Source: Marisa cornuarietis
Taxonomy: Eukaryota > Mollusca > Gastropoda > Architaenioglossa > Ampullariidae
Direction of reading: 5' to 3'
Assembly: GCA_004794655.1 (NCBI GenBank)
Contig: SMMW01000568.1
Location: 1,849,001 to 1,913,000 of the forward strand
Length of the DNA stretch: 64,000 nucleotides
Shown piece after piece: positions 1-64,000 of the stretch. The position numbers and the translations under genes were made by a program. Each line of letters opens with the position of its first letter. The first letter of the stretch is position 1. A model generated the notes under the pieces. That model did no database searches. It had not been told where the DNA came from and saw only the letters and a program-made list of their open reading frames with translations.

Positions 1-1180
1 CGTACGGTAGGTCACTTGGTTCCAAGCGCTACCAGTAAGATGAACACAATTCAAAACGTGGAAATGATTCTTCCAGAAGTCCTTCAGAATTATGCTGGTA
101 TCATTTGTTACATCAAAGCACTTTCTGAATATGGCTTTTGTGTGGAGTTTTTTTAAGTTTGAAATGACCTGTTGATCCATGGGCTGCAGCAGTGGGTTTT
201 GTGTTTGGTGGCAGATAATGGATATGAACAAAGTCGAACTCGTCTTCTAAATACTCGAGATTTGAAGGGTGTGCTGGAGCATTTTCCAGCAGGAGAAGGC
301 ATTTGAGGGGCAGGTTGTTCTTCTGTAAGGTATTCTTTCACAGTTGGGGCAAAAAGTCACCCACTCAACAAAAAATTGGTGGGTCACCCAGGCCTTAGAA
401 TTAGACCTTCACATAACAGGCAATTTCTGTTTTATTACATTGTTCTTCTTAAATACTCTCGGATTGTCTGAATGGTAGACTAACAGCGGCTTCAGCTTCA
501 AATCCCCACTGGCGTTACCGCACAATAGAAGAGTTAGCCTATCTTTCATAGGCTTGTGTCCTGGCAGATCTTTCTCCTCCTTCGAAATGCACGTTTTATT
601 CAGCAGCTTCTTCCAAAACAGTCCTGTTTCATCCGCGTTAAAAACCTGTTGTGGGATATAACCTCCTTCTTCTATGATTTTTCTGAATTCTTGAACTAAC
701 TCAGCCCCTGCCTTGTCAGAACTAGCTGCCTCCCCATGCCTTGTGACGTTGTGGATGCCTGTTCTGTGCCTAAATTTCTCAAACCAGCCTCGACTGGCTT
801 TGAAAACAAAATCACTCGCAGCAGTTGTCCCTGGGGTTTTCTTCTGCAAATCTTCGTAAATTTTCAGCGCCTTCTCACAAATGAATGACTCACTGATGCT
901 AACACCTTCTAACTGTTTCTTGTTTATATACACAAGCAACAACTTTTCTACTTCTTCCATTATTTGAGGCTTTAGCTTTGCTAAAGTAATCACTACCTTC
1001 AAAACATTAGCTTCTTTAAGCTGCTCCTTTTGCTTTAAAATTGTCGACTCGGACATGCCATTTTTGACGGCGATATTCGACACACGCATGCCTCCTTCAT
1101 ACTTTGAAATCATTTCCTTTTTCAATTTAATTGTTGGTCATTTCCTTTTCATTACCTTGCTTCTATTTGTCTTAATTTTC
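1..1180 (-). pseudogene. Degenerate Tigger transposase (CENP-B-type HTH plus DDE domain)
   Basis: An open stretch of about 238 codons at 409-1125 reads as a Tigger/TIGD1-like transposase: an N-terminal helix-turn-helix (about 1125-1030), a CENP-B-type DNA-binding region with the motif RGWFEKFRHRTGIHN, then the first catalytic aspartate in FNADETGLFWKK near 620. The frame ends in TGA near 409. The remaining DDE core continues in other frames down to position 1, including an NAPAHPSNLEYL segment. At least two frameshifts are needed. The residue normally D at the second catalytic position (LLLDNAPAH in relatives) reads as E here. Upstream, the usual start ATG appears as ATA near 1190 and an in-frame TGA follows. 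It therefore cannot make active transposase. Confidence 0.85.
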
Positions 1181-1455
1181 TTTGGAGCTATGATTTAGGG
1201 CTATATTATTAAAATAAAGCAAAAAATTCACTAAATAAGAAGGTTGCGCACAGATAAATATTAGGAACGACTGATCGTAACTGTGTCTTGAGCGCAAATG
1301 ATGCTTGGTCTAAGATGCTGATCGGTCACGTGTGAGTGACAGGACTGTTCGGTATCTGAATTTTGTTCGGTATCTGGTGCAAATTTTTAACGAAATTTTT
1401 GGTTGTTATCCCAAACATTCGCTATCAAAGGCGTTTGCTAGCCAAGGTTCCACTG
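1..1455 (-). mobile_element. Tigger (pogo superfamily) DNA transposon, cut by the left window edge
   Basis: The right terminal inverted repeat is visible at about 1420-1455. Read on the minus strand it begins CAGTGGAACCTTGGCTAGC, the classic Tigger end, and it abuts a TA dinucleotide at 1456-1457, the expected target duplication. The transposase gene lies inside on the minus strand. The left end is outside the window. The element probably sits in an intron of the SERINC gene whose last exons follow at 4793-5402; this placement is inferred from gene order. Frameshifts and stops in the transposase show that it is dead. Confidence 0.88.
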
Positions 1456-4400
1456 TATTTGTCTTGTGTGAGTTTTGATGCAGTAAAGTGGGTATTATAT
1501 GTTTCTCTCTACTTCTCCTTGAAAGTTGCCTGCAGTAGGTTGCACATATTTCCAGAGACTCTCTTTATCAAACAAATGGGCAAGGTAGTTACTGTCTGCA
1601 TGTGTCCAGCATTCATTTTCTGCATGTGGCATGTTGCATTTCATTTAATTCGTGATTACAGTTGTGGGCTTTCACAGCAGACAATCTGGAATGGGTTCTC
1701 TTTTGCCATTTTCAGACTTATTCTGCAGGGTGAATATGACTTAAATATAGCGGCAATCACATGAATATCCACAAAAGTAAATTGCATTCTTCAAAATCAT
1801 CTTCAGATCCTGGGTCTTCAAGGAGTACAACTATAGTTTTCCTCCCATCATCTCATTCCAGCGGAATTTTAAAAGAGCAATATTTTAACAGGTTTTAAAA
1901 CATTCCAGTTTTTCTGACGTCCACTCTTTCTTTTAGGTATTCAGATGGTCTTGTCATGAAGTGATTGCTACATAACCATCGGACATATTTCATAAAAATA
2001 TCTGATTTTCAGTTCAGAAAGATATCTGATGGCTATTTCTTCATAAGTGTGATATACCTTGAAGTGAAGGGAGATAAAGAGTTTTGTTAATAACTTAGTC
2101 AATCAAGAGTAACATTTTTCAGAATTGTCACCCTCTTGTTAAAAAGCTAGTTGTTTCAGTTTAGCAATCATAATCATAAATTTAAAAGAAATGGCTGTTT
2201 CTGTCACAGTTTTTAATGTTCAGAAACTGTTTAGGAGAAATGTAAAGTTGTGATATAATGTTTCCATTTTTATGACACCACTTTTAAATACCAGTTGAGG
2301 AACATTCAACTTTCCTCAAATCATCTGTGCTAATAGGTAGGTGTGTTTGGAGAAGTTATTAGAGTGCAGTAGTGATAACTTTGTTGTTTGTATACAGGGG
2401 ATAAATACAAAAGTGGTAAGTTTCTAGTGTGCTTTAGCACTACATTATCTACAACGCTTGAGAAGTGTATGAAACATTGGGCTTCTTGATTAACATAGTG
2501 ACATCAGTATTGAAGCACTGACCTGATTAATGTCATTTTCTTTCATTTTCTTGCTGTCTCACTTTCTTCATTGCTATCTCACTGCGTGTGTAGCAACATA
2601 AGGAGAAAAGAGGATTCAGGTTACATATAAGATACTATAAACTTTGATTATGATAAATACTATAGTAAAATAATAATGTCTCATTTGTAGGGCATTTTGT
2701 AACGTTTGTAATTACAATAGGTAAGGGCAGTGCTTTTAAAAGATATCCATAAAAAACTAAGAGGTAATGGCATAAATCAGCAGGTCATAGGACATAGATC
2801 TGCAATGACAGATCAGCAGATCATATACAGAATGTATTGAGCTGGTGATAGAGGTAACTGCATAATAAAAGGATGCCAAAGCTTTTAAAGAAATATTGAC
2901 TGGCATGTGATACAGTGAATAGCATTCGATAAATGATAATTTGAGAGAACATGAGAAAGTGAGTGTGAATAGTTAATAATTTAAGAGAAATGATAACTTA
3001 GACTTGCTACCCCTTAACCCCAGCCTCCAGACAAAAAAAAGTGAAGTGTCCTTACATAATGGTTTAGACAATATTAAACTGAGGAACAAAATCATGACGT
3101 TTTTGTTTGCTTTATTATCAACTACTGTGGTGTCACCATGTGTAAAGATACGATTTCATAGATGTCAGAGGGGTAGTTTGCTTTATCGAGATTATTTTGT
3201 TTCCTGTCACTCAACTTTTTTTAGATTAAAGGATTGAAATAAAAAAATTAAAAAGGAAGTGAGAAATTCTGCTTGAAACTTTCCTAAAATCTGACAGTGA
3301 TGTCACTAACAAAATGGTTTTATAATTTTAATTGCTGTATTTTTTTCAAAGCTATAGGAGACTAACCGAAGCTTTTTTTTCTATTTTCATGGTGACAGGG
3401 GCTGTACCATATGGTTAGTATATTACTAATATCAGTATTTAAAAAAGAGCTTTGTCCTCAATTTCTGTGACTTTTTTTGGTTCCAGTTTTGCACAAGAAG
3501 AAAGTCATTTGCTGCAATAATGTGAGGATGTGGCAGTATGAATAGATTGCTTTTATAACAAGCTTTCCTCATGAGTGGAAGGTGCTTAAAAACCTGTGTG
3601 CATCTATGAATTTGGGAAGAAAACTTATCTAAGATATATATATGTGCAGTTATTTAATATGCGATGCAGAAGACAGCGAAGAAAGTAGCTGATGCTTGTG
3701 TCACATTCATAAAGTCCTTGTAACTTGAAACGGTCACCTGAGCTCATATTGACATGCAGTATAGATTATTGTAAAGAAGCATCACATTGATTCTTTGGGG
3801 TTTTATTTAAAGATAATGCAAGTGTAGAATAAATAAACTGTCGAAACAGCCTCATCTATGACAGATAATCAGAACAGGAAATTATGTTTTAAGAGTCTTT
3901 TGGGGGGAAGGGAGTGCACACAGAAATAATTTGTTACAGACATTTTATATTTATAATTTGTAAACAAAAAAATCATGTTTTGGGCATATTTTAACTGGTT
4001 GACCATTTTCTTTTTAGATTTCTTTGTTCCAGATGTTTGTAGTTTTGTGTAACACTGTTCAAGATTGTTTAAACCATCAACTGTAATAACATCAGCTAAC
4101 CATTTAATAAATGTTTGTACATAAACTTGTCACACATGTGGATTAACAAATTTTATTCGACACATGGTAGCATTTATTAAAATGTTATGAAAAGGAGCAG
4201 GAGAAAAAAATAAGAAGCTTGTGTTTGCAAAATCTCTTGCAGATCAGCAATGGTGCCATATACTCTAGTGTTATCTTATTTCAACTAATGTCTGTGCAAG
4301 GAAGATAGAAGGATATAAAACATCTTTGAAAAAAGTGTCTGGTTTAAAAACGTGCTTGCTGTGCTCTACTTTTATTTATTTTTTAAAGGTGTTATTTCTG

Positions 4401-4792
4401 ATGTATCTTGGCTCTTCTTTTCATTTTTTCCTATTATCCTCTTTTCCAGCTATCCCTTCTGTCTGTCCATAGAATAGTGATGGTGGTTATCTAATCTGCC
4501 ATATTTCTTGGATTTTTTTCAGTCCATTGTGTTCTGAATCTTATATTCTTTTCTTTCTAAAATGACTGCAACATAAAGTTTCATAAATCATGCAATTTTT
4601 GTTTTTTTAATTCATTGACATTGCATTACAGATAATAGATAAAACTGTAAATGGGTTGTTTTAACTGGGTGTTGTCTTTCCTACAAATTTTTGGCAACTT
4701 TTATGTCGACTCCATTTTAGCAATGTGAGAATCATAATAATGACCTTTATTTTAAACAAAGGAAAATGGAAAATCTTGCTTGTGGTGAACAG
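1456..4792 (+). other. Probable SERINC intron sequence, no protein signal
   Basis: This is AT-rich, mostly unique DNA between the Tigger end and the first certain SERINC exon. Open frames such as 1363-1764 and 3004-3237 have no recognisable domain and no splice context, so I take them as chance. The only candidate coding piece is an 18-nt micro-exon at 2398-2415, listed separately. Confidence 0.6.
2398..2415 (+). other. Candidate 18-nt SERINC micro-exon
   Basis: An acceptor TTGTTGTTTGTATACAG directly precedes these 18 nt and a consensus donor GTAAG follows. Joined to the exon at 4793, the phase works (one base carried over): the read-out is G-D-K-Y-K-S-G-S-T-G-S-E-D, a hydrophilic stretch like the variable loop that precedes the conserved C-terminal SERINC block. 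No homology supports so short a piece, so it rests on splice sites and phase alone. Confidence 0.4.
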
Positions 4793-5402
4793 GTAGCACT
4801 GGTAGTGAGGATGAAGAAAAGGGACGGCAGAAGGTGTGGGACAATGAGGAGGAAGGAGTGGCTTATAGTTACTCCTTCTTTCACTTCATGCTATGTCTGG
4901 CCTCTCTCTACGTCATGATGACTCTCACCAACTGGTTCAGGTATTTTGGCCACTTGTTCTACTCATGTATATCATTAATCACTATGCCACATGGCGTTAA
5001 CATATTACCTAATCAGTCGATTACCAGACATTGTGCCAACTAATACATTGATTTATCGATGATTTATATTTTAAGGCAGCGAGATTGTACAAGCCTTAGC
5101 CTGTGAACACATTTGCCTCTTGTGTGTGTAAAGTCCAGAGAAGGGAATGGTTGGGGAGAACTGAGGAAATGAGGCATACATTTTGACAGGAAGGGGGGTG
5201 ATTATTTTTGCGAATAGTGCTGAATTTTGTATTGATCGAACTAGCTTTCATTCTTCATTTCAGCCCAAGCTCTGATTTTAGAACCCTCAATGCCAACATG
5301 GCATCAGTGTGGGTCAAAATGGCATCCTCCTGGCTTTGTGTGGTCCTGTACGTGTGGACTCTCGTTGCTCCCATCATCCTTCCCAGCCGTGACTTCAATT
5401 AG
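4793..5402 (+). CDS. Serine incorporator (SERINC/TMS family), last two coding exons
   Basis: Exons are 4793-4940 and 5264-5402 (stop TAG at 5400). The join is in phase 2, AG plus C giving Ser. The product has the family's C-terminal signature: an acidic linker (GSEDEEKG), then [18 protein letters not shown], a membrane helix ending [11 protein letters not shown], and the last helix ending [16 protein letters not shown]. In vertebrate SERINC proteins the same block ends the chain. SERINCs are 10-11-pass membrane proteins of the plasma membrane and endosomes linked to phospholipid and serine handling; some vertebrate members restrict retroviruses. Upstream exons are outside the window to the left. 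The paralogue (1, 3 or 5) cannot be decided from the tail alone, so I give no symbol. Confidence 0.95.
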
Positions 5403-7508
5403 CAGAGTTTGGCTTGTCAGACCTTGGAGCTGCTGCACTTTGCAACAGATTTTCATTAGCATCAAGCAGTCTGAGCAAATTCAACAACTTTTCATGTAAT
5501 ACTCTTTCTTCTTGTGCACAGGCACTTCTGCAGATGAATTTTCCATGAAAGACAATGAGTAGATGATCATAGTGTGATGATCCTGCTATGGTTGATGTTG
5601 TAATTCCTTCAAATAACTTTGTGGTGATGTGTCAGAAAAATAACAGCAAATTTTAATAACCAACCACCAATGGTAACATTATTTATACATCGTTTGTGCA
5701 AAGTTCCAATTCTTTCCATCAACACAATGAGTTTCACTCAGTTCTATGAAGGACTGTTAAATTGTTGGCTTATTTCTAATTTGAAGCAAATTCATGCAAG
5801 TTTGCAGTACACCAGTATAAGAATTGCTGAAGCATTGAAAGCATTTGTAGTTTTTGGCTTACAACAATTGATGCTAACACTGTTTAGTTGCCATGAAAAC
5901 TTATCTGTGAAATCATCAGCCATCTTTCATGTGGCTGGCTTTGTTCTGTGTAGTGTTGTCAAGTTTTGATGCTCAGATCTGTTGATAATTAAATTTTAAG
6001 TGATGGAATTTTCCTGCTGAATCACAGTCTTCTGCAGCAAGAGCCTCTCTATCAAGGTCAAAGAAGTGAGTCGCAGATGCACTCATGCTTGTTAGGAGGC
6101 ATCTGCATGCCACAGACCACAAAGTAAGAAAATACTGTCATGTAGCTTTATAGTGGCAAGTGTTTCTGCTCATGCATGACCTAATCTGTCACACTCACAC
6201 AAATGTTTTTGTGTGGATAAATGTAAATATTTACATATCTCTTCCATTGGTTTAGATTTCTGGAGAAAATGTCAAATGTCAAACTGTGAAAAATTGTCTG
6301 CTGACAGTGTTTAAGAAAGAATACTGCATCATTTAAACCCACAAAAGAAACAGACTTTTTTAATGTAATGTTTACAAGTTCTGTACAGACATCAGTGCTT
6401 TCATGATTGTCATTGTCTTTGTTTCTCTTCAGTATAGTGTATAGCCAGGCTGTATACATTTTTGGATCAATAAATTCCTGTGTACAACTTGCAGAAAAGT
6501 GCTTTCTTTAGTTTGATGCAAACACATATGAAGTTAAACAGAACATTGTGTGCCAGACTGATCTTTCAGTTTCCTTTCCCTTTTAGCAAGCTGCTCTTTA
6601 GAATTTTTTTTTTCCTTAACAATGTCTTGGAAGTCATATAATTTTAAATGCATCTCTTTTTCCCACCAAGTTTTATCAGAATAGTTGACTTGCATACAGT
6701 GCAAGGCAGAATCCTCTATAAAACATACATGTTCATGATTATATGAACATTTGTTTGTATGGCACGTTAGCTAATATTTGCTTTAATGGCTAGTCACCAA
6801 AAGTGGACAGACTGGAGCAAGATCTTACAATTTTTCAAAACTTATGTACTCTGTAAAATGAACTGTGCCAGCTTCTGTATTTTCAGTGCCATTTGAAATG
6901 TAAGAAAGGTACATCACTGTGTGAGCTGAAGAACACAACTGTTCACATATGCACACAAAAGCAATTAAAAGTATAAAAATAAAAAATATCAAATTTTTAC
7001 CACTTTGGAAGGGTTGGACAGTTTTTGATCTTACTTAACTCATCAGTTGTTGGCATGCAGGGAATAGAGTTAATGACTGTGCTTATTGTAATATAAGTGC
7101 AATAGCATGGTCTTAACTTGGTCTCAGGAGAGTACAAATGGGATATTTCCCATGTTACTGTGAACTCTTGGAGATGAACATCACCAGATAAGAAGTATTT
7201 CAAATAGAAATAGATATTGTTTGCATTTTAATATGAAGGATTCTCTCTGCATGTTGGGGAGGAGTGTGTGTGTTGTTTGTGTGGAGAAGAGGGTTGAGAA
7301 ATAAGGATAGGAAAAAAAATGTTGAGTCCATACGATTGTACCAATACACCCTGATGATGTTAAAAAAAGTCCTGCCCTATTCTGGTGTTGATGTCCTTTC
7401 TGTGTATTATGTAAATGAAAAAAATGCAAAATCGGTTTTAAAATAAATGTCTTTAATGTCATTTACAAGAACGTGTTTTTATATTGTCGCTTTCTGTTTC
7501 CCAATAAA
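5403..7508 (+). other. Probable SERINC 3' UTR with candidate poly(A) signals
   Basis: No coding signal follows the SERINC stop. AATAAA hexamers occur at 6469-6474, 7442-7447 and 7503-7508 on the + strand; any of them could end the transcript. Which one is used cannot be told from sequence. Confidence 0.45.
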
Positions 7509-7905
7509 ATATTTGTAAATCAAAACGGTTTCAGCATTGAAGTGACATGCAAAAATTTGCTTGTTTTTTAATTTACTTGTTTTATTGTTTTTCTTAGTAA
7601 CCTGGGGAAAAAAGTGGGAGAAGGAAGTGACTGTATCAGACTCCTGAACAGACTGACAGACCAACCAAAAAAAACGTTTCAGGAAGGTGGTCTGGTATGG
7701 CCAGGCTGATGACAAGGGAGTTCACTAATGGTAGCTAATGGTGGGGATGTGGAACAGGCCTCCCATCATTGTTAGTAATATCTAATGACCATTGTATGGT
7801 TGGTTTGATTCTTAAAAACAATATTTTATTGTATACGAGCTTTAAACTGTTACATGTGCTGATTGAACTATCATAACATGATGTATGTGTGTTGTGTGCG
7901 TGTTC

Positions 7906-8020
7906 ATGTTTGAAAGGTGCATTTGAAGCCTACCATGAAAAGGTTGTGCTTATGTGCCCATATGTAAAGTACCTTGAGCCTGGGTTTGGTGCAGAAGGTA
8001 AAGCACTAAATGAATGTGCA
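7906..8020 (+). repeat. Dispersed repeat, family A, copy 1
   Basis: This shares clear blocks with 56372-56490 on the same strand: AAGGTGCATTTG, GCCTAC, then TAAA(G/A)(T/C)AC(C/T)TTGA(G/A)CCTGG followed by (T/A)TTGGTGC. The block ACCTTGAGCCTGGGTTTGGTGC resembles the 3' tails of invertebrate non-LTR elements or SINEs. It is non-coding. Confidence 0.5.
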
Positions 8021-8163
8021 CAGTAACTGCACGACCTTGGGATTGTGCATCTGTCTTGTGACTGTCTATGCGACTGCTTGAGTGCGATTGACTTTTTATA
8101 CCATCAGAAATTAATATTAAGGCTTTGCCACTGCAAAACATGCCATATTAATGTAAAGAAATG

Positions 8164-8262
8164 GTGCCCGAGTCGAGATCTGAACTCATTTGTCAGTCTT
8201 CACTGTGTTGGTGAAAGAGTACTTAATCCTTGTGCCAGTAGACCACCCGACTGTGTTTTGGG
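8164..8262 (-). repeat. tRNA-derived SINE fragment
   Basis: On the minus strand it starts GGGTGGTCTACTGGCACAAG, like a pol III A-box head, and has a B-box-like GAGTTCAGATCTC before its 3' part. The same head (GGTGGTCT, then GGCACAA, then CTTTCACCA followed by CACAGTGAAG or TACAGTGAAG) recurs on the minus strand at about 38625-38668, so it is a dispersed family and not a tRNA gene. Confidence 0.55.
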
Positions 8263-10502
8263 TGAGCGCATAGGTCAGCAGTTGGTAGTAATGTACAACA
8301 TTTATATATGACCGTTCTTAACGGACCAAAGCCCAACATCTGAAGTGCCCAGAAGAAACATTATATTGTGCCAATGCATTAGGAGCAAGTTTTGACTCAC
8401 CACGTTAATAACAATAATTGCTTGACATATCACGCTCCTGAAGAGACAAGAACGAGACCTGGACAGTATACGAGAGACTGAAGGATAAACAACAGTACTG
8501 ATAATAAAAGACAAATATAGAAGACGCAAAGGGGAATCGGATAACAGTGAGAATTGAGAGTTTCGGGAATCTGCAGATGTTTGTCAACATTGTTGACCAA
8601 AGTTCCAATATCCAGAACGTTCGCCGCAAGACCATTGGTTTCCTGTGACCGCCACACACAACTTGGTCAAACGTTCGCCAACGCCTTGTTAGGAAGGGCC
8701 TTAAGGCTGAAACGTTTGTCTCGTGAGCGGTGTATGCATGTGCACTCGATCAGTGTATGCGTGCGAGAGAGAGAGAGAGTACGTATGCTTGGGAGAGTAG
8801 GTGCGTGCGTCTAGTCTATGGGAAGAAAATTTCTCATCCGTTCGCTTTTCGGAATTCACGTTTCGTGCAGTCATCACCGAGAGCTACTAAATGTAAACGT
8901 TCTGCTGCAGTCATCATTTACGACGCGCTAGCGAAACTGCTAATAACAGTAATTTAAATTACCACATCGGCTAATGATCTTAACATTTCCTCCAGTCATC
9001 ACAGTATTGTTTCCCCTAATTCACCAGCTCGCATTGACATCTCAGCTTCTTTAAATGTATATCTCTTCTCGGTCAGCGCTCTTTATTTGAAGCCGATATA
9101 AAAATGCATAAGACATGGCTCATCGATCGTAACCGTACAATGTGCAGCTTTAGTTATATTTATTTACTTATTTATTTTCATAATAATGTTTTGCGGCTCG
9201 ATCGTGACCAGTGCTCTTGCCCGTGGTCCTGATGACGGAGTAGCAATAAAGGCTACACGGAGGATCGATCGAGTTGGTTTTATCTCACAACCCATACCCT
9301 TTAGACACGGTGGACCACTTTCTGTCCCCAACGGATACAACGTTTCATGTGATATTGCTGTCGTGGCGTTTGTAGCCTTTCTTATTCTTAAGTTTCGGTG
9401 TCTGTGTCTTCTCTTTCTCTTCCTCCCTCTTACCTATACGTACAGAATCGACGTTTACCGTACAGTTGTGTCTTAAATATTGACAAACGCCCCCACCGCC
9501 ACGGCTGTAGGCTCAACCAGAAAGAAAATCAATAAACAGGTCAGCCAATGGGAGTACGTTTCTCAGGCCGATCTGCCAATCAATCTGAGCAGACGATGTA
9601 AAGGTTTGTTGTTTTTTTTCAATATAAAGGGATGCTGGCGTAGCTGTTTGATCTTCAAACGATTAGAACCTGCAGCATTGCCCCCCCAAATCGTGCGTGG
9701 TATTAGACGACTGCAATTAGCGACCCAACAAAACATTTTAGAAAGATAATGTGGTGTGTGGCATTTAGATAGTAAGAACAAGGCGGTGCTACCACATAGC
9801 CCGAGTGCTATTTCCATCAAACCGTGCTGTGACTGAGACTGGAGTATGGCAGGATGAAGGAAAGGATATTATTATAATCATCGCCTCAAAAAGATTCCAA
9901 CAGCTCGTCAACACGCAAGAGGTAAGAATCTCAAGAAGATTAGAAATAATCGTCTCGAAACACCTTGACCAATTGTTCAGACTTGAATATTTTGTCAATC
10001 CACACTTTTTTATGGCCATTCTTGTGATAACAGCTGTTAGGGCAGAGTGGCCTATTATTGTCAAGTCAACCAACCAACCTCACGTTTACAAGTGTTTGTC
10101 TACCAAGATTTATTAAAAAATAACCAAAGAATCTACTTTTGGGTACCTGTGTATTTATGCAATGGGGTGCTACATCACATAGCAATAATAGTGATCATAT
10201 CTTCATCTGCATGTGTTCATTGTGCAAGAAAAACTAACTTATTGTATCAAAAAAGACATTTTATAAAAAAAATTGTTAGGTATATACCTCTATATCAATT
10301 AGATTAGAAGGCAGGAATATGATCTTGTCATGCTATTTGGGCTTTAGCATTAATGTGACCTGAACATGAAAAGATCACTATTGCTGAACTAGGCTTAAAA
10401 AAAGTATTTTTTTTATCAGGTAGACTTGAAACACCACCTATTGGATTTTGGAAACAAACTGAACAGTAATTTCAGATTGGGTATGATCTCTTCACATTAG
10501 AA

Positions 10503-10566
10503 TGGTAAAATAGGGTGGAAGCTAGAAGGTACTGTGGTAAAATAAGGTGGAAGCTTGAAGGTACTG
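10503..10566 (+). repeat. Tandem duplication of a 32-bp unit
   Basis: Two adjacent copies (10503-10534 and 10535-10566) begin TGGTAAAATA and end GAAGGTACTG. They differ at two positions (AGGG/AAGG and CTAG/CTTG), so the duplication is recent. Confidence 0.8.
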
Positions 10567-10689
10567 AACAGTCTGTCTGTGAAAGTGAGGGGGAAGATGA
10601 GTATGCACAGATAGAAACTAAAACCTATAGGTAAAGATAGTGCCCATAGAGGCAATGAATGTAAGTGGTTCAGGGTGTCTAAAGCATGA

Positions 10690-10830
10690 CAAGGTAAGAC
10701 AAAGCACAGCCCTCCTTCTCTACTGCCTTTACCTTCTCTGGTAAATCAGGTGCCCATTTCTCTTGGAAAGGTGCTGGAAGGGGAAGGAGGTGATTTTCCA
10801 GCTACAGGAGGATATGAGGATTGAATCAAC
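10690..10830 (-). repeat. Degenerate copy of the SINE seen at 33042-33322
   Basis: Both stretches contain CTGCC(T)TTACCTTC, then a (T)CAGGT(A/G)CCCATT block, then a G-rich GGAAGG part in the same order. Divergence is high, so the assignment is tentative. Confidence 0.35.
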
Positions 10831-12167
10831 AATCTTTTCCATACCTGAGTGCATTAAAATGAGGCTATGCAGCCTTCCACTATATTGTGGAGGACTTCTA
10901 AAACACACTGGATACCTAAGGGAAGTGCTAGCAGGTGGTTTGGAATGACATACTTTCATCTGTAATTTTAATCAAGATTTTGCCTGAGTTTTATTACATT
11001 TTCAGGCACAAGTTTCCTGAGGGTGACTCCCCTCCCCCCACTAGCTAGAGCTGCTGTCCAATCTAAGACTGAACAAATGTCAGTTTCTTCAGCAGTGTAA
11101 TGGAGGTGACAAACTACTTTTCTGACATCTTTGCTTGTGTGTAACATATAAATTCTTACCTGTTACAGAATGTGAGTCTTATAATAATCATGATAATAAT
11201 CATAATATAATGTAATAATAATCATAATAACCATCACTATTAATACTACTGCTGACTGTAGCTGATGATATCATTTACACATCTGTGGGGCTGTCGTCAT
11301 TAAACCTAACTTAGTAATGGATGCAGGGCTGATATGCTACCAGCTGGGTTAACAAGCAGCAGAAACTAAAGGAACACCGTTTCTTGCACATTGCATGATA
11401 ATTTGGGGCTTAGATATTGTTGGCAGTAGTGTCATGGGAGGTGGGAAGGAGGCAGTATTGTCTCCCTTAGCGCAGTGAAGCAGCTCTGAAATATTTGCAT
11501 TGCCTATTAAAAATAGTGTAAATTGTCTGGCTTTTACACAGATTTATATGCTTCAGAGATGATTACCTCTAAGTGGTTCATCATCAGTATGTTAACTGTG
11601 CAGCAGTTGATATTTGGAATGGAAGCAACTGGTTACAGATGGCTGCATGCATCCATCTTAAATTCTAATTATTTACAATATTTTAGGTACTTTAAACAGT
11701 TCAAAGGTGTTCAAAAAGTTAACTAAGGTAAATACATAGTGATTTTCTTTCAATAGATTAGGTGTTATACTAAAGCAGACTTTCTGTTTATTATATATAT
11801 GTTCATTATGCTGGTGAAATTAAAAATTGACATTTAACTTTGAAAAAAACTGAGATAAAGTGAACAGCTGTTACCCAGTAGCCCAGTAGCTCACATTGGA
11901 TGTTAATGCTACTGCATACTTCAACCACGTACCACTGCTAAAATCAATTTTGCCGTTTTTGCAGTCAGTCAGGGAGAGTGTGTTAAAAAAGGAGTTTGGG
12001 ATAAAAGAAAATTAAATTTCTTTTTTAACAGTAATTGCATGCTGAGTTGTTCATTTCTTTATGTATAAGCTAAACTTAGCATTTTGGAATATGCAGTTTC
12101 TTCAATAGGAATGTTTGACAGTTATTTCATGTAGTTATCTTTTCGTGAACAGACAAAGCTATCACCA

Positions 12168-15100
12168 ATGGCTGACCAAAAAGACACAGAAAAAGGTGCT
12201 CTCTTACCTGGGGCAGGTGGGAAACAAGAGAAAAAAATGCCAGACTGGAGTCGTTTTGGTTTAAGTCGTGAACAGCAGGCACAGTCGCAGAAACATTATG
12301 CAGCCACCGTTCACACTGGTGACATTGGGCAGCACAACGAGCTGTTCAGGGAAGACCAGGTAGGTGCGGTGTTGTGTGTGATGCTGTAACTGCAAGGATA
12401 GCAATGATACTTTCCATGAAGGTATGAACACCTGCAAAGGAGGTTTTACACATATTGCTTTTTGGTTTTTGTTTTGTTGTTTTTTTTGTGCGGCCACATT
12501 CATCTCTTAGTGATGGTGCTCTGAGGGAGTGAGGGTATGTTTGTGTGTGTGTGTGTGTGTTTAAGAGAGAGAGAGATTGTCATTTAAGTCTTTAATTAAA
12601 TTATGCCATTTTGTTGCTGCATATATTTGCTGATTTGGAAGCACCCTATATATCGTTTTCTGAAATGCATGACAATACATGCACTTTTGCAGACGCTGCA
12701 ACAAGTACCATGGTGGAAGGCCAATTTCTTCATCTCACAGCCTGTCTTGTTTGGCACATGGGATGGTGTCTTTACATCTTGTCTTATTAACATACTCAGT
12801 GTTGTCATCTTTCTTCGCATGGGATGGATAGTTGTAAGTGTTTATTCAAAATTTTTAGTGGAATCTTTGTGAGCAGGTGGCGCAGCAGTATAGTGCTTGT
12901 CATCAAGGCGGCAAGCATCATTTGCTAAGAGTTCAGATCTTATATCTTGCACATGTAATTTCTCTTGTAATGTGGTGTCTATTTACAAGTTTATATTAGT
13001 TCCCATGATAAAGACAGCTTGTGACTTGGCCTAAAATACCAAATTAAATAAAAGCTTTATTGAAATCTTAGTCAAATCTTTAATCACATATTTGGGTTTT
13101 TCTGCATTTTTTGGTTTTGTTGTTGTTTGCTTTCTTTACAGTGGTTATCTCCTTTCTTCTCTCTGTTTTCTCACTCATCTCTCCTCACCCTCACCACCCC
13201 CACCCCCCACCATATACTGTCATTATTTTCACATGCATTCATGTGCTTACAGGGAAATGCTGGGATTGGATTGTCCATTCTGACTGTGCTAATGTCAATG
13301 TCCATTATCCTTATCACTGCACTGAGTGCAATTGGACTGTGTGAACGATGCCATGTGGACAGTGGGGGTGTATACTTCCTTATTGCTCATATTCTTGGCG
13401 CTCGTATTGGAGGCAGCATTGGAGTTCTCTACTGCTTTGCACAGGTTTGGTATAATTTCACATTCTCAAAAATAATTATTCTATGGTGCATGGTGGATAT
13501 GGGATAATGAGAAAAGACTCTTATGTAAATATAACCTTTTTTGTCTATAAAATTGAAAATTTAACCATACTGTATAAAACAAAGAATTAAAACTGTGAAG
13601 AAGGGAAGTTCAGTGTAATGAATATCTCTGACTGCTAACACAGTGGATGCAGTCCAGTCTTTATCTATATAGAGTTTAAAGAGCATTAAGATGATGCCAT
13701 TGCAAGGACTACTTTCACAATCTGTAAATCGCTCAGGCTGTTTGACTCAGTATTGATCTCTTACAACATCATGTGGGCTTTATCTGATTTTCCTATCAGC
13801 TTTTCATTTCTGAATAGAGCTGTAGTATTGTATGTAACAGGGTATAAGTAAATTCCTTTCTTAGAGAATCTAAATGCAAAAATAAAATATAATAAACAAA
13901 GTCTTGAGTGGTATTCACTTTGTTAAAAATCTCTTTGGTGCCACTGAACAAAATTATCTCTAGAACTGAATTAGAAAAATGTTGTCCAGTTGATCAAAGA
14001 CAAAATTTCCAGTGTGATACTCGGTAGCATACAAACATTTGAAAGCAGAAGAAATCTTACTGCAGGAGAACTTAAGGTTTTGTTGTGTGTGCTATCATTC
14101 ACATAGTTTGAAATGTCAGAATGCTAAAAACATTCATTCATTTTGACACAGTTTTACTCACTTTTCTGTAGGCTGTTGGCTGTTCACTGAGTGTGTTGGG
14201 TTTTGGTGAGTCAATTATGACCTTGATGGGACAAAGCAACCCATGGATCGCTCGGGGAATTGCCTTCGGTGTTGTGATTCTGCTGCTAGGTGGGTGAAAG
14301 TCTTTCACGTGAATCACAGAGTTGAAGGAAGTGTGGGCAGTGGTCAGTAAGTCGAAGAAGGTTTAACTGTCTGTTAGTGTTAGCAGATATTTTTTTCAAT
14401 GTTCTGACTCTAGACTGGTGATGGCAACCAGAGCAGCAGAAAAACCAGCCAATAGTGCTTTCTTCAAAAAAACAGGACAATCTTATCATGCTATAAAGAA
14501 GTGGGGAGGGTTTTTTTCCATTAAATTGATAATTTTTGTAATGATAGCAATCAAAACTTACCTATCTGCCATATATGCATGTGTGTGTGTGTGTGTGTGT
14601 TTGTGGATGCCTCTGTGTGTGTGTGTGTGTGTGTGCATGTATGCCTGTATGTGTGTGTGTGTGTATGTGGTAGAGGGTAGCTGGTGAAATTATATAAACA
14701 GGCTGGCACATGTGTGGACTGGGGACGGCACAATGGGAAGGGTGTCCCATGTCTGGCAAACCCTTTGCCCTCCCCCGGGTTGTTCCTATCCAGTGACCAG
14801 AATCCACTGTTTTTTTCTAGATAAGGGGAGATGGGTGGGGGATGGCCTTGAGCCCTCTGGTTTTCCCAGTGACCTCTCAAGGTCTCTGTTGGGTTTTTAC
14901 AGAGAGAAGGGGGCACTGTGGCAACAGATACATTCTAGAATATTCGGGATAGGAAGAATAAAAGGGCAAAACGGGAAGGGACAAGAAGCCATTCTTAGTG
15001 AAGGAGTTGTAGAGGTGAGAGCATTACCCACCAAGCAGTTTAAGGATTTCTCTTGTGAATGTTTTGCCTTAGCTGGAACCATTAACCAGCATGAGAGTAA

Positions 15101-16420
15101 AAGCAACTGAAACCCACGACAGTGTTCACTTGTGTTTAGTATTGTGGTGAGACTGGGTAGCCAACCCTCTTTTCCCCTGTATTATATATATATATATATT
15201 TATGTGAGAGAGAGATTGGGTGGGAAGTGAGATAGAATAAGAGAGAGAATATCCCATTCCTATGCTTCATAGGACAATTTCTTGACGGTGTGTAAAAAGG
15301 CACAACAGTTTCTGTGATGTGTAAACTGATCAATACAACCCACAAATGTGTCAATAGATATTAAATGATTTAACTAGCTTTCTAGCAATCCCTTTAATTA
15401 TGGGGGGACTTCCATCGACTGATATTACCATAAAAGCTACTGATTGTTAAAACTAAGTAGCGTAGGGCAATGGAGTTTGCACTGCAGTAAGGATGATTAT
15501 GACAGAGGTATTGGTATTTTGCAGGCATCAATGTGGCAGGAGTGAAATGGGTCATCCGTCTGCAGTTGATTCTTTTACTGGTTTTGTTCCTTTCAGCCAT
15601 GGACCTGGTTGTGGGTTCATTTGTGCACACAGAGCCTGGTCAGTACTTTGTGTGTGCCTGTGTGTGTGTGTGTGTGTTTGGGCACGTACATGCATGTGCA
15701 TGTAATTGCATTGTCTCTATTTCATCTTGCTTGCATGATGTCTACACCTTTCATATTTTCAGAAAGTGGTTTCATCGGTTACAAGGAGGTGAACTTTGTG
15801 AACAATTCAGGCCCAGACTTCATTGATGGGGAGAATTTTTTCACCATTTTTGGCCTCTTCTTCGCCACAGTCACAGGAATTTTGGCTGGCATTAACATGT
15901 CTGGAGACCTCCGTGATCCATTTCACAATATTCCACATGGCACGCTTGCTGCTCTTGGAGCTGGGTATGCATCTTTCTTTGACTTAAACTCTAGCATGTC
16001 ATCAAGATATAGATTTTATTGAACGAGATTGACTTCCCTTCTTTAAAATGGTATCATTATAAGGAATGTCTTTGGAAAAAATTCCATATTAACTGCAATG
16101 TTTGGATTCAAATGGCCTGCTTGTTTAGTTTTTATAAAAGTTCATCTGGGTTACTGTTATTATTATTGTCATGTATATATGCCTAATTGTTCAAACTGAT
16201 TTCAAAACAAATATTTGCAGAACAAGTCTGTACATAATCATTATCTTTGTGCTGGGAGCAACGTGTGTTCGAACATTTCTTCTGAATGACTACATGATTG
16301 CAGAAAAGGTTAAGAAATATTTTTGGTTTTCATCATTTTTTCCCCCTGATTTACCTGCTATTATTCTCCATTACTTTCTGCTGCGTTTTTCATTTTTATT
16401 CTAATATTTTAATGAGACTA

Positions 16421-16453
<33 letters not shown>

Positions 16454-19400
16454 ACATATACAAATATATGTGTGTATAAGAAGGTTTTTTACCTTTATGT
16501 AGTGATCCTGTTATAAAGACCTTTCCTGTGTATTTTTTTTAATATACTCAAACTTTTAACAGCCTTTCTTCCATTTTGTGTACTTTTCAGGTGTCAATAA
16601 CAGGTGTTTTGTGGTTAGCTGGTCTGTATTTATCATCAGTGTCTTCGTGCATGGGCAGTCTTTATGGACCTCCTCGGATCCTTCAGTCTATCGCCAATGA
16701 AAATGTCATACCTATTGTTCGTTTCTTGGGGCATGGTGTAAGTAATTTTTGTATCATTTACTAAAATGTCAGATGTGCTTGGCATATTGCTATCCTTCAG
16801 ATGTCTTAATGAGCTTTTATCATGGAGGTAGTGTTTGTTTTAAATCAGTCTTCGTTGTTATAGCGGTTGAAGCATTAATCACATTATTCAGATGGTAGTA
16901 GTAACTAATCTTGCTTAATTGCTTTTTTTATCTATCCCACTTTTCATAATTAGTCCTAACAAAGTTTTGTTACAAATTTAGTTTTATTCCATTTTTTTGG
17001 CATGGACCTAATGAAATATCCGTCTATATTTTGTCCCTTTCTTGCAGCGTGGGCCTAACAAGGTTCCCGTGTATGCTTTGGTGGTAATCACATTGGTAGG
17101 ACTCCTCTTTATCTGTATTGGTGATGTCAACTCCCTAGCACCTGTAGTAACAACAGCCTTTCTATTGACATATGCTGCTGTTGACTATTCTTACTTCGCA
17201 CTAGCAATGTCCTATGACAAGCGACAGGAACGCGAGGCCCGGTGAGTCTGTGCACATTTCTATGGATGCTGTTAGAGATGGTGACGGCTTTTGCTTGGAA
17301 ATTTTGGGAGTATCCTCGATCATCTCCCTTTCATTATGTTTAAAAAACAGTTTGGAACATCCAGCTTAAAACTTTGATGCACGATAAATAGGGTATGTGA
17401 TCTGGAAAATGTGTTGATGGTGGGCAATGCAAAAGTTGTTACTGTTCAGGTGATTAGTAATATTTGCAGTAATAATGTTCATAAACAAGTTTGTCCTAGA
17501 GCTTTTGTCTACTTGTAATGCCAAGGCTACATTGCCAACAGGCAGAACAAATCACTTAAAAATTCATGTTCAGTCCCCTTATTGCATTTTTTTTTTTAGT
17601 TTTTGATGGTGCAGACATTTTCCGCTTTGCTTTTGTAAGGTTTTTGGCAAAATCAAAGGCAGAGCCAAGTGACATGGTTATAGATGAGAAAATCCCACAT
17701 GTTGATCCTGTTACTGGGGTTCTTCATAGTACAACAGTAGACGTCTCCACCCATAAGGTATGGGAGTAGGGTTAGGTTTAATACAGGTGTGCCCAACCTA
17801 CGGCCTGTGAAGGTACCTCATGCCGCCCGCTCATTTTAACTGGACACAGGGTGACATCACCCTGATGATGCCACAAGGTCGCCCTTTTGTTGCCGTACAT
17901 ACAATGGTTGGTATATCACGGCATAGTTTTATTTTTAACGTCTGCATGATTCTGGTAAAACTGCCATGTTCTTGCTCAAGAGATTTTATATCGTGTTGAG
18001 TGCTGCCCTAGGGCAAGAAAAGGTTGGGCACCACTGGTTTAAAATATGTTGTTGTTAATAATAAAAATAAAGTGAATTTATATGGCGCCATGTTCTGGCC
18101 TATGGGCAAGCTCATGGCACTTTACAAAACACACACACACTGGATGCAAATGCTTTTTTCCCACACCACAGTTCCAGCCATAGAATGGATCTAATAGGTA
18201 GAAGTCTTTATTGCTGTTAGTTACTACTTTTTATTACTGCATGTATAATATCACGATAGTTTCAGTGATTTGCATAGATTTAATCTAAATAACAATAAGA
18301 TGTCTGACTATGCAGAAGTTTTTCTTTAGAGTCATTCCCATGACATACATTTTTGTAGTGTTACAGTCATTAACATAACATACGTGTAGCGAGAATATAA
18401 CATATGTAATATTAAAGCAGCAGCTTAATGGTTGTTGTATGCTATTCTATAGTTGAGATAAAGTTGTAAGCTGCTCACCTTTTAATGCTATGCTTCACAT
18501 TCGTAGCTTTTACATGCAGTACAGTTAACCTCATTATTGGCACAGCTAATTTATACCTTAAGAGCAGTTTTCTGTTTTCAGGACTCATTTGAAAAATTGG
18601 CAGTGGACTTGGACAAGCTATTTCCTGAACGACTGGCACAACGTGGACAGCATCATCTTGTGCGACAGAACTCCATTACCAACAGTGCTGCCACAACACC
18701 AGATGCTGACTTTGATGCCACCAAGCAACGCATGTCAGCTGTTGAGGATGCTTCAACAGAAAATCTCAATGATGCCTCACAGCTTCTGGGTTAGTATATC
18801 AAAAACGAGGGAGCAAGCATTTGAGTATCATCGATAGGTTGGCATGTGAGCCATGTGAGCTTAGTGTGGATGGATTTGATTATCAGTAACAGTACTATCA
18901 GTTGACTTTTTTTCTCTATTCCACTTTTTTCTTGCTAGTGCATACTGAACATGTATGCATGCACATACATTTGTGTAGAAGCTTTTAGTGTAGGGAGATT
19001 TTTTTCACTTTGATACAGGAACAAAGAAGACCCCTAATACAGAGATTACTAAACAGCCACGTTCGTGGTACTCACTACTCTGCAATAGGTGGCTCTCCCT
19101 TATTGGGGTAAGTATATTGAACCTTTATGTACAAGTATCAGTGTATGCATGTGAAAATATGTATGTGAAAATATGTATGTGTACCCGTGTGTGTGTGAGA
19201 GAGAGAGGGAGAGAGAGAGAGACCAGGGTTGCCTGCCACATGTAATATACTTTGTGAAAATAAAACTGTACCGGGGGTTCTCTACCTAACTGTTGGCTGA
19301 TGAGGGTTTCTGAGTGTTGGCAAGGGTTTCTTAGACTGTTGGTCGATGTAGCGAAGGGTTCTTTTCATTCAATGCACTCATAACGTTTCCCCTGGCTTTG

Positions 19401-21338
19401 TAAGACAGTGCTGTGATTTAAAAGCTGAAACCTGAGATTTATAAGAGCTACATTTGCTTCTCCTTTTTACTTGCCAAGGGTTGTTGAGCCATATGTGTCA
19501 TCTGTATTGAAAGAGAGACTGTTTGCACTGCTGAAGTTCACCTAGTGGACTCTTAGGTGACCCTCTGGACCAAATCAGACCCTTGCTCCAAACAAAAAGT
19601 GCTGTTCACCACCTGTTTAAATCAGCCTTTAACACGTGTTCATATATATATATGTGTGTGGTGGGAGAGGTTAGGGTATATGTGTGTGCATGTTCATGTA
19701 TATGGGTGTATGTTTATATATATATGCATGTGTACGGGTGGGTGACTGTTGTGTTAATGTGTGTGTGTGTGTGTGAGTGCATGCATGCATGCATATGTGT
19801 ATGTGCTCCTCCAAGTTCCTTTTAGAGGGGAAAATTTATACAAGTATCTATATTCTTTTTACTGCCCTTACCATGTGCAGGTTTTTGTACATAATCATGC
19901 TTGCTGCTTTGTTCACTATGTGTGCAGGTGATTCTGTCATTTGTAATTATGTTTGCTATCCAATGGATCTACACTCTGGTAGAGCTAGCAGTCTTCTTCA
20001 TCATCTACTTCTACATTGGCAGAGCTAGCCCAGGCTATTTCCCTGGTAGTAAGATGTTGCTACCTTCAAGTGGATTCATGCTGAAATTTTTAATATTTAA
20101 GAAAAAAATAACCATTTTGTCGTTCACTTTTATCTTCTCAATATCTGTGAAAAAAGACATTTTTATGGAGTATTATTTGAAAATTTTAGTAGTGTGGATA
20201 TGTCAGAGGGTTATGCTTGATGATTTCAGGTATAGCAGAATTCAACTTGTATGACTGGCTGAAAGACTGCTGTCGCTTTTGCTGTGGGTCAGTGTTACTT
20301 TAAGTTTCTGACCTTTATATAACCATTTCAGCACCATTTCACATGCTTTATATGACAAGCTACATTCTTTTCCTCAGGGGGATATGCTGGTTAAAGGCAG
20401 TTATATGTAATTTGTATTTTACAGACAGACCACACAGCAGATATTATGATTCCTTTCTAGTTATATATCTGTTCTAGAACTGAAGGGATATCTAAATGTT
20501 AGGTTGGCATTCTTCCAAGTATTCAACAACTTATCTACAGTATACACTTCTGTCTTTATTAGTTTTTACTTTCCTAGCTGTTGTTTTATTTTGTTTTCTT
20601 CTCTTCTGTTTTTGCTGCGCAATAAGCATTCTTCTGAATGGATACCTGCGCATTATAGTTGGACATCATCATCATCAATCATCATCATCATCATCTCACA
20701 CCTTTTTGTCTCACCAATTATGCCTCTTGCACAGAATCTGTCATTACAGATATTGTTTTATGTGAGAAGGCAGACAGATACTTCATACAGAACCTTGTAT
20801 TAGATTCTTTCACTATTCTAACCACTGTATCAGTTTGAGAGACAATTTGGATTTGGTAAAATAACGTGTTTTATATCACCACCCTCTCTTTTCACCAAAG
20901 ATTAATGTCCTAGATAGATGGTAGAAAGATAATGAGTCTAGACTGTACTTCAGCCACTGCATTGTAGTGGTCACTTGAGGTGGACTTCTCTCCATGTAAT
21001 AAGATTGTCAAGTTGCCTTTCTTTTTCTCTCATTCTTCACTTTTGTTTTAGTTACCTTTTATCATCTTGTTATACTGTCAAAGTACCTTTTTCACTCAGA
21101 TAAAGATAGTAGTAATGGTTCTGTTGTTTTGTGCAAAGTAAAGTGTTACAGGAATTTTGTATTTTGCAGGCATGGAGGCTCCCACGAAGAGCAGATTGTG
21201 GTGGCACCTAGCACACCAGCTGTGCAGACACTAGCAGCCCAGTTGACGGAAGACAATGAGGACTTTGCAAACAGGGGTCGCTATCACCAGTCAGAAGTTA
21301 TGCAGGGAGATAATTTTGATGACTACACCAGTGATTAA
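12168..21338 (+). CDS. SLC12A8: Solute carrier family 12 member 8 (cation-chloride cotransporter family)
   Basis: There are fifteen coding exons: 12168-12359, 12693-12833, 13253-13444, 14172-14289, 15525-15638, 15763-15964, 16221-16308, 16591-16737, 17048-17241, 17574-17757, 18582-18789, 19019-19107, 19928-20045, 20230-20287 and 21170-21338 (stop TAA). All boundaries are GT-AG and in phase, giving about 737 residues against about 714 in human. Exon 1 encodes a cytoplasmic head; TM1 follows [19 protein letters not shown] (about residues 80-98); the family motif [15 protein letters not shown] is near 291-305. TM segments run to about residue 440. A long hydrophilic loop (about 460-610) precedes [16 protein letters not shown] and two last helices ending FYIGRASPG. 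The tail QIVVAPSTP...[16 protein letters not shown] matches the SLC12A8 C-terminus, which separates it from other SLC12 members. In mammals it has been reported as a nicotinamide mononucleotide carrier, a disputed claim, so the substrate here is unknown. The first coding exon opens after an acceptor, so a non-coding exon lies upstream. Confidence 0.95.
12869..12945 (+). repeat. tRNA-derived SINE fragment in SLC12A8 intron 2
   Basis: The stretch begins GCAGGTGGCGCAGCAGTATA, an A-box-like head, and carries GAGTTCAGATCTTAT, nearly the same B-box-like string as the copy at 8164-8262 but on the opposite strand. It is too degenerate to be a tRNA gene. Confidence 0.5.
14581..14666 (+). repeat. Interrupted GT microsatellite in SLC12A8 intron 4
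   Basis: Three GT runs are separated by short spacers. They generate long but meaningless open frames on both strands. Confidence 0.95.
14700..15110 (+). repeat. Dispersed repeat, family B, copy 1 (SLC12A8 intron 4)
   Basis: This is a G-rich block that follows the GT repeat. It shares ordered blocks with 22370-22660: CCAGTGACCA, then GGCAAC, then GCTGG(A/C)ACCAT(T/C)AACC followed by GAGA(G)TAAAAG or AGAGAAAAGA. Open frames of 121-132 codons occur on both strands but show no domain. I read it as an old, unnamed interspersed repeat. Confidence 0.45.
16421..16453 (+). repeat. GT microsatellite in SLC12A8 intron 7
   Basis: A nearly pure GT run lies just downstream of exon 7. Confidence 0.95.
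17574..17757 (+). other. SLC12A8: SLC12A8 exon 10, start chosen by reading frame
   Basis: Two acceptors compete. The one with the better pyrimidine tract (AG at 17598-17599) would put the exon out of frame with exon 9, which ends in phase 2, and hit a stop at once (CGT TTT TGA). The weaker acceptor CAG at 17571-17573 keeps the frame and adds R-P-L-I-A-F-F-F-L before V-F-D-G-A-D. The downstream acceptor's own T-tract is then translated as the phenylalanines. A small unseen exon between 17242 and 17573 is the alternative explanation. Confidence 0.55.
17784..18036 (+). mobile_element. hAT-type MITE, 253 bp, with target-site duplication
   Basis: The ends are CAGGTGTGCCCAACCT (left) and its near complement AGGTTGGGCACCACTG (right), typical hAT terminal repeats. 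The flanking 8 bp are GTTTAATA on the left and GTTTAAAA on the right, a 7/8 matching duplication as expected for hAT insertion. There is no coding capacity. It lies in SLC12A8 intron 10, 26 bp past the exon. Confidence 0.85.
18055..18130 (+). repeat. Dispersed repeat, family C, copy 1
   Basis: An AATAATAA run leads into a TTTATATGGCGCC block, then GGGCAAGCTCATGGCACTTTAC and a CA run. The same layout (AATAATAATGG, TTTATAGC, TTTCC, GGATGCGAGTTAATAGCTCTTTACAA) is found at 55368-55452. The AGCGC(T)...GCGCTTTAC plan looks like the complement of a LINE or SINE 3' end. Confidence 0.45.
19170..19222 (+). repeat. GT/GA compound microsatellite
   Basis: A GTGTGT run passes straight into GAGAGA runs in SLC12A8 intron 12. 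Further GT/AT runs follow at about 19625-19800 in the same intron. Confidence 0.9.
20662..20695 (+). repeat. CAT trinucleotide microsatellite in SLC12A8 intron 14
   Basis: ATC/CAT units repeat with one interruption. Confidence 0.9.
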
Positions 21339-21749
21339 TTTTTGCTTCCTGCGCTGTTGTTAAATGAAAAGTTATTGCATATGCAGTTAAAATTTACAAT
21401 CTCTTAAAATCTACCCACCACAGAGAACCACTTCAAAAGTTATGAAGTATGTGACAAATATTTTTATCTGGTTTAAGAGTTTAAAGACTGCATTTCACAA
21501 TCACATCAGATAATTTTATCAGTTTTCTTGTTTCAGTGATTAGGTTTTGCTTCCTGCCTGTTTTATACTTATTTGTGCCATTCCATTCTTATTTTTAAAA
21601 CAGCATAGGTATTAGCTGTAATGCAAATGCATCTTATGAAAAGAAGACAAATATACCATAATAGTTCACTATATTTGAATCCCAGCCAGTTAAGATTTTT
21701 TAAAGTAACTCACACAAAAATCTTAGAAAACCAGTGTAAACAAAATAAA
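21339..21749 (+). other. SLC12A8: SLC12A8 3' UTR with poly(A) signal
   Basis: The UTR follows the stop at 21336-21338. The first clear AATAAA is at 21744-21749; another (CTAAATAAAC) lies near 21922. The actual cleavage site is not visible. Confidence 0.5.
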
Positions 21750-22369
21750 TGTATAAACGACTAGATCAGTTAACAGAAACCAGCAAAGCATGCATGATGA
21801 GACCACAAAACTTATGATGCAGGGTGATAAAGGCAGCTATAGAAACATTCCTAAAACACTAATTGACATCATCATGAAATCAATAGTCACTGTCACCAAC
21901 TTATTTAAGACAGCCCCCTCTAAATAAACATCAGTGTCTTGTAGCCAAAGTACCTGCTGCGCACCAAGCAGACAATCTATTCATTGCACTATCTGAATGG
22001 ACAAATGTATAAGGTGTACAAATCATGTAATCAGCATAACTTGTAAGCTAGCCTGAAGATGAGGACCAATTGAAAGTCCAGTAATTATTTTTTAATGAGA
22101 CTGCCTTTAGTCATTACTTAGTTTTCCCCAGTCATCCTGTACTCATAAAAAAGTTGATTGTTGGATAATGTAGACTGAGGGGGCTGTTTGTATAACAAGG
22201 CATAAAGATCATTTTTAGCAAGTTGGTGATAGTATCTCATTATCAGTTTTAGAGTCATTTATATAATTGTCTTAGCTCTCAAAACTACTGAAAGAGATCT
22301 CCAATGACTTACATTTAAATATAGTAGTATGGAATACGGCACATATACGCACACACAGATGTACGCACA

Positions 22370-22660
22370 GAGAGGCAACAGGTACAGGCTGGGCTGTAGG
22401 GGGAGCTACTGGCCGGGGGAGGGTGGCGATCCAGTGACCAAAGGAGAGTGGGATGGGCTCACTTAGTAACAGGATGAAAGGGTGGGGTTAGTTTCAAGGG
22501 AAGTTGGGTGTTAGGTGAATAAGAGGGTCTTATGGAGAGATCACATGGTCAGTTGAAAGGGACAGCACAGAGGTGGGGGCAACGACCCATCAAGAGCAGG
22601 AGCATATGTTTCAACTTGCTGGCACCATCAACCGGTAGAGAAAAGAATGAAGTGCCTAAT
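22370..22660 (+). repeat. Dispersed repeat, family B, copy 2
   Basis: A G-rich stretch preceded by a CA-rich run. It shares ordered blocks with 14700-15110 (CCAGTGACCA; GGCAAC; TTGCTGGCACCATCAACC). It is non-coding. Confidence 0.4.
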
Positions 22661-23439
22661 ACCTCTGTTATGTGTTGGGTTATTAAAAGGAGTTGGTGAC
22701 ATTACAACCAAGTTTTCCCAGGTCACCCTGCTACATAAAAATATTTTTAAATGAAAGTAAATTTTCCTGCATTGCTGATCTTGTGTGTAGCAGATATCAG
22801 TATAGAGACGTTGTACATTTCTTATTTAGTCTTTGTAAATGTTGCCAACAAAACCTCACATACCTAAAACTGCCATAGCTTGCACTTATGAAGGTTATAG
22901 TCACCTTGACATAAGACCTAAATAAGTACCAGAAGTGCTGTTGCATTTGTCTGAAGTGTGGATATTGCACATAAAAAGTGAAAATATGTTCTTTAGATCA
23001 AATGATTGACTTGGAAGTTTGTTTTTTTTTTCCAGCTCTGAAATTATGAACTGTTTCTGGAGTGTAAGACTTGGCTTGTCACAAAAAACACAATATTTAT
23101 TTGTGGGTATCTGCTATCAGATCAGAACGCAATACATGTAGCTGCTTTCAGATTTAAAATCTTGTTTTTATCTGCACTTCTTTGTCCATCACATTTTCAG
23201 ACATTGGGTAAGACTGAGTAAATATTGTCATCTTCCACTCATCAACTGGGCAACATGTTCTCCCCAGATCCTTGGTGTGCATGTACCGTTGCAGAATCTT
23301 GTCTTACGATCCTTTTTATTAAAACCTTTATGATGTGTTAATATATTCATTTAAATCTGTTATTCATCTATAATGGTATCTCATTGAATTTTCATTGTTC
23401 TCCATACTGTAACAATTTTTTTTTTAATTTCCACCAGTT

Positions 23440-25010
23440 TAACCTCACATTATTTTGACAAGCGTTGTGTTCATTATTTTGTTTCTGGTCAATCAAACCA
23501 TGAAGCCTATGACAGTGTAGAAGCATGCTTACACACAACACATATTGACAACCATAACTTAGAATGTGATGAATTTGATAACTTTGACCATGACATCCTT
23601 CTCCAGCACTTTCTTGGTACTTTTGGTCCCTCTGGCACTGTTTTGAACTGGTTCTGGTCCTATCTGACTGACCCAACCTAGTCTGTGGTAGTTGAAGGCA
23701 CTATATCTTCCCCAGCTGAAGTATGGGTGCCTCAGTGCTCTGTTCTCTAGCCTCTTTTATTCACAGTATACATCCAACCACTTGGTCCCATCATCCACCA
23801 CTTGGGCCTGCAATAGCACTTGTATGCTGATGATACACAGTGAATAGCATCTGACCTCGCTTTTCAACTTCAGCAGGTCTGCACCACCACAAAACAAACA
23901 GTAGATTCTGTGAAAGCCTGGATGGGCATCAGGAAGCTGAAAATGAATGATTATAAAACTGAGGTCATTCTAACAGCCTCTCAAAATAAACTGAAATGTG
24001 TGCCATAACATACTACTTTTACTTTCTCTGGAATGAACATCTCTCTTTCCTAGACTATCACGAATCTCAGTGCTATCATCAGTGTATCATTGTTTCATGA
24101 ATATCACTTTAATGCAATCTGCAAGTCTGTCTTTCTTTTGCTTTGCAGTGTAACCGAGTGGTGAGGTATTTGATGTCTCAGCAAACTCTTCTATCTGCCG
24201 CACGTCTGTTCTCCCTATGCTTCCGCCAACACATCTAAGATCTTTTTCGGTGCATTTATCAAGTTGTGGGGAAGCATAAATACTCGTTGTCTGGCAGCCC
24301 CTTCCAGAGCGCCGAGAACGTAACCACAGGCCGCATTCTGTGGCATTGGATTATGGGCAAGAGGTAACTCTACCTCCTGTATAAAGTCTGCCACAGCCTG
24401 GTCTGGCTCCCCACAAAACTGTTGCAGGCAGAATGGCTGATGTGTTAATTCGTAGAGCCTCGAACTGTGCCTCTGTAGCCATTCTTTTTTTCACTTCACT
24501 GCTGACACTGATCCTGCTCGCAGCGCCAATGCAGGATCATATTTGACCCTCTCTGACAGTTTCTACCACCATAAAGCTTGTCTGCTTTTGTACTGCTCCA
24601 GCTGGATTACTGCAGCTCTCTACTTGTCCTTCCTTCTGAACAAACTTCAGAGAGCTCAGAATAATGCCGCCCCTGGTGTCTTCTGTATGCTACACTCCTC
24701 CTCCACAAGTTCCACTGGCTGTCAGTTTGAGCTCGCATTGATTGCAAGTTCACCAGACTGTGCTACCATTGTCTTCATGGCCTCGCCCTGGAATAGCCTT
24801 CTGAGCTGCTGATGCCTTGCCATCAAAGTCTGTCTCTTTGGTCTGTTTGTGTTGCCCTCCTCTCTGTGGCACAAATTAGACAAGAGAAATTTGGCAGCTG
24901 TTTTTTTTTCTTTCTCTGGGCCCACCAGAGTATGTAAACAGTCAAAGTTTTCATCTCTAGCCTTTAAGAAAAAGCGATTTCTTCTGCTTACTCCTCAGTT
25001 TTTTGTCTAA
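23440..25010 (+). pseudogene. Dead LINE (CR1/L2/Rex1-like) reverse transcriptase
   Basis: In broken + strand frames, 23540-23990 reads as the palm region of a non-LTR reverse transcriptase: FDHDILLQHFLGTFGPSG, then NWFWSYLTDP, a decayed PQGSVLGP box (PQCSVL, stop, P), then the catalytic box YADDTQ near 23825, then VKAWMGIRKLKMNDYKTEV. From 24540 on, the thumb and C-terminal region appears (LNKLQRAQNNAA; KFHWLSV). At least four in-frame stops and several frameshifts are present, and the 5' part with the endonuclease is missing or unrecognisable. It is an old 5'-truncated insertion between SLC12A8 and the next gene. Confidence 0.8.
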
Positions 25011-28000
25011 GTTCATGCACTCTATTCCTGTTTGCCATGGTCTCATCTCTTTGCTGACTTTTGTATTTCTTTGTTGTATGGTGACTGTCAGTTTGTAGTC
25101 TTTCATGCTCAGTTCATTGAGCTTGCCTCCACATGGGGAAATGCATCCTACAGATTCAATTACTATTATTTTTATGATGATAATGCACCTTTACACGATG
25201 CTTTCCTGCTGGCAAATTCTACAGACCAGCTACACGTACCTCAAGCGAGTTTACCGAGGTAGATATGTGTTGTCAATGTTTACAGTGATAGTGACAGTTG
25301 CTCCACCTTTTGATTATTGTCTGCTATCATTTATATAATAGCTGTGGCATCCTGAATTTGTCACCTTGATTGTTATGACTGTGACATAGCCATCATAATT
25401 GTAATGGATATGTCAGGTGTTTGGTAATTGTGATCTGATCATTTAGTGGCTCTTGGCATTAATGGCCCTTTAAAATTTATTATTCTAGCATACGGTTATG
25501 TGAGGATGTTATTGTTTTTAATCAGTATTTTTGCAACTACTATGTTTGTAGGCTTTTTCATGTCAGAAGAATGTTTTATGGTTATAGCTGTGACCTCATG
25601 AAGTTTGTGGCAGTGACTTGAGTGTTAAGTAATGTTGTGGTGTTGACAAGTCATGTTACATAACCACTATGAATGTATGCACATATGTCATTTAATTTTC
25701 TGTAACTCCCTAAAAAGTATACAGTTTGGCACCATCAAAAATATTACGTTAGCTATAGTTGATTCCAGATTTTGTATCAAATATCTGCCACCAAAGATTG
25801 TTTGGAATTGCCCTTGGGGATAAATAAAGTGGTATTGTATTAACATGATATTAAGCGTTCTTCTGAGAATTCTGTTTGACAGGGTATTTTACTCAACAGT
25901 CTCTTTGATCAGTGTCTATATACTGAACACATCTTGGTTACCCACTGGTTAACAGCATGCTTGTGCATTGTGTAGTATTAGGTAAATATTAACAGTGCAT
26001 TTTTCCCCCCAATCATCTCCCATCAAGCTAACACATATAACCCAGTTTTAACATGTTTGAATAGCAGCCCAGTGCAATTGATGTTCACTGTTAGTGGTTT
26101 GTGTGCATGGACACATGCTTGCAGGTATCTGTCTACATGCACACACCTCTGTGTATGTGTGAGCATATACATCTAGGTGCTTGTTTGTGAATGCATTCAT
26201 TTGCAAACATGTTTCCTGTCAAAAATGTCATTTGTTTGTAAGCGACAGCTGACTTGTGATATTTTAATTAAAATGAGAAAATCTTAGTTTATTTTATTAT
26301 GTATGCATTTAAAATAAGGAATTTTTTCCTCTAAACTGATATATGTATTTTGGTTTCGAATGATTTTAAATTAATGTGATCATGTGATCAGTCTAATTAT
26401 TCTCTTATCGAATGCTTTGATTGCAACCAAGCAGAATGTGCATTTTGTTTAAGATACATCAAAAATCGCCAAAATGCTTGGACAGCAAACACGCTAAATA
26501 CAAATCTTGCTAGCAAATGAAAAAAATCTTTAAAATCTGAAATAAGCTGTGTGAAAAGTAAATAGGACATCTGTTACGGATCAAATGGCAAACATTTTTA
26601 TGACATGTGAATGTACTTAAAATGTTTTTGTGAACAAACAGTATAAAGAAAAAAACGTTAAAATATTACACAATGTGTCTTGATGTGTATGTTAATTGTG
26701 TTTGATAGCTAGACCAAGCTTGCTTCTGTAACAGGATTTTTTTGTGATGGTCAGATTGTTAGTCTGTGATATTCCCCCTGGGTGCTGGGTCCCTTCTAAG
26801 CTTCCAGAACATTCTACGCAGCTGCAGGCTGACAATAAACTGATTAGTCTGTTTCAATGTGCCACTAAAGTCAACAAAAGATAACTTTATCAAGATGACC
26901 TTTCATTTTGGCAAATAATTTTTATTCTTGTACAAATAATTTGATAAAAGGATTAATTTATATCAAAAGAACTTAATATTTTTATCCCGATTTGGAGTAA
27001 TGAACTTCACAAGTAAACATGGTTTTTGTGACACCAAAGGTAGCAGTTGAGTGTTTTTCTGCCAAAGTGTAATAAAAGGCATACAGCAGATATGTCAGCA
27101 ATATTCATGCCTTGGGTTGTTAAGATTACCATGATTTCTCCAATTTCCACATCAACAGAAGATCCGCTTGACTCCACGTTTGATTCTTCTGGGAGTCATT
27201 TAAACTGTACTTCTTCCTTATCTCTGACTACATGTAAATGCATGAGACTAACACCAGATAATTGTGGTCTTTGTCTCCACTTCACATGTTTGTGGTTGTA
27301 AACTCACAAAAAATATCCCTGCTTATCAGATGGGGCTAGCATATTTTCAGTTGCAATTAATGTCTGTATGTTGAGAAAACTAACCATCCCAGACATAAGT
27401 CAGTAATGACTGAAGAATGATCAAAGAAAACTAGTTGCCGAGATGTGAATGACATCTTAATATCCTAATGTAAATGACATCATGACATATATCTCAAGCT
27501 GTACCTCAATCTCATGAGTCTTGGTGTCACTTGCCTGCAGTTAGGCATTTTTCTGGACTGAGGGACTCTGCTTCTCGAAATGGAAAAAATATTTAATCTT
27601 TGCTGTTGTTAAGACGGGCAAATTGTTACTGTTTAGACTTTAATGAATATTTCAAAAACATGTATACATATATCATGACTTCAAAAGACATTGGTTTGTA
27701 TGTATGAATGTGTGATTTTGTGTTTTCTTTTGCAGTTTCTTCATCCTTTAGAAATATCAATGAATACAAGAGGGAAGAAGTTCTGGGGTGATGCCCATTT
27801 CTGGAAACCATTTTGCAAAATCATTTTAACCCCTTTTGTAGTTGAGTCACATGATCCAGTTTCACTATGGTCAAGACATAACTATTTATTTGATGCTTCT
27901 CTTGCCGGTTCTGAATGTGGCACCCTAAAAAACACAGGAATGGTTGGAGGTGGATTATGCCTATACAGAAGGAAATTTACAATGTCAAATATTTGTATAG

Positions 28001-28072
28001 ATCTCGCCAACACAAATACAGTCACGCACTAGACTGAATATTTACATACCATGATAAGTTATACAATATAGA
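25011..28072. other. Intergenic AT-rich DNA, no gene seen
   Basis: No domain, tRNA or repeat could be recognised. An open frame at 27691-28032 follows a plausible acceptor (TTTTCTTTTGCAG at about 27736) but its peptide resembles nothing I know and lacks a donor partner. AATAAA at about 25823 could belong to an extended upstream transcript. Confidence 0.4.
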
Positions 28073-29166
28073 CTGCTCAAAACAATGGAAGGACCAGTTA
28101 TATAGTCAATCACTGTTTGGCGCCAATAAACACACAGATGATAACATTTCTTTATTCATTAAAAATAAATATTAGCAGCCGATTTCATTCAAACATCATT
28201 TTAACAAAAAGAATTTGAGCTTGGACTGACATACCCATGTTTTCGAAATTCAGAAAGTGATAGAGAAAAAAAAAAGGTCAATATGGAGCGTGTCCACCAT
28301 TGACCTGAATGCAGGCAAGGCAATGTTGTCTCATGGACGGAACCAATGTTCTCAGAGTCCTTTGAGGAATTGCCTCGCTGTCTTGCTGAAGAAACTGGTA
28401 CAGCTGATAAATGGTCAGCTGCTGGAGGGTGGTTGGCTCTTAGTCGCTGACCCAGGACATACCCCCACACATGTTCATTGGGATTCAGATCTGGGGAACA
28501 GGCCAGCCAGTCCATGCAGTTGATTTGGTGCTGCTGCAGGAAGTCATTGACGACCCTGGCCCCGTGTTCCCTGGCGTCGTCATCCTGAAGAACAGCACCT
28601 GGTCTGGTGGCCTGCAGTGCTGGCAGTACCAGAGGCTGTAAAATGTTATCTCTGTATGCCATACCTATCAGGTTGCCTTGCACCAGGTAGAAGAGAGTTC
28701 TGTAGGCCGTTCACAGCCCATCCCACACCACACCATGGTGAATCCATCACCGTGGTAACTCTCCGTGTCGTCTCCAGACGAAGATTCGGTCATCATGGAA
28801 GGACCTGGCAAAGTGAGAGTCATCGGCGCATAGAAACCGGCAACACCCTCCCACTGTTCTAAAATTACTGAGTACATAGTGTTGACAATGGACGGGGCTT
28901 GCACGTGCACTGCGTGTTTTCAACTGTTCAGTTCTGCGAGATAAGTTGCTATTGCACGCATTTTTTGTGGGTTTAAGTTTTTTTTTTTTTTGCTTGACTG
29001 AGCACGCACAAGACAAAACTGGATTATCATCAAATTCACGTTGACTGTTCACCCACACAACAAATTCACTTTACAAAAGAGTTTGAAGGAATTGCCCACT
29101 GCTGGTGCAAACATGATTTTAAAAAATTAGATAATATGAAGGTGGCCTTTCCATTTTTTTGAGCAG
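28073..29166 (-). mobile_element. Tc1-like (IS630-Tc1-mariner) DNA transposon, both ends present, inactive
   Basis: The left end CTGCTCAAAACAATGGAAGG at 28073 and the right end (complement CTGCTCAAAAAAATGGAAAG, ending 29166) form terminal inverted repeats of about 25 bp. On the right the repeat abuts TA. The left flank reads TAGA, so the TA duplication there has drifted. Total length is about 1.1 kb, normal for Tc1 elements, with the transposase on the minus strand. Confidence 0.88.
28290..29058 (-). pseudogene. Degenerate DD34E Tc1-like transposase
   Basis: In minus strand frames the catalytic core is recognisable: CADDSHFARSFHDDRIFVWR (first D) near 28810, LQDDDAREHGARVVNDF (second D) near 28570, and ACSPDLNPNEHVWG (E) near 28470. 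The spacing from the second D to E is 34 residues, which marks the DD34E group. Several frameshifts break it, for instance after HVWG and between the first and second D, so no full protein is possible. The N-terminal paired-type DNA-binding region is not clear. Confidence 0.85.
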
Positions 29167-29524
29167 TACACAATCAAACGGAGTGATGCATAAGCTTATA
29201 GCCAGGCATAGAGAAGAACATTTCTGGTATGTTTTCCATTTCACTTATTCTGTATTTCAGAGTGGGCTTGATCTATAAATGAAACAGTTTTAAATTATTC
29301 TGATGATAAATGCACAATCTACTTGAGTATTTAGTATTCATGTGAGAAAAGGATCATGACTCCGAATTGGGGGCTTTGGAGTCTAGTGTAAATTAAATAA
29401 AGGCCAATATTATGGGAGGGGGAGAGAGAATATGGCGAAGAAATGAGAGAAATACACTTGCTCTAGAAGGCGTTTAAATGAAGTACCAACAAACCATCTT
29501 CAGCGCTATCATAGTAACATCTAT

Positions 29525-29525
<1 letters not shown>

Positions 29526-29571
<46 letters not shown>

Positions 29572-29572
29572 G
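29526..29572 (+). repeat. CT/CA compound microsatellite
   Basis: A CT run turns directly into a CA run. Confidence 0.95.
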
Positions 29573-30177
29573 TCCCTAAGATCTCACAATAAGAGATTCA
29601 CAAAAATACTCACATTTTTGGAGTGAAGGATTCTGTCCTACTGAGCACCATATGCCAATACTTATAGCAATGATGCTGAGAGGGTATCCGTGTCACAGCC
29701 AGGTAACTAGATAGGGTACCGTTAATTGTTTTTTTTTTTAAATGGGTTGGGTTGAGATTTTATGACGCATTGGTTGTTTTTCTTTCATTTTTGTTACTTT
29801 TTTTTTTTTTAGAGTGCAGCTTACTGGTAGGCGTTTATTTTAAAGTGAGTGAAAATACCGAATCACATTATAGAGGTCACGCAAGCAATACATCGATGAC
29901 GCTAGCATTGTATGGGTCGATGCCTAGAGTCGGCACGTTTATTCTATGGAAACAACTGTATAGCAATAGGCACAAACGTACTACGCTACAATAGATTCGG
30001 ACATGAGGGGGAACAAATTACAGACGCACAATTATAGGAACAGATGATAAAAGAACTCGAGCGGCGGCTTAAGGAATCTTGGGGTGGATAAGCCGGAGGA
30101 ACATTATTATATTTTCAGCAGCACGCCACATGGAGCCAGTATTGATCACTGCAGGCTGCGTACTATTTTTGACACAC

Positions 30178-30203
30178 CGCCACCACCACCACCACCACCA
30201 CCC
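30178..30203 (+). repeat. CAC trinucleotide microsatellite
   Basis: About eight CAC units, giving His-rich and Trp-rich chance frames on the two strands. Confidence 0.95.
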
Positions 30204-31502
30204 GCTTTCCGTCATCGGCACCATCGGGAGAAGGGTTCGACGTGGTGTTGGCAATAATTATGATGCCGGTAGCTCCATGAATTAAAAAGTGACTACAATA
30301 AATTAAGGTGAAATTTAATTCAGTTCTGTGCTGGATGAGTAGGTGTTGTCGCCTGTTGCGACAGCTGTTTTAAGTCGAGTACAAAATCTTCCCTACAAAC
30401 AAAACATATCGGTTTGCTGCATGTCTGCATCTGCTTGTTGATCTCTCGGCCTGACGTGATGGTGATTGCATACACCAAGTGTTTTTGACAAGGACAAGAA
30501 AAGCAATTTACCTAGCTGGCCACAACGTATGCCATCTTCTGGAACTAATCTCGTTTTTGACCTCCCCTTGATTTAATTTTTTAAACGAGGTATATTTAGT
30601 TTCTGTTTAAATATAACACGGAATTTTGATTTCAGAATCACTGATCGATCTATTTTGGGTGAGACAGAACCGCTTCTTGCCAGACTTACGATGTTGCATG
30701 CGCTTGCTGGACTAATTATGACAGCACAGAGCCGAATTTAGATGGTTGATTAGACCTACGATGACGCATTTAATTCTGACTGTACTAATTTTGGCATCTT
30801 TGATTATGTCTTTTCTGGCCGGAAAGACCTGTTTCGGAAAATGACAAGAAGTATAAACTGTATGTGAATCGGATACCTATAAATCGACTTTCTGGCAATG
30901 ACAGGCAGAAACTGAGGAAGGACTTAATATAGAAAGTGTAGCTTCGCCAACTAAGAGCTAGTATAATAATCATAATGTTCCGTGTAAAATCTGTTTGGTC
31001 GATCAGTACTAAAGAGAGTTAATTTATGTAGATCTGTTATCGGCAGTCACTGACGTTACCAGCCTCTCATGTTAAAACCTCTAGAAGTCTTCGTTCTGGC
31101 AGACCATCTTCTAGAATCTAGCCAGAGACCAATGTACGGCAGGGGACCTGCGGGGAATTGACCGCAAACTGTACGTTCATTGGGTCACTAATTACGTCGG
31201 CGGTGGACAGGTGTTGCACTTGCCACAGACCCTCAACAGCAGCGTCGAGGCGGCAGTAGAGAGGTGTCTACTGAAACATGTGGCCCAGCTAACTGCCTGG
31301 TTCGAGTCAACAACAAGGAAATGCCGTCCAGAAGCCGCGGGTTGATGGCTTTCCACCGCGAGCAGGTGGTCGAGAATGCTTTGAAGTCTGTCGGGAAAAA
31401 AAAGGTCAGGTACAACATTACTGTAAACAGCAGTGAATATTTTGTCACAAGACTCAAGTGCGGTGCTGGGTGGAGTGACCAGGTAACCCGCGCGTTGATT
31501 AA

Positions 31503-31528
31503 AACAACAACAACAACAACAACAACAA
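31503..31528 (+). repeat. AAC trinucleotide microsatellite
   Basis: Eight perfect CAA/AAC units. Confidence 0.95.
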
Positions 31529-32082
31529 ATAATTTTATTGATGTTTATGTGACATAATAACTTTGGCTAGGGTTCATGGGAAGTCTTGAACATATCGCCG
31601 GTTTCAAGTGCAATTTGACTTTGCTTAGTGTACTCTAAGTACTCTGCTTGCCACTCCAGACCGATCTGATTTTCAAGACGTTCACATAGGCTAACGCAGA
31701 TGTTTTGGACATTAGGCTGAAAAACCAATGCTGTACATCAAATCCAGCCCAAGATCTCACATAAAATCAACCCCTGGTTTCCTCGCGCCCCTACACTCCT
31801 TTCACGCAAAGGATTTTAATTAAATGCCAGTGCATGCCCAGTTCATTTGTGCAGATTGTGTTGTTTACTTCCCCAAGTGAGATAGGTAACTGCTGCTCTA
31901 GGACTAGTAAACTATAGGTTATAACTTATATCCCCTAATTCGCCCTATAAGACTGGCATAAAGTCACAAAGCAAAACGAAGAAAATCGATAACAAAATTC
32001 AAAAACACTAAAAAGTTTAAAATAAAGTAAGTAAAATTAAAACACCGCAACCTTATTTGAAATGCACCAATAAAAGGTAAAA

Positions 32083-32224
32083 TAATTTTTTTCCTTAGGT
32101 CACCAGATTTTCTTTAACACATATAACTTAAAATATCAAAAGAGCGAAGGCCCCCCGGAGTTTTAATTAAGCTATATATTTATATATTAAAGAAAATCCC
32201 GAGACCTAAAGAAAAAGTTTTTTG
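32083..32224. repeat. Imperfect inverted repeat, about 140 bp (MITE-like foldback)
   Basis: Left arm TTAGGTC...GATTTTCTTTAA (about 32083-32125) pairs with right arm TTAAAGAAAATC...GACCTAAAGAAAAA (about 32185-32224) over roughly 40 bp with few mismatches, around a loop of about 60 bp. There is no coding capacity. It could be a small MITE. Confidence 0.6.
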
Positions 32225-32330
32225 TCCTTGATGTCTCCCATTCCCTGGAGCTCCGAGGAATGCACCAGCACATCTGGCACGAGATCAACGCCATCTTATC
32301 AGTCAACCCTCATTCCTTCTCTTCTATTTA

Positions 32331-32585
32331 GAGGCACCTGGTAGTGTAGTAGTTATAACCACGGATCGACCTTCATTCACGTACTTGTCACCACTGGAGT
32401 GAGAAACGCCGGGTTGAGATCTTGTCTCGGGACACTCTGTACGGGACACCTGTCCACAGGGCTGGGCGGCAAGGGTTTCGCCGGGTACTCTGGTTTCTTA
32501 CCCCTCCCTCTCCCCCCGGCCCCCCCCCTTAAAGTTGAAGCACTTTCCTGCTAACTTAACCAATCAATTAACCAACCAACCTTCT
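32331..32585 (+). repeat. tRNA-derived SINE
   Basis: The head GGCACCTGGTAGTGTAGTAG with a GTTATAACC follow-on resembles an A box, and GGGTTGAGATCTTGTC about 60 bp later resembles a B box. A C-rich body and a tail of AACC repeats (AACCAACCAACC) follow. A similar tail occurs at about 10063-10082. Confidence 0.55.
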
Positions 32586-33041
32586 CTTCCATTTCTTCGT
32601 CGACCACGGAACTGTGACTGATTCACGTGCTATCAGCAACGAACTGCCACTTCAACCAAGCCTTCCCATCAGCCCCAAACAGGCGTTTCTGGGCCCTATG
32701 TTTAAGAAGGGGGTTCTTGTGTTCCGGTTATAGATTATCAATCATGAAAAGGCTTTTAAAAAAAAAACTATCTTGCTTCTGACAAACTGTAAAGTCTTCT
32801 TGGTGTATATATGCACATATGAAGACATCAGGCTCTCTTTTAAAAAAAAAGTAAAGGTCGTATCCTCACCTTTTTTTAGGTACCAAAAAGCATATGGAAG
32901 GCATCATTCATTGAACAAGTGTGGGCTATCATTCTTAATCGTATCTTTCTGAGGCAACACTGTAGCAAAGGAAAATGTTGAATATACATTTTGCTATTAT
33001 AGGAACATTACATTTACATAATGGCACCGTAGAGAAGAAAG

Positions 33042-33322
33042 ACAAGTGTAAGGTAAAAGGTAAAGGTCATCCCATAACCTTTTCAGGTCGTAGGGGAGTG
33101 AGGTGTTAGAGACCCCACTTTTCTCGGGGCCAGCTTTTACATGAGGGTGGTGCCAATCTCCTCTCCCTCGCTGCCTTACCTTCCCCAACCCTCTATGGAG
33201 TCAGGTACCCATTCCCGTCAGCTGGGTCGACTGGGGGAAGTTTGCTGAGCTTATCGGGAATTGATCCAGCGCGCTCTCGGTTCGGAAGCCAGCGCTCTAA
33301 CCACTCGGCCATCCGCTTCCCC
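33042..33322 (-). repeat. tRNA-derived SINE, well preserved
   Basis: On the minus strand it opens GGAAGCGGATGGCCGAGTGG, then TTAGAGCGCTGGCTTCCGAAC, an excellent Leu/Ser-type tRNA D-arm and anticodon arm with an A box. The B-box region (GGATCAATTCCCG) is degenerate. A 200-bp tRNA-unrelated body and an AAGG-type 3' end (ACCTTTACCTTTTACCTT) follow. The body and lost T-arm pairing rule out a functional tRNA gene. Confidence 0.8.
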
Positions 33323-33441
33323 TAGTGTACATCTTGTGTATTAGTGGAAAGATTTGATAAAATGTGTTTTTACCAGTAATATATTTAATCTTTTTTTTAA
33401 TTCTGATCTGTAATTTGGGTTTGAAAAATGAAATAGACAAG

Positions 33442-33469
33442 GGAGAGAGAGAGAGAGAGAGAGAGAGAT
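33442..33469 (+). repeat. GA microsatellite
   Basis: About 14 GA units. Confidence 0.95.
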
Positions 33470-34019
33470 CCAAGTTATTCTTGTTTGCACTGGCTTACAG
33501 GAATAGAGTTTGGTGTGAAGTAGAGATACTACTGGTCACACAATGGCTGAATGTTTTCAGCAGAGGTCTAGACATCCACATTGAAAAACATTTGTGTATG
33601 ACTTGATATTAGGTGGTATTTTGGAGGTTATGTAAAACCTCATATTTAGGACAAGGCATATTGCATTAATCTTTGTGCATGTCAGGCCTCAGTTGTGTAA
33701 TAAGAGATGTTACAAGCTGCTTCAAAGAGGGAAAGGTACAAACAACAGTAAATTCTCTTTCAAATATGAATGCAGTTTTCATTTCTTTAGAAGAATTACT
33801 TTTTTTTTTTTTACTACACTGACATTGTCACAAGCATGTCTACAGCCATCAGTAAAGTAACTTTCCCTCCAGTCATCATTGTAACTGTGAAACAGGTCAC
33901 CACTGTTTGGGGATGTGCAAGGCAGACTGGTATTATAATACTCTGAAAATGAAAATAATCTAAACTGTTGCATTGTGACTCCTATTGTTTGGAGGTCAAC
34001 GAAAATTCAAAGACAAAAA

Positions 34020-37000
34020 TGTCTCACACATTTATTGCCTGTTCTATAACAATGCATGATGAAACAGTGCTTTACCAGCAGACAACCATGTATTCTGCAA
34101 CAAACATACTTAAGTAAGCATCAGATACAGACTTGAATTATCACAAGCCTCCACTCCAGTCTGTCAGAATATAAGAACACTCAAGTTGCCATCTGCATAA
34201 TTCAGCAAAACTCAACAACCAACATCATCTAGCACAGCAAAGTTCTCTTACCAGCAGAAAACAGTACCAGAAGCAGCTTAACACAAGCTGTTTTGGTCAA
34301 TACTAGAAAATGATATATTCTAATCTGTAAAATACTAATTCTGAAAATAAAGTTTGTGACTGGCAAATAACTTGTGCACTGCATGAACAAAATGACACCA
34401 ATAAAAGTTTGCATTTCTTCCTTTTAGAAAGAATCCCTGCCACCAAACTTTTTTTTAAATGTTCTAATAATAACATCAAGGTTTAGTGTGCCCAAATGCC
34501 ACAAAATTAACAAGAAAATGAAGTCTAAGTAAACACCAGAAGTGTGTTAATTTAAGGCATAATTTAATCAACTGCCATCACATGCTCAGTTCTGTTTAAT
34601 GACAACTTTGCACAATTCTTGTATAATGATTATATATAAATGTCTAGAATTGTCTCTTTTGAAGGCCATTTTAGATGTCACAGCAATTTAATTTTACTCG
34701 AGGGGTAGGGTGAGTAATGAGGAGTGGTAAAGGTAAGAAATGCCAAATATAAAGTGACTTCCTTACATTTCTGTCAAATTCAAAAGGTTGCAAATAATTA
34801 AAGAAGTTAATTAAATAAGTGATGGCTAATATTGAGTGTAAGTGATGGTACATGCATCTTGCTCAATGCCAATGTCATACCATAACAAATATGTATTCAG
34901 CACTTAGAATTTATGGTATACTTGTATGCCAAAGGGTCATTTCACAACAACTTTAAAAGTGCATTCAGATTAACCCACCTCTCCTTCCTTGCAAAGCACA
35001 CGATGTCATTATCAATCTGATCAAAGGACCCCCCCAATGGTATGCTTCCTTCATTCACCATTTCTGGAATAGACAAGTGGCATGAACACATGCAATGATA
35101 AGCTCTGGTGTAAATATGACAGATGAAGTCAAAAGTTCAACCCACTCCCATGACAAGAAGTAAAAAAGCAAGCCTCTCTGGCAAGGATGCTTTGCAAATA
35201 TTCCTTAAAAGTCATCCACCAGCATGTAAAAAATTATGTGATACTCATAATAGCAAACAATGTAATGTGTCATGCTGCAAACAGCATCTTCACTTACAAA
35301 ACATCAGAATCACCACTGCTGCTTCAGCAGCCCCAGAAGTGTATGCAAGTATTAAGTAATAGTTCCCTTGGAAAAAATAATAGTTTCTTTTAAGTAAAAC
35401 CTTGAATGGCTAGACTTGTCCCCACTCCTGCCTAAGCCTATATTCAGCTGTATACTGCTATTGGATCAGCACACCTCCATGCAGCACTGCTTTCATTCAC
35501 TCTTTATTTCCAATCCTCTGGTAATTTTAGAGGTTGGAGATAGGTTTTATGGTAGAGGATCGGAAACTTCTCCAATTCTCATGATTACATGGGCATAGTA
35601 TGTCAAGATCAGGATGTGCTTGTTCTCAGAGAACAAAAAATTCTTGCATTTGTCTGCCTGTATATAGGCTATGCCAGTATGTAGGTACATGCTACCCTTC
35701 AGTAGTTGTTTGATGCTGACCTTATTTGGCAAAAAAAGTACAACAGTGCATATACACCTGCATCAGAATGCTGATGTGAAAAAAACTGCTTTTGAAACAA
35801 CATTATTGCTATGTACATTCAATAAAACCCATGATCAAGTTGGAGATTTTTAAAGAAGTTTAAGATTTGCATACAAATGCATGTTTGAACTACATCTAAG
35901 CACACATAGGTACACTTAAACACAACTGTGTGCATGAATGCATTCTTTTGTTTAAACTTCGAAAAAAAAAGCCTTGCTCTGTCTGCTGTGCTCTCACCTA
36001 TTTAGAACTCATGGTTAATAAAAACTGCAACAAACTTTTGTGAACAGGCAGGCTTTGAAGACAACAAAAACCTATTTGAATCACATAACAAAAAGATCCA
36101 TGAGATCTATGAGGGATTACACTGGAAACACCATGATGATATAACTGGCAGATAAACAGACTGGATTGTCTGGGCACAGGTCGTCATAATGAAATGTATT
36201 GTATGTCCAACTTTGATTGCAAAAAAAAAAAAAGTAATACACTGTAGGCTGAATTTGATTCTTGTGAGGAAGTATAGTTTCAAGCAAAGGGAAGGGTGGG
36301 TTAGGGGAAAGAAGCTGCACCCTGTCAAAATGAAGCCTCAATGACAAGGATTTGCACTTTCATATACACATCCTGTGTAGAAAGAGAACAGGGCAAAACT
36401 GTGTCACAATAGAGAAGCACAAGAGCATGGATAATGTTCTGGAACAACCAAACCTACTTTTCAATGCCAGTGAGTGCTATTGTATTTCACCAAGTGATTC
36501 ACACTAAAACAAGTATGAACAATTTGCAAAGACTGAGTAGACTGATGGAAAAAATCCATAATGTGCATATTGCTTACAAATTTCACTAAACGATGTCCCT
36601 GTTTTTTTCCAAATCAACCATCAAGTAAGTGAAGTCAACTGATTAGGAGCCACATTAAAAAAATAACAAACCAAACACACTTAAATCTGGGGGAAAAAAA
36701 CTGGCCTATGTATAGCTTAAAGATGGATAACTTGGAAACGTATAAAACTTTAATAACAGATTGAATATACAAAAAGTTTATAAACAAGTAAAACACTTTT
36801 AATTCCAGAAAATGTAGCCAGAACAACAAAAAAAATTACCTAAAATTACTTGTATGTGGGGCTTCTTTCATCAGAGCTACAAGACATTCACATAAAGATT
36901 ACTTTTAATGTCAACAATATTAGCTTCATAAATATCGAATTTGTGTTCCTTATTAAATCTTTCTGCTGCATTATTCTCTCTGAAAACTTCAGCTAATGAC

Positions 37001-40000
37001 AGACCTTTTATAAAACACTTGGGCCAACAGTAGAAGAGTGGTAATTCAACCAAGACAGCATACTTGCAATAATAATAAAGAAATAGCCCCACTAACAAAT
37101 CTTACATATCTAGAAACCAGTCTTATCCCTCTTATAAACTTAAAATGTATCAAATTCATTTATTCTTGTCAACAAAGCTGAGCTCTTGAATGTGTGACAT
37201 GTGATTAAATTATTGGCCCTCCAAACAGCTACCATAAGGTGTCCACCACTGTCAATATCTCACATAAATTCTGACTTGAAGCAGACATTGAAAAATGCAC
37301 AACATTCTGATCTGCTTATGCTAGTGATATGGTATTTTCTTCCAAAAAACTTTTTTTCTTAAACTCCAGAATGCCCTGTCTTTTCTTCTCTGCATGTATA
37401 GTTTTTTCTCACAAATGCTTTCACAATACCCAAGCATTCAGAGTATGCAGACAAAAGGATGAGACAGGAAGTAGTACAATGTTCAGTTTCAGCTTGTCAA
37501 ATAGATTACGCTTAAATTAACCCCCCCAAAATATTTTCTTAGAAGGGTTATTGAAACTGTGTTGGTATAAGTTTATCTGTCAAACATGAGGCTGGAACAC
37601 TTGGACAAGGTCGTCTATATATAGCCCACAACCCAATGAAAACAAGAAAAAGAATAATGCAGGCATTTGAGAAGAACATACAAAAAGACTAGGAAAAAAC
37701 ATTTAAAGTGGGAATGCCAATCTTTTAGAAGGTTAGAAGGTCTTAAAGACTCTTCACCTTAACCCACCTCTTGATTCTTGTGTGAGAATCCCTGTATCAT
37801 CTTTATGGCCAGCTGATCCCTTGTCATTGCTAAGAGTAGTTGTTGGCAGTATAGATAGTTACCTGTAGACTCTTCTATGGAAAAGGAACATGAAATGGCA
37901 AGCTGGGCTTAAATGATGAAAACTAATGATTCAAATCATTTTCACTCAAACTTTGGGGCTGCACAACAATCATCTACTTTATAATTGTGCCTGTAACACA
38001 TATCTGGGGTGGTACAAGGATGCTTATGTGTTTTGTTGTCATCAAAACACTGGCATCAAAGGATTGTGCCCTAGAATTCTGAAGTTGAGTTCAGTGAGGA
38101 AGAGCTTAGTAAAGTGGACAAGACTGGCATGACACAAAAATGAATTTAAATGGCTTAGGTTTCCTCACGAAAGATACTGTTTTTTAATGACAAAAGCGTA
38201 TGAAATATATCAGCCTCTGTGAACTGTCCCCAGACCTGTGTCTCAGACTTATTTGTTTTGCAATCTAAAATTTTGAGGAAAAACAATTACGAATGCCAGC
38301 ATCCATCATTTAAGCCCAACCTGCCATTTCCTTTCTTGCTCTATTAATCTTTCTTCACTCAATGGACTGTAAGTGTTAACAAATAAAAAAACAAACAGTA
38401 AAACTTGAACAACAAAATATTCCACTTCTGATCTGATACACTACACACACATATAGGAATTTTAATTCAGAACCAAGCCAAAATCTAATGTCAATGCCAG
38501 GCCAAGAAGTCTGGGAATGAAGGGGGAAATAGGTATTTTACGCCGAGACAGTAACTAAGGCTTTATCTTGCCAGATACCACATGCAGAGAAAGAACAGCA
38601 TGTCTAAGACAAACTTCACTGTACTGGTGAAAGGCGCTAACTGTTGTGCCCCCAGACCACCCCTTGCCTTACCAGTCACCAATGATGGAACGTTTTAAAT
38701 TGACAAATAATGTAAGCCATCAAACTTACATTCCAGAAACAAAATACCTTGACTTTCTTTAAAGACCGTTTGCTATCTCCCAAACCAAGTCTGCTAAGAG
38801 TTATATTCAACAGCAAAAATCAGAGCATTCCACAACCATGCAAAAGGCTCTATTTTTTTTTAAAGACAAGTGCGTTATCACCATCAGTTCAAGTCAACAA
38901 TATCACTACAGTGCTGTTAGATGTAACCCACGATGTGGAGGAAGTCCACACAAAAATCTTCCATGAGCAGTGATCAGAAAATTAAGAGACACCATTAAAA
39001 ATGTGATGGATACCAATAGTTTGACTGCACCTGGGAGACACCTAGTACAATGATGTGTCAGTATGTAAACATAATGTCAAAATCATGGAATTATAATATC
39101 TAATACGAATACTGTTCCACAAGTTAAAATTTAACATTCTATTACACCAATGCATTTCTAGGGGCCAAATTTTACAAGGGTGTCATCCATTATACGACTA
39201 TATTGTGAAACTACAGAAACAGCTTTTTTTTCTAGGAAAGAAGTGATCACCCCAGCTTTGTCCACCTTTACTTTTAAAAGTACAACAAAGCGAAACAATA
39301 AAGATCAACATGATATTCACCAAGTTCTGTTGGGAAAAAATATATCGCTACAAAACTGAGCAGGAGGTTGTGAGCTCTACCAATGTTAGTCAACTTCAGG
39401 CAGTCATTGGAAAAGGTTAAGAAACTCAACATATTGACCAGAAACTTGTAGCACAATGAATGGACATTGCAACTTATTCTTTTACTTTAAACTTATGAGC
39501 TTATTCATCATCAATGTTTATGCAAATATATTCATAATTGGATTTTATCACACTGATTTTTATCATCAATAAATAAGTCATCAGGTTAATATTTCAGAAC
39601 ATTGAAAGCAAGCTGTCAACATGAAATGCTCAATTAAAAATGTAACAGCCACACTTTTCCAATCTTTCATGTGCTGAGGTCACAACACCACCTCCACCTA
39701 ATCAATAGCACACTAAAGGTATTCATAAATAACCATAATTACACTAAATGCTAAAAGAGATGCACAAATATTCTGGTAAATATGTGATCTGTAGTGAGTA
39801 AAAAAAAAAAAAAATGAAGAGAAAACAAGAGACTGCATTCATTAGAAGTTGGCTAAAAAGTAGCTACAAAGTCATTGCATGTTTTTTATGGACCTGTTTG
39901 TCACAGTACAAAGCTCTGCATGTGCATAAGTACATGCTTGCATGTGCGTGAAGGTGTGTATAGTCAAAGCACAAATGCTCCTGTTAAAGTTCCCTAACAC

Positions 40001-40173
40001 TGTCAGCTGACTCAGCCTTTTCTAATAATTATGGAGACAAGAGTGAATAATAATGCAGAGGTGGCAGCATTATCCACCAACATCAAACAGGGGTGTGAGT
40101 GGAAGTGGGCTGATGCACGTTACTGATGTCACTGTTACAAAATAATGCACCACCCACTAGGTGCTGGGACAGT
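34020..40173 (-). other. Possible very long 3' UTR of the BFR1-like gene
   Basis: Downstream of the BFR1-like stop there are about 6 kb of AT-rich DNA with no other gene and, apart from one SINE fragment, little repeat. Minus strand AATAAA signals occur at several places, for example 37159-37164 and 34031-34036; the latter is followed by a GT-rich stretch (TGTGTGAGACATTTTTGTC). The extent of the UTR is inference. Confidence 0.3.
38560..38668 (-). repeat. tRNA-derived SINE fragment
   Basis: The minus strand head GGGTGGTCTGGGGGCACAAC with GTTAGCGCC next matches the copy at 8164-8262, including the downstream TTCACCAGTACAGTGAAG. The 3' part is eroded. Confidence 0.5.
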
Positions 40174-43100
40174 CTAAATTAAAATCCCCCCATCCTTGTT
40201 TTTGTTGCCTCTGTCTGTGAAGTTTGCATCTTTTCGAACCATACTGTCTCCTTTGAGATGCAAACTGCTTATAGCTACACAAAGTTCGGACTCGTTGCCA
40301 AGTTCGGATGAGACTTCAGCTCCATCAAGCATGGTTGCAATAGGGATGGTACAGTATGTCTCGCTGTTGTTACAAAATACATGTTCTGCCATTTGGGATC
40401 CGTTTATTCCACCACTGTTTGACTCATTTTCTGTCAGAATCGCTGCATCTTCCCCATGACAGGTTGAACCCTTGTCACTGCTACTGCCTTGAGCAACTTC
40501 CTGCCATTGCACAGTAGGGCAGCCATTCCCAAGTTCTTGCACATCATTGCATTTGCTGACCCCATTAACAAGAGAAACAGATATTCCTTGTTCAAATGGA
40601 AAACCCTGTGGTGTGGTATCCCAAGCTGCCTTTGAAAAACTGGTAGCAACAGCTGCACAATCTGAAGATCCTGGGTGATGCTGATGCACAACTTCAGTAA
40701 CACCATTAAAACTATCTGTTTCTTCTCCTACAAACATGCTGGTAGGTCGTTTAAAAAGTGATCCCCTGCTGCTTTTGAAAGAATCCGCAACCGTTTCCAG
40801 CAGAGATGGGAAAGAACGCTTGTCCAAGGTAACTTCTTCTCCAGCACAGGAGTAATTTTTTAAAATGTCTGGTTCTTCATGGTTATTGACCCAACCAGGT
40901 CTGGATGTGTCTTCTTGCTTCAGTGAGCAAACAGTTTCTGCAGCCTGCCAGCAACCATTAACCTGCAGCAGTTCCTCCATCACCTGGTCGCTGAGCAGTA
41001 CCTCTGACTGTCCGTCGCAGCTCTCTGTGTGGCTGGCCTGCCGTGACATCTCGTACACTGCACTCTCTGTTTCACTCTTTGCCTCTGCCTCCCTCTCATA
41101 ATGGAGCTGCAGCAGGTAAAACAGCACTTACAAATCAAGGCACAAACTTCCTGAATGTTTAAATAAACATTTTACCTCATTTTTATTTTTAGTTTTTCTT
41201 CGCAACAAAGAAATATAAAATCTTTATCGTGCTGCAAGATGTCAGTTTTGGAGAACAAAACAGGTTGCTATGCTAAAGTTTTGAAAGAATAGGGATGGTT
41301 TGTGGAGCGTAATGCACACTGCTTAGATCAGGCAAACACTCCTCCTTTTGTACAGGGCAAAAGACCAGCAGGTAAAGGTGGGGTAATCACAAAAAAAACC
41401 TAGAAGGCTGAAGCTAAAAGAATGAAGCTAGAGCACACCTACCAAGGCATAGTACGAAACAACAAACACTAATGGTTGTATGTGGATGCTAACACAGTTA
41501 AGGGAAGAGCAGATGATATGCAGAATAAAAAAAAAGACAAAAAAGACAAATGATGTTGGAATGAGGCATTACCCTTCTTGCCCGCAGCTGCTCCAGGGAA
41601 GCAAGCACCTCTGCCATAGTCGTAGGTGCGTTAAGATTGAGAGCTAAAAACTGGGACAATACTTCTGGTGTATGAGTGATTCGCTTCACCTGCAAACAGT
41701 TTTTTCTGTCATTTTAACATATAACACACACTCAAACTCAATGGTTAAACTACATCGATCTCAATATAAAAATATTACATTTCTTTTAACAAAAAATCTT
41801 TGTATTAATTTACATTACATAAAGTGGACATTTCACTTGAGCGGTCAATGCAAAAATATTAATTTTAAAGTGACTGTGAGTAGAGAAAAATCATAGATTT
41901 AACTCAAGAACTTAATGAAATGGAAGAAATAATGGGAAAGGTAAAAAAAATAAAAATAAAAAATGCTGACCATGGATGCCTTTCGGCTCCGCCGCTGTTT
42001 GCGAGCAGAGTGTTTGGCAGAGCAAGAAACATAGCTGTTGTCTTCACATTTTCTCAGGAGCACATACTGGCCATCTTCCAGCTCTTCTGCAAGCCCAGAT
42101 GCTGTGTCAACCGTGTCAAAAACAAGATACACATTAGAATACATGTGGGCGCACACACACACACACACACACACACACGCAAATGCTAAAATCTCATAAT
42201 ATTCCCATGAACTTCTTGAATGCGAATTAATATATTATACATGTTGTTTTATTATCTCTAATCATTCTATATTCCATCCATTAATCCTTTTTTATAACTA
42301 CATAAAACATGTACCTCTTTCTGGCTTGGAGCATAAGACACAAAAAAAAGTAACATTCTGTTTTCGTTAATTTTTTCTATTATTTCCTTGTCTCCTTAGC
42401 AAATGACAGCCAAACAGCCATGTTATGTGAATGTCACACTGAAGAAGTCAAAAGCAGATGGCAAACCTTGGTTATTCAGTGGTGCTGGTTCTTCTGTGGC
42501 AGGAGAGCAAACTAGTGTAGGGCTGACAGTTTCAACATCAGTGTTGGCAACAAACCGATTTAGGTAGTGGATCAAGGTGTTGCAGAGACAAATCTCGTCC
42601 TCATATGGCCGCTTTTGGGCCTCTAGATCCTCTCTGGGAAGAGTTAACAAAGAAGCTATATGATTCTTTATATATTTGAATATAACGTCTGTTTTTTCCT
42701 CACAAGAAAAACAGATACAAATATGTGTAAATGGACAAAATTGTACATAAACACAGACTAGCTATAAATATGGAAACCAACTTTCGGTACATCAGTAAAA
42801 TTGCAAATGCCAAGAACTACAATCTGCTTGCTGTTAGCTGTGCTCATTTTAGGTGCAACACTTATTACACCCTGAAATACAAGCTACCACAGCTGGCAAA
42901 AAACAAGCTGCATTTTACAGACTCTTTCAAGGAAATTTGAAAACCTCAGCTATGAACCAGGAAGCTAACATAAGGGTCAAGGAAAGAATTCTGACAACAA
43001 AGTTCATCACTCACAGCTCTTTCTTGAGTCTTGCCTGAATGGCTCGTTTTTCTTCTTCCCGCTTCTTGAAACTCTCGTGCCGCTGCTTTTCCCTCATGTC

Positions 43101-46100
43101 ATTGAACTCCTCCCTCTGCTTTTTGTATGTGGCTATCATCTGTCGCTTGGCCTCATACAGACTGTCCACTTCTGACAAATGTATAGTGTAGTTATTAGTG
43201 TAGTGTTTGTAAAGAAGGAATATGAAAATGAGCAATGAGATGCAAAAAAGCAGCAGCACCAACAGAATAACACATGAATTACATTAACTTATAGATTAAC
43301 TTATGAATGAAGAAGCCAAGGATAACAAGTAAAAGTAGAGCCTTGAGGGCACAGACAACAGGGAAAAGCAATGCAGGAAATGTTCCCATTACCTTTCTTC
43401 AGCTTCTCTGTTTGAGCCTTTTTTTTTACAGCATCACTGCGGACTTTTTCTTCTTGCTGTTTCAGCTGTGTCACATTGTGAAAGCAGTGCTACAACATAC
43501 AGAAGTGGCAACTTTACTCAAGTCTCAACAAAGAGCTGTCTTTCTCTGATACAGTTCACGAACTCTAGGGGCACAGGACATACAAACTGACTTCTTACTA
43601 AGTAGATTTGTGTTCATCACTTTGAAGCCATGTAACATAAATCCTATGTCAAAATGCTGTCAAGTGTCAAGAAACAGTAGGCTGGGTTTGATCAGAAGCT
43701 ATAATTTGTTCACATGTACCAGATTATCAAAGTACAAGAAATCATTTTAAGTTGACCTAGGACATGGAGTAGGATACTTGTAAAGCATAGGTCAAGCCCT
43801 AGAATATATCAACAAGTCCTTAGCCTTGTTGACTGCCAGTGCCTTGGAACAATTTTACTATAAATTTTAATATCTTTCTACACTGCACAAAATGGAGAAA
43901 AGGAGCACAGAAAGTAAATAGGATTTTAACAGATGAAAATCCTGAGCACACCATAAAAACATGAAAACTTACATCTCTCTCTTCACGCATAAGGCGTTGT
44001 CGGTCTCTCATTCGCTCCATTTCCTTTTTAAGACTCAGGTAAAGTCTACATGGTGATAGAGAAAAAAAAGATAATAATAGTAAGCCACATCTGACAACAC
44101 AATATGATTTGTTATTTAAAACAGATTGTAAATCATGATACAATGGTGTTATCACACTAATATAACTTGTCAAAATCAACAGTATCAACAGAAAAAAACA
44201 CATGACTCACACCAATTTATGAATGAAGCAGCCAAGAATGACAAGTGGAGCCAAGAGAGCACTAACACAAACAGGGAAAAGCAATGCACTTTCAAACACG
44301 CATTCTCTTTTCACATTTGGGAAAGAAAGAGAGAAAGAGTGCGAAAGTTGCATAAACTTATCAAGGGATGGAGTGATGAAAAGATAAAAAAAGCAAAATT
44401 GTTCCTCCCTCGGGAAATATCAAACTAATGTACTCTGATTTCCAGTAGCTAAATGAAAAGTTTATAGCTGAGACAATTTGCCAAAAGCACAGTAATGTAA
44501 ATTTCAGAACCCTGAAAGTGTACAGCCCATCTTATACTTACGCAAGGGTCTTCTTGGAACGACGCAGACTGTCTATCTCTGCCACAATCTTTTTCTCTTC
44601 AGAAAGCTTGAAATTTTGCACACTCATGTTCCATTCTAGGCGTCTAAAAAGAAAAAAAACCCACAAAAAATCACAATCATAAGCTGCACACTTGACCATA
44701 ATCAGATCTTTTTTATCAGTAAGTCTTTTTCATCTGCCGTTAATGATGATTTACTTCTATTTGTTATCATGCGAATCACTATCCTGCATTTTTCCACAAA
44801 CTCCTATGATCTCTTTTACGAAGAAATATAAACATTATCAATATACCCCATCCTCATACATGCCTACAAATACTGCTTACCAAGAGGAGAAAAATGTCAA
44901 TCACATGCATTTTTTAGACAGTCATCTCATCCTTTTCTTAAATATAATGAGTCACATTTTATTGGAAAATTAAAACATGTAGGCTACCTTATAAAACCAG
45001 ACAGCTATCAACACCACTGCCTTCAGAATCTATTACACTTACAAAATGTCATAGGACCATCATATAGCGATGTCAACAATATACTCATGGTTAAAACAAA
45101 ACAAGAAATAAACACAAAAATAAATTTCTATAGCTGAATGTAACTGCTGTTGCAAAGCTGTTTTAAGTAACTGTTTCTTTATATAAAAAATAACTTACTT
45201 TATAGCTTCGTTGATTTTGTCTTCATTTCTGTAGTGAAGTGTGGATTCCAAGCGAGATAGGTTACACATCTGAAAATAAGCATGTGGATCATCACAGTTT
45301 TTAAGCACATCTCTGAAAACAAATCGTCACTGAGAATTCCACTGACCTTCAGAAACGACCACTTATTTCCTAAATGACCACAAATCTCACCCATTCCTTC
45401 TAGATGATCCCAGCATAGGGTCTGTCTTTTATCAGAGTCAGTAACTTTTTCATGCATAGTTGTCCAAGTCAACCATTCTAGATAAACCATTCCATTCTAT
45501 ACCGTATCTATTTTTCCTAGAAGTGAAGGCTTTGAAGGTAAATATTTATGACAAAGCTACAGATGCTCAACAAGGATTCTTGAAATATGGATGAGTGAAT
45601 TAATTCAAAACAGCATTTATATGCATTAAACTAATGCACAATGACACTGGATGAAACAGATCTTGTGAGTGAATGAGAGAGTAAGTGCACAAGCAAGATG
45701 GGAAAGTGATGTTTATACCATTTCAGAAATGTCTTTATTCAGTTTTTGTAGGTCCACATCAATCTTCTTGCGCTGTTCAATGCTTGCATTTTTCTCTACC
45801 TTCAAGTTTTTCAGCTGGTCAGCTGCATTTGGCATGCCTGCAACTTTCTGTGACCGTGATAAGGAGCTCTTGAGTTGCTACTTCACAAGTTTTTCTGTTA
45901 CAGCTGCTTACAGGAAGCACATTATCAATAGTGGTTCAAAATTCTAAACAGATAACTGTTTGTGAGGGACTAAACATGATTCTTATCTGGTATGAAATTC
46001 AGAGATTGATTATGATTCTGTCTAAGGACAGCGGAGGCTAGGCTTGAAACACAAAGTGGCAAGTATACTTTACACACTGCGCCCTGCATGATTACCTTTG

Positions 46101-49100
46101 GTCACTCCAAATTATCGCTAAAGCCCTGTTAGTTAATGCAACATATTATACTTAAATGGTATACAAACTCAACGGAAGAAAAAAGTCAAGATGACAAGTC
46201 AAGGATACACTTGCTTCCAACTCTTGCTCCTTGGCACGTATATTGCTTCCAAGTACTTCCATGTCTTCTTCAAACTTCTTTTTGCTCGGTGCCTTTGGCC
46301 GTCTTGCGTCTGCACAGAGACAAAAAGGGTAACGTACTCTGCTTCAGTATAAATTCCTGTCCATCATTAAAAATTAGGAATAAGATTAGGAATTATGTCT
46401 AAATCATCTGTTTTATCACCTCTTATAAATCTTCTTTTCTAGTCCAAAGTCCCAGGAACGTATAAAATACCTTAGAATGCTAATACACTCTCTGGTGGAT
46501 TACATAACATCTTTTGTGCACAATAACAAATAAAGAACAACCACACATCATCAATGACACTTCAACCTCAAAGCAAACACACAGAAGTGATTCTGGAGAG
46601 ATGAGCAAAAGGCTTCGGGCCCTTCCCACCTATGTCAATATCAAATTTTTAGATGTATAGATGTATATACAAACACAATGCTAGATCAACAATTTTTATC
46701 TCTTGCACTATAATTTCTTTGCTGGCTCCTGTCCTGACTATTTCTCTGAACTTCTCATCCCTTACTCTCCGGCCAGACAACTCCGCTCTTCCTCTGACAA
46801 CCGTACTCTGACTGTTCCTGTCACCAGAACAACAACATATGGTCACAGGACTTTTGGCTACTGTGCTGCAAAACAATGGAACTCTCTTCCTTTCCATATC
46901 CGCCACCTTCCTACAATTGAATCCTTCAAATCTGCACTGAAAACGCACCTCTTCCTTGAGCACTACTCCTAGTCCACAATGCTAGTCCTTACCCCCCCTT
47001 CCCTCTTGCTACTTTACCCATCACTATTTTTCTCTGTTCCTGTTACTTGATGCCTTTTGTTATCTGTTTTTGTCAGTACTGTCGTTTTCTTTCGTCCCCT
47101 GTGTTCTGTATCTACTTAGTCCACGTCTCTTCCCCGTTTTAAGCGCTAAGAGCATACTCTCTACGAGTGTGAATATGCGCTATAAAAATCTTCACTATTA
47201 TTATTATTATTAAATGTTTTAAATTAATATGTATTTTTATTCCAAATGGGTAAAGCCGCACGTTGGAACTTTATTATTTTGCCTAAAACACAGCAAAAAC
47301 AATCAGATTTGATTGCGTAGGTGTCCAAACAAGCAACAAACTGCTACAGGCAACACCGTGTTCAACATCTGCTCAATTACAAACATAGCTTGACAGGTGT
47401 CTGACACTCAAAAAATTCATTTCTCATTTTCGCCTTTTGTGTAGAATATCAGGCACAAAAATACAATTCAAGATCGGCTTCATTTAGCCAGAAACAAATG
47501 CCCTATGCTTATTTACACAAAAATATATCTACAAGATACAATAATTTCCTAAGAAAGAAGAATGCAGACACCTCAGGCATCACTCTTAAATAAACAAGAA
47601 TATCTGTTCTGGTCACATTTTATTTATGCTTTTTTTTTAAAGTCCACCTAAGCATGCAAAACATCACCAGCTGAAGTTATACTGTAACCAGATTGTAAAT
47701 TTCACGTAAAATCTCTCTTTAATATCATTATATACAATATCTAAAAAATGGCCTAGTTCCATGTGAAAACTGGTGGGGAAATGTGAATCCAATGCAAGCT
47801 CTTTAAAGGTAATTTTAAAAAAACTAGTGGCTTAAACATCTTTAAGTTAAAAGCTGCAAATCACTCTTTTACCCACTAATAACGTAAATCTTATAATGAA
47901 CAGTCATTTTGAATGATGCAATGCACACTGCTTGTCAAATGAGCACTAGAAAATGGGAATGGTATTCAACTGGTCTCAGATAAAGCCATCTGCATTTCAT
48001 GACCTGTTTTAAACAGCAGTCTACCACCAACTGTGCAGGACTGACCTAGTCCTACTGCCCCTTATTTGTTGGAACTATATAGTCAATAAATTGTCCCAGT
48101 ACTTATCTGATATCAATATATGACAGGGTGCAAATAAGGTCTTGACAGCATATAAAAACGAATAAATTAAGAATCTTTACTGTGCTTAGGCTCAGAATGA
48201 TTGTGAGACAATATGAAGACTATGACCAACACTTGCCCAATTAGAACATTTTATAATTCATTCTAAGTTTAACATATACTTTTGTGGGTTTCTTGTAAAA
48301 AAAATAAATTAAATGCTGATTTAAAATTTATAATAGTGTGTGAAAGACAAAGATTTGACAGCTTGCCATGGACAGCTGAAGTATGGTTGGGGACCACAGC
48401 ACAAAGGTAAAAACTACATAAAGAAAGGTTTGCTAATGCATTCAGTCTCCTCGCTGAGGCATTGGAAGATGACTGTACACAGTTAATGCTCTGTGTGTGT
48501 GTGTGTGTGTGTTTGTGCATGCACACAAAATAGTTTGTAAAAAAAAAAAAGCCTATAAGTTTTACCGCCCTGACCCAATTTCTCTGAATAAGCTCTAAAA
48601 ATAGGACAAATTTAGCCAGGCAGAGGTAGGTACAGGTGTTTTCTAGTAATGGCTTTCATGCATGTGAGTGGATGTTTGTGATGGGTAGCTTCAAGCCAGA
48701 GCCTGCCACAATATAAGAATTCTTTTATTATCATCATTGTTATTTTTTACTGGTGCAATAATGGTATAAAGACCTATGCATTTCAACCAACTACTGAGGG
48801 ATAGAGATGCCTGCTAAACTTTCAATCACTATGACAGTACATAAAGACAAAAATTAAAGTTGAACTTTGATGCCATATTTGTGCATTACCAAACTTCAGA
48901 TATACACATTTCAACAAATTGATTTGGAGCTGTGTTTCAAACTTTCTAAGACACTAAATCACTTCTTCTTGATTGTGTTCCTATAAATAAAGTATATGGG
49001 TTCAGTTGCCCAGAAAATCAATTAGGGATGCTGACAGCTGTTATTAACATATGAATGAAATAGCGAGAACAGCAACCAAAACAAAAACAACCAGCTAAAC

Positions 49101-50328
49101 TTTCTTTCATCAGTGACTAAAAAAAAGTATTATCTACTTGTAACTAACAGACATATAAAATAGTGACATAGTTATATTAGTTATAACATGGCAGTCTATT
49201 ACAACTACATTAATTTCGAAGACATGGTATGTTGTAAGTAAACTCGATGTCAGTTCAGCCAAGGACTTTGAATCCCAAGCATTTGAAAAAAAAAAAATCA
49301 ATCTGTTGGTGCATTAACTTGTGAGTCTGAGAGTGGGTACACTGTTCAGCAGCCTGCTGTAACTTGCTTGATTTTTTTTTTAAATGCTGAAAGTTAGGAC
49401 CAAAGACAAAGATACTGACTCAGTATGACCACTGTGGGTAAGCTTCTGTAAAATGGTGCAGGGCTGGATTAAATAGAAAATTCTTATGATGCAGCAAGAG
49501 ATTCAGACAGAAATGATATGCTGATGTCATACCCCCTGCATGCAAAATGTTGAACACACACTAATTCTCATCAGGTACATAAGGCTCAGAGCCTCAACCA
49601 TAAGCATTAGCCAGCAGATACATTTTTACTGCAGAAAACAATGACATTTTGACTGGCTATACTCTGAATTTTCAAACACATTTTTGTGTTTATATCACTA
49701 TCCATTAAAAGCAATATTGTTCCGTTTCATATAGAAGTTCTATATGATAAAGTCATACACTTATCCTTTGTCTATGGTTGTCGTTTTGTCACAACATTTG
49801 CACTGCTTACAGTTAACCCTCTCTTCCTTAAGTTAGTCCTAATTATATGTCCTAATTCTTTATGCTTTTCATGAATAAGCACTTGGTGACCACTGGCACT
49901 GTCTTTATTTCATGAACAGTTTGTCAGTTAAAAAATTGGCTTGGAGATAAGAATTAGTTACTACAACTTTGTTCCTGCATACTTTCATAATATGATCTTG
50001 CACTGAGGCACTGTGTACACATATTCAGTTGCTTGGAAAGTGAAGTAAAATATGAGGAATGTCATAAAAAATCTTAGATTATCATAAAAACTGTTTTTAA
50101 ATATCCAGCTATTTCTGTTCATACAGTATAAATAAATCTGTATCTCAGTAAGGCCTAAAAAATGTAACCATCACAATGCCTGGCAGTAAGAAATGAAGGG
50201 TTTGCACGCAACAGATACACTGATTTTCCACTGAGTAACCCCACTGCGAGGAGCTGGTATGAGGAATGTAGGAATCACTTACCATGCAGCTCTTTTTCGT
50301 CTTCCTCGTCATCCTGCACCTCAGCCAT
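40174..50328 (-). CDS. BFR1-family coiled-coil protein (nuclear segregation protein BFR1-like)
   Basis: There are twelve exons on the minus strand: 50283-50328, 46211-46309, 45719-45837, 45199-45269, 44542-44643, 43973-44045, 43393-43465, 43015-43171, 42467-42633, 41971-42101, 41573-41689 and 40174-41106 (stop TAG). All joins are GT-AG and in phase, giving about 695 residues. Residues 16-300 are charged coiled coil, starting DARRPKAPSKKKFEEDMEV. The block YKKQREEFNDMREKQRHES, then KKREEEKRA, then RPYEDEICLCNTLIHYL (about 205-275), and a later HTPEVLSQFLALNLNAP plus LASLEQLRARR (352-385), match the same blocks in yeast Bfr1, a polysome- and ER-associated mRNA-binding protein. The last 310 residues are acidic, Ser-rich and unrecognised. 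The start at 50328 has the best context (ATAATGG); in-frame ATGs at 50421 and 50445 have C at -3 and would add up to 39 residues. It is divergently paired with RAD21. Confidence 0.8.
42151..42180 (+). repeat. CA microsatellite in BFR1-like intron 9
   Basis: A nearly pure CA run. Confidence 0.95.
46711..47214 (+). mobile_element. 3' end of a CR1/L2-like LINE, copy 1
   Basis: It is a 5'-truncated insertion. The first part encodes the last 80-odd residues of ORF2 (FAGSCPDYFSELLIPYSPAR, later KQWNSLPFHIRHLP, then FKSALKTHLFLEHYS and a stop at 46969-46971), the typical C-terminus of this LINE group. A 3' UTR of about 240 bp follows and ends GCGCTATAAAAATCTTCAC plus ATT repeats. It is antisense to the host BFR1-like gene. 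Confidence 0.85.
48491..48514 (+). repeat. GT microsatellite
   Basis: A GT run in BFR1-like intron 1. Confidence 0.95.
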
Positions 50329-50445
50329 TATGCAATCACGTCCTTTGTCGTCTTCCTTCAGATTCACTTTTTTGGATTGTGTGATAGGAACGCGTGCACT
50401 GTCAACAGTTCGTAAGCTCATGGGGGATCCATGTTGCGTAGTCAT

Positions 50446-51232
50446 GTGACCGCATTTCGTCACTACCGACAAGTTTCAAGGTCAAAATTGTTCTTATTTG
50501 GTAGAACGAAATGGAGAGGGGTAAATAAGGGAAGACATCCAAACCATGCATTATTACAGAAAACTACTGTCGAGTGATAAACTTATGAGCTGCAACAGAA
50601 CAATGTTAAATGCATTCTATAAAAAAGGACCAAATTCGTAGAGACAATTTTGCCTCATCCGAAGCAGCCTAAACGAATGTATGTTTGTCAAGAAATAAAA
50701 TCACCGAATCAGTTATAAATATATATATATATTAATATTTTTAATCGCTTTATTTTAACTATACAGTGATTGCCTAAAATCTAGTTGCGTCTAAAACCTG
50801 CACTGACGTTTACAATCAACGCACAATTTCAATTTGCATAATACACTTTTGCATAAATTCATACGCCACAGCATTTTACAAAACAGAAGAAAATGGTGAT
50901 CTGTAAATGTTGAAGACGGAAAAATTAAGTATATTACGGTATCTCACTTTGTGGTTCATGTGATGCTGTAGATAAAATATATGGCTTTAAAAAGCGTAAA
51001 ACTTATACGAAACTACTTTTCTTCTGGCTGTTATGTTGGTGTTAGGCGGCTGTATTCGAAAGTCATGTTTGGGCGGGAAACAAAAGGGACGCCATCTTGT
51101 TCTTCTTTTCTTCCGTGAAAGAATGTGGGAATTTCGTGGATACCGTTGCAACAGACCCCCTGATTGATGTTTGATTTCTGTGTTATATTAGTTTCTGAAC
51201 TTTGGAGTACATATCGCATTAATAGAGGCAAG
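50446..51232. promoter_or_regulatory. Bidirectional promoter of the BFR1-like gene (-) and RAD21 (+)
   Basis: The two genes are head to head with well under 1 kb between the BFR1-like start and the probable RAD21 first exon. At 51068-51080 TTTGGGCGGGAAA is a near-perfect E2F/DP site. At 51090-51099 CGCCATCTTG is a YY1-type site. No TATA box is obvious next to them. E2F control would fit a cohesin gene needed in S phase; this is inference from motif and context. Confidence 0.65.
51101..51232 (+). other. RAD21: Probable non-coding first exon of RAD21
   Basis: The RAD21 coding start lies in an exon that opens with an acceptor (TTTCTGTTTCAG, ending 54874), so an upstream leader exon must exist. 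The donor GGCAAG|GTGAGC at 51233 lies just downstream of the E2F and YY1 sites and is the best candidate. The exact 5' end is unknown. Confidence 0.45.
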
Positions 51233-54200
51233 GTGAGCATACGGTACACTATTTTTATTCAATTTCAGTAGTGACCTATTTTTCAAAAAGCAAAACGCCG
51301 GAACAGTCGCATACGAACTCGATTTTTTTCACCTTCCGTGTTAGTAGTGACAAATTATTGATCGCAGAATTTGATCCACGTAATCAATTTGAACAGCAGT
51401 ATTTCAAACTGTAAAATCGTTGTCTTTTAATGTTAGTGTTTGATAAATCATTGCAAAATCTTGCGTGCTGTTTACCCCAAAGCACCAATATCAAATGACA
51501 GGCACTAGTAGACAGATGCTTTGCTACTTGCCTATGCTACGAGTACGATCTAAGTAATCTATCAGTTACGATTAGCTGAATATGTATCCAGATTTATTGT
51601 ATTTACAATGACGTGTTTTCTTTTAATTACTCGTTACGTGGATCTGTACATTTTAATTTTACCTCACTAAACTACAGAATGTTGAACCATCATTGGTAAT
51701 ACTAATAGTATTATGAACATAAATTCGAGCCTTCTAATTCTAGGAACAACGCAGGGAATTTTATTACCTGTGGGAAATAATCGTTGTCATGGAGTTAGTT
51801 GTACCGAGCATTCACCACTGAGTAAAGGCTATCGCAATATTGAAAAAAAAAGCGTGCAAACATAAAATAAAACAAAATAGTACATTAGTACCATAACAGT
51901 AGATTGTCGTTGATGTCCAATTTTTAGCGAGCAGAGGCACCGCTATTTCGGAGTCACATCACGTCCTAACTGGTAAATGTTATATTCCGTTTTTTTTTTC
52001 ACGTGGCCGACATAGCATGTGAAAAATGTGGACAAAGTTATTGTATAATCTATTCATGTGTATTTCATATTTCAAACATTTTATCCTTAGTGATTTTATT
52101 GACTGCTACAGTGTGCTTATTGAGTAACAGAACGAACACACGTTGAAACTCACCTTATTCACCACATCCGCCTTCCCAGCCCCCTTCATTGTGTCAGACT
52201 CTATTAAGTAAAAAAAAATCCTCAAGCTTCTTCATTTGTAGAGAATATCAGTCTAGGATACTGCGGACATTGCTATTTTGGTTTATGTATGTGGCTTTTA
52301 TTTTGTCACTGTATTGTTGCACTGTACTTTACAAGGCACAATTGAAATATAACAAATATACATTGGTTCCCATCTGCCAGTTCTTGCATTCAGTACAAAC
52401 TGTCTGTGCTGTGTTTTAATTTCTTTGCTGGCTCCTGTCCTGACTATTTCTCTGAACTTCTCATCCCTTACTCTCCGTCCAGACAACTACGGTCTTCGTC
52501 TGACGACCGTATCCTAACTGTTCCTGTCACCAGAACAACAACATATGGTCACAGGACTTTTGGGTACTGTGCTGCAAAACAATGGAACTCTCTTCCTTTC
52601 CATATCCGCCACCTTCCTACAACTGAATCTTTCAAATCTGCACTGAAAACGCACCTCTTCCTTGAGCATTACTCCTAACACAGTCCACACAATGCTAGTC
52701 CTTCTTAACCCCCCCCCCTTCCCCCCCTACTTTACCCATCTTTCTCGCAGAATCACTATATTTCTCTGTTCCTGTTACTTGATGCCTTTTGTTTTCTGTT
52801 TCATCGTCAGTACTGTCGTTTTTTTTCGTCCCCTTTGTTTTGTATTTACTTAGTCCACGTCTCTTCCTCGTTTTAAGCGCTAAGAGCATGCTCTCTATGA
52901 GTGTGAATATGCGCTATAAAAATCTTCACTATTATTATTATTTCAGTTTCTGATACTTTTGAAAATAATTTTCACCTTTATTTGGGATCATGACTTTACA
53001 CATATAGTACCATCTGAAGGTTATGGTTTAAATGAGGATGAGCCACAGCTTTTAAACTTTTTCTGTCGTGATTTTGGAAGTCCCATCTAATGCATAAGTT
53101 CAGTATTATTATAAGATGATTAATATAGCAGCCCATAATACCAGTGAAGAGACACATTCCTGTGCTTAAATATTTAATAAAGTTAGAGTTTCAAATGGTG
53201 TAAGAGCTGGGACTTGGAGTAAAACTGCAGTTTAGTTTGTTGGTGCATATCAAATGAAACATGCAAACAACAGTTACATTGGGTATTTACGGTAGAAATG
53301 TAATAATGTGTGCGTGTGTGTACAGATTGCTGCCCAAAGAAGCAAAGAAGAAAATAAAATGTTGGGTACTCAGAATTATAGATACAGATGAAATAGCAGT
53401 TTTTATAGTCATAGATTTTATAAATGTGCACCAACAGTATGCATTTTTTAAAATAAATTAAACTCGGGTGATTTTCTTCCATTTTTAGTTAGGCAGTAAA
53501 ATTTTAAAATGCATTTACATTGCTTAAGCTTGTTAAGTTGAATAAATGCCATGGCCATGCAAGGTGAGTGTAGTTTTTTTTTTTTTTTTGGCTGTATTTA
53601 AAAGGAAATTATGGTACCAAAGCTTAAAGGACAAACTAAGTGCATGTTACAAAAGTGTTTGTCTAAGAGAAACTCCTGTAATGTTTTTTGATTTGATGGT
53701 TTCAAGCATTGCATTTTTATTTCATAGTTTCAACTGACTGCTGATGAGGAATTTTTACAATTAAAAACATAATCATAGTTTGAAACATGTTGATCAATGT
53801 AAAAACTTATTTCTTCCTCATTTAGCTGCGTGATACTCGCACCTGTTCCCGTGCACCTAATATTAATGTTGTGTTTGTGACTGTGTCACGATGTTACTTG
53901 TAGACCAGACAGTGTAGAAACCGTCGATGTTGCATATCTGGTGCTTGATCTACCAGCAGTCGTAGTTGGTTTTAACATCTTGTGCTTTTGTATAGTAAGA
54001 CTGCTGTATAAAGATTTCTTCATTTTACTGAAAGTCCAAGACTTGCTTGTACTGTATAATTGACTTGATAACAATCAATTTTGAAATGCTTTGAGCAAAT
54101 TCTTGAGTGCGGTCTGGGGACAAAGTTCGCACGGCACGTTTGAATAAAGCAGAGATCTGTATATACACATCTTCAAAAAAAGTTAATCCACTAGCTGCTT

Positions 54201-54874
54201 TTTGCTGCCATTATCTTTAGGATTTCCTTAATGAGTACAAACTAACTCCATCTGAGTGTCAAAGAGAACATTCAGCAACAGCGCGATGTGTACTGGTCAG
54301 TTTTCTTTTACCAAGGATTGCGCCTTTTCTCTTCGATTTCAGCTAGTACAGATGACGCTATTTTTAGAAATACTTCCGTTTTGTCACTTCCTGTTTTCTT
54401 GACAAATCCAGGTGTGCTTAAGAGAAAAATATTAATATAAAATCTCTCATGCCTCTGTCATGAAATACCACCAGAATATATTTTTGTGATACTTTGTGCT
54501 CTGTTTCCAGGGAATTTTTGCTCAGCGATCGGGTTGGGCTTTAAGTGAGAGTAAAGGTTACATTTGAAGTACATGTTGTCTGGACACACTGTATTTCACA
54601 CTAGACCTGCAAAAATACAAGTTTGAACAGGCAAGCAACATAGAAGGAGTTGAAAAAAATAGAACAGTCACAATGTGGAAATAGATACAAGAAGCGGTTG
54701 TTTTTGAGATGGGATGAAAATAATCAGATCACATCAATAGTATCATTTTTTCATGGATTCTGCAGGTGGCCATGCAGTGTTTGATCTTGGTTTCAAAATG
54801 AAAGTGTGCTGATAAACTTTGTATTTTGTAATATCTTGTTAGTAATATACAGTTGCATTTGTTTTCTGTTTCAG
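51233..54874 (+). other. Probable RAD21 first intron
   Basis: About 3.6 kb, containing the second LINE tail. No coding signal is seen. Open frames near 53.2-54.1 kb are short, on both strands, and without domains. Confidence 0.5.
52350..52942 (+). mobile_element. 3' end of a CR1/L2-like LINE, copy 2
   Basis: Same family and strand as 46711-47214 and very similar through the ORF2 end (stop at 52676-52678) and the tail GCGCTATAAAAATCTTCAC plus ATT repeats. It begins about 65 bp further upstream in the element (an HWFPS...CIQYKLSVLCF piece), so the two copies were truncated at different points, as expected for target-primed reverse transcription. Confidence 0.85.
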
Positions 54875-57800
54875 AAAGGCTGACAAAGCCTCTTGGCAAA
54901 ATGTTTTACGCACACTTTGTGCTTAGTAAAAGAGGGCCCCTGGCCCGGATATGGCTGGCTGCACATTGGGACAAGAAATTAACCAAGGCTCATGTCTTTG
55001 AGACCAACATAGACAGCAGTGTGGAAGCTATATTGAAGCCAAAGGTAAAGGGCCACTTTATGACTTAAGGTGTCTTGGTGTTAATGCAAAAATAACAGAG
55101 TGGGTTAAGGGTAAATTGTTGTTGAGAAACAGTTATGACTGATTCAAGTTTCATAATCTTTAACCCTTTTTTACGTATGTAGAGGCAGTCAAAATTTTTT
55201 CCTATATATTGAAAATGTGTGATAGAAAGTGTATGAAATACATAAAAAGCAACAACTAATAAGTAAGGTTCTGTTCTTAGTAGAAGTAGATATATGCTAC
55301 TTTAAAGGTGCAAAGTTTTGTTCTCCAGCATATAAAGTTCTGTTTCACAATTTTGCGAGTAATCATGACAATAACAGTAATAATAATAATGGGATTTTTT
55401 ATAGCCCATTTCCCCTAGATGGATGCGAGTTAATAGCTCTTTACAAGATACATTGAGCAGTATGTAATGATGTTGGGGCCAAAGAAAGAGAATGAGTGAT
55501 AGCCAAACCTTACATCAACTAAATGTTGTGCTTAATTCATTCAAACATGGCCCTATCCTCCTAAAAGAGTAGCAATGGAATAAACTAAACAAGATCAACA
55601 GCTCAGAAGGTGAAAAATGTCGAATTAACATATCATTGGAAGTATTTGTATTTTTTAAACAAAAATGAAAACCATTTTAAAAAATCTTGACAGTTAAGGG
55701 CATGACTAAAAATTTACAAGAAAAGAGAAGTGGTTAGAAAATGAAACTCTGGATCAGCATCTGTGCATATATTCACTCGATATAATTAGCATACATATTG
55801 CAATTTTTTCTAGGATTTTTTTCACTTTGACAATAAGCAAATAGGTGTCTAGGATAAAATTTTTTGTCTTCAGCACACAGATCAGTAAACATGACCCATA
55901 AATCAATACAATATACAACAGTGGAAAGGCAGATCTTTAGTTTTATGTAACTTGTTTGTAAAGAAACAGGTATGAGGTAACAAATGCAGTTCAAAAACCT
56001 ATTTCAAGCTCTTGTGTGTGTGTGACTGCTGAGACTACTGCCAATACTTCTGTGTGCATTTAACATACTGTTAAGTGCATCAGTGCATGTTAATCAGAAG
56101 TACTTAATATAGTCTTTTTTTTCTCATCCTATGAGTATGAGGCTTGAGATTTTGTTAGCTCAGCATGTCTTTGAGACAAACCTAGCATTTTTAATATTTA
56201 TTTGAATTATGTTAACGTCCATTCACTCTTTCCTTCTGTTCTTTTCTTTTCCCTGTTTACTTCCTACAGTTTTTTCTGGATGTGACACCTGTTTATATGG
56301 CAGACTTATTTTTTTCTGGCACTTTGATATTCCCCAGCTTTGTGTGTGTGCTTGCACATGCATGTTCATGAAGGTGCATTTGTTGCCTACACTAGAAAGC
56401 TGTGTGCTCTTGCACCTTCATAGGTGTTGTTTGTATGTTGTATATAAAACACTTTGAACCTGGTATTGGTGCTTTGGAAAGATACTCTGTGTGTATATAT
56501 ATATATATATATTATTGTTTTGGTGTGCTCATTGGTATTGACCTATGTTGCAGGTGAAAATGGCACTTCGCACTTCAGGTCATCTTATGCTTGGTGTTGT
56601 GAGAATCTACTCACGCAAAGCAAAATATTTGCTAGCAGATTGCAATGAGGCCTTTGTAAAAATAAAAATGGCTTTTCGGCCAGGTGTGGTTGATTTACCA
56701 GAAGAGAATCGAGAAGCTGCGGTTGCTGCCATCACTCTTCAGGAAAACTTTCATGATTTTGAGACTGCTCTTGCAGATCTAGAGTAAGTTTATATGTGTG
56801 GTGCAATTCCAGCAGTGGTGCGTTTTGTATTAGAAAACGATCTGGCTGCAGTCATAAGTGAATTAGAAAATAAAACTGTGGGAGTTTATTGTTTTTGTAG
56901 ATTATTTTATTTTCTGAGGCCAGTGTTTTATTCTGCATTTGGTAAATGACAGAAACCATAAATAAGTTAAACTTCCGGTCTAAGAGGGAATGTCAGGGGT
57001 TTTTGCTTTTTTTAAAAACTATTATTATTTGTGAATGGGAGTGAAACTGGCCTGCAAAAAAAGGATAAAATGGGAAAGCAAATTAAAAGAAAAAAAGTTA
57101 AACATCTCAAACATTTGGACTTTGAAGTGACTAAAATCCCAGTTGTGTTTTGGAAATGTTGGACAGGTGGGGAATAGTAAATTGCAAAACTATATTGTCA
57201 TACAATTTTTTTTTTTTTTTTTGCACACAAAAAACAGGGACATTGATGTTCAAGCTCAGTTTTCTGTCAACCAAAGTCGTCCTGAGGAGATTACAATGCG
57301 AGAAGACCTGGGCTCCATCCCTCTTATGGGAGATGATGGATTTGGTGAGTGTCTTCCTTGCTGGCTTCATGATGCAATTTTGCATTGCTTAAGTCAGACT
57401 AGTACCTGTTCATTGCAATGAAAGATGTGCGGTACTGTTATGTCTGATATGCATTGCTGCTGTCTTGTCGTTGTACACAGATAATCTGGAAGAAGAGGAC
57501 AGCTTAGGTGGTGAAGTCAACGATGAAGAGTTCACACTCATCATCCATGGGTTCAAAACTGACTTTAAAAGCCACCCATTAGATTTTGCCAAAATATTAG
57601 ACACTGTGGAAAGCACTCTTCAGTGCAGGTGCAGATGCCAGGGGCCATGGGTAAACATTGTTATTAACCATAACCCCACAGAATCTCAAGGCATTTGTAA
57701 CCAATCCCGGACTGTACATCCTTACTATAAAAACACAAAATGTGACAGTGCTGAGAATTATACAAGGTCCCCGTTTCCCTTTTATGATAAACTCGGTTTT

Positions 57801-60800
57801 CCATTAACAGATGTACAATTTAAAGCCAAAAGGACTTGTTTATGTTGTGCTTCAGTAAATGATAGAACGAGAAGCAAATGGCATTTTACAGCAGCAAATG
57901 GCAGCTCACAGAACTTAAATATCAATATTAACAAAATACCTCCAAGCTCTTTAGTACATACCTCAGGGATTTCATCTGTTACCAGCACTCCTAGTGGCAG
58001 CGTTTTGAGTGTTGGACAGTTACCTGCCTCACCATCCATTAACGAACATGAACTTTTCAGTCATCTCACTGTGCAAACTATAAAAGCTGGGTTAATGATC
58101 GTTTCTCCTGTGTCAAAAAGATGGAGCACAGACGACCCATTAAACAGTGCAGTGTTGTTAAGAAGAACTAGTGCTATGTCTGTGTCCAGCTCTGGTTATG
58201 GCAGTGATTTTCAGAGACTTAATTCAATCTCTTCAGACAAAGACTGCAGTTGTTTTTGGAACTGTGAAATGGATGTTCGTCCAACTTCCATCATTACACC
58301 AGGACATATAGATGGTATGGGTATTTGCCATTCCACAGATGCATTTAGCAGCCCTGATTCCTTTTTATCTCAGGATGTTTCTCTTGAAAGAAGTAGTAGC
58401 AGTATAAAGTCACAGACATATAAAGTTGTACGTAGATTATTCACAGCAAGATCGCCATCCACACTCTGTGTTACACAAGCTGAAAGTTATAAGTGGCAAC
58501 CAGAGACTGTTGAGCCGCACAAGGTCATTGTCAGCAGTCTGGACAGCAGTCTCGGCCTTGATAGTGATCCAGGTTACGACGACTTTGATGCTGAGTCAGG
58601 GATCTCTGAGGACATGGGTTCCAATGATGAGACAAGTGACCTTGACTTTTGTCCGCCGACTGGCAGTGGCACTGGCAACCCAAAGGGTAAGAAGTCAGCT
58701 AGATTGGGGTCAAAGTTTAGGTTTTATTCCACCCTCCTTTTTAAGACTTCGAACCAGTCCATCTCCAGGAAGATTCCAATTGGAGTCCGGCAGGCATAGA
58801 CGTGCACCAGTTATCTTTTGGTGGAAAAGGGTTAGAAGATTCTTTTCGCCTTCATTCTTGCAGACACAGCACACTTGTTAAGACTTTGACCCCAAGTTGA
58901 CTTCTACCCGCTGGTGTGCTAGTAAAACAATGATTTGTTGTTTGTGGATGTTTCATGTAATGGATTTGTAAAATTATTTGTGAAGCTACAAAAGAGCTAA
59001 TTTCCAGTGCCCACTATCCACCCCTGCCCTGTCTGTAATTATGCCTGACTCCAATTGGGATTTTTTTTTTTTAGTTGCCTTTAGGCTAGAATTATTTAAA
59101 ATATCAAAATAAAAGACTTAAAAAAATTGTATTATCTAAGGATGTTAATATGCTATATAAACATTTAGGGATGCAGGTATTCAGGTGTGCTCTGTCATAA
59201 TAAGTGTCAGGGCAGCCAAAATCCTTGTTTTGTGCTCCCACTCTTCTCTTTCATCATTTTTCTCCCTACCTCAGTCCTAAATAGCAAAAAAAGCTTAAAG
59301 TGGTTAAACTAATGGTTCAAGTAGTATTAAGGCCATAGGATGCAGTTTGCTGACTTGTTTTTTTGTGCTATGGAAGTGGGTCTTGTAACTTTAAAGTGCG
59401 AGCATTATTTATTTATTTATCATTTTTTTGAGGCCCTGATCTGGTGAAAGGCACCCCTCTACTTGCCCATCTACTGATGGAGGACAGACTTACATAGGGA
59501 CAAGCACTTTTTTGGAAACGGTCAAAATAAGACAAGTTTAATAAGTATGGTAGTACACGGAACTGTTATCAAGGGCAGCTTGGCATTTCAGAGAGGTGTG
59601 GCAGTCTCAAAAGAGCAAGTTTAAGTAAAACTTGCAATAGCTGTAGCAGGGAACTGCTCTACCAGATTTATGGAATCCCCATTCTGATGACATGCACAAT
59701 GCAGGGTGGTAACCATCTATTGCTGTGACACATAAACTAGTTATGTTTAATTATTTTCTCTTTTCAAAGTAGCCAGCAAGACATAAGACCATTTTCTTTT
59801 CTTTTTCATTATAAGTGAGTCACTAAAAGTTCATTGTTAAGTGTTTATGCATGACTTTATATTTTTAATGATTTCCTCTACCTTCCAACCTAATTTGTTG
59901 CTGTTAACTGGTATCTAAATATACACTACAACAGGAGATGTAGGGTTTGATGAACGAGAAATATTGCGAGACACCTCCCATCTGGAGGATCCTCTCTACA
60001 AGAATCCTGAAGTGACCAGTGCTGTTCATATGGATGATCGTGACAAAACCCTGACAAATGACTCACGCACTGAGAAGTCTATGGACATCAACCTTGAACC
60101 TCCTGTAGAAGGAGATGGCTATGAAGATGGTGTTGGTGGTTTTATTGGTAAGACTCTGCTGCAAGTATTTTCATCAGTTTTATGGTGTATTATTTGTAAA
60201 CTTTGAAGTGAGTTTATTTTTAATATACATAGTAAATATGAATGGCCTTCATACCTTATGCAAAGAATTGCTGGTGAAAATATCTTTTGCTCATTCTTTA
60301 TGTCATAAAGAGGATGTCAGGTGCATTTTTCTGTTTGATCTGACGCTTTTGGTTGCTGCTATGTTTACATATAACAAAAGCCTTTGGTTTTTTTTTTTTA
60401 ATTAGGTGGTGGGGCTGATGATGATGGTGATGACAGTGACGGAAATTTTGGAGATGTTGATCAAGATTTCTTTGGTAAGATTTTTTTTTTCCAGGCACAG
60501 ACTGTCAGTTTTTTGTATGCTTGTGTGTGGGTAATGTGCATATATACATGAACATGGAACAGTTCTTAATAGCATGGTGTGGTAAGATTTTACATTTTAA
60601 TACATCTTTGGTCTCCCAAAATATGATATGTCATACAGTCATGCTAATGCGTGGTTCTTGATGTTTGAAACAATTACAGGGCAAGATTTCATGGAGTCGG
60701 GAGGATTGTTTGAAGACACACCTATGCCAGAGGTACCAATATCCCATGATAACGGAGAGGAAGGTCCAGCAGTGGGAAAATCTGATGGTATGCTTAATTA

Positions 60801-63508
60801 ACATATAAAAATTAGTATTTTATGCCATCATTAACAATGTATCCAAAATCACTTGCATTAACCGGAGGGGGGAAAAAAGCTTTGTAAAGGTTTTGCATTG
60901 TAAGTAGTTTGTTACAGCTTTCTATAATGACCTACATTATTGGAACTTGTTACAGAACATGCAAAAGGAGCATCCGGAGGGGCAGCTGATGCTGAGGAGA
61001 CAGTACCTCTTCAGGCAGCAGCCAGTGCCTCTAGCATTTCTGCTGAGCAGACCACTTTGGTGCATAATGAAGAAGAAGCTTTCGCACTTGAGCCATTAGA
61101 TGTCACCGCTGTTCCAGGTTAGAGTGATTACAATTGCTTTGATTATATTGCCTATAGAGAGGAGGGTCATACATCTAGACTGTTGAGTGTACTCTTTAAT
61201 GGTGTTTTCGTTATAGACTTGCAGAGTTTGAAGTTTTGCTCAGGGTGTATCTAAAGGTGCAATGAACAGGAAGGCCAGATCAAAAGCAATAGGGGTTTGA
61301 AAGGTGAGGCCCCAGTGGGGGAAAGGGAAATGACAAAAGAAAGCAGGGCTGCAGTAAAAGACAACTAAACAGAAAACGGGGTGTATGATTTCCTAACAGT
61401 ATTGTCTGCATTCCGCACAGTATTGTTACAGGTGATCGTTTTGATATATTGTATTGAAGGTTCGTTTCTGTTCCCTCCAGCCAATTATAAAATATGGTTT
61501 GAGGATTGGGATATAAGTTGTTTTTTTTTTTTCTCAAGACTTGTTAGCAGAAACAATACTTAAATCTTTTTTATAGAAGGTTTTTACAAATCAGGAAATC
61601 AGAAAAAAACCCGATGCTACTGTTCTTAAGAACATGTGGATGTAAACATTAAAAAGAAACATTCTGCAAAATTATCACAACACGGTTAAAAAAATTATGA
61701 AAGTAATCCTCACAGGGGCGAACTCCCATCTTGAGTAAGATAAGCATAATCTTTTTTAAAACTTGTTTTTAATGGCATATTAAGATTCCACATTTCTGAC
61801 TAAAGTAAGACAAAACCAAATCACTCGTCTTATTATTATCATACAAACCACAAGATAAGAACTGCTTTTTTCTGATGATGTCAGTCAAGCTATGGACTAT
61901 TTCAGAGGCTTTCTCTCAAACTTGAGTGTGCACACACATACACACACACTCTCGTACAATTGGATAATGTTATGATGAAAGTGTGATCTTAGCTTCTTTG
62001 ATGTGGGAAAAAGCTTTGTTAACACCAAACAATCGTTACAATTTTACAATCTTCCCCTTCACCCCCCCCCCCAACAAAAATCAAAGAAACTGCTTAAGGC
62101 AAAAATAGTTGCCCAGTGGGTTGTTGTAATTGTTCACTTATGCAGGATACTAAGTAAGTTGAAGCTGGACCTTGTTTGAAAATCTAGACAAGAATCTAAA
62201 TATATATGACCATTTTAAATCAACATTTATTGTCAGAATGTTCAGTTCGGTTAATTTTTATCACCAAGAGTTCTAAAGACTTTTTGAACTTCAGGTATCA
62301 GGAAAAGTAGGGATGGGGTGTTTGGTGACATTTTTATGCAAGTGGCAAAACAGTGAACAAAGTCATTCCTGGCTGATGGTTTTTAGAAAAATGATTACAA
62401 AGACTAGATATTGTAGGACAAAAAAGGCACAGCATGGATTTTCCAACATATCTTTGAATATAGTTTAAAAGTAAACCTAAAAACTGAAAGACAAAGAATA
62501 AGAAGCATAGAGATGAAACAAGATGTGGGGTTTTTCAGGCCAAATAAGAAAATGGGTATATGTGCCCCAGGTCATATCTTTTTTTTCAATCTGTAATAAA
62601 TGAAATAGTGACATAACTTGTGAATAGTTTTTTCTGTGCAGTATAAAAACATCCTAGAATGGTATTTCTAACAGGTTTTTAGGTCCTTAAAAAGTCCTTA
62701 TTTTCAGTGTGGTCAGACCTGTGTGAACCCTGACTTGGAATAAAGCATTGTTGGTAATATAAGCACTTTTTTTAAATGTACAGCTACAAGAAAGAATGAC
62801 AGCATTTGTATTTTTTTTTAATGGCTATTGTTTACTTATCTTTAAGCTTTGTCTTTAGGAAAGGAAATAAAATGTGAAAAGCAATTATGCAGATCCTTAT
62901 ACATAATCCATGTTGTTGCTTTGCAGGTGGTATAGAGAAAAAAGGCAAGCGAAAGCGGAAACTTATTGTTGATGAGCAGAAGGGTATTCCAAGTGAAACG
63001 ATGAAGCTTCAGTTGTCTGACACCACAGACATTGTCACCACCTTAGATCTTGCTCCACCCACAAAGAAGCTAATGCATTGGAAGGAAACTGGTGGTGTGG
63101 AAAAGCTGTTTGCTTTGTCAGGCAGGCCCATAGTCTCCAAAGCAACAACCTGGGTTTGTAATTTTGTAGATGTTGCTTTAAGCAGAACTTGTGTTGCTTT
63201 ATTTTGAGACTCTTCTAGAACTACTGGCAACAAATCTTTACAGCAGTGAATAGTTTTATTCCATTACAGTTTTGAAGCAAACAAAATCTTGACAGAAAAT
63301 TATTCCTTGAATGTTATAAAGTGATATGTATCTGAACCTGTCTAGTGTAGCACTGTATTAATCATAAAATATATTGGTATTTCTTAACAGTTGTTCACCA
63401 AGAACCTAGTTACAAAGCCTGTGCTTGATGACCTTGAGCTGGGTGATGAGCACCAGTTAGACTTGTCTGCACCACTTCCAGAGATCACACGAGAAGAGGA
63501 GAAAACAG
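54875..63508 (+). CDS. RAD21: RAD21/SCC1 cohesin kleisin subunit, N-terminal and middle part
   Basis: ATG is at 54901. Exons: 54875-55044, 56554-56783, 57238-57344, [57481-58686, see separate entry], 59935-60147, 60406-60474, 60680-60787, 60956-61117, 62927-63153 and 63391-63508; the gene runs on past the window. Without the bracketed exon this is 459 residues. [20 protein letters not shown] and [19 protein letters not shown] form the SMC3-binding N-terminal domain (1-105). The separase site EILR ends at Arg172, the same number as in human RAD21. An acidic, Gly-rich middle follows, then [26 protein letters not shown] and [19 protein letters not shown], the STAG-binding region. The C-terminal SMC1-binding winged helix is outside. 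RAD21 closes the cohesin ring for sister-chromatid cohesion, DNA repair and loop extrusion. The middle exons are all phase 1-1. Confidence 0.96.
55368..55452 (+). repeat. Dispersed repeat, family C, copy 2 (RAD21 intron)
   Basis: It begins with AATAATAATAATGG and has TTTTTATAGC, TTTCCCCTAG, then AGCTCTTTACAA in the same order as the copy at 18055-18130. Confidence 0.45.
56372..56490 (+). repeat. Dispersed repeat, family A, copy 2 (RAD21 intron)
   Basis: It shares AAGGTGCATTTG, GCCTAC and CACTTTGAACCTGGTATTGG with 7906-8020, with a short insertion between the two halves. Confidence 0.45.
57481..58686 (+). CDS. RAD21: Unusual 1206-bp RAD21 exon, phase 1-1, probably alternative
   Basis: It is open throughout. 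The acceptor TTGTACACAG precedes it and the donor GG|GTAAGA follows. The preceding RAD21 exon ends in phase 1 and the following one begins in phase 1, so inclusion keeps the frame. It would add about 402 residues between GDDGF and G-D-V-G-F. It opens acidic ([18 protein letters not shown]), has 14 Cys including CRCRC (49-53), CLCC (120-123) and CSCFWNC (256-262), a Ser-rich centre with [17 protein letters not shown] (228-244), and an acidic end ([18 protein letters not shown]). No known domain is recognised. The first ATG is about 200 codons in, which argues against a separate gene. Without splicing at its donor, the frame stops at 58797-58799. An open frame this long in AT-rich DNA is very unlikely by chance. 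Confidence 0.7.
59108..59113 (+). terminator. Candidate intronic poly(A) signal in RAD21
   Basis: AATAAA lies about 310 bp after the stop that ends the read-through form of the large exon. It could end a short RAD21 transcript. The downstream U/GU-rich element is weak. Confidence 0.3.
59968..59979 (+). other. RAD21: Conserved separase cleavage motif in RAD21 exon
   Basis: The exon 59935-60147 opens [16 protein letters not shown] fits the separase consensus (D/E)xxR and aligns with the human mitotic site EIMR ending at Arg172. The large alternative exon would lie immediately N-terminal to it. Confidence 0.75.
61118..62926 (+). other. RAD21 intron of about 1.8 kb
   Basis: AT-rich with a C run (about 62062) and a short CA run (about 61930). 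No coding or RNA gene signal is seen. Confidence 0.75.
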
Positions 63509-64000
63509 GTACTTAAAATTAGGCATGTTGTAAATATTGTCTACCAAATTACTGTGCAAAATGCTCGAGGTTATTAAGGTCAGGTGTCTACAAACACAAA
63601 ATCTTTATTTTTGGAATATATTTTAAAGTTTTTTACTATAGAGTGTTAAAGTACCATATATGTAGCGCATACAAAATGTTTTTGGGTACCTACAATGAAA
63701 ACTTTGATATCAATCAGATCACGTTGTTTCAAATTTTTTTACCAGAAACTTTAATGTAAGCTGATTGGTTCATAAATCTAACAATGAGCGCTTTTGTCAT
63801 TACAAAATGATTGACATTTGTTGATTCATCCAAAATCAAATTCAGTTAATGCATAATTTTTTAAATATTGTCTGATTTAAAATAGCCATGAACGATACAA
63901 AAAAGGGTGACCTGGTTTAGTTAAAGATAGTTTAGAAATAATTTTTACCATAGGCTTTTACCTTGTCTAGCAAGGTATGGAAGAAAATGGCATTTCAAAT
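63509..64000 (+). other. RAD21 intron, cut by the right window edge
   Basis: It starts with the donor GTACTT after the last exon in view (ends 63508, phase 1). No further exon is seen before the edge. Confidence 0.7.

Follow-up and report, generated by a model that had tools for sequence, protein, structure and literature searches.

The 64,000-nucleotide stretch of DNA analysed here (the window) carries a RAD21 gene on its + strand, whose ten exons here begin at the start codon (54901) and end at 63508. The 3' part of the gene extends beyond the end of the window. Both the N-terminal domain and separase site 1 align to RAD21, and the alignment to human RAD21 (7zjs_B) reaches 429 bits over query residues 1-436 and is gapless around residue 160. 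The C-terminal winged-helix domain (PF04824) was found in the proteins P0007 and P0041; the gene itself runs out of the window. The exons of interest are the following:

57239..57344, + strand: RAD21 exon before the insert, ending ...MGDDGF in phase 1 (gene model, human alignment)
57481..58686, + strand: very probable alternative exon encoding a 402-residue insert, both borders in phase 1 (gene model, relatives, isoform pairs)
59935..60147, + strand: RAD21 exon after the insert, holding the residue aligned with human separase site R172 (gene model, human alignment)

The exon at 57481-58686 spans 1206 bp with zero in-frame stops and is bordered by an acceptor (...gtacacag) and a donor (gtaagaagtc...). 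Its two other frames contain 16 and 43 stops, an open run of 401 codons has a chance of about 1.4e-11 at the base composition of the exon, and 0 of 20000 shuffles of the exon stayed open. This exon also falls within a 468-aa frame, the longest between two stops anywhere in the window. Gene model, stop counts and shuffles thus confirm the uninterrupted exon with acceptor and donor that the original prediction had described. That prediction also assigned phase-1 borders to all neighbouring middle exons, which holds for the exon itself but not for all of its neighbours, as 57239-57344 starts in phase 0 and 62927-63153 ends in phase 0. With 1206 bp and phase 1 on both sides, skipping of the exon keeps the frame, as is characteristic of a cassette exon. 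The preceding exon closes with the residues ...MGDDGF(G), while the following one encodes FDEREILR and aligns to human RAD21 without gaps to R172 and beyond. Human RAD21 lacks the insert in this alignment, in line with what had been assumed for vertebrates. The anticipated long RAD21 of about 1.6 times the usual size also agrees with the data, since P0010, a short form, counts 680 aa when read from the usual start, to which the exon adds 402. GC content by codon position is 0.43, 0.47 and 0.36 in the insert and 0.62, 0.38 and 0.38 in the nine other RAD21 exons; the coding claim is therefore based on homologues and not on composition.

Relatives, age and alternative use of the exon

A protein search with the insert only, which had been suggested as a check, returned seven relatives, one of them 81% identical along the full insert length. 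They include a RAD21 of Batillaria, which has both insert ends. P0001 matches the window insert at 327 of 400 residues. A second search used the spliced protein, was scored on residues 140-600 and covered the 7986 candidates with the most shared words. Its 36 listed matches comprise 22 short forms and 14 sequences with the insert (11 RAD21 proteins and 3 insert-only frames). The named carriers in this list are Gigantopelta, Patella, Liolophura, Ylistrum, Argopecten, Biomphalaria, Bulinus, Aplysia, Bradybaena, Elysia marginata and Batillaria, and Lymnaea was added by a search with the chiton insert region. Short forms only were listed among the 36 matches for species including Babylonia, Littorina, Nucella, Mytilus, Mizuhopecten, Lottia, Physella and Elysia chlorotica, which does not prove that they lack the insert. 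Lineages were checked for Batillaria, the chiton Liolophura and Ridgeia; Ylistrum and Argopecten are scallops. The insert sits at the same residue in the chiton, in scallops and in many gastropods. At 402 aa in the window, it measures 126 to 409 aa in relatives annotated at full length and 109 in a single Batillaria model. Cephalopods, oysters and further annelids were absent from the listed matches of the three protein searches, Pfam and PDB gave no relatives of the insert, and nucleotide relatives were found neither in IMG/VR (pattern and profile scans) nor in GTDB (profile scan).

One of the five proteins listed for the chiton insert region is a RAD21 of 843 aa from the tubeworm Ridgeia piscesae, at an E value of 3.4 that alone is not significant. 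This protein has 187 additional residues at the same point, starting DSGFEDDDFGGAISEE, and the chiton insert starts DSGIKDFGGEVDDEE. A profile built on 18 inserts (that of the window and those of 17 proteins, one of them partial) scored the Ridgeia insert at 26.7 bits, compared to 8.6 bits for the top of 1000 shuffles and 1.1 bits for the top of 22 short forms. The N-terminal module of the Ridgeia insert reached 15.6 bits on its own (best shuffle 4.2, best short form 5.4). Its C-terminal module was not significant, with a best stretch of 6.9 bits in one profile test and 0.3 bits in another. Taken together, the profile scores suggest that the annelid insert is probably homologous to that of the molluscs.

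As far as sequence comparison can date it, the exon is old, neither recent nor confined to a single lineage. Its retention appears to go back beyond the split of chitons, scallops and snails, and probably beyond that of molluscs and annelids. A newly exonised, lineage-private sequence, which the original prediction had offered as one explanation, does not agree with an insert that is common to chiton, scallops and gastropods and has an annelid relative; a transposon-derived exon is rejected in view of the same conservation.

Annotated long and short isoforms were compared for seven carriers, and in five of them (Gigantopelta, Liolophura, Argopecten, Biomphalaria and Aplysia) the two differ by exactly the insert. 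The pairs of Batillaria and Bulinus show further differences outside it. These pairs are annotations with automatic names. For some species, e.g. Patella, Bradybaena, Elysia marginata and Lymnaea, only the long form was among the matches, as might be expected if the exon were constitutive in these animals and the short isoforms were annotation artefacts. We consider this highly improbable given the five exact isoform pairs and the existence of P0010, a short form from a near-identical relative, which shares 454 of 459 residues with the window short form. P0010 comes from contigs of at most 3888 nt whereas the RAD21 exons of the window span more than 8 kb, from which we infer that it represents a spliced transcript. 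Moreover, all seven full-length lgn/jgi RAD21 proteins among the 36 matches are short forms. Judged by annotated and listed proteins rather than by expression, skipping seems to be the common state. We are thus confident, on the basis of homologues and isoform pairs, that 57481-58686 represents a conserved alternative exon of RAD21. Of the earlier interpretation, the cassette exon is retained and the recent exonisation is not.

The inserted protein segment

The insertion point lies directly after RAD21 residue 160 and shortly before separase site R172; 11 residues of the usual protein separate the insert from the arginine aligned with human R172. The contacts described for human separase bound to SCC1 site 1 are at residues 166-172, 175, 183, 185, 189, 191, 194, 209 and 211 (PMC12609080), and the insert is outside the contact residues described there. 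Once RAD21 is cleaved, the insert would remain on the N-terminal fragment. A separase site within the insert was considered and rejected, as it contains no ExxR but only DRTR and DFQR.

Both ends of the insert are conserved, whereas its middle varies. AlphaFold2 (AF2) predicted the window insert (7 sequences) to be disordered, with a mean pLDDT of 32.2 and one helix at 35-49. For the Gigantopelta long form (11 sequences), pLDDT values of 76, 78 and 72 were obtained over residues 171-200 and helices were placed at 173-181 and 194-206, in a whole model that was poor (mean 41.7). An ordered fold was rejected, as the two helices of one shallow model found no support in the other. The insert also contains RRLF at residue 317, a motif that we take to be cyclin-docking-like and that is too short to weigh.

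The second conserved end reads LDSG(L/I)G.(D/E)SDPG and carries acidic serines. DSG(L/I)G is present near the C-terminal end of 15 of the 18 inserts; the window, P0001 and Bradybaena are without it, and the window and P0001 have DSS where their relatives have DSG. Phosphorylated DSG could be read by SCF-betaTrCP, in which case the insert would act as a degradation tag and the long RAD21 would be short-lived. BetaTrCP recognises DSGxxS, DSGxxxS and also non-canonical forms (PMC5514133). The window insert, however, has zero DSG, the motif is absent from Bradybaena, and few of the relatives with DSG show the DSGxxS or DSGxxxS spacing, most having a four-residue one. Enrichment of DSG over shuffles was modest per species (p 0.0055 to 1.0). 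A degradation tag is thus quite unlikely in our view, and we treat the resemblance to beta-TrCP degrons as a lead, not a result. Our preference, a tentative one, is that the insert serves as a phospho-docking linker.

Predicted RNA folds and conserved intron blocks at the donor

Folding of the downstream intron predicted two duplexes, whose arms are located as follows:

58680..58718, + strand: 5' arm of the predicted donor hairpin (duplex I3), holding the donor GT at 58687, with conserved blocks at 58686-58700 and 58705-58715 (folding, k-mers)
58881..58914, + strand: 3' arm of the predicted donor hairpin (folding)
58767..58798, + strand: 5' arm of a second, interleaved predicted duplex (I1), with a conserved block at 58780-58790 (folding, k-mers)
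59040..59067, + strand: 3' arm of the second predicted duplex (folding)

The predicted hairpin I3 encloses the donor in 32 pairs at -49.3 kcal/mol. Shuffled introns gave a mean of -26.7 kcal/mol (sd 2.5, lowest -33.7 of 100), and the local fold at this donor had a z of -4.28; the predicted duplex over the splice site is hence more stable than expected by chance. When the ten RAD21 donors were compared, z was lowest here (-3.99), followed by -2.80 at 57344. Two controls speak against a special status of this site: other 43-base stretches of the same intron found partners down to -35.5 kcal/mol, and predicted pairing of donor bases is common in this gene, with a mean of 0.89 at this donor, 0.96 at 57344 and values of 0.58-0.83 at the eight remaining ones. 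The second duplex, I1, comprises 28 predicted pairs, begins in the loop of I3 and ends outside it; its best energy was -39.6 kcal/mol, compared to -24.5 kcal/mol in shuffles (sd 2.7, lowest -32.1 of 100). The two duplexes cross and cannot nest. Forced folds of 58650-59080 gave -132.0 kcal/mol with I3 and -128.1 kcal/mol with I1, and the ensemble mean pair probability over this segment was 0.96 for I3 and 0.001 for I1. By contrast, the minimum free energy fold of 58676-59080 formed I1 and lacked I3, so that the preferred duplex depends on the chosen ends. An Rfam scan of 54000-64000 returned two sub-threshold matches, neither at donor 58687.

The frame stays open for 37 codons past the donor, to a stop at 58797, and the proteins of six relatives also read on through it. 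GKKS, the reading of the opening intron bases, is the same in the window and all six of these relatives, and the intron readings of the window and P0001 differ at 5 of 37 residues. Such continuity would be expected if the exon were used with the downstream intron retained, yielding a truncated N-terminal RAD21 with 37 extra codons. To locate the conserved bases, window k-mers were matched to all sequences that could encode the intron-reading peptides of P0002-P0006, of which P0002 and P0003 are close to one another; P0001, the nearest relative, was excluded. At k=12, the first 12-mer, which starts at the last exon base, fits all five distant relatives, while a control set of 4202 12-mers taken elsewhere in introns contained 20 that fit one relative and 0 that fit at least two. 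At k=10, with the register kept within 12 bases, the 10-mers fitting at least two relatives form GGTAAGAAGTCAGCT, TGGGGTCAAAG and TTGGAGTCCGG, compared with 5 of 4000 in the control. All of these blocks lie in the 5' arms of I3 and I1 and none between the arms. The first block is partly ordinary donor consensus. The third (TTGGAGTCCGG) fits P0002, P0003 and P0004 only, as P0005 and P0006 end upstream, and it is read in one frame by P0002 and P0003 and in a different one by P0004, which argues for a constraint on nucleic acid rather than on protein. This change of frame speaks against intron retention, as does the divergence of the readings beyond the 5' arms, where they stop at different points. 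In addition, full-length annotated isoforms are spliced at the donor, and the read-through may merely reflect genomic contigs. We regard intron retention as an improbable explanation.

The conserved intron blocks constitute our strongest support for a functional RNA element. This conservation was read via peptides and covers the 5' arms, the 3' arms being known from one species; it bears on the blocks themselves and not on pairing in the relatives. We judge it reasonably probable that the donor carries an RNA structure which is both conserved and functional. The exon could also be alternative while the duplexes do not control splicing, forming instead dsRNA for A-to-I editing, the remnant of an inverted repeat or blocks bound by proteins. 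According to PMC8052449, conserved paired intron stretches overlap editing sites too, and conservation is known here for the 5' arms only. However, the first arm starts at the donor, and within the window the I3 core occurs in its own two arms only and the I1 core in its own two arms plus a palindromic overlap, so no dispersed repeat is seen there. We rate duplexes without a role in splicing as less likely than not. Pairing, as the same source indicates, tends to obstruct splice sites (PMC8052449). A donor locked into a helix would accordingly be poorly used, which fits the many short forms. Repression of exon inclusion by the hairpin is suggested by the folding models, at what we would call slightly short of even odds.

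A model for regulated inclusion and its relation to known systems

We propose an old alternative exon whose inclusion is restrained by a hairpin and which encodes a disordered, Ser/Cys-rich linker, a model to which we assign a probability of roughly 0.55. The nascent RNA would fold the donor into the 32-bp hairpin and mask it from U1, making skipping the default and standard RAD21 the product. Opening or refolding of the hairpin, e.g. by the second interleaved duplex or a bound protein, would allow the exon to be included. In the resulting long RAD21, the N-terminal half and separase site 1 would be joined by a linker that is mostly disordered, rich in Ser and Cys and marked by conserved acidic-serine motifs. 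Most likely, this linker would be a phospho-regulated docking stretch that alters cohesin turnover or partners while the cleavage site is retained. A far-reaching extension, which we regard as doubtful, is that the two interleaved duplexes act as an RNA switch, which would predate the distant gastropod relatives and set the choice between ordinary and long RAD21 in lophotrochozoans, and that the long form makes up a cohesin class of its own per cell type or stage with no gene duplication.

The variety of kleisins in animals is usually credited to gene copies, for example REC8 and RAD21L. With some 126-409 codons, an optional exon would open a second way of diversifying cohesin, and together with the donor hairpin it may point to another, regulated version of the core cell-division protein RAD21. 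The hairpin offers a concrete regulatory hypothesis, and optional use of the exon is testable with existing RNA-seq. Among the open-licence papers listed by text searches, none describes the mollusc RAD21 exon in its title or abstract; oyster rad21 has been quantified by qPCR (PMC9340784). The predicted hairpin over the donor is new here, as is the finding that conserved intron blocks fall in the 5' arms of I3 and I1; neither was part of the original prediction.

Compared with beta-TrCP phosphodegrons (PMC5514133, PMC7862229), most relatives share DSG with acidic and serine residues, whereas the window has DSS and the spacing in relatives is mostly non-canonical. Paired conserved complementary regions of human introns (PMC8052449) likewise place complementary intron stretches beside a splice site; here, in contrast, one arm spans the donor and a second duplex interleaves, with 3' arms known from one species. 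Human RAD21/SCC1, the mitotic kleisin of cohesin (7zjs_B, 6wg3_C), shares with the window protein the gapless N-terminal domain, the insertion point and R172, whereas the window protein has 402 more residues past residue 160 upon inclusion. A further parallel is offered by the X1/X2 models of Gigantopelta, Liolophura, Argopecten, Biomphalaria and Aplysia, in which the two forms differ by exactly the insert at the same residue, with insert lengths of 126-409 aa and a variable middle part.

Mobile-element-like and repeated sequence

Two open frames with similarity to transposases lie on the minus strand, and two frames on the plus strand have a near-identical stretch in common:

409-1137, minus strand: 242-aa open frame with matches to Tc5-type HTH and DDE_1 transposase (Pfam)
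28201-28710, minus strand: 169-aa open frame whose DDE_3 transposase match scores 21.4 bits and so falls short of the curated cut-off of 28.6
46685-46972 and 52346-52678, plus strand: pair of open frames sharing FFAGSCPDYFSELLIPYS...

The shared stretch is a dispersed repeat. A Pfam search with the frame at 46685-46972 returned no match.

Permease-like exons

One further set of exons resembles amino-acid permeases and presumably belongs to an SLC12-type transporter gene:

13064-16022, plus strand: exons that match amino-acid permeases in Pfam, one above the cut-off at 25.1 bits and another below it

Surroundings of the RAD21 insertion point

The donor at 57344, which ends the RAD21 exon preceding the alternative exon, also lies in a strong predicted fold (fold-energy z -2.80, mean donor pairing 0.96). 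The best predicted fold of 57330-57560 (-80.2 kcal/mol) takes in the opening nucleotides of the alternative exon. At the protein level, two matches that represent RAD21 without the insert, P0026 (Nucella lapillus) and P0038, carry the separase site 1 segment in tandem repeat directly after the insertion point; the repeated segments are DVGFDEGEILRGDVGFDEGEILRG; GDVGFDDRAGDVGFDDREIL.
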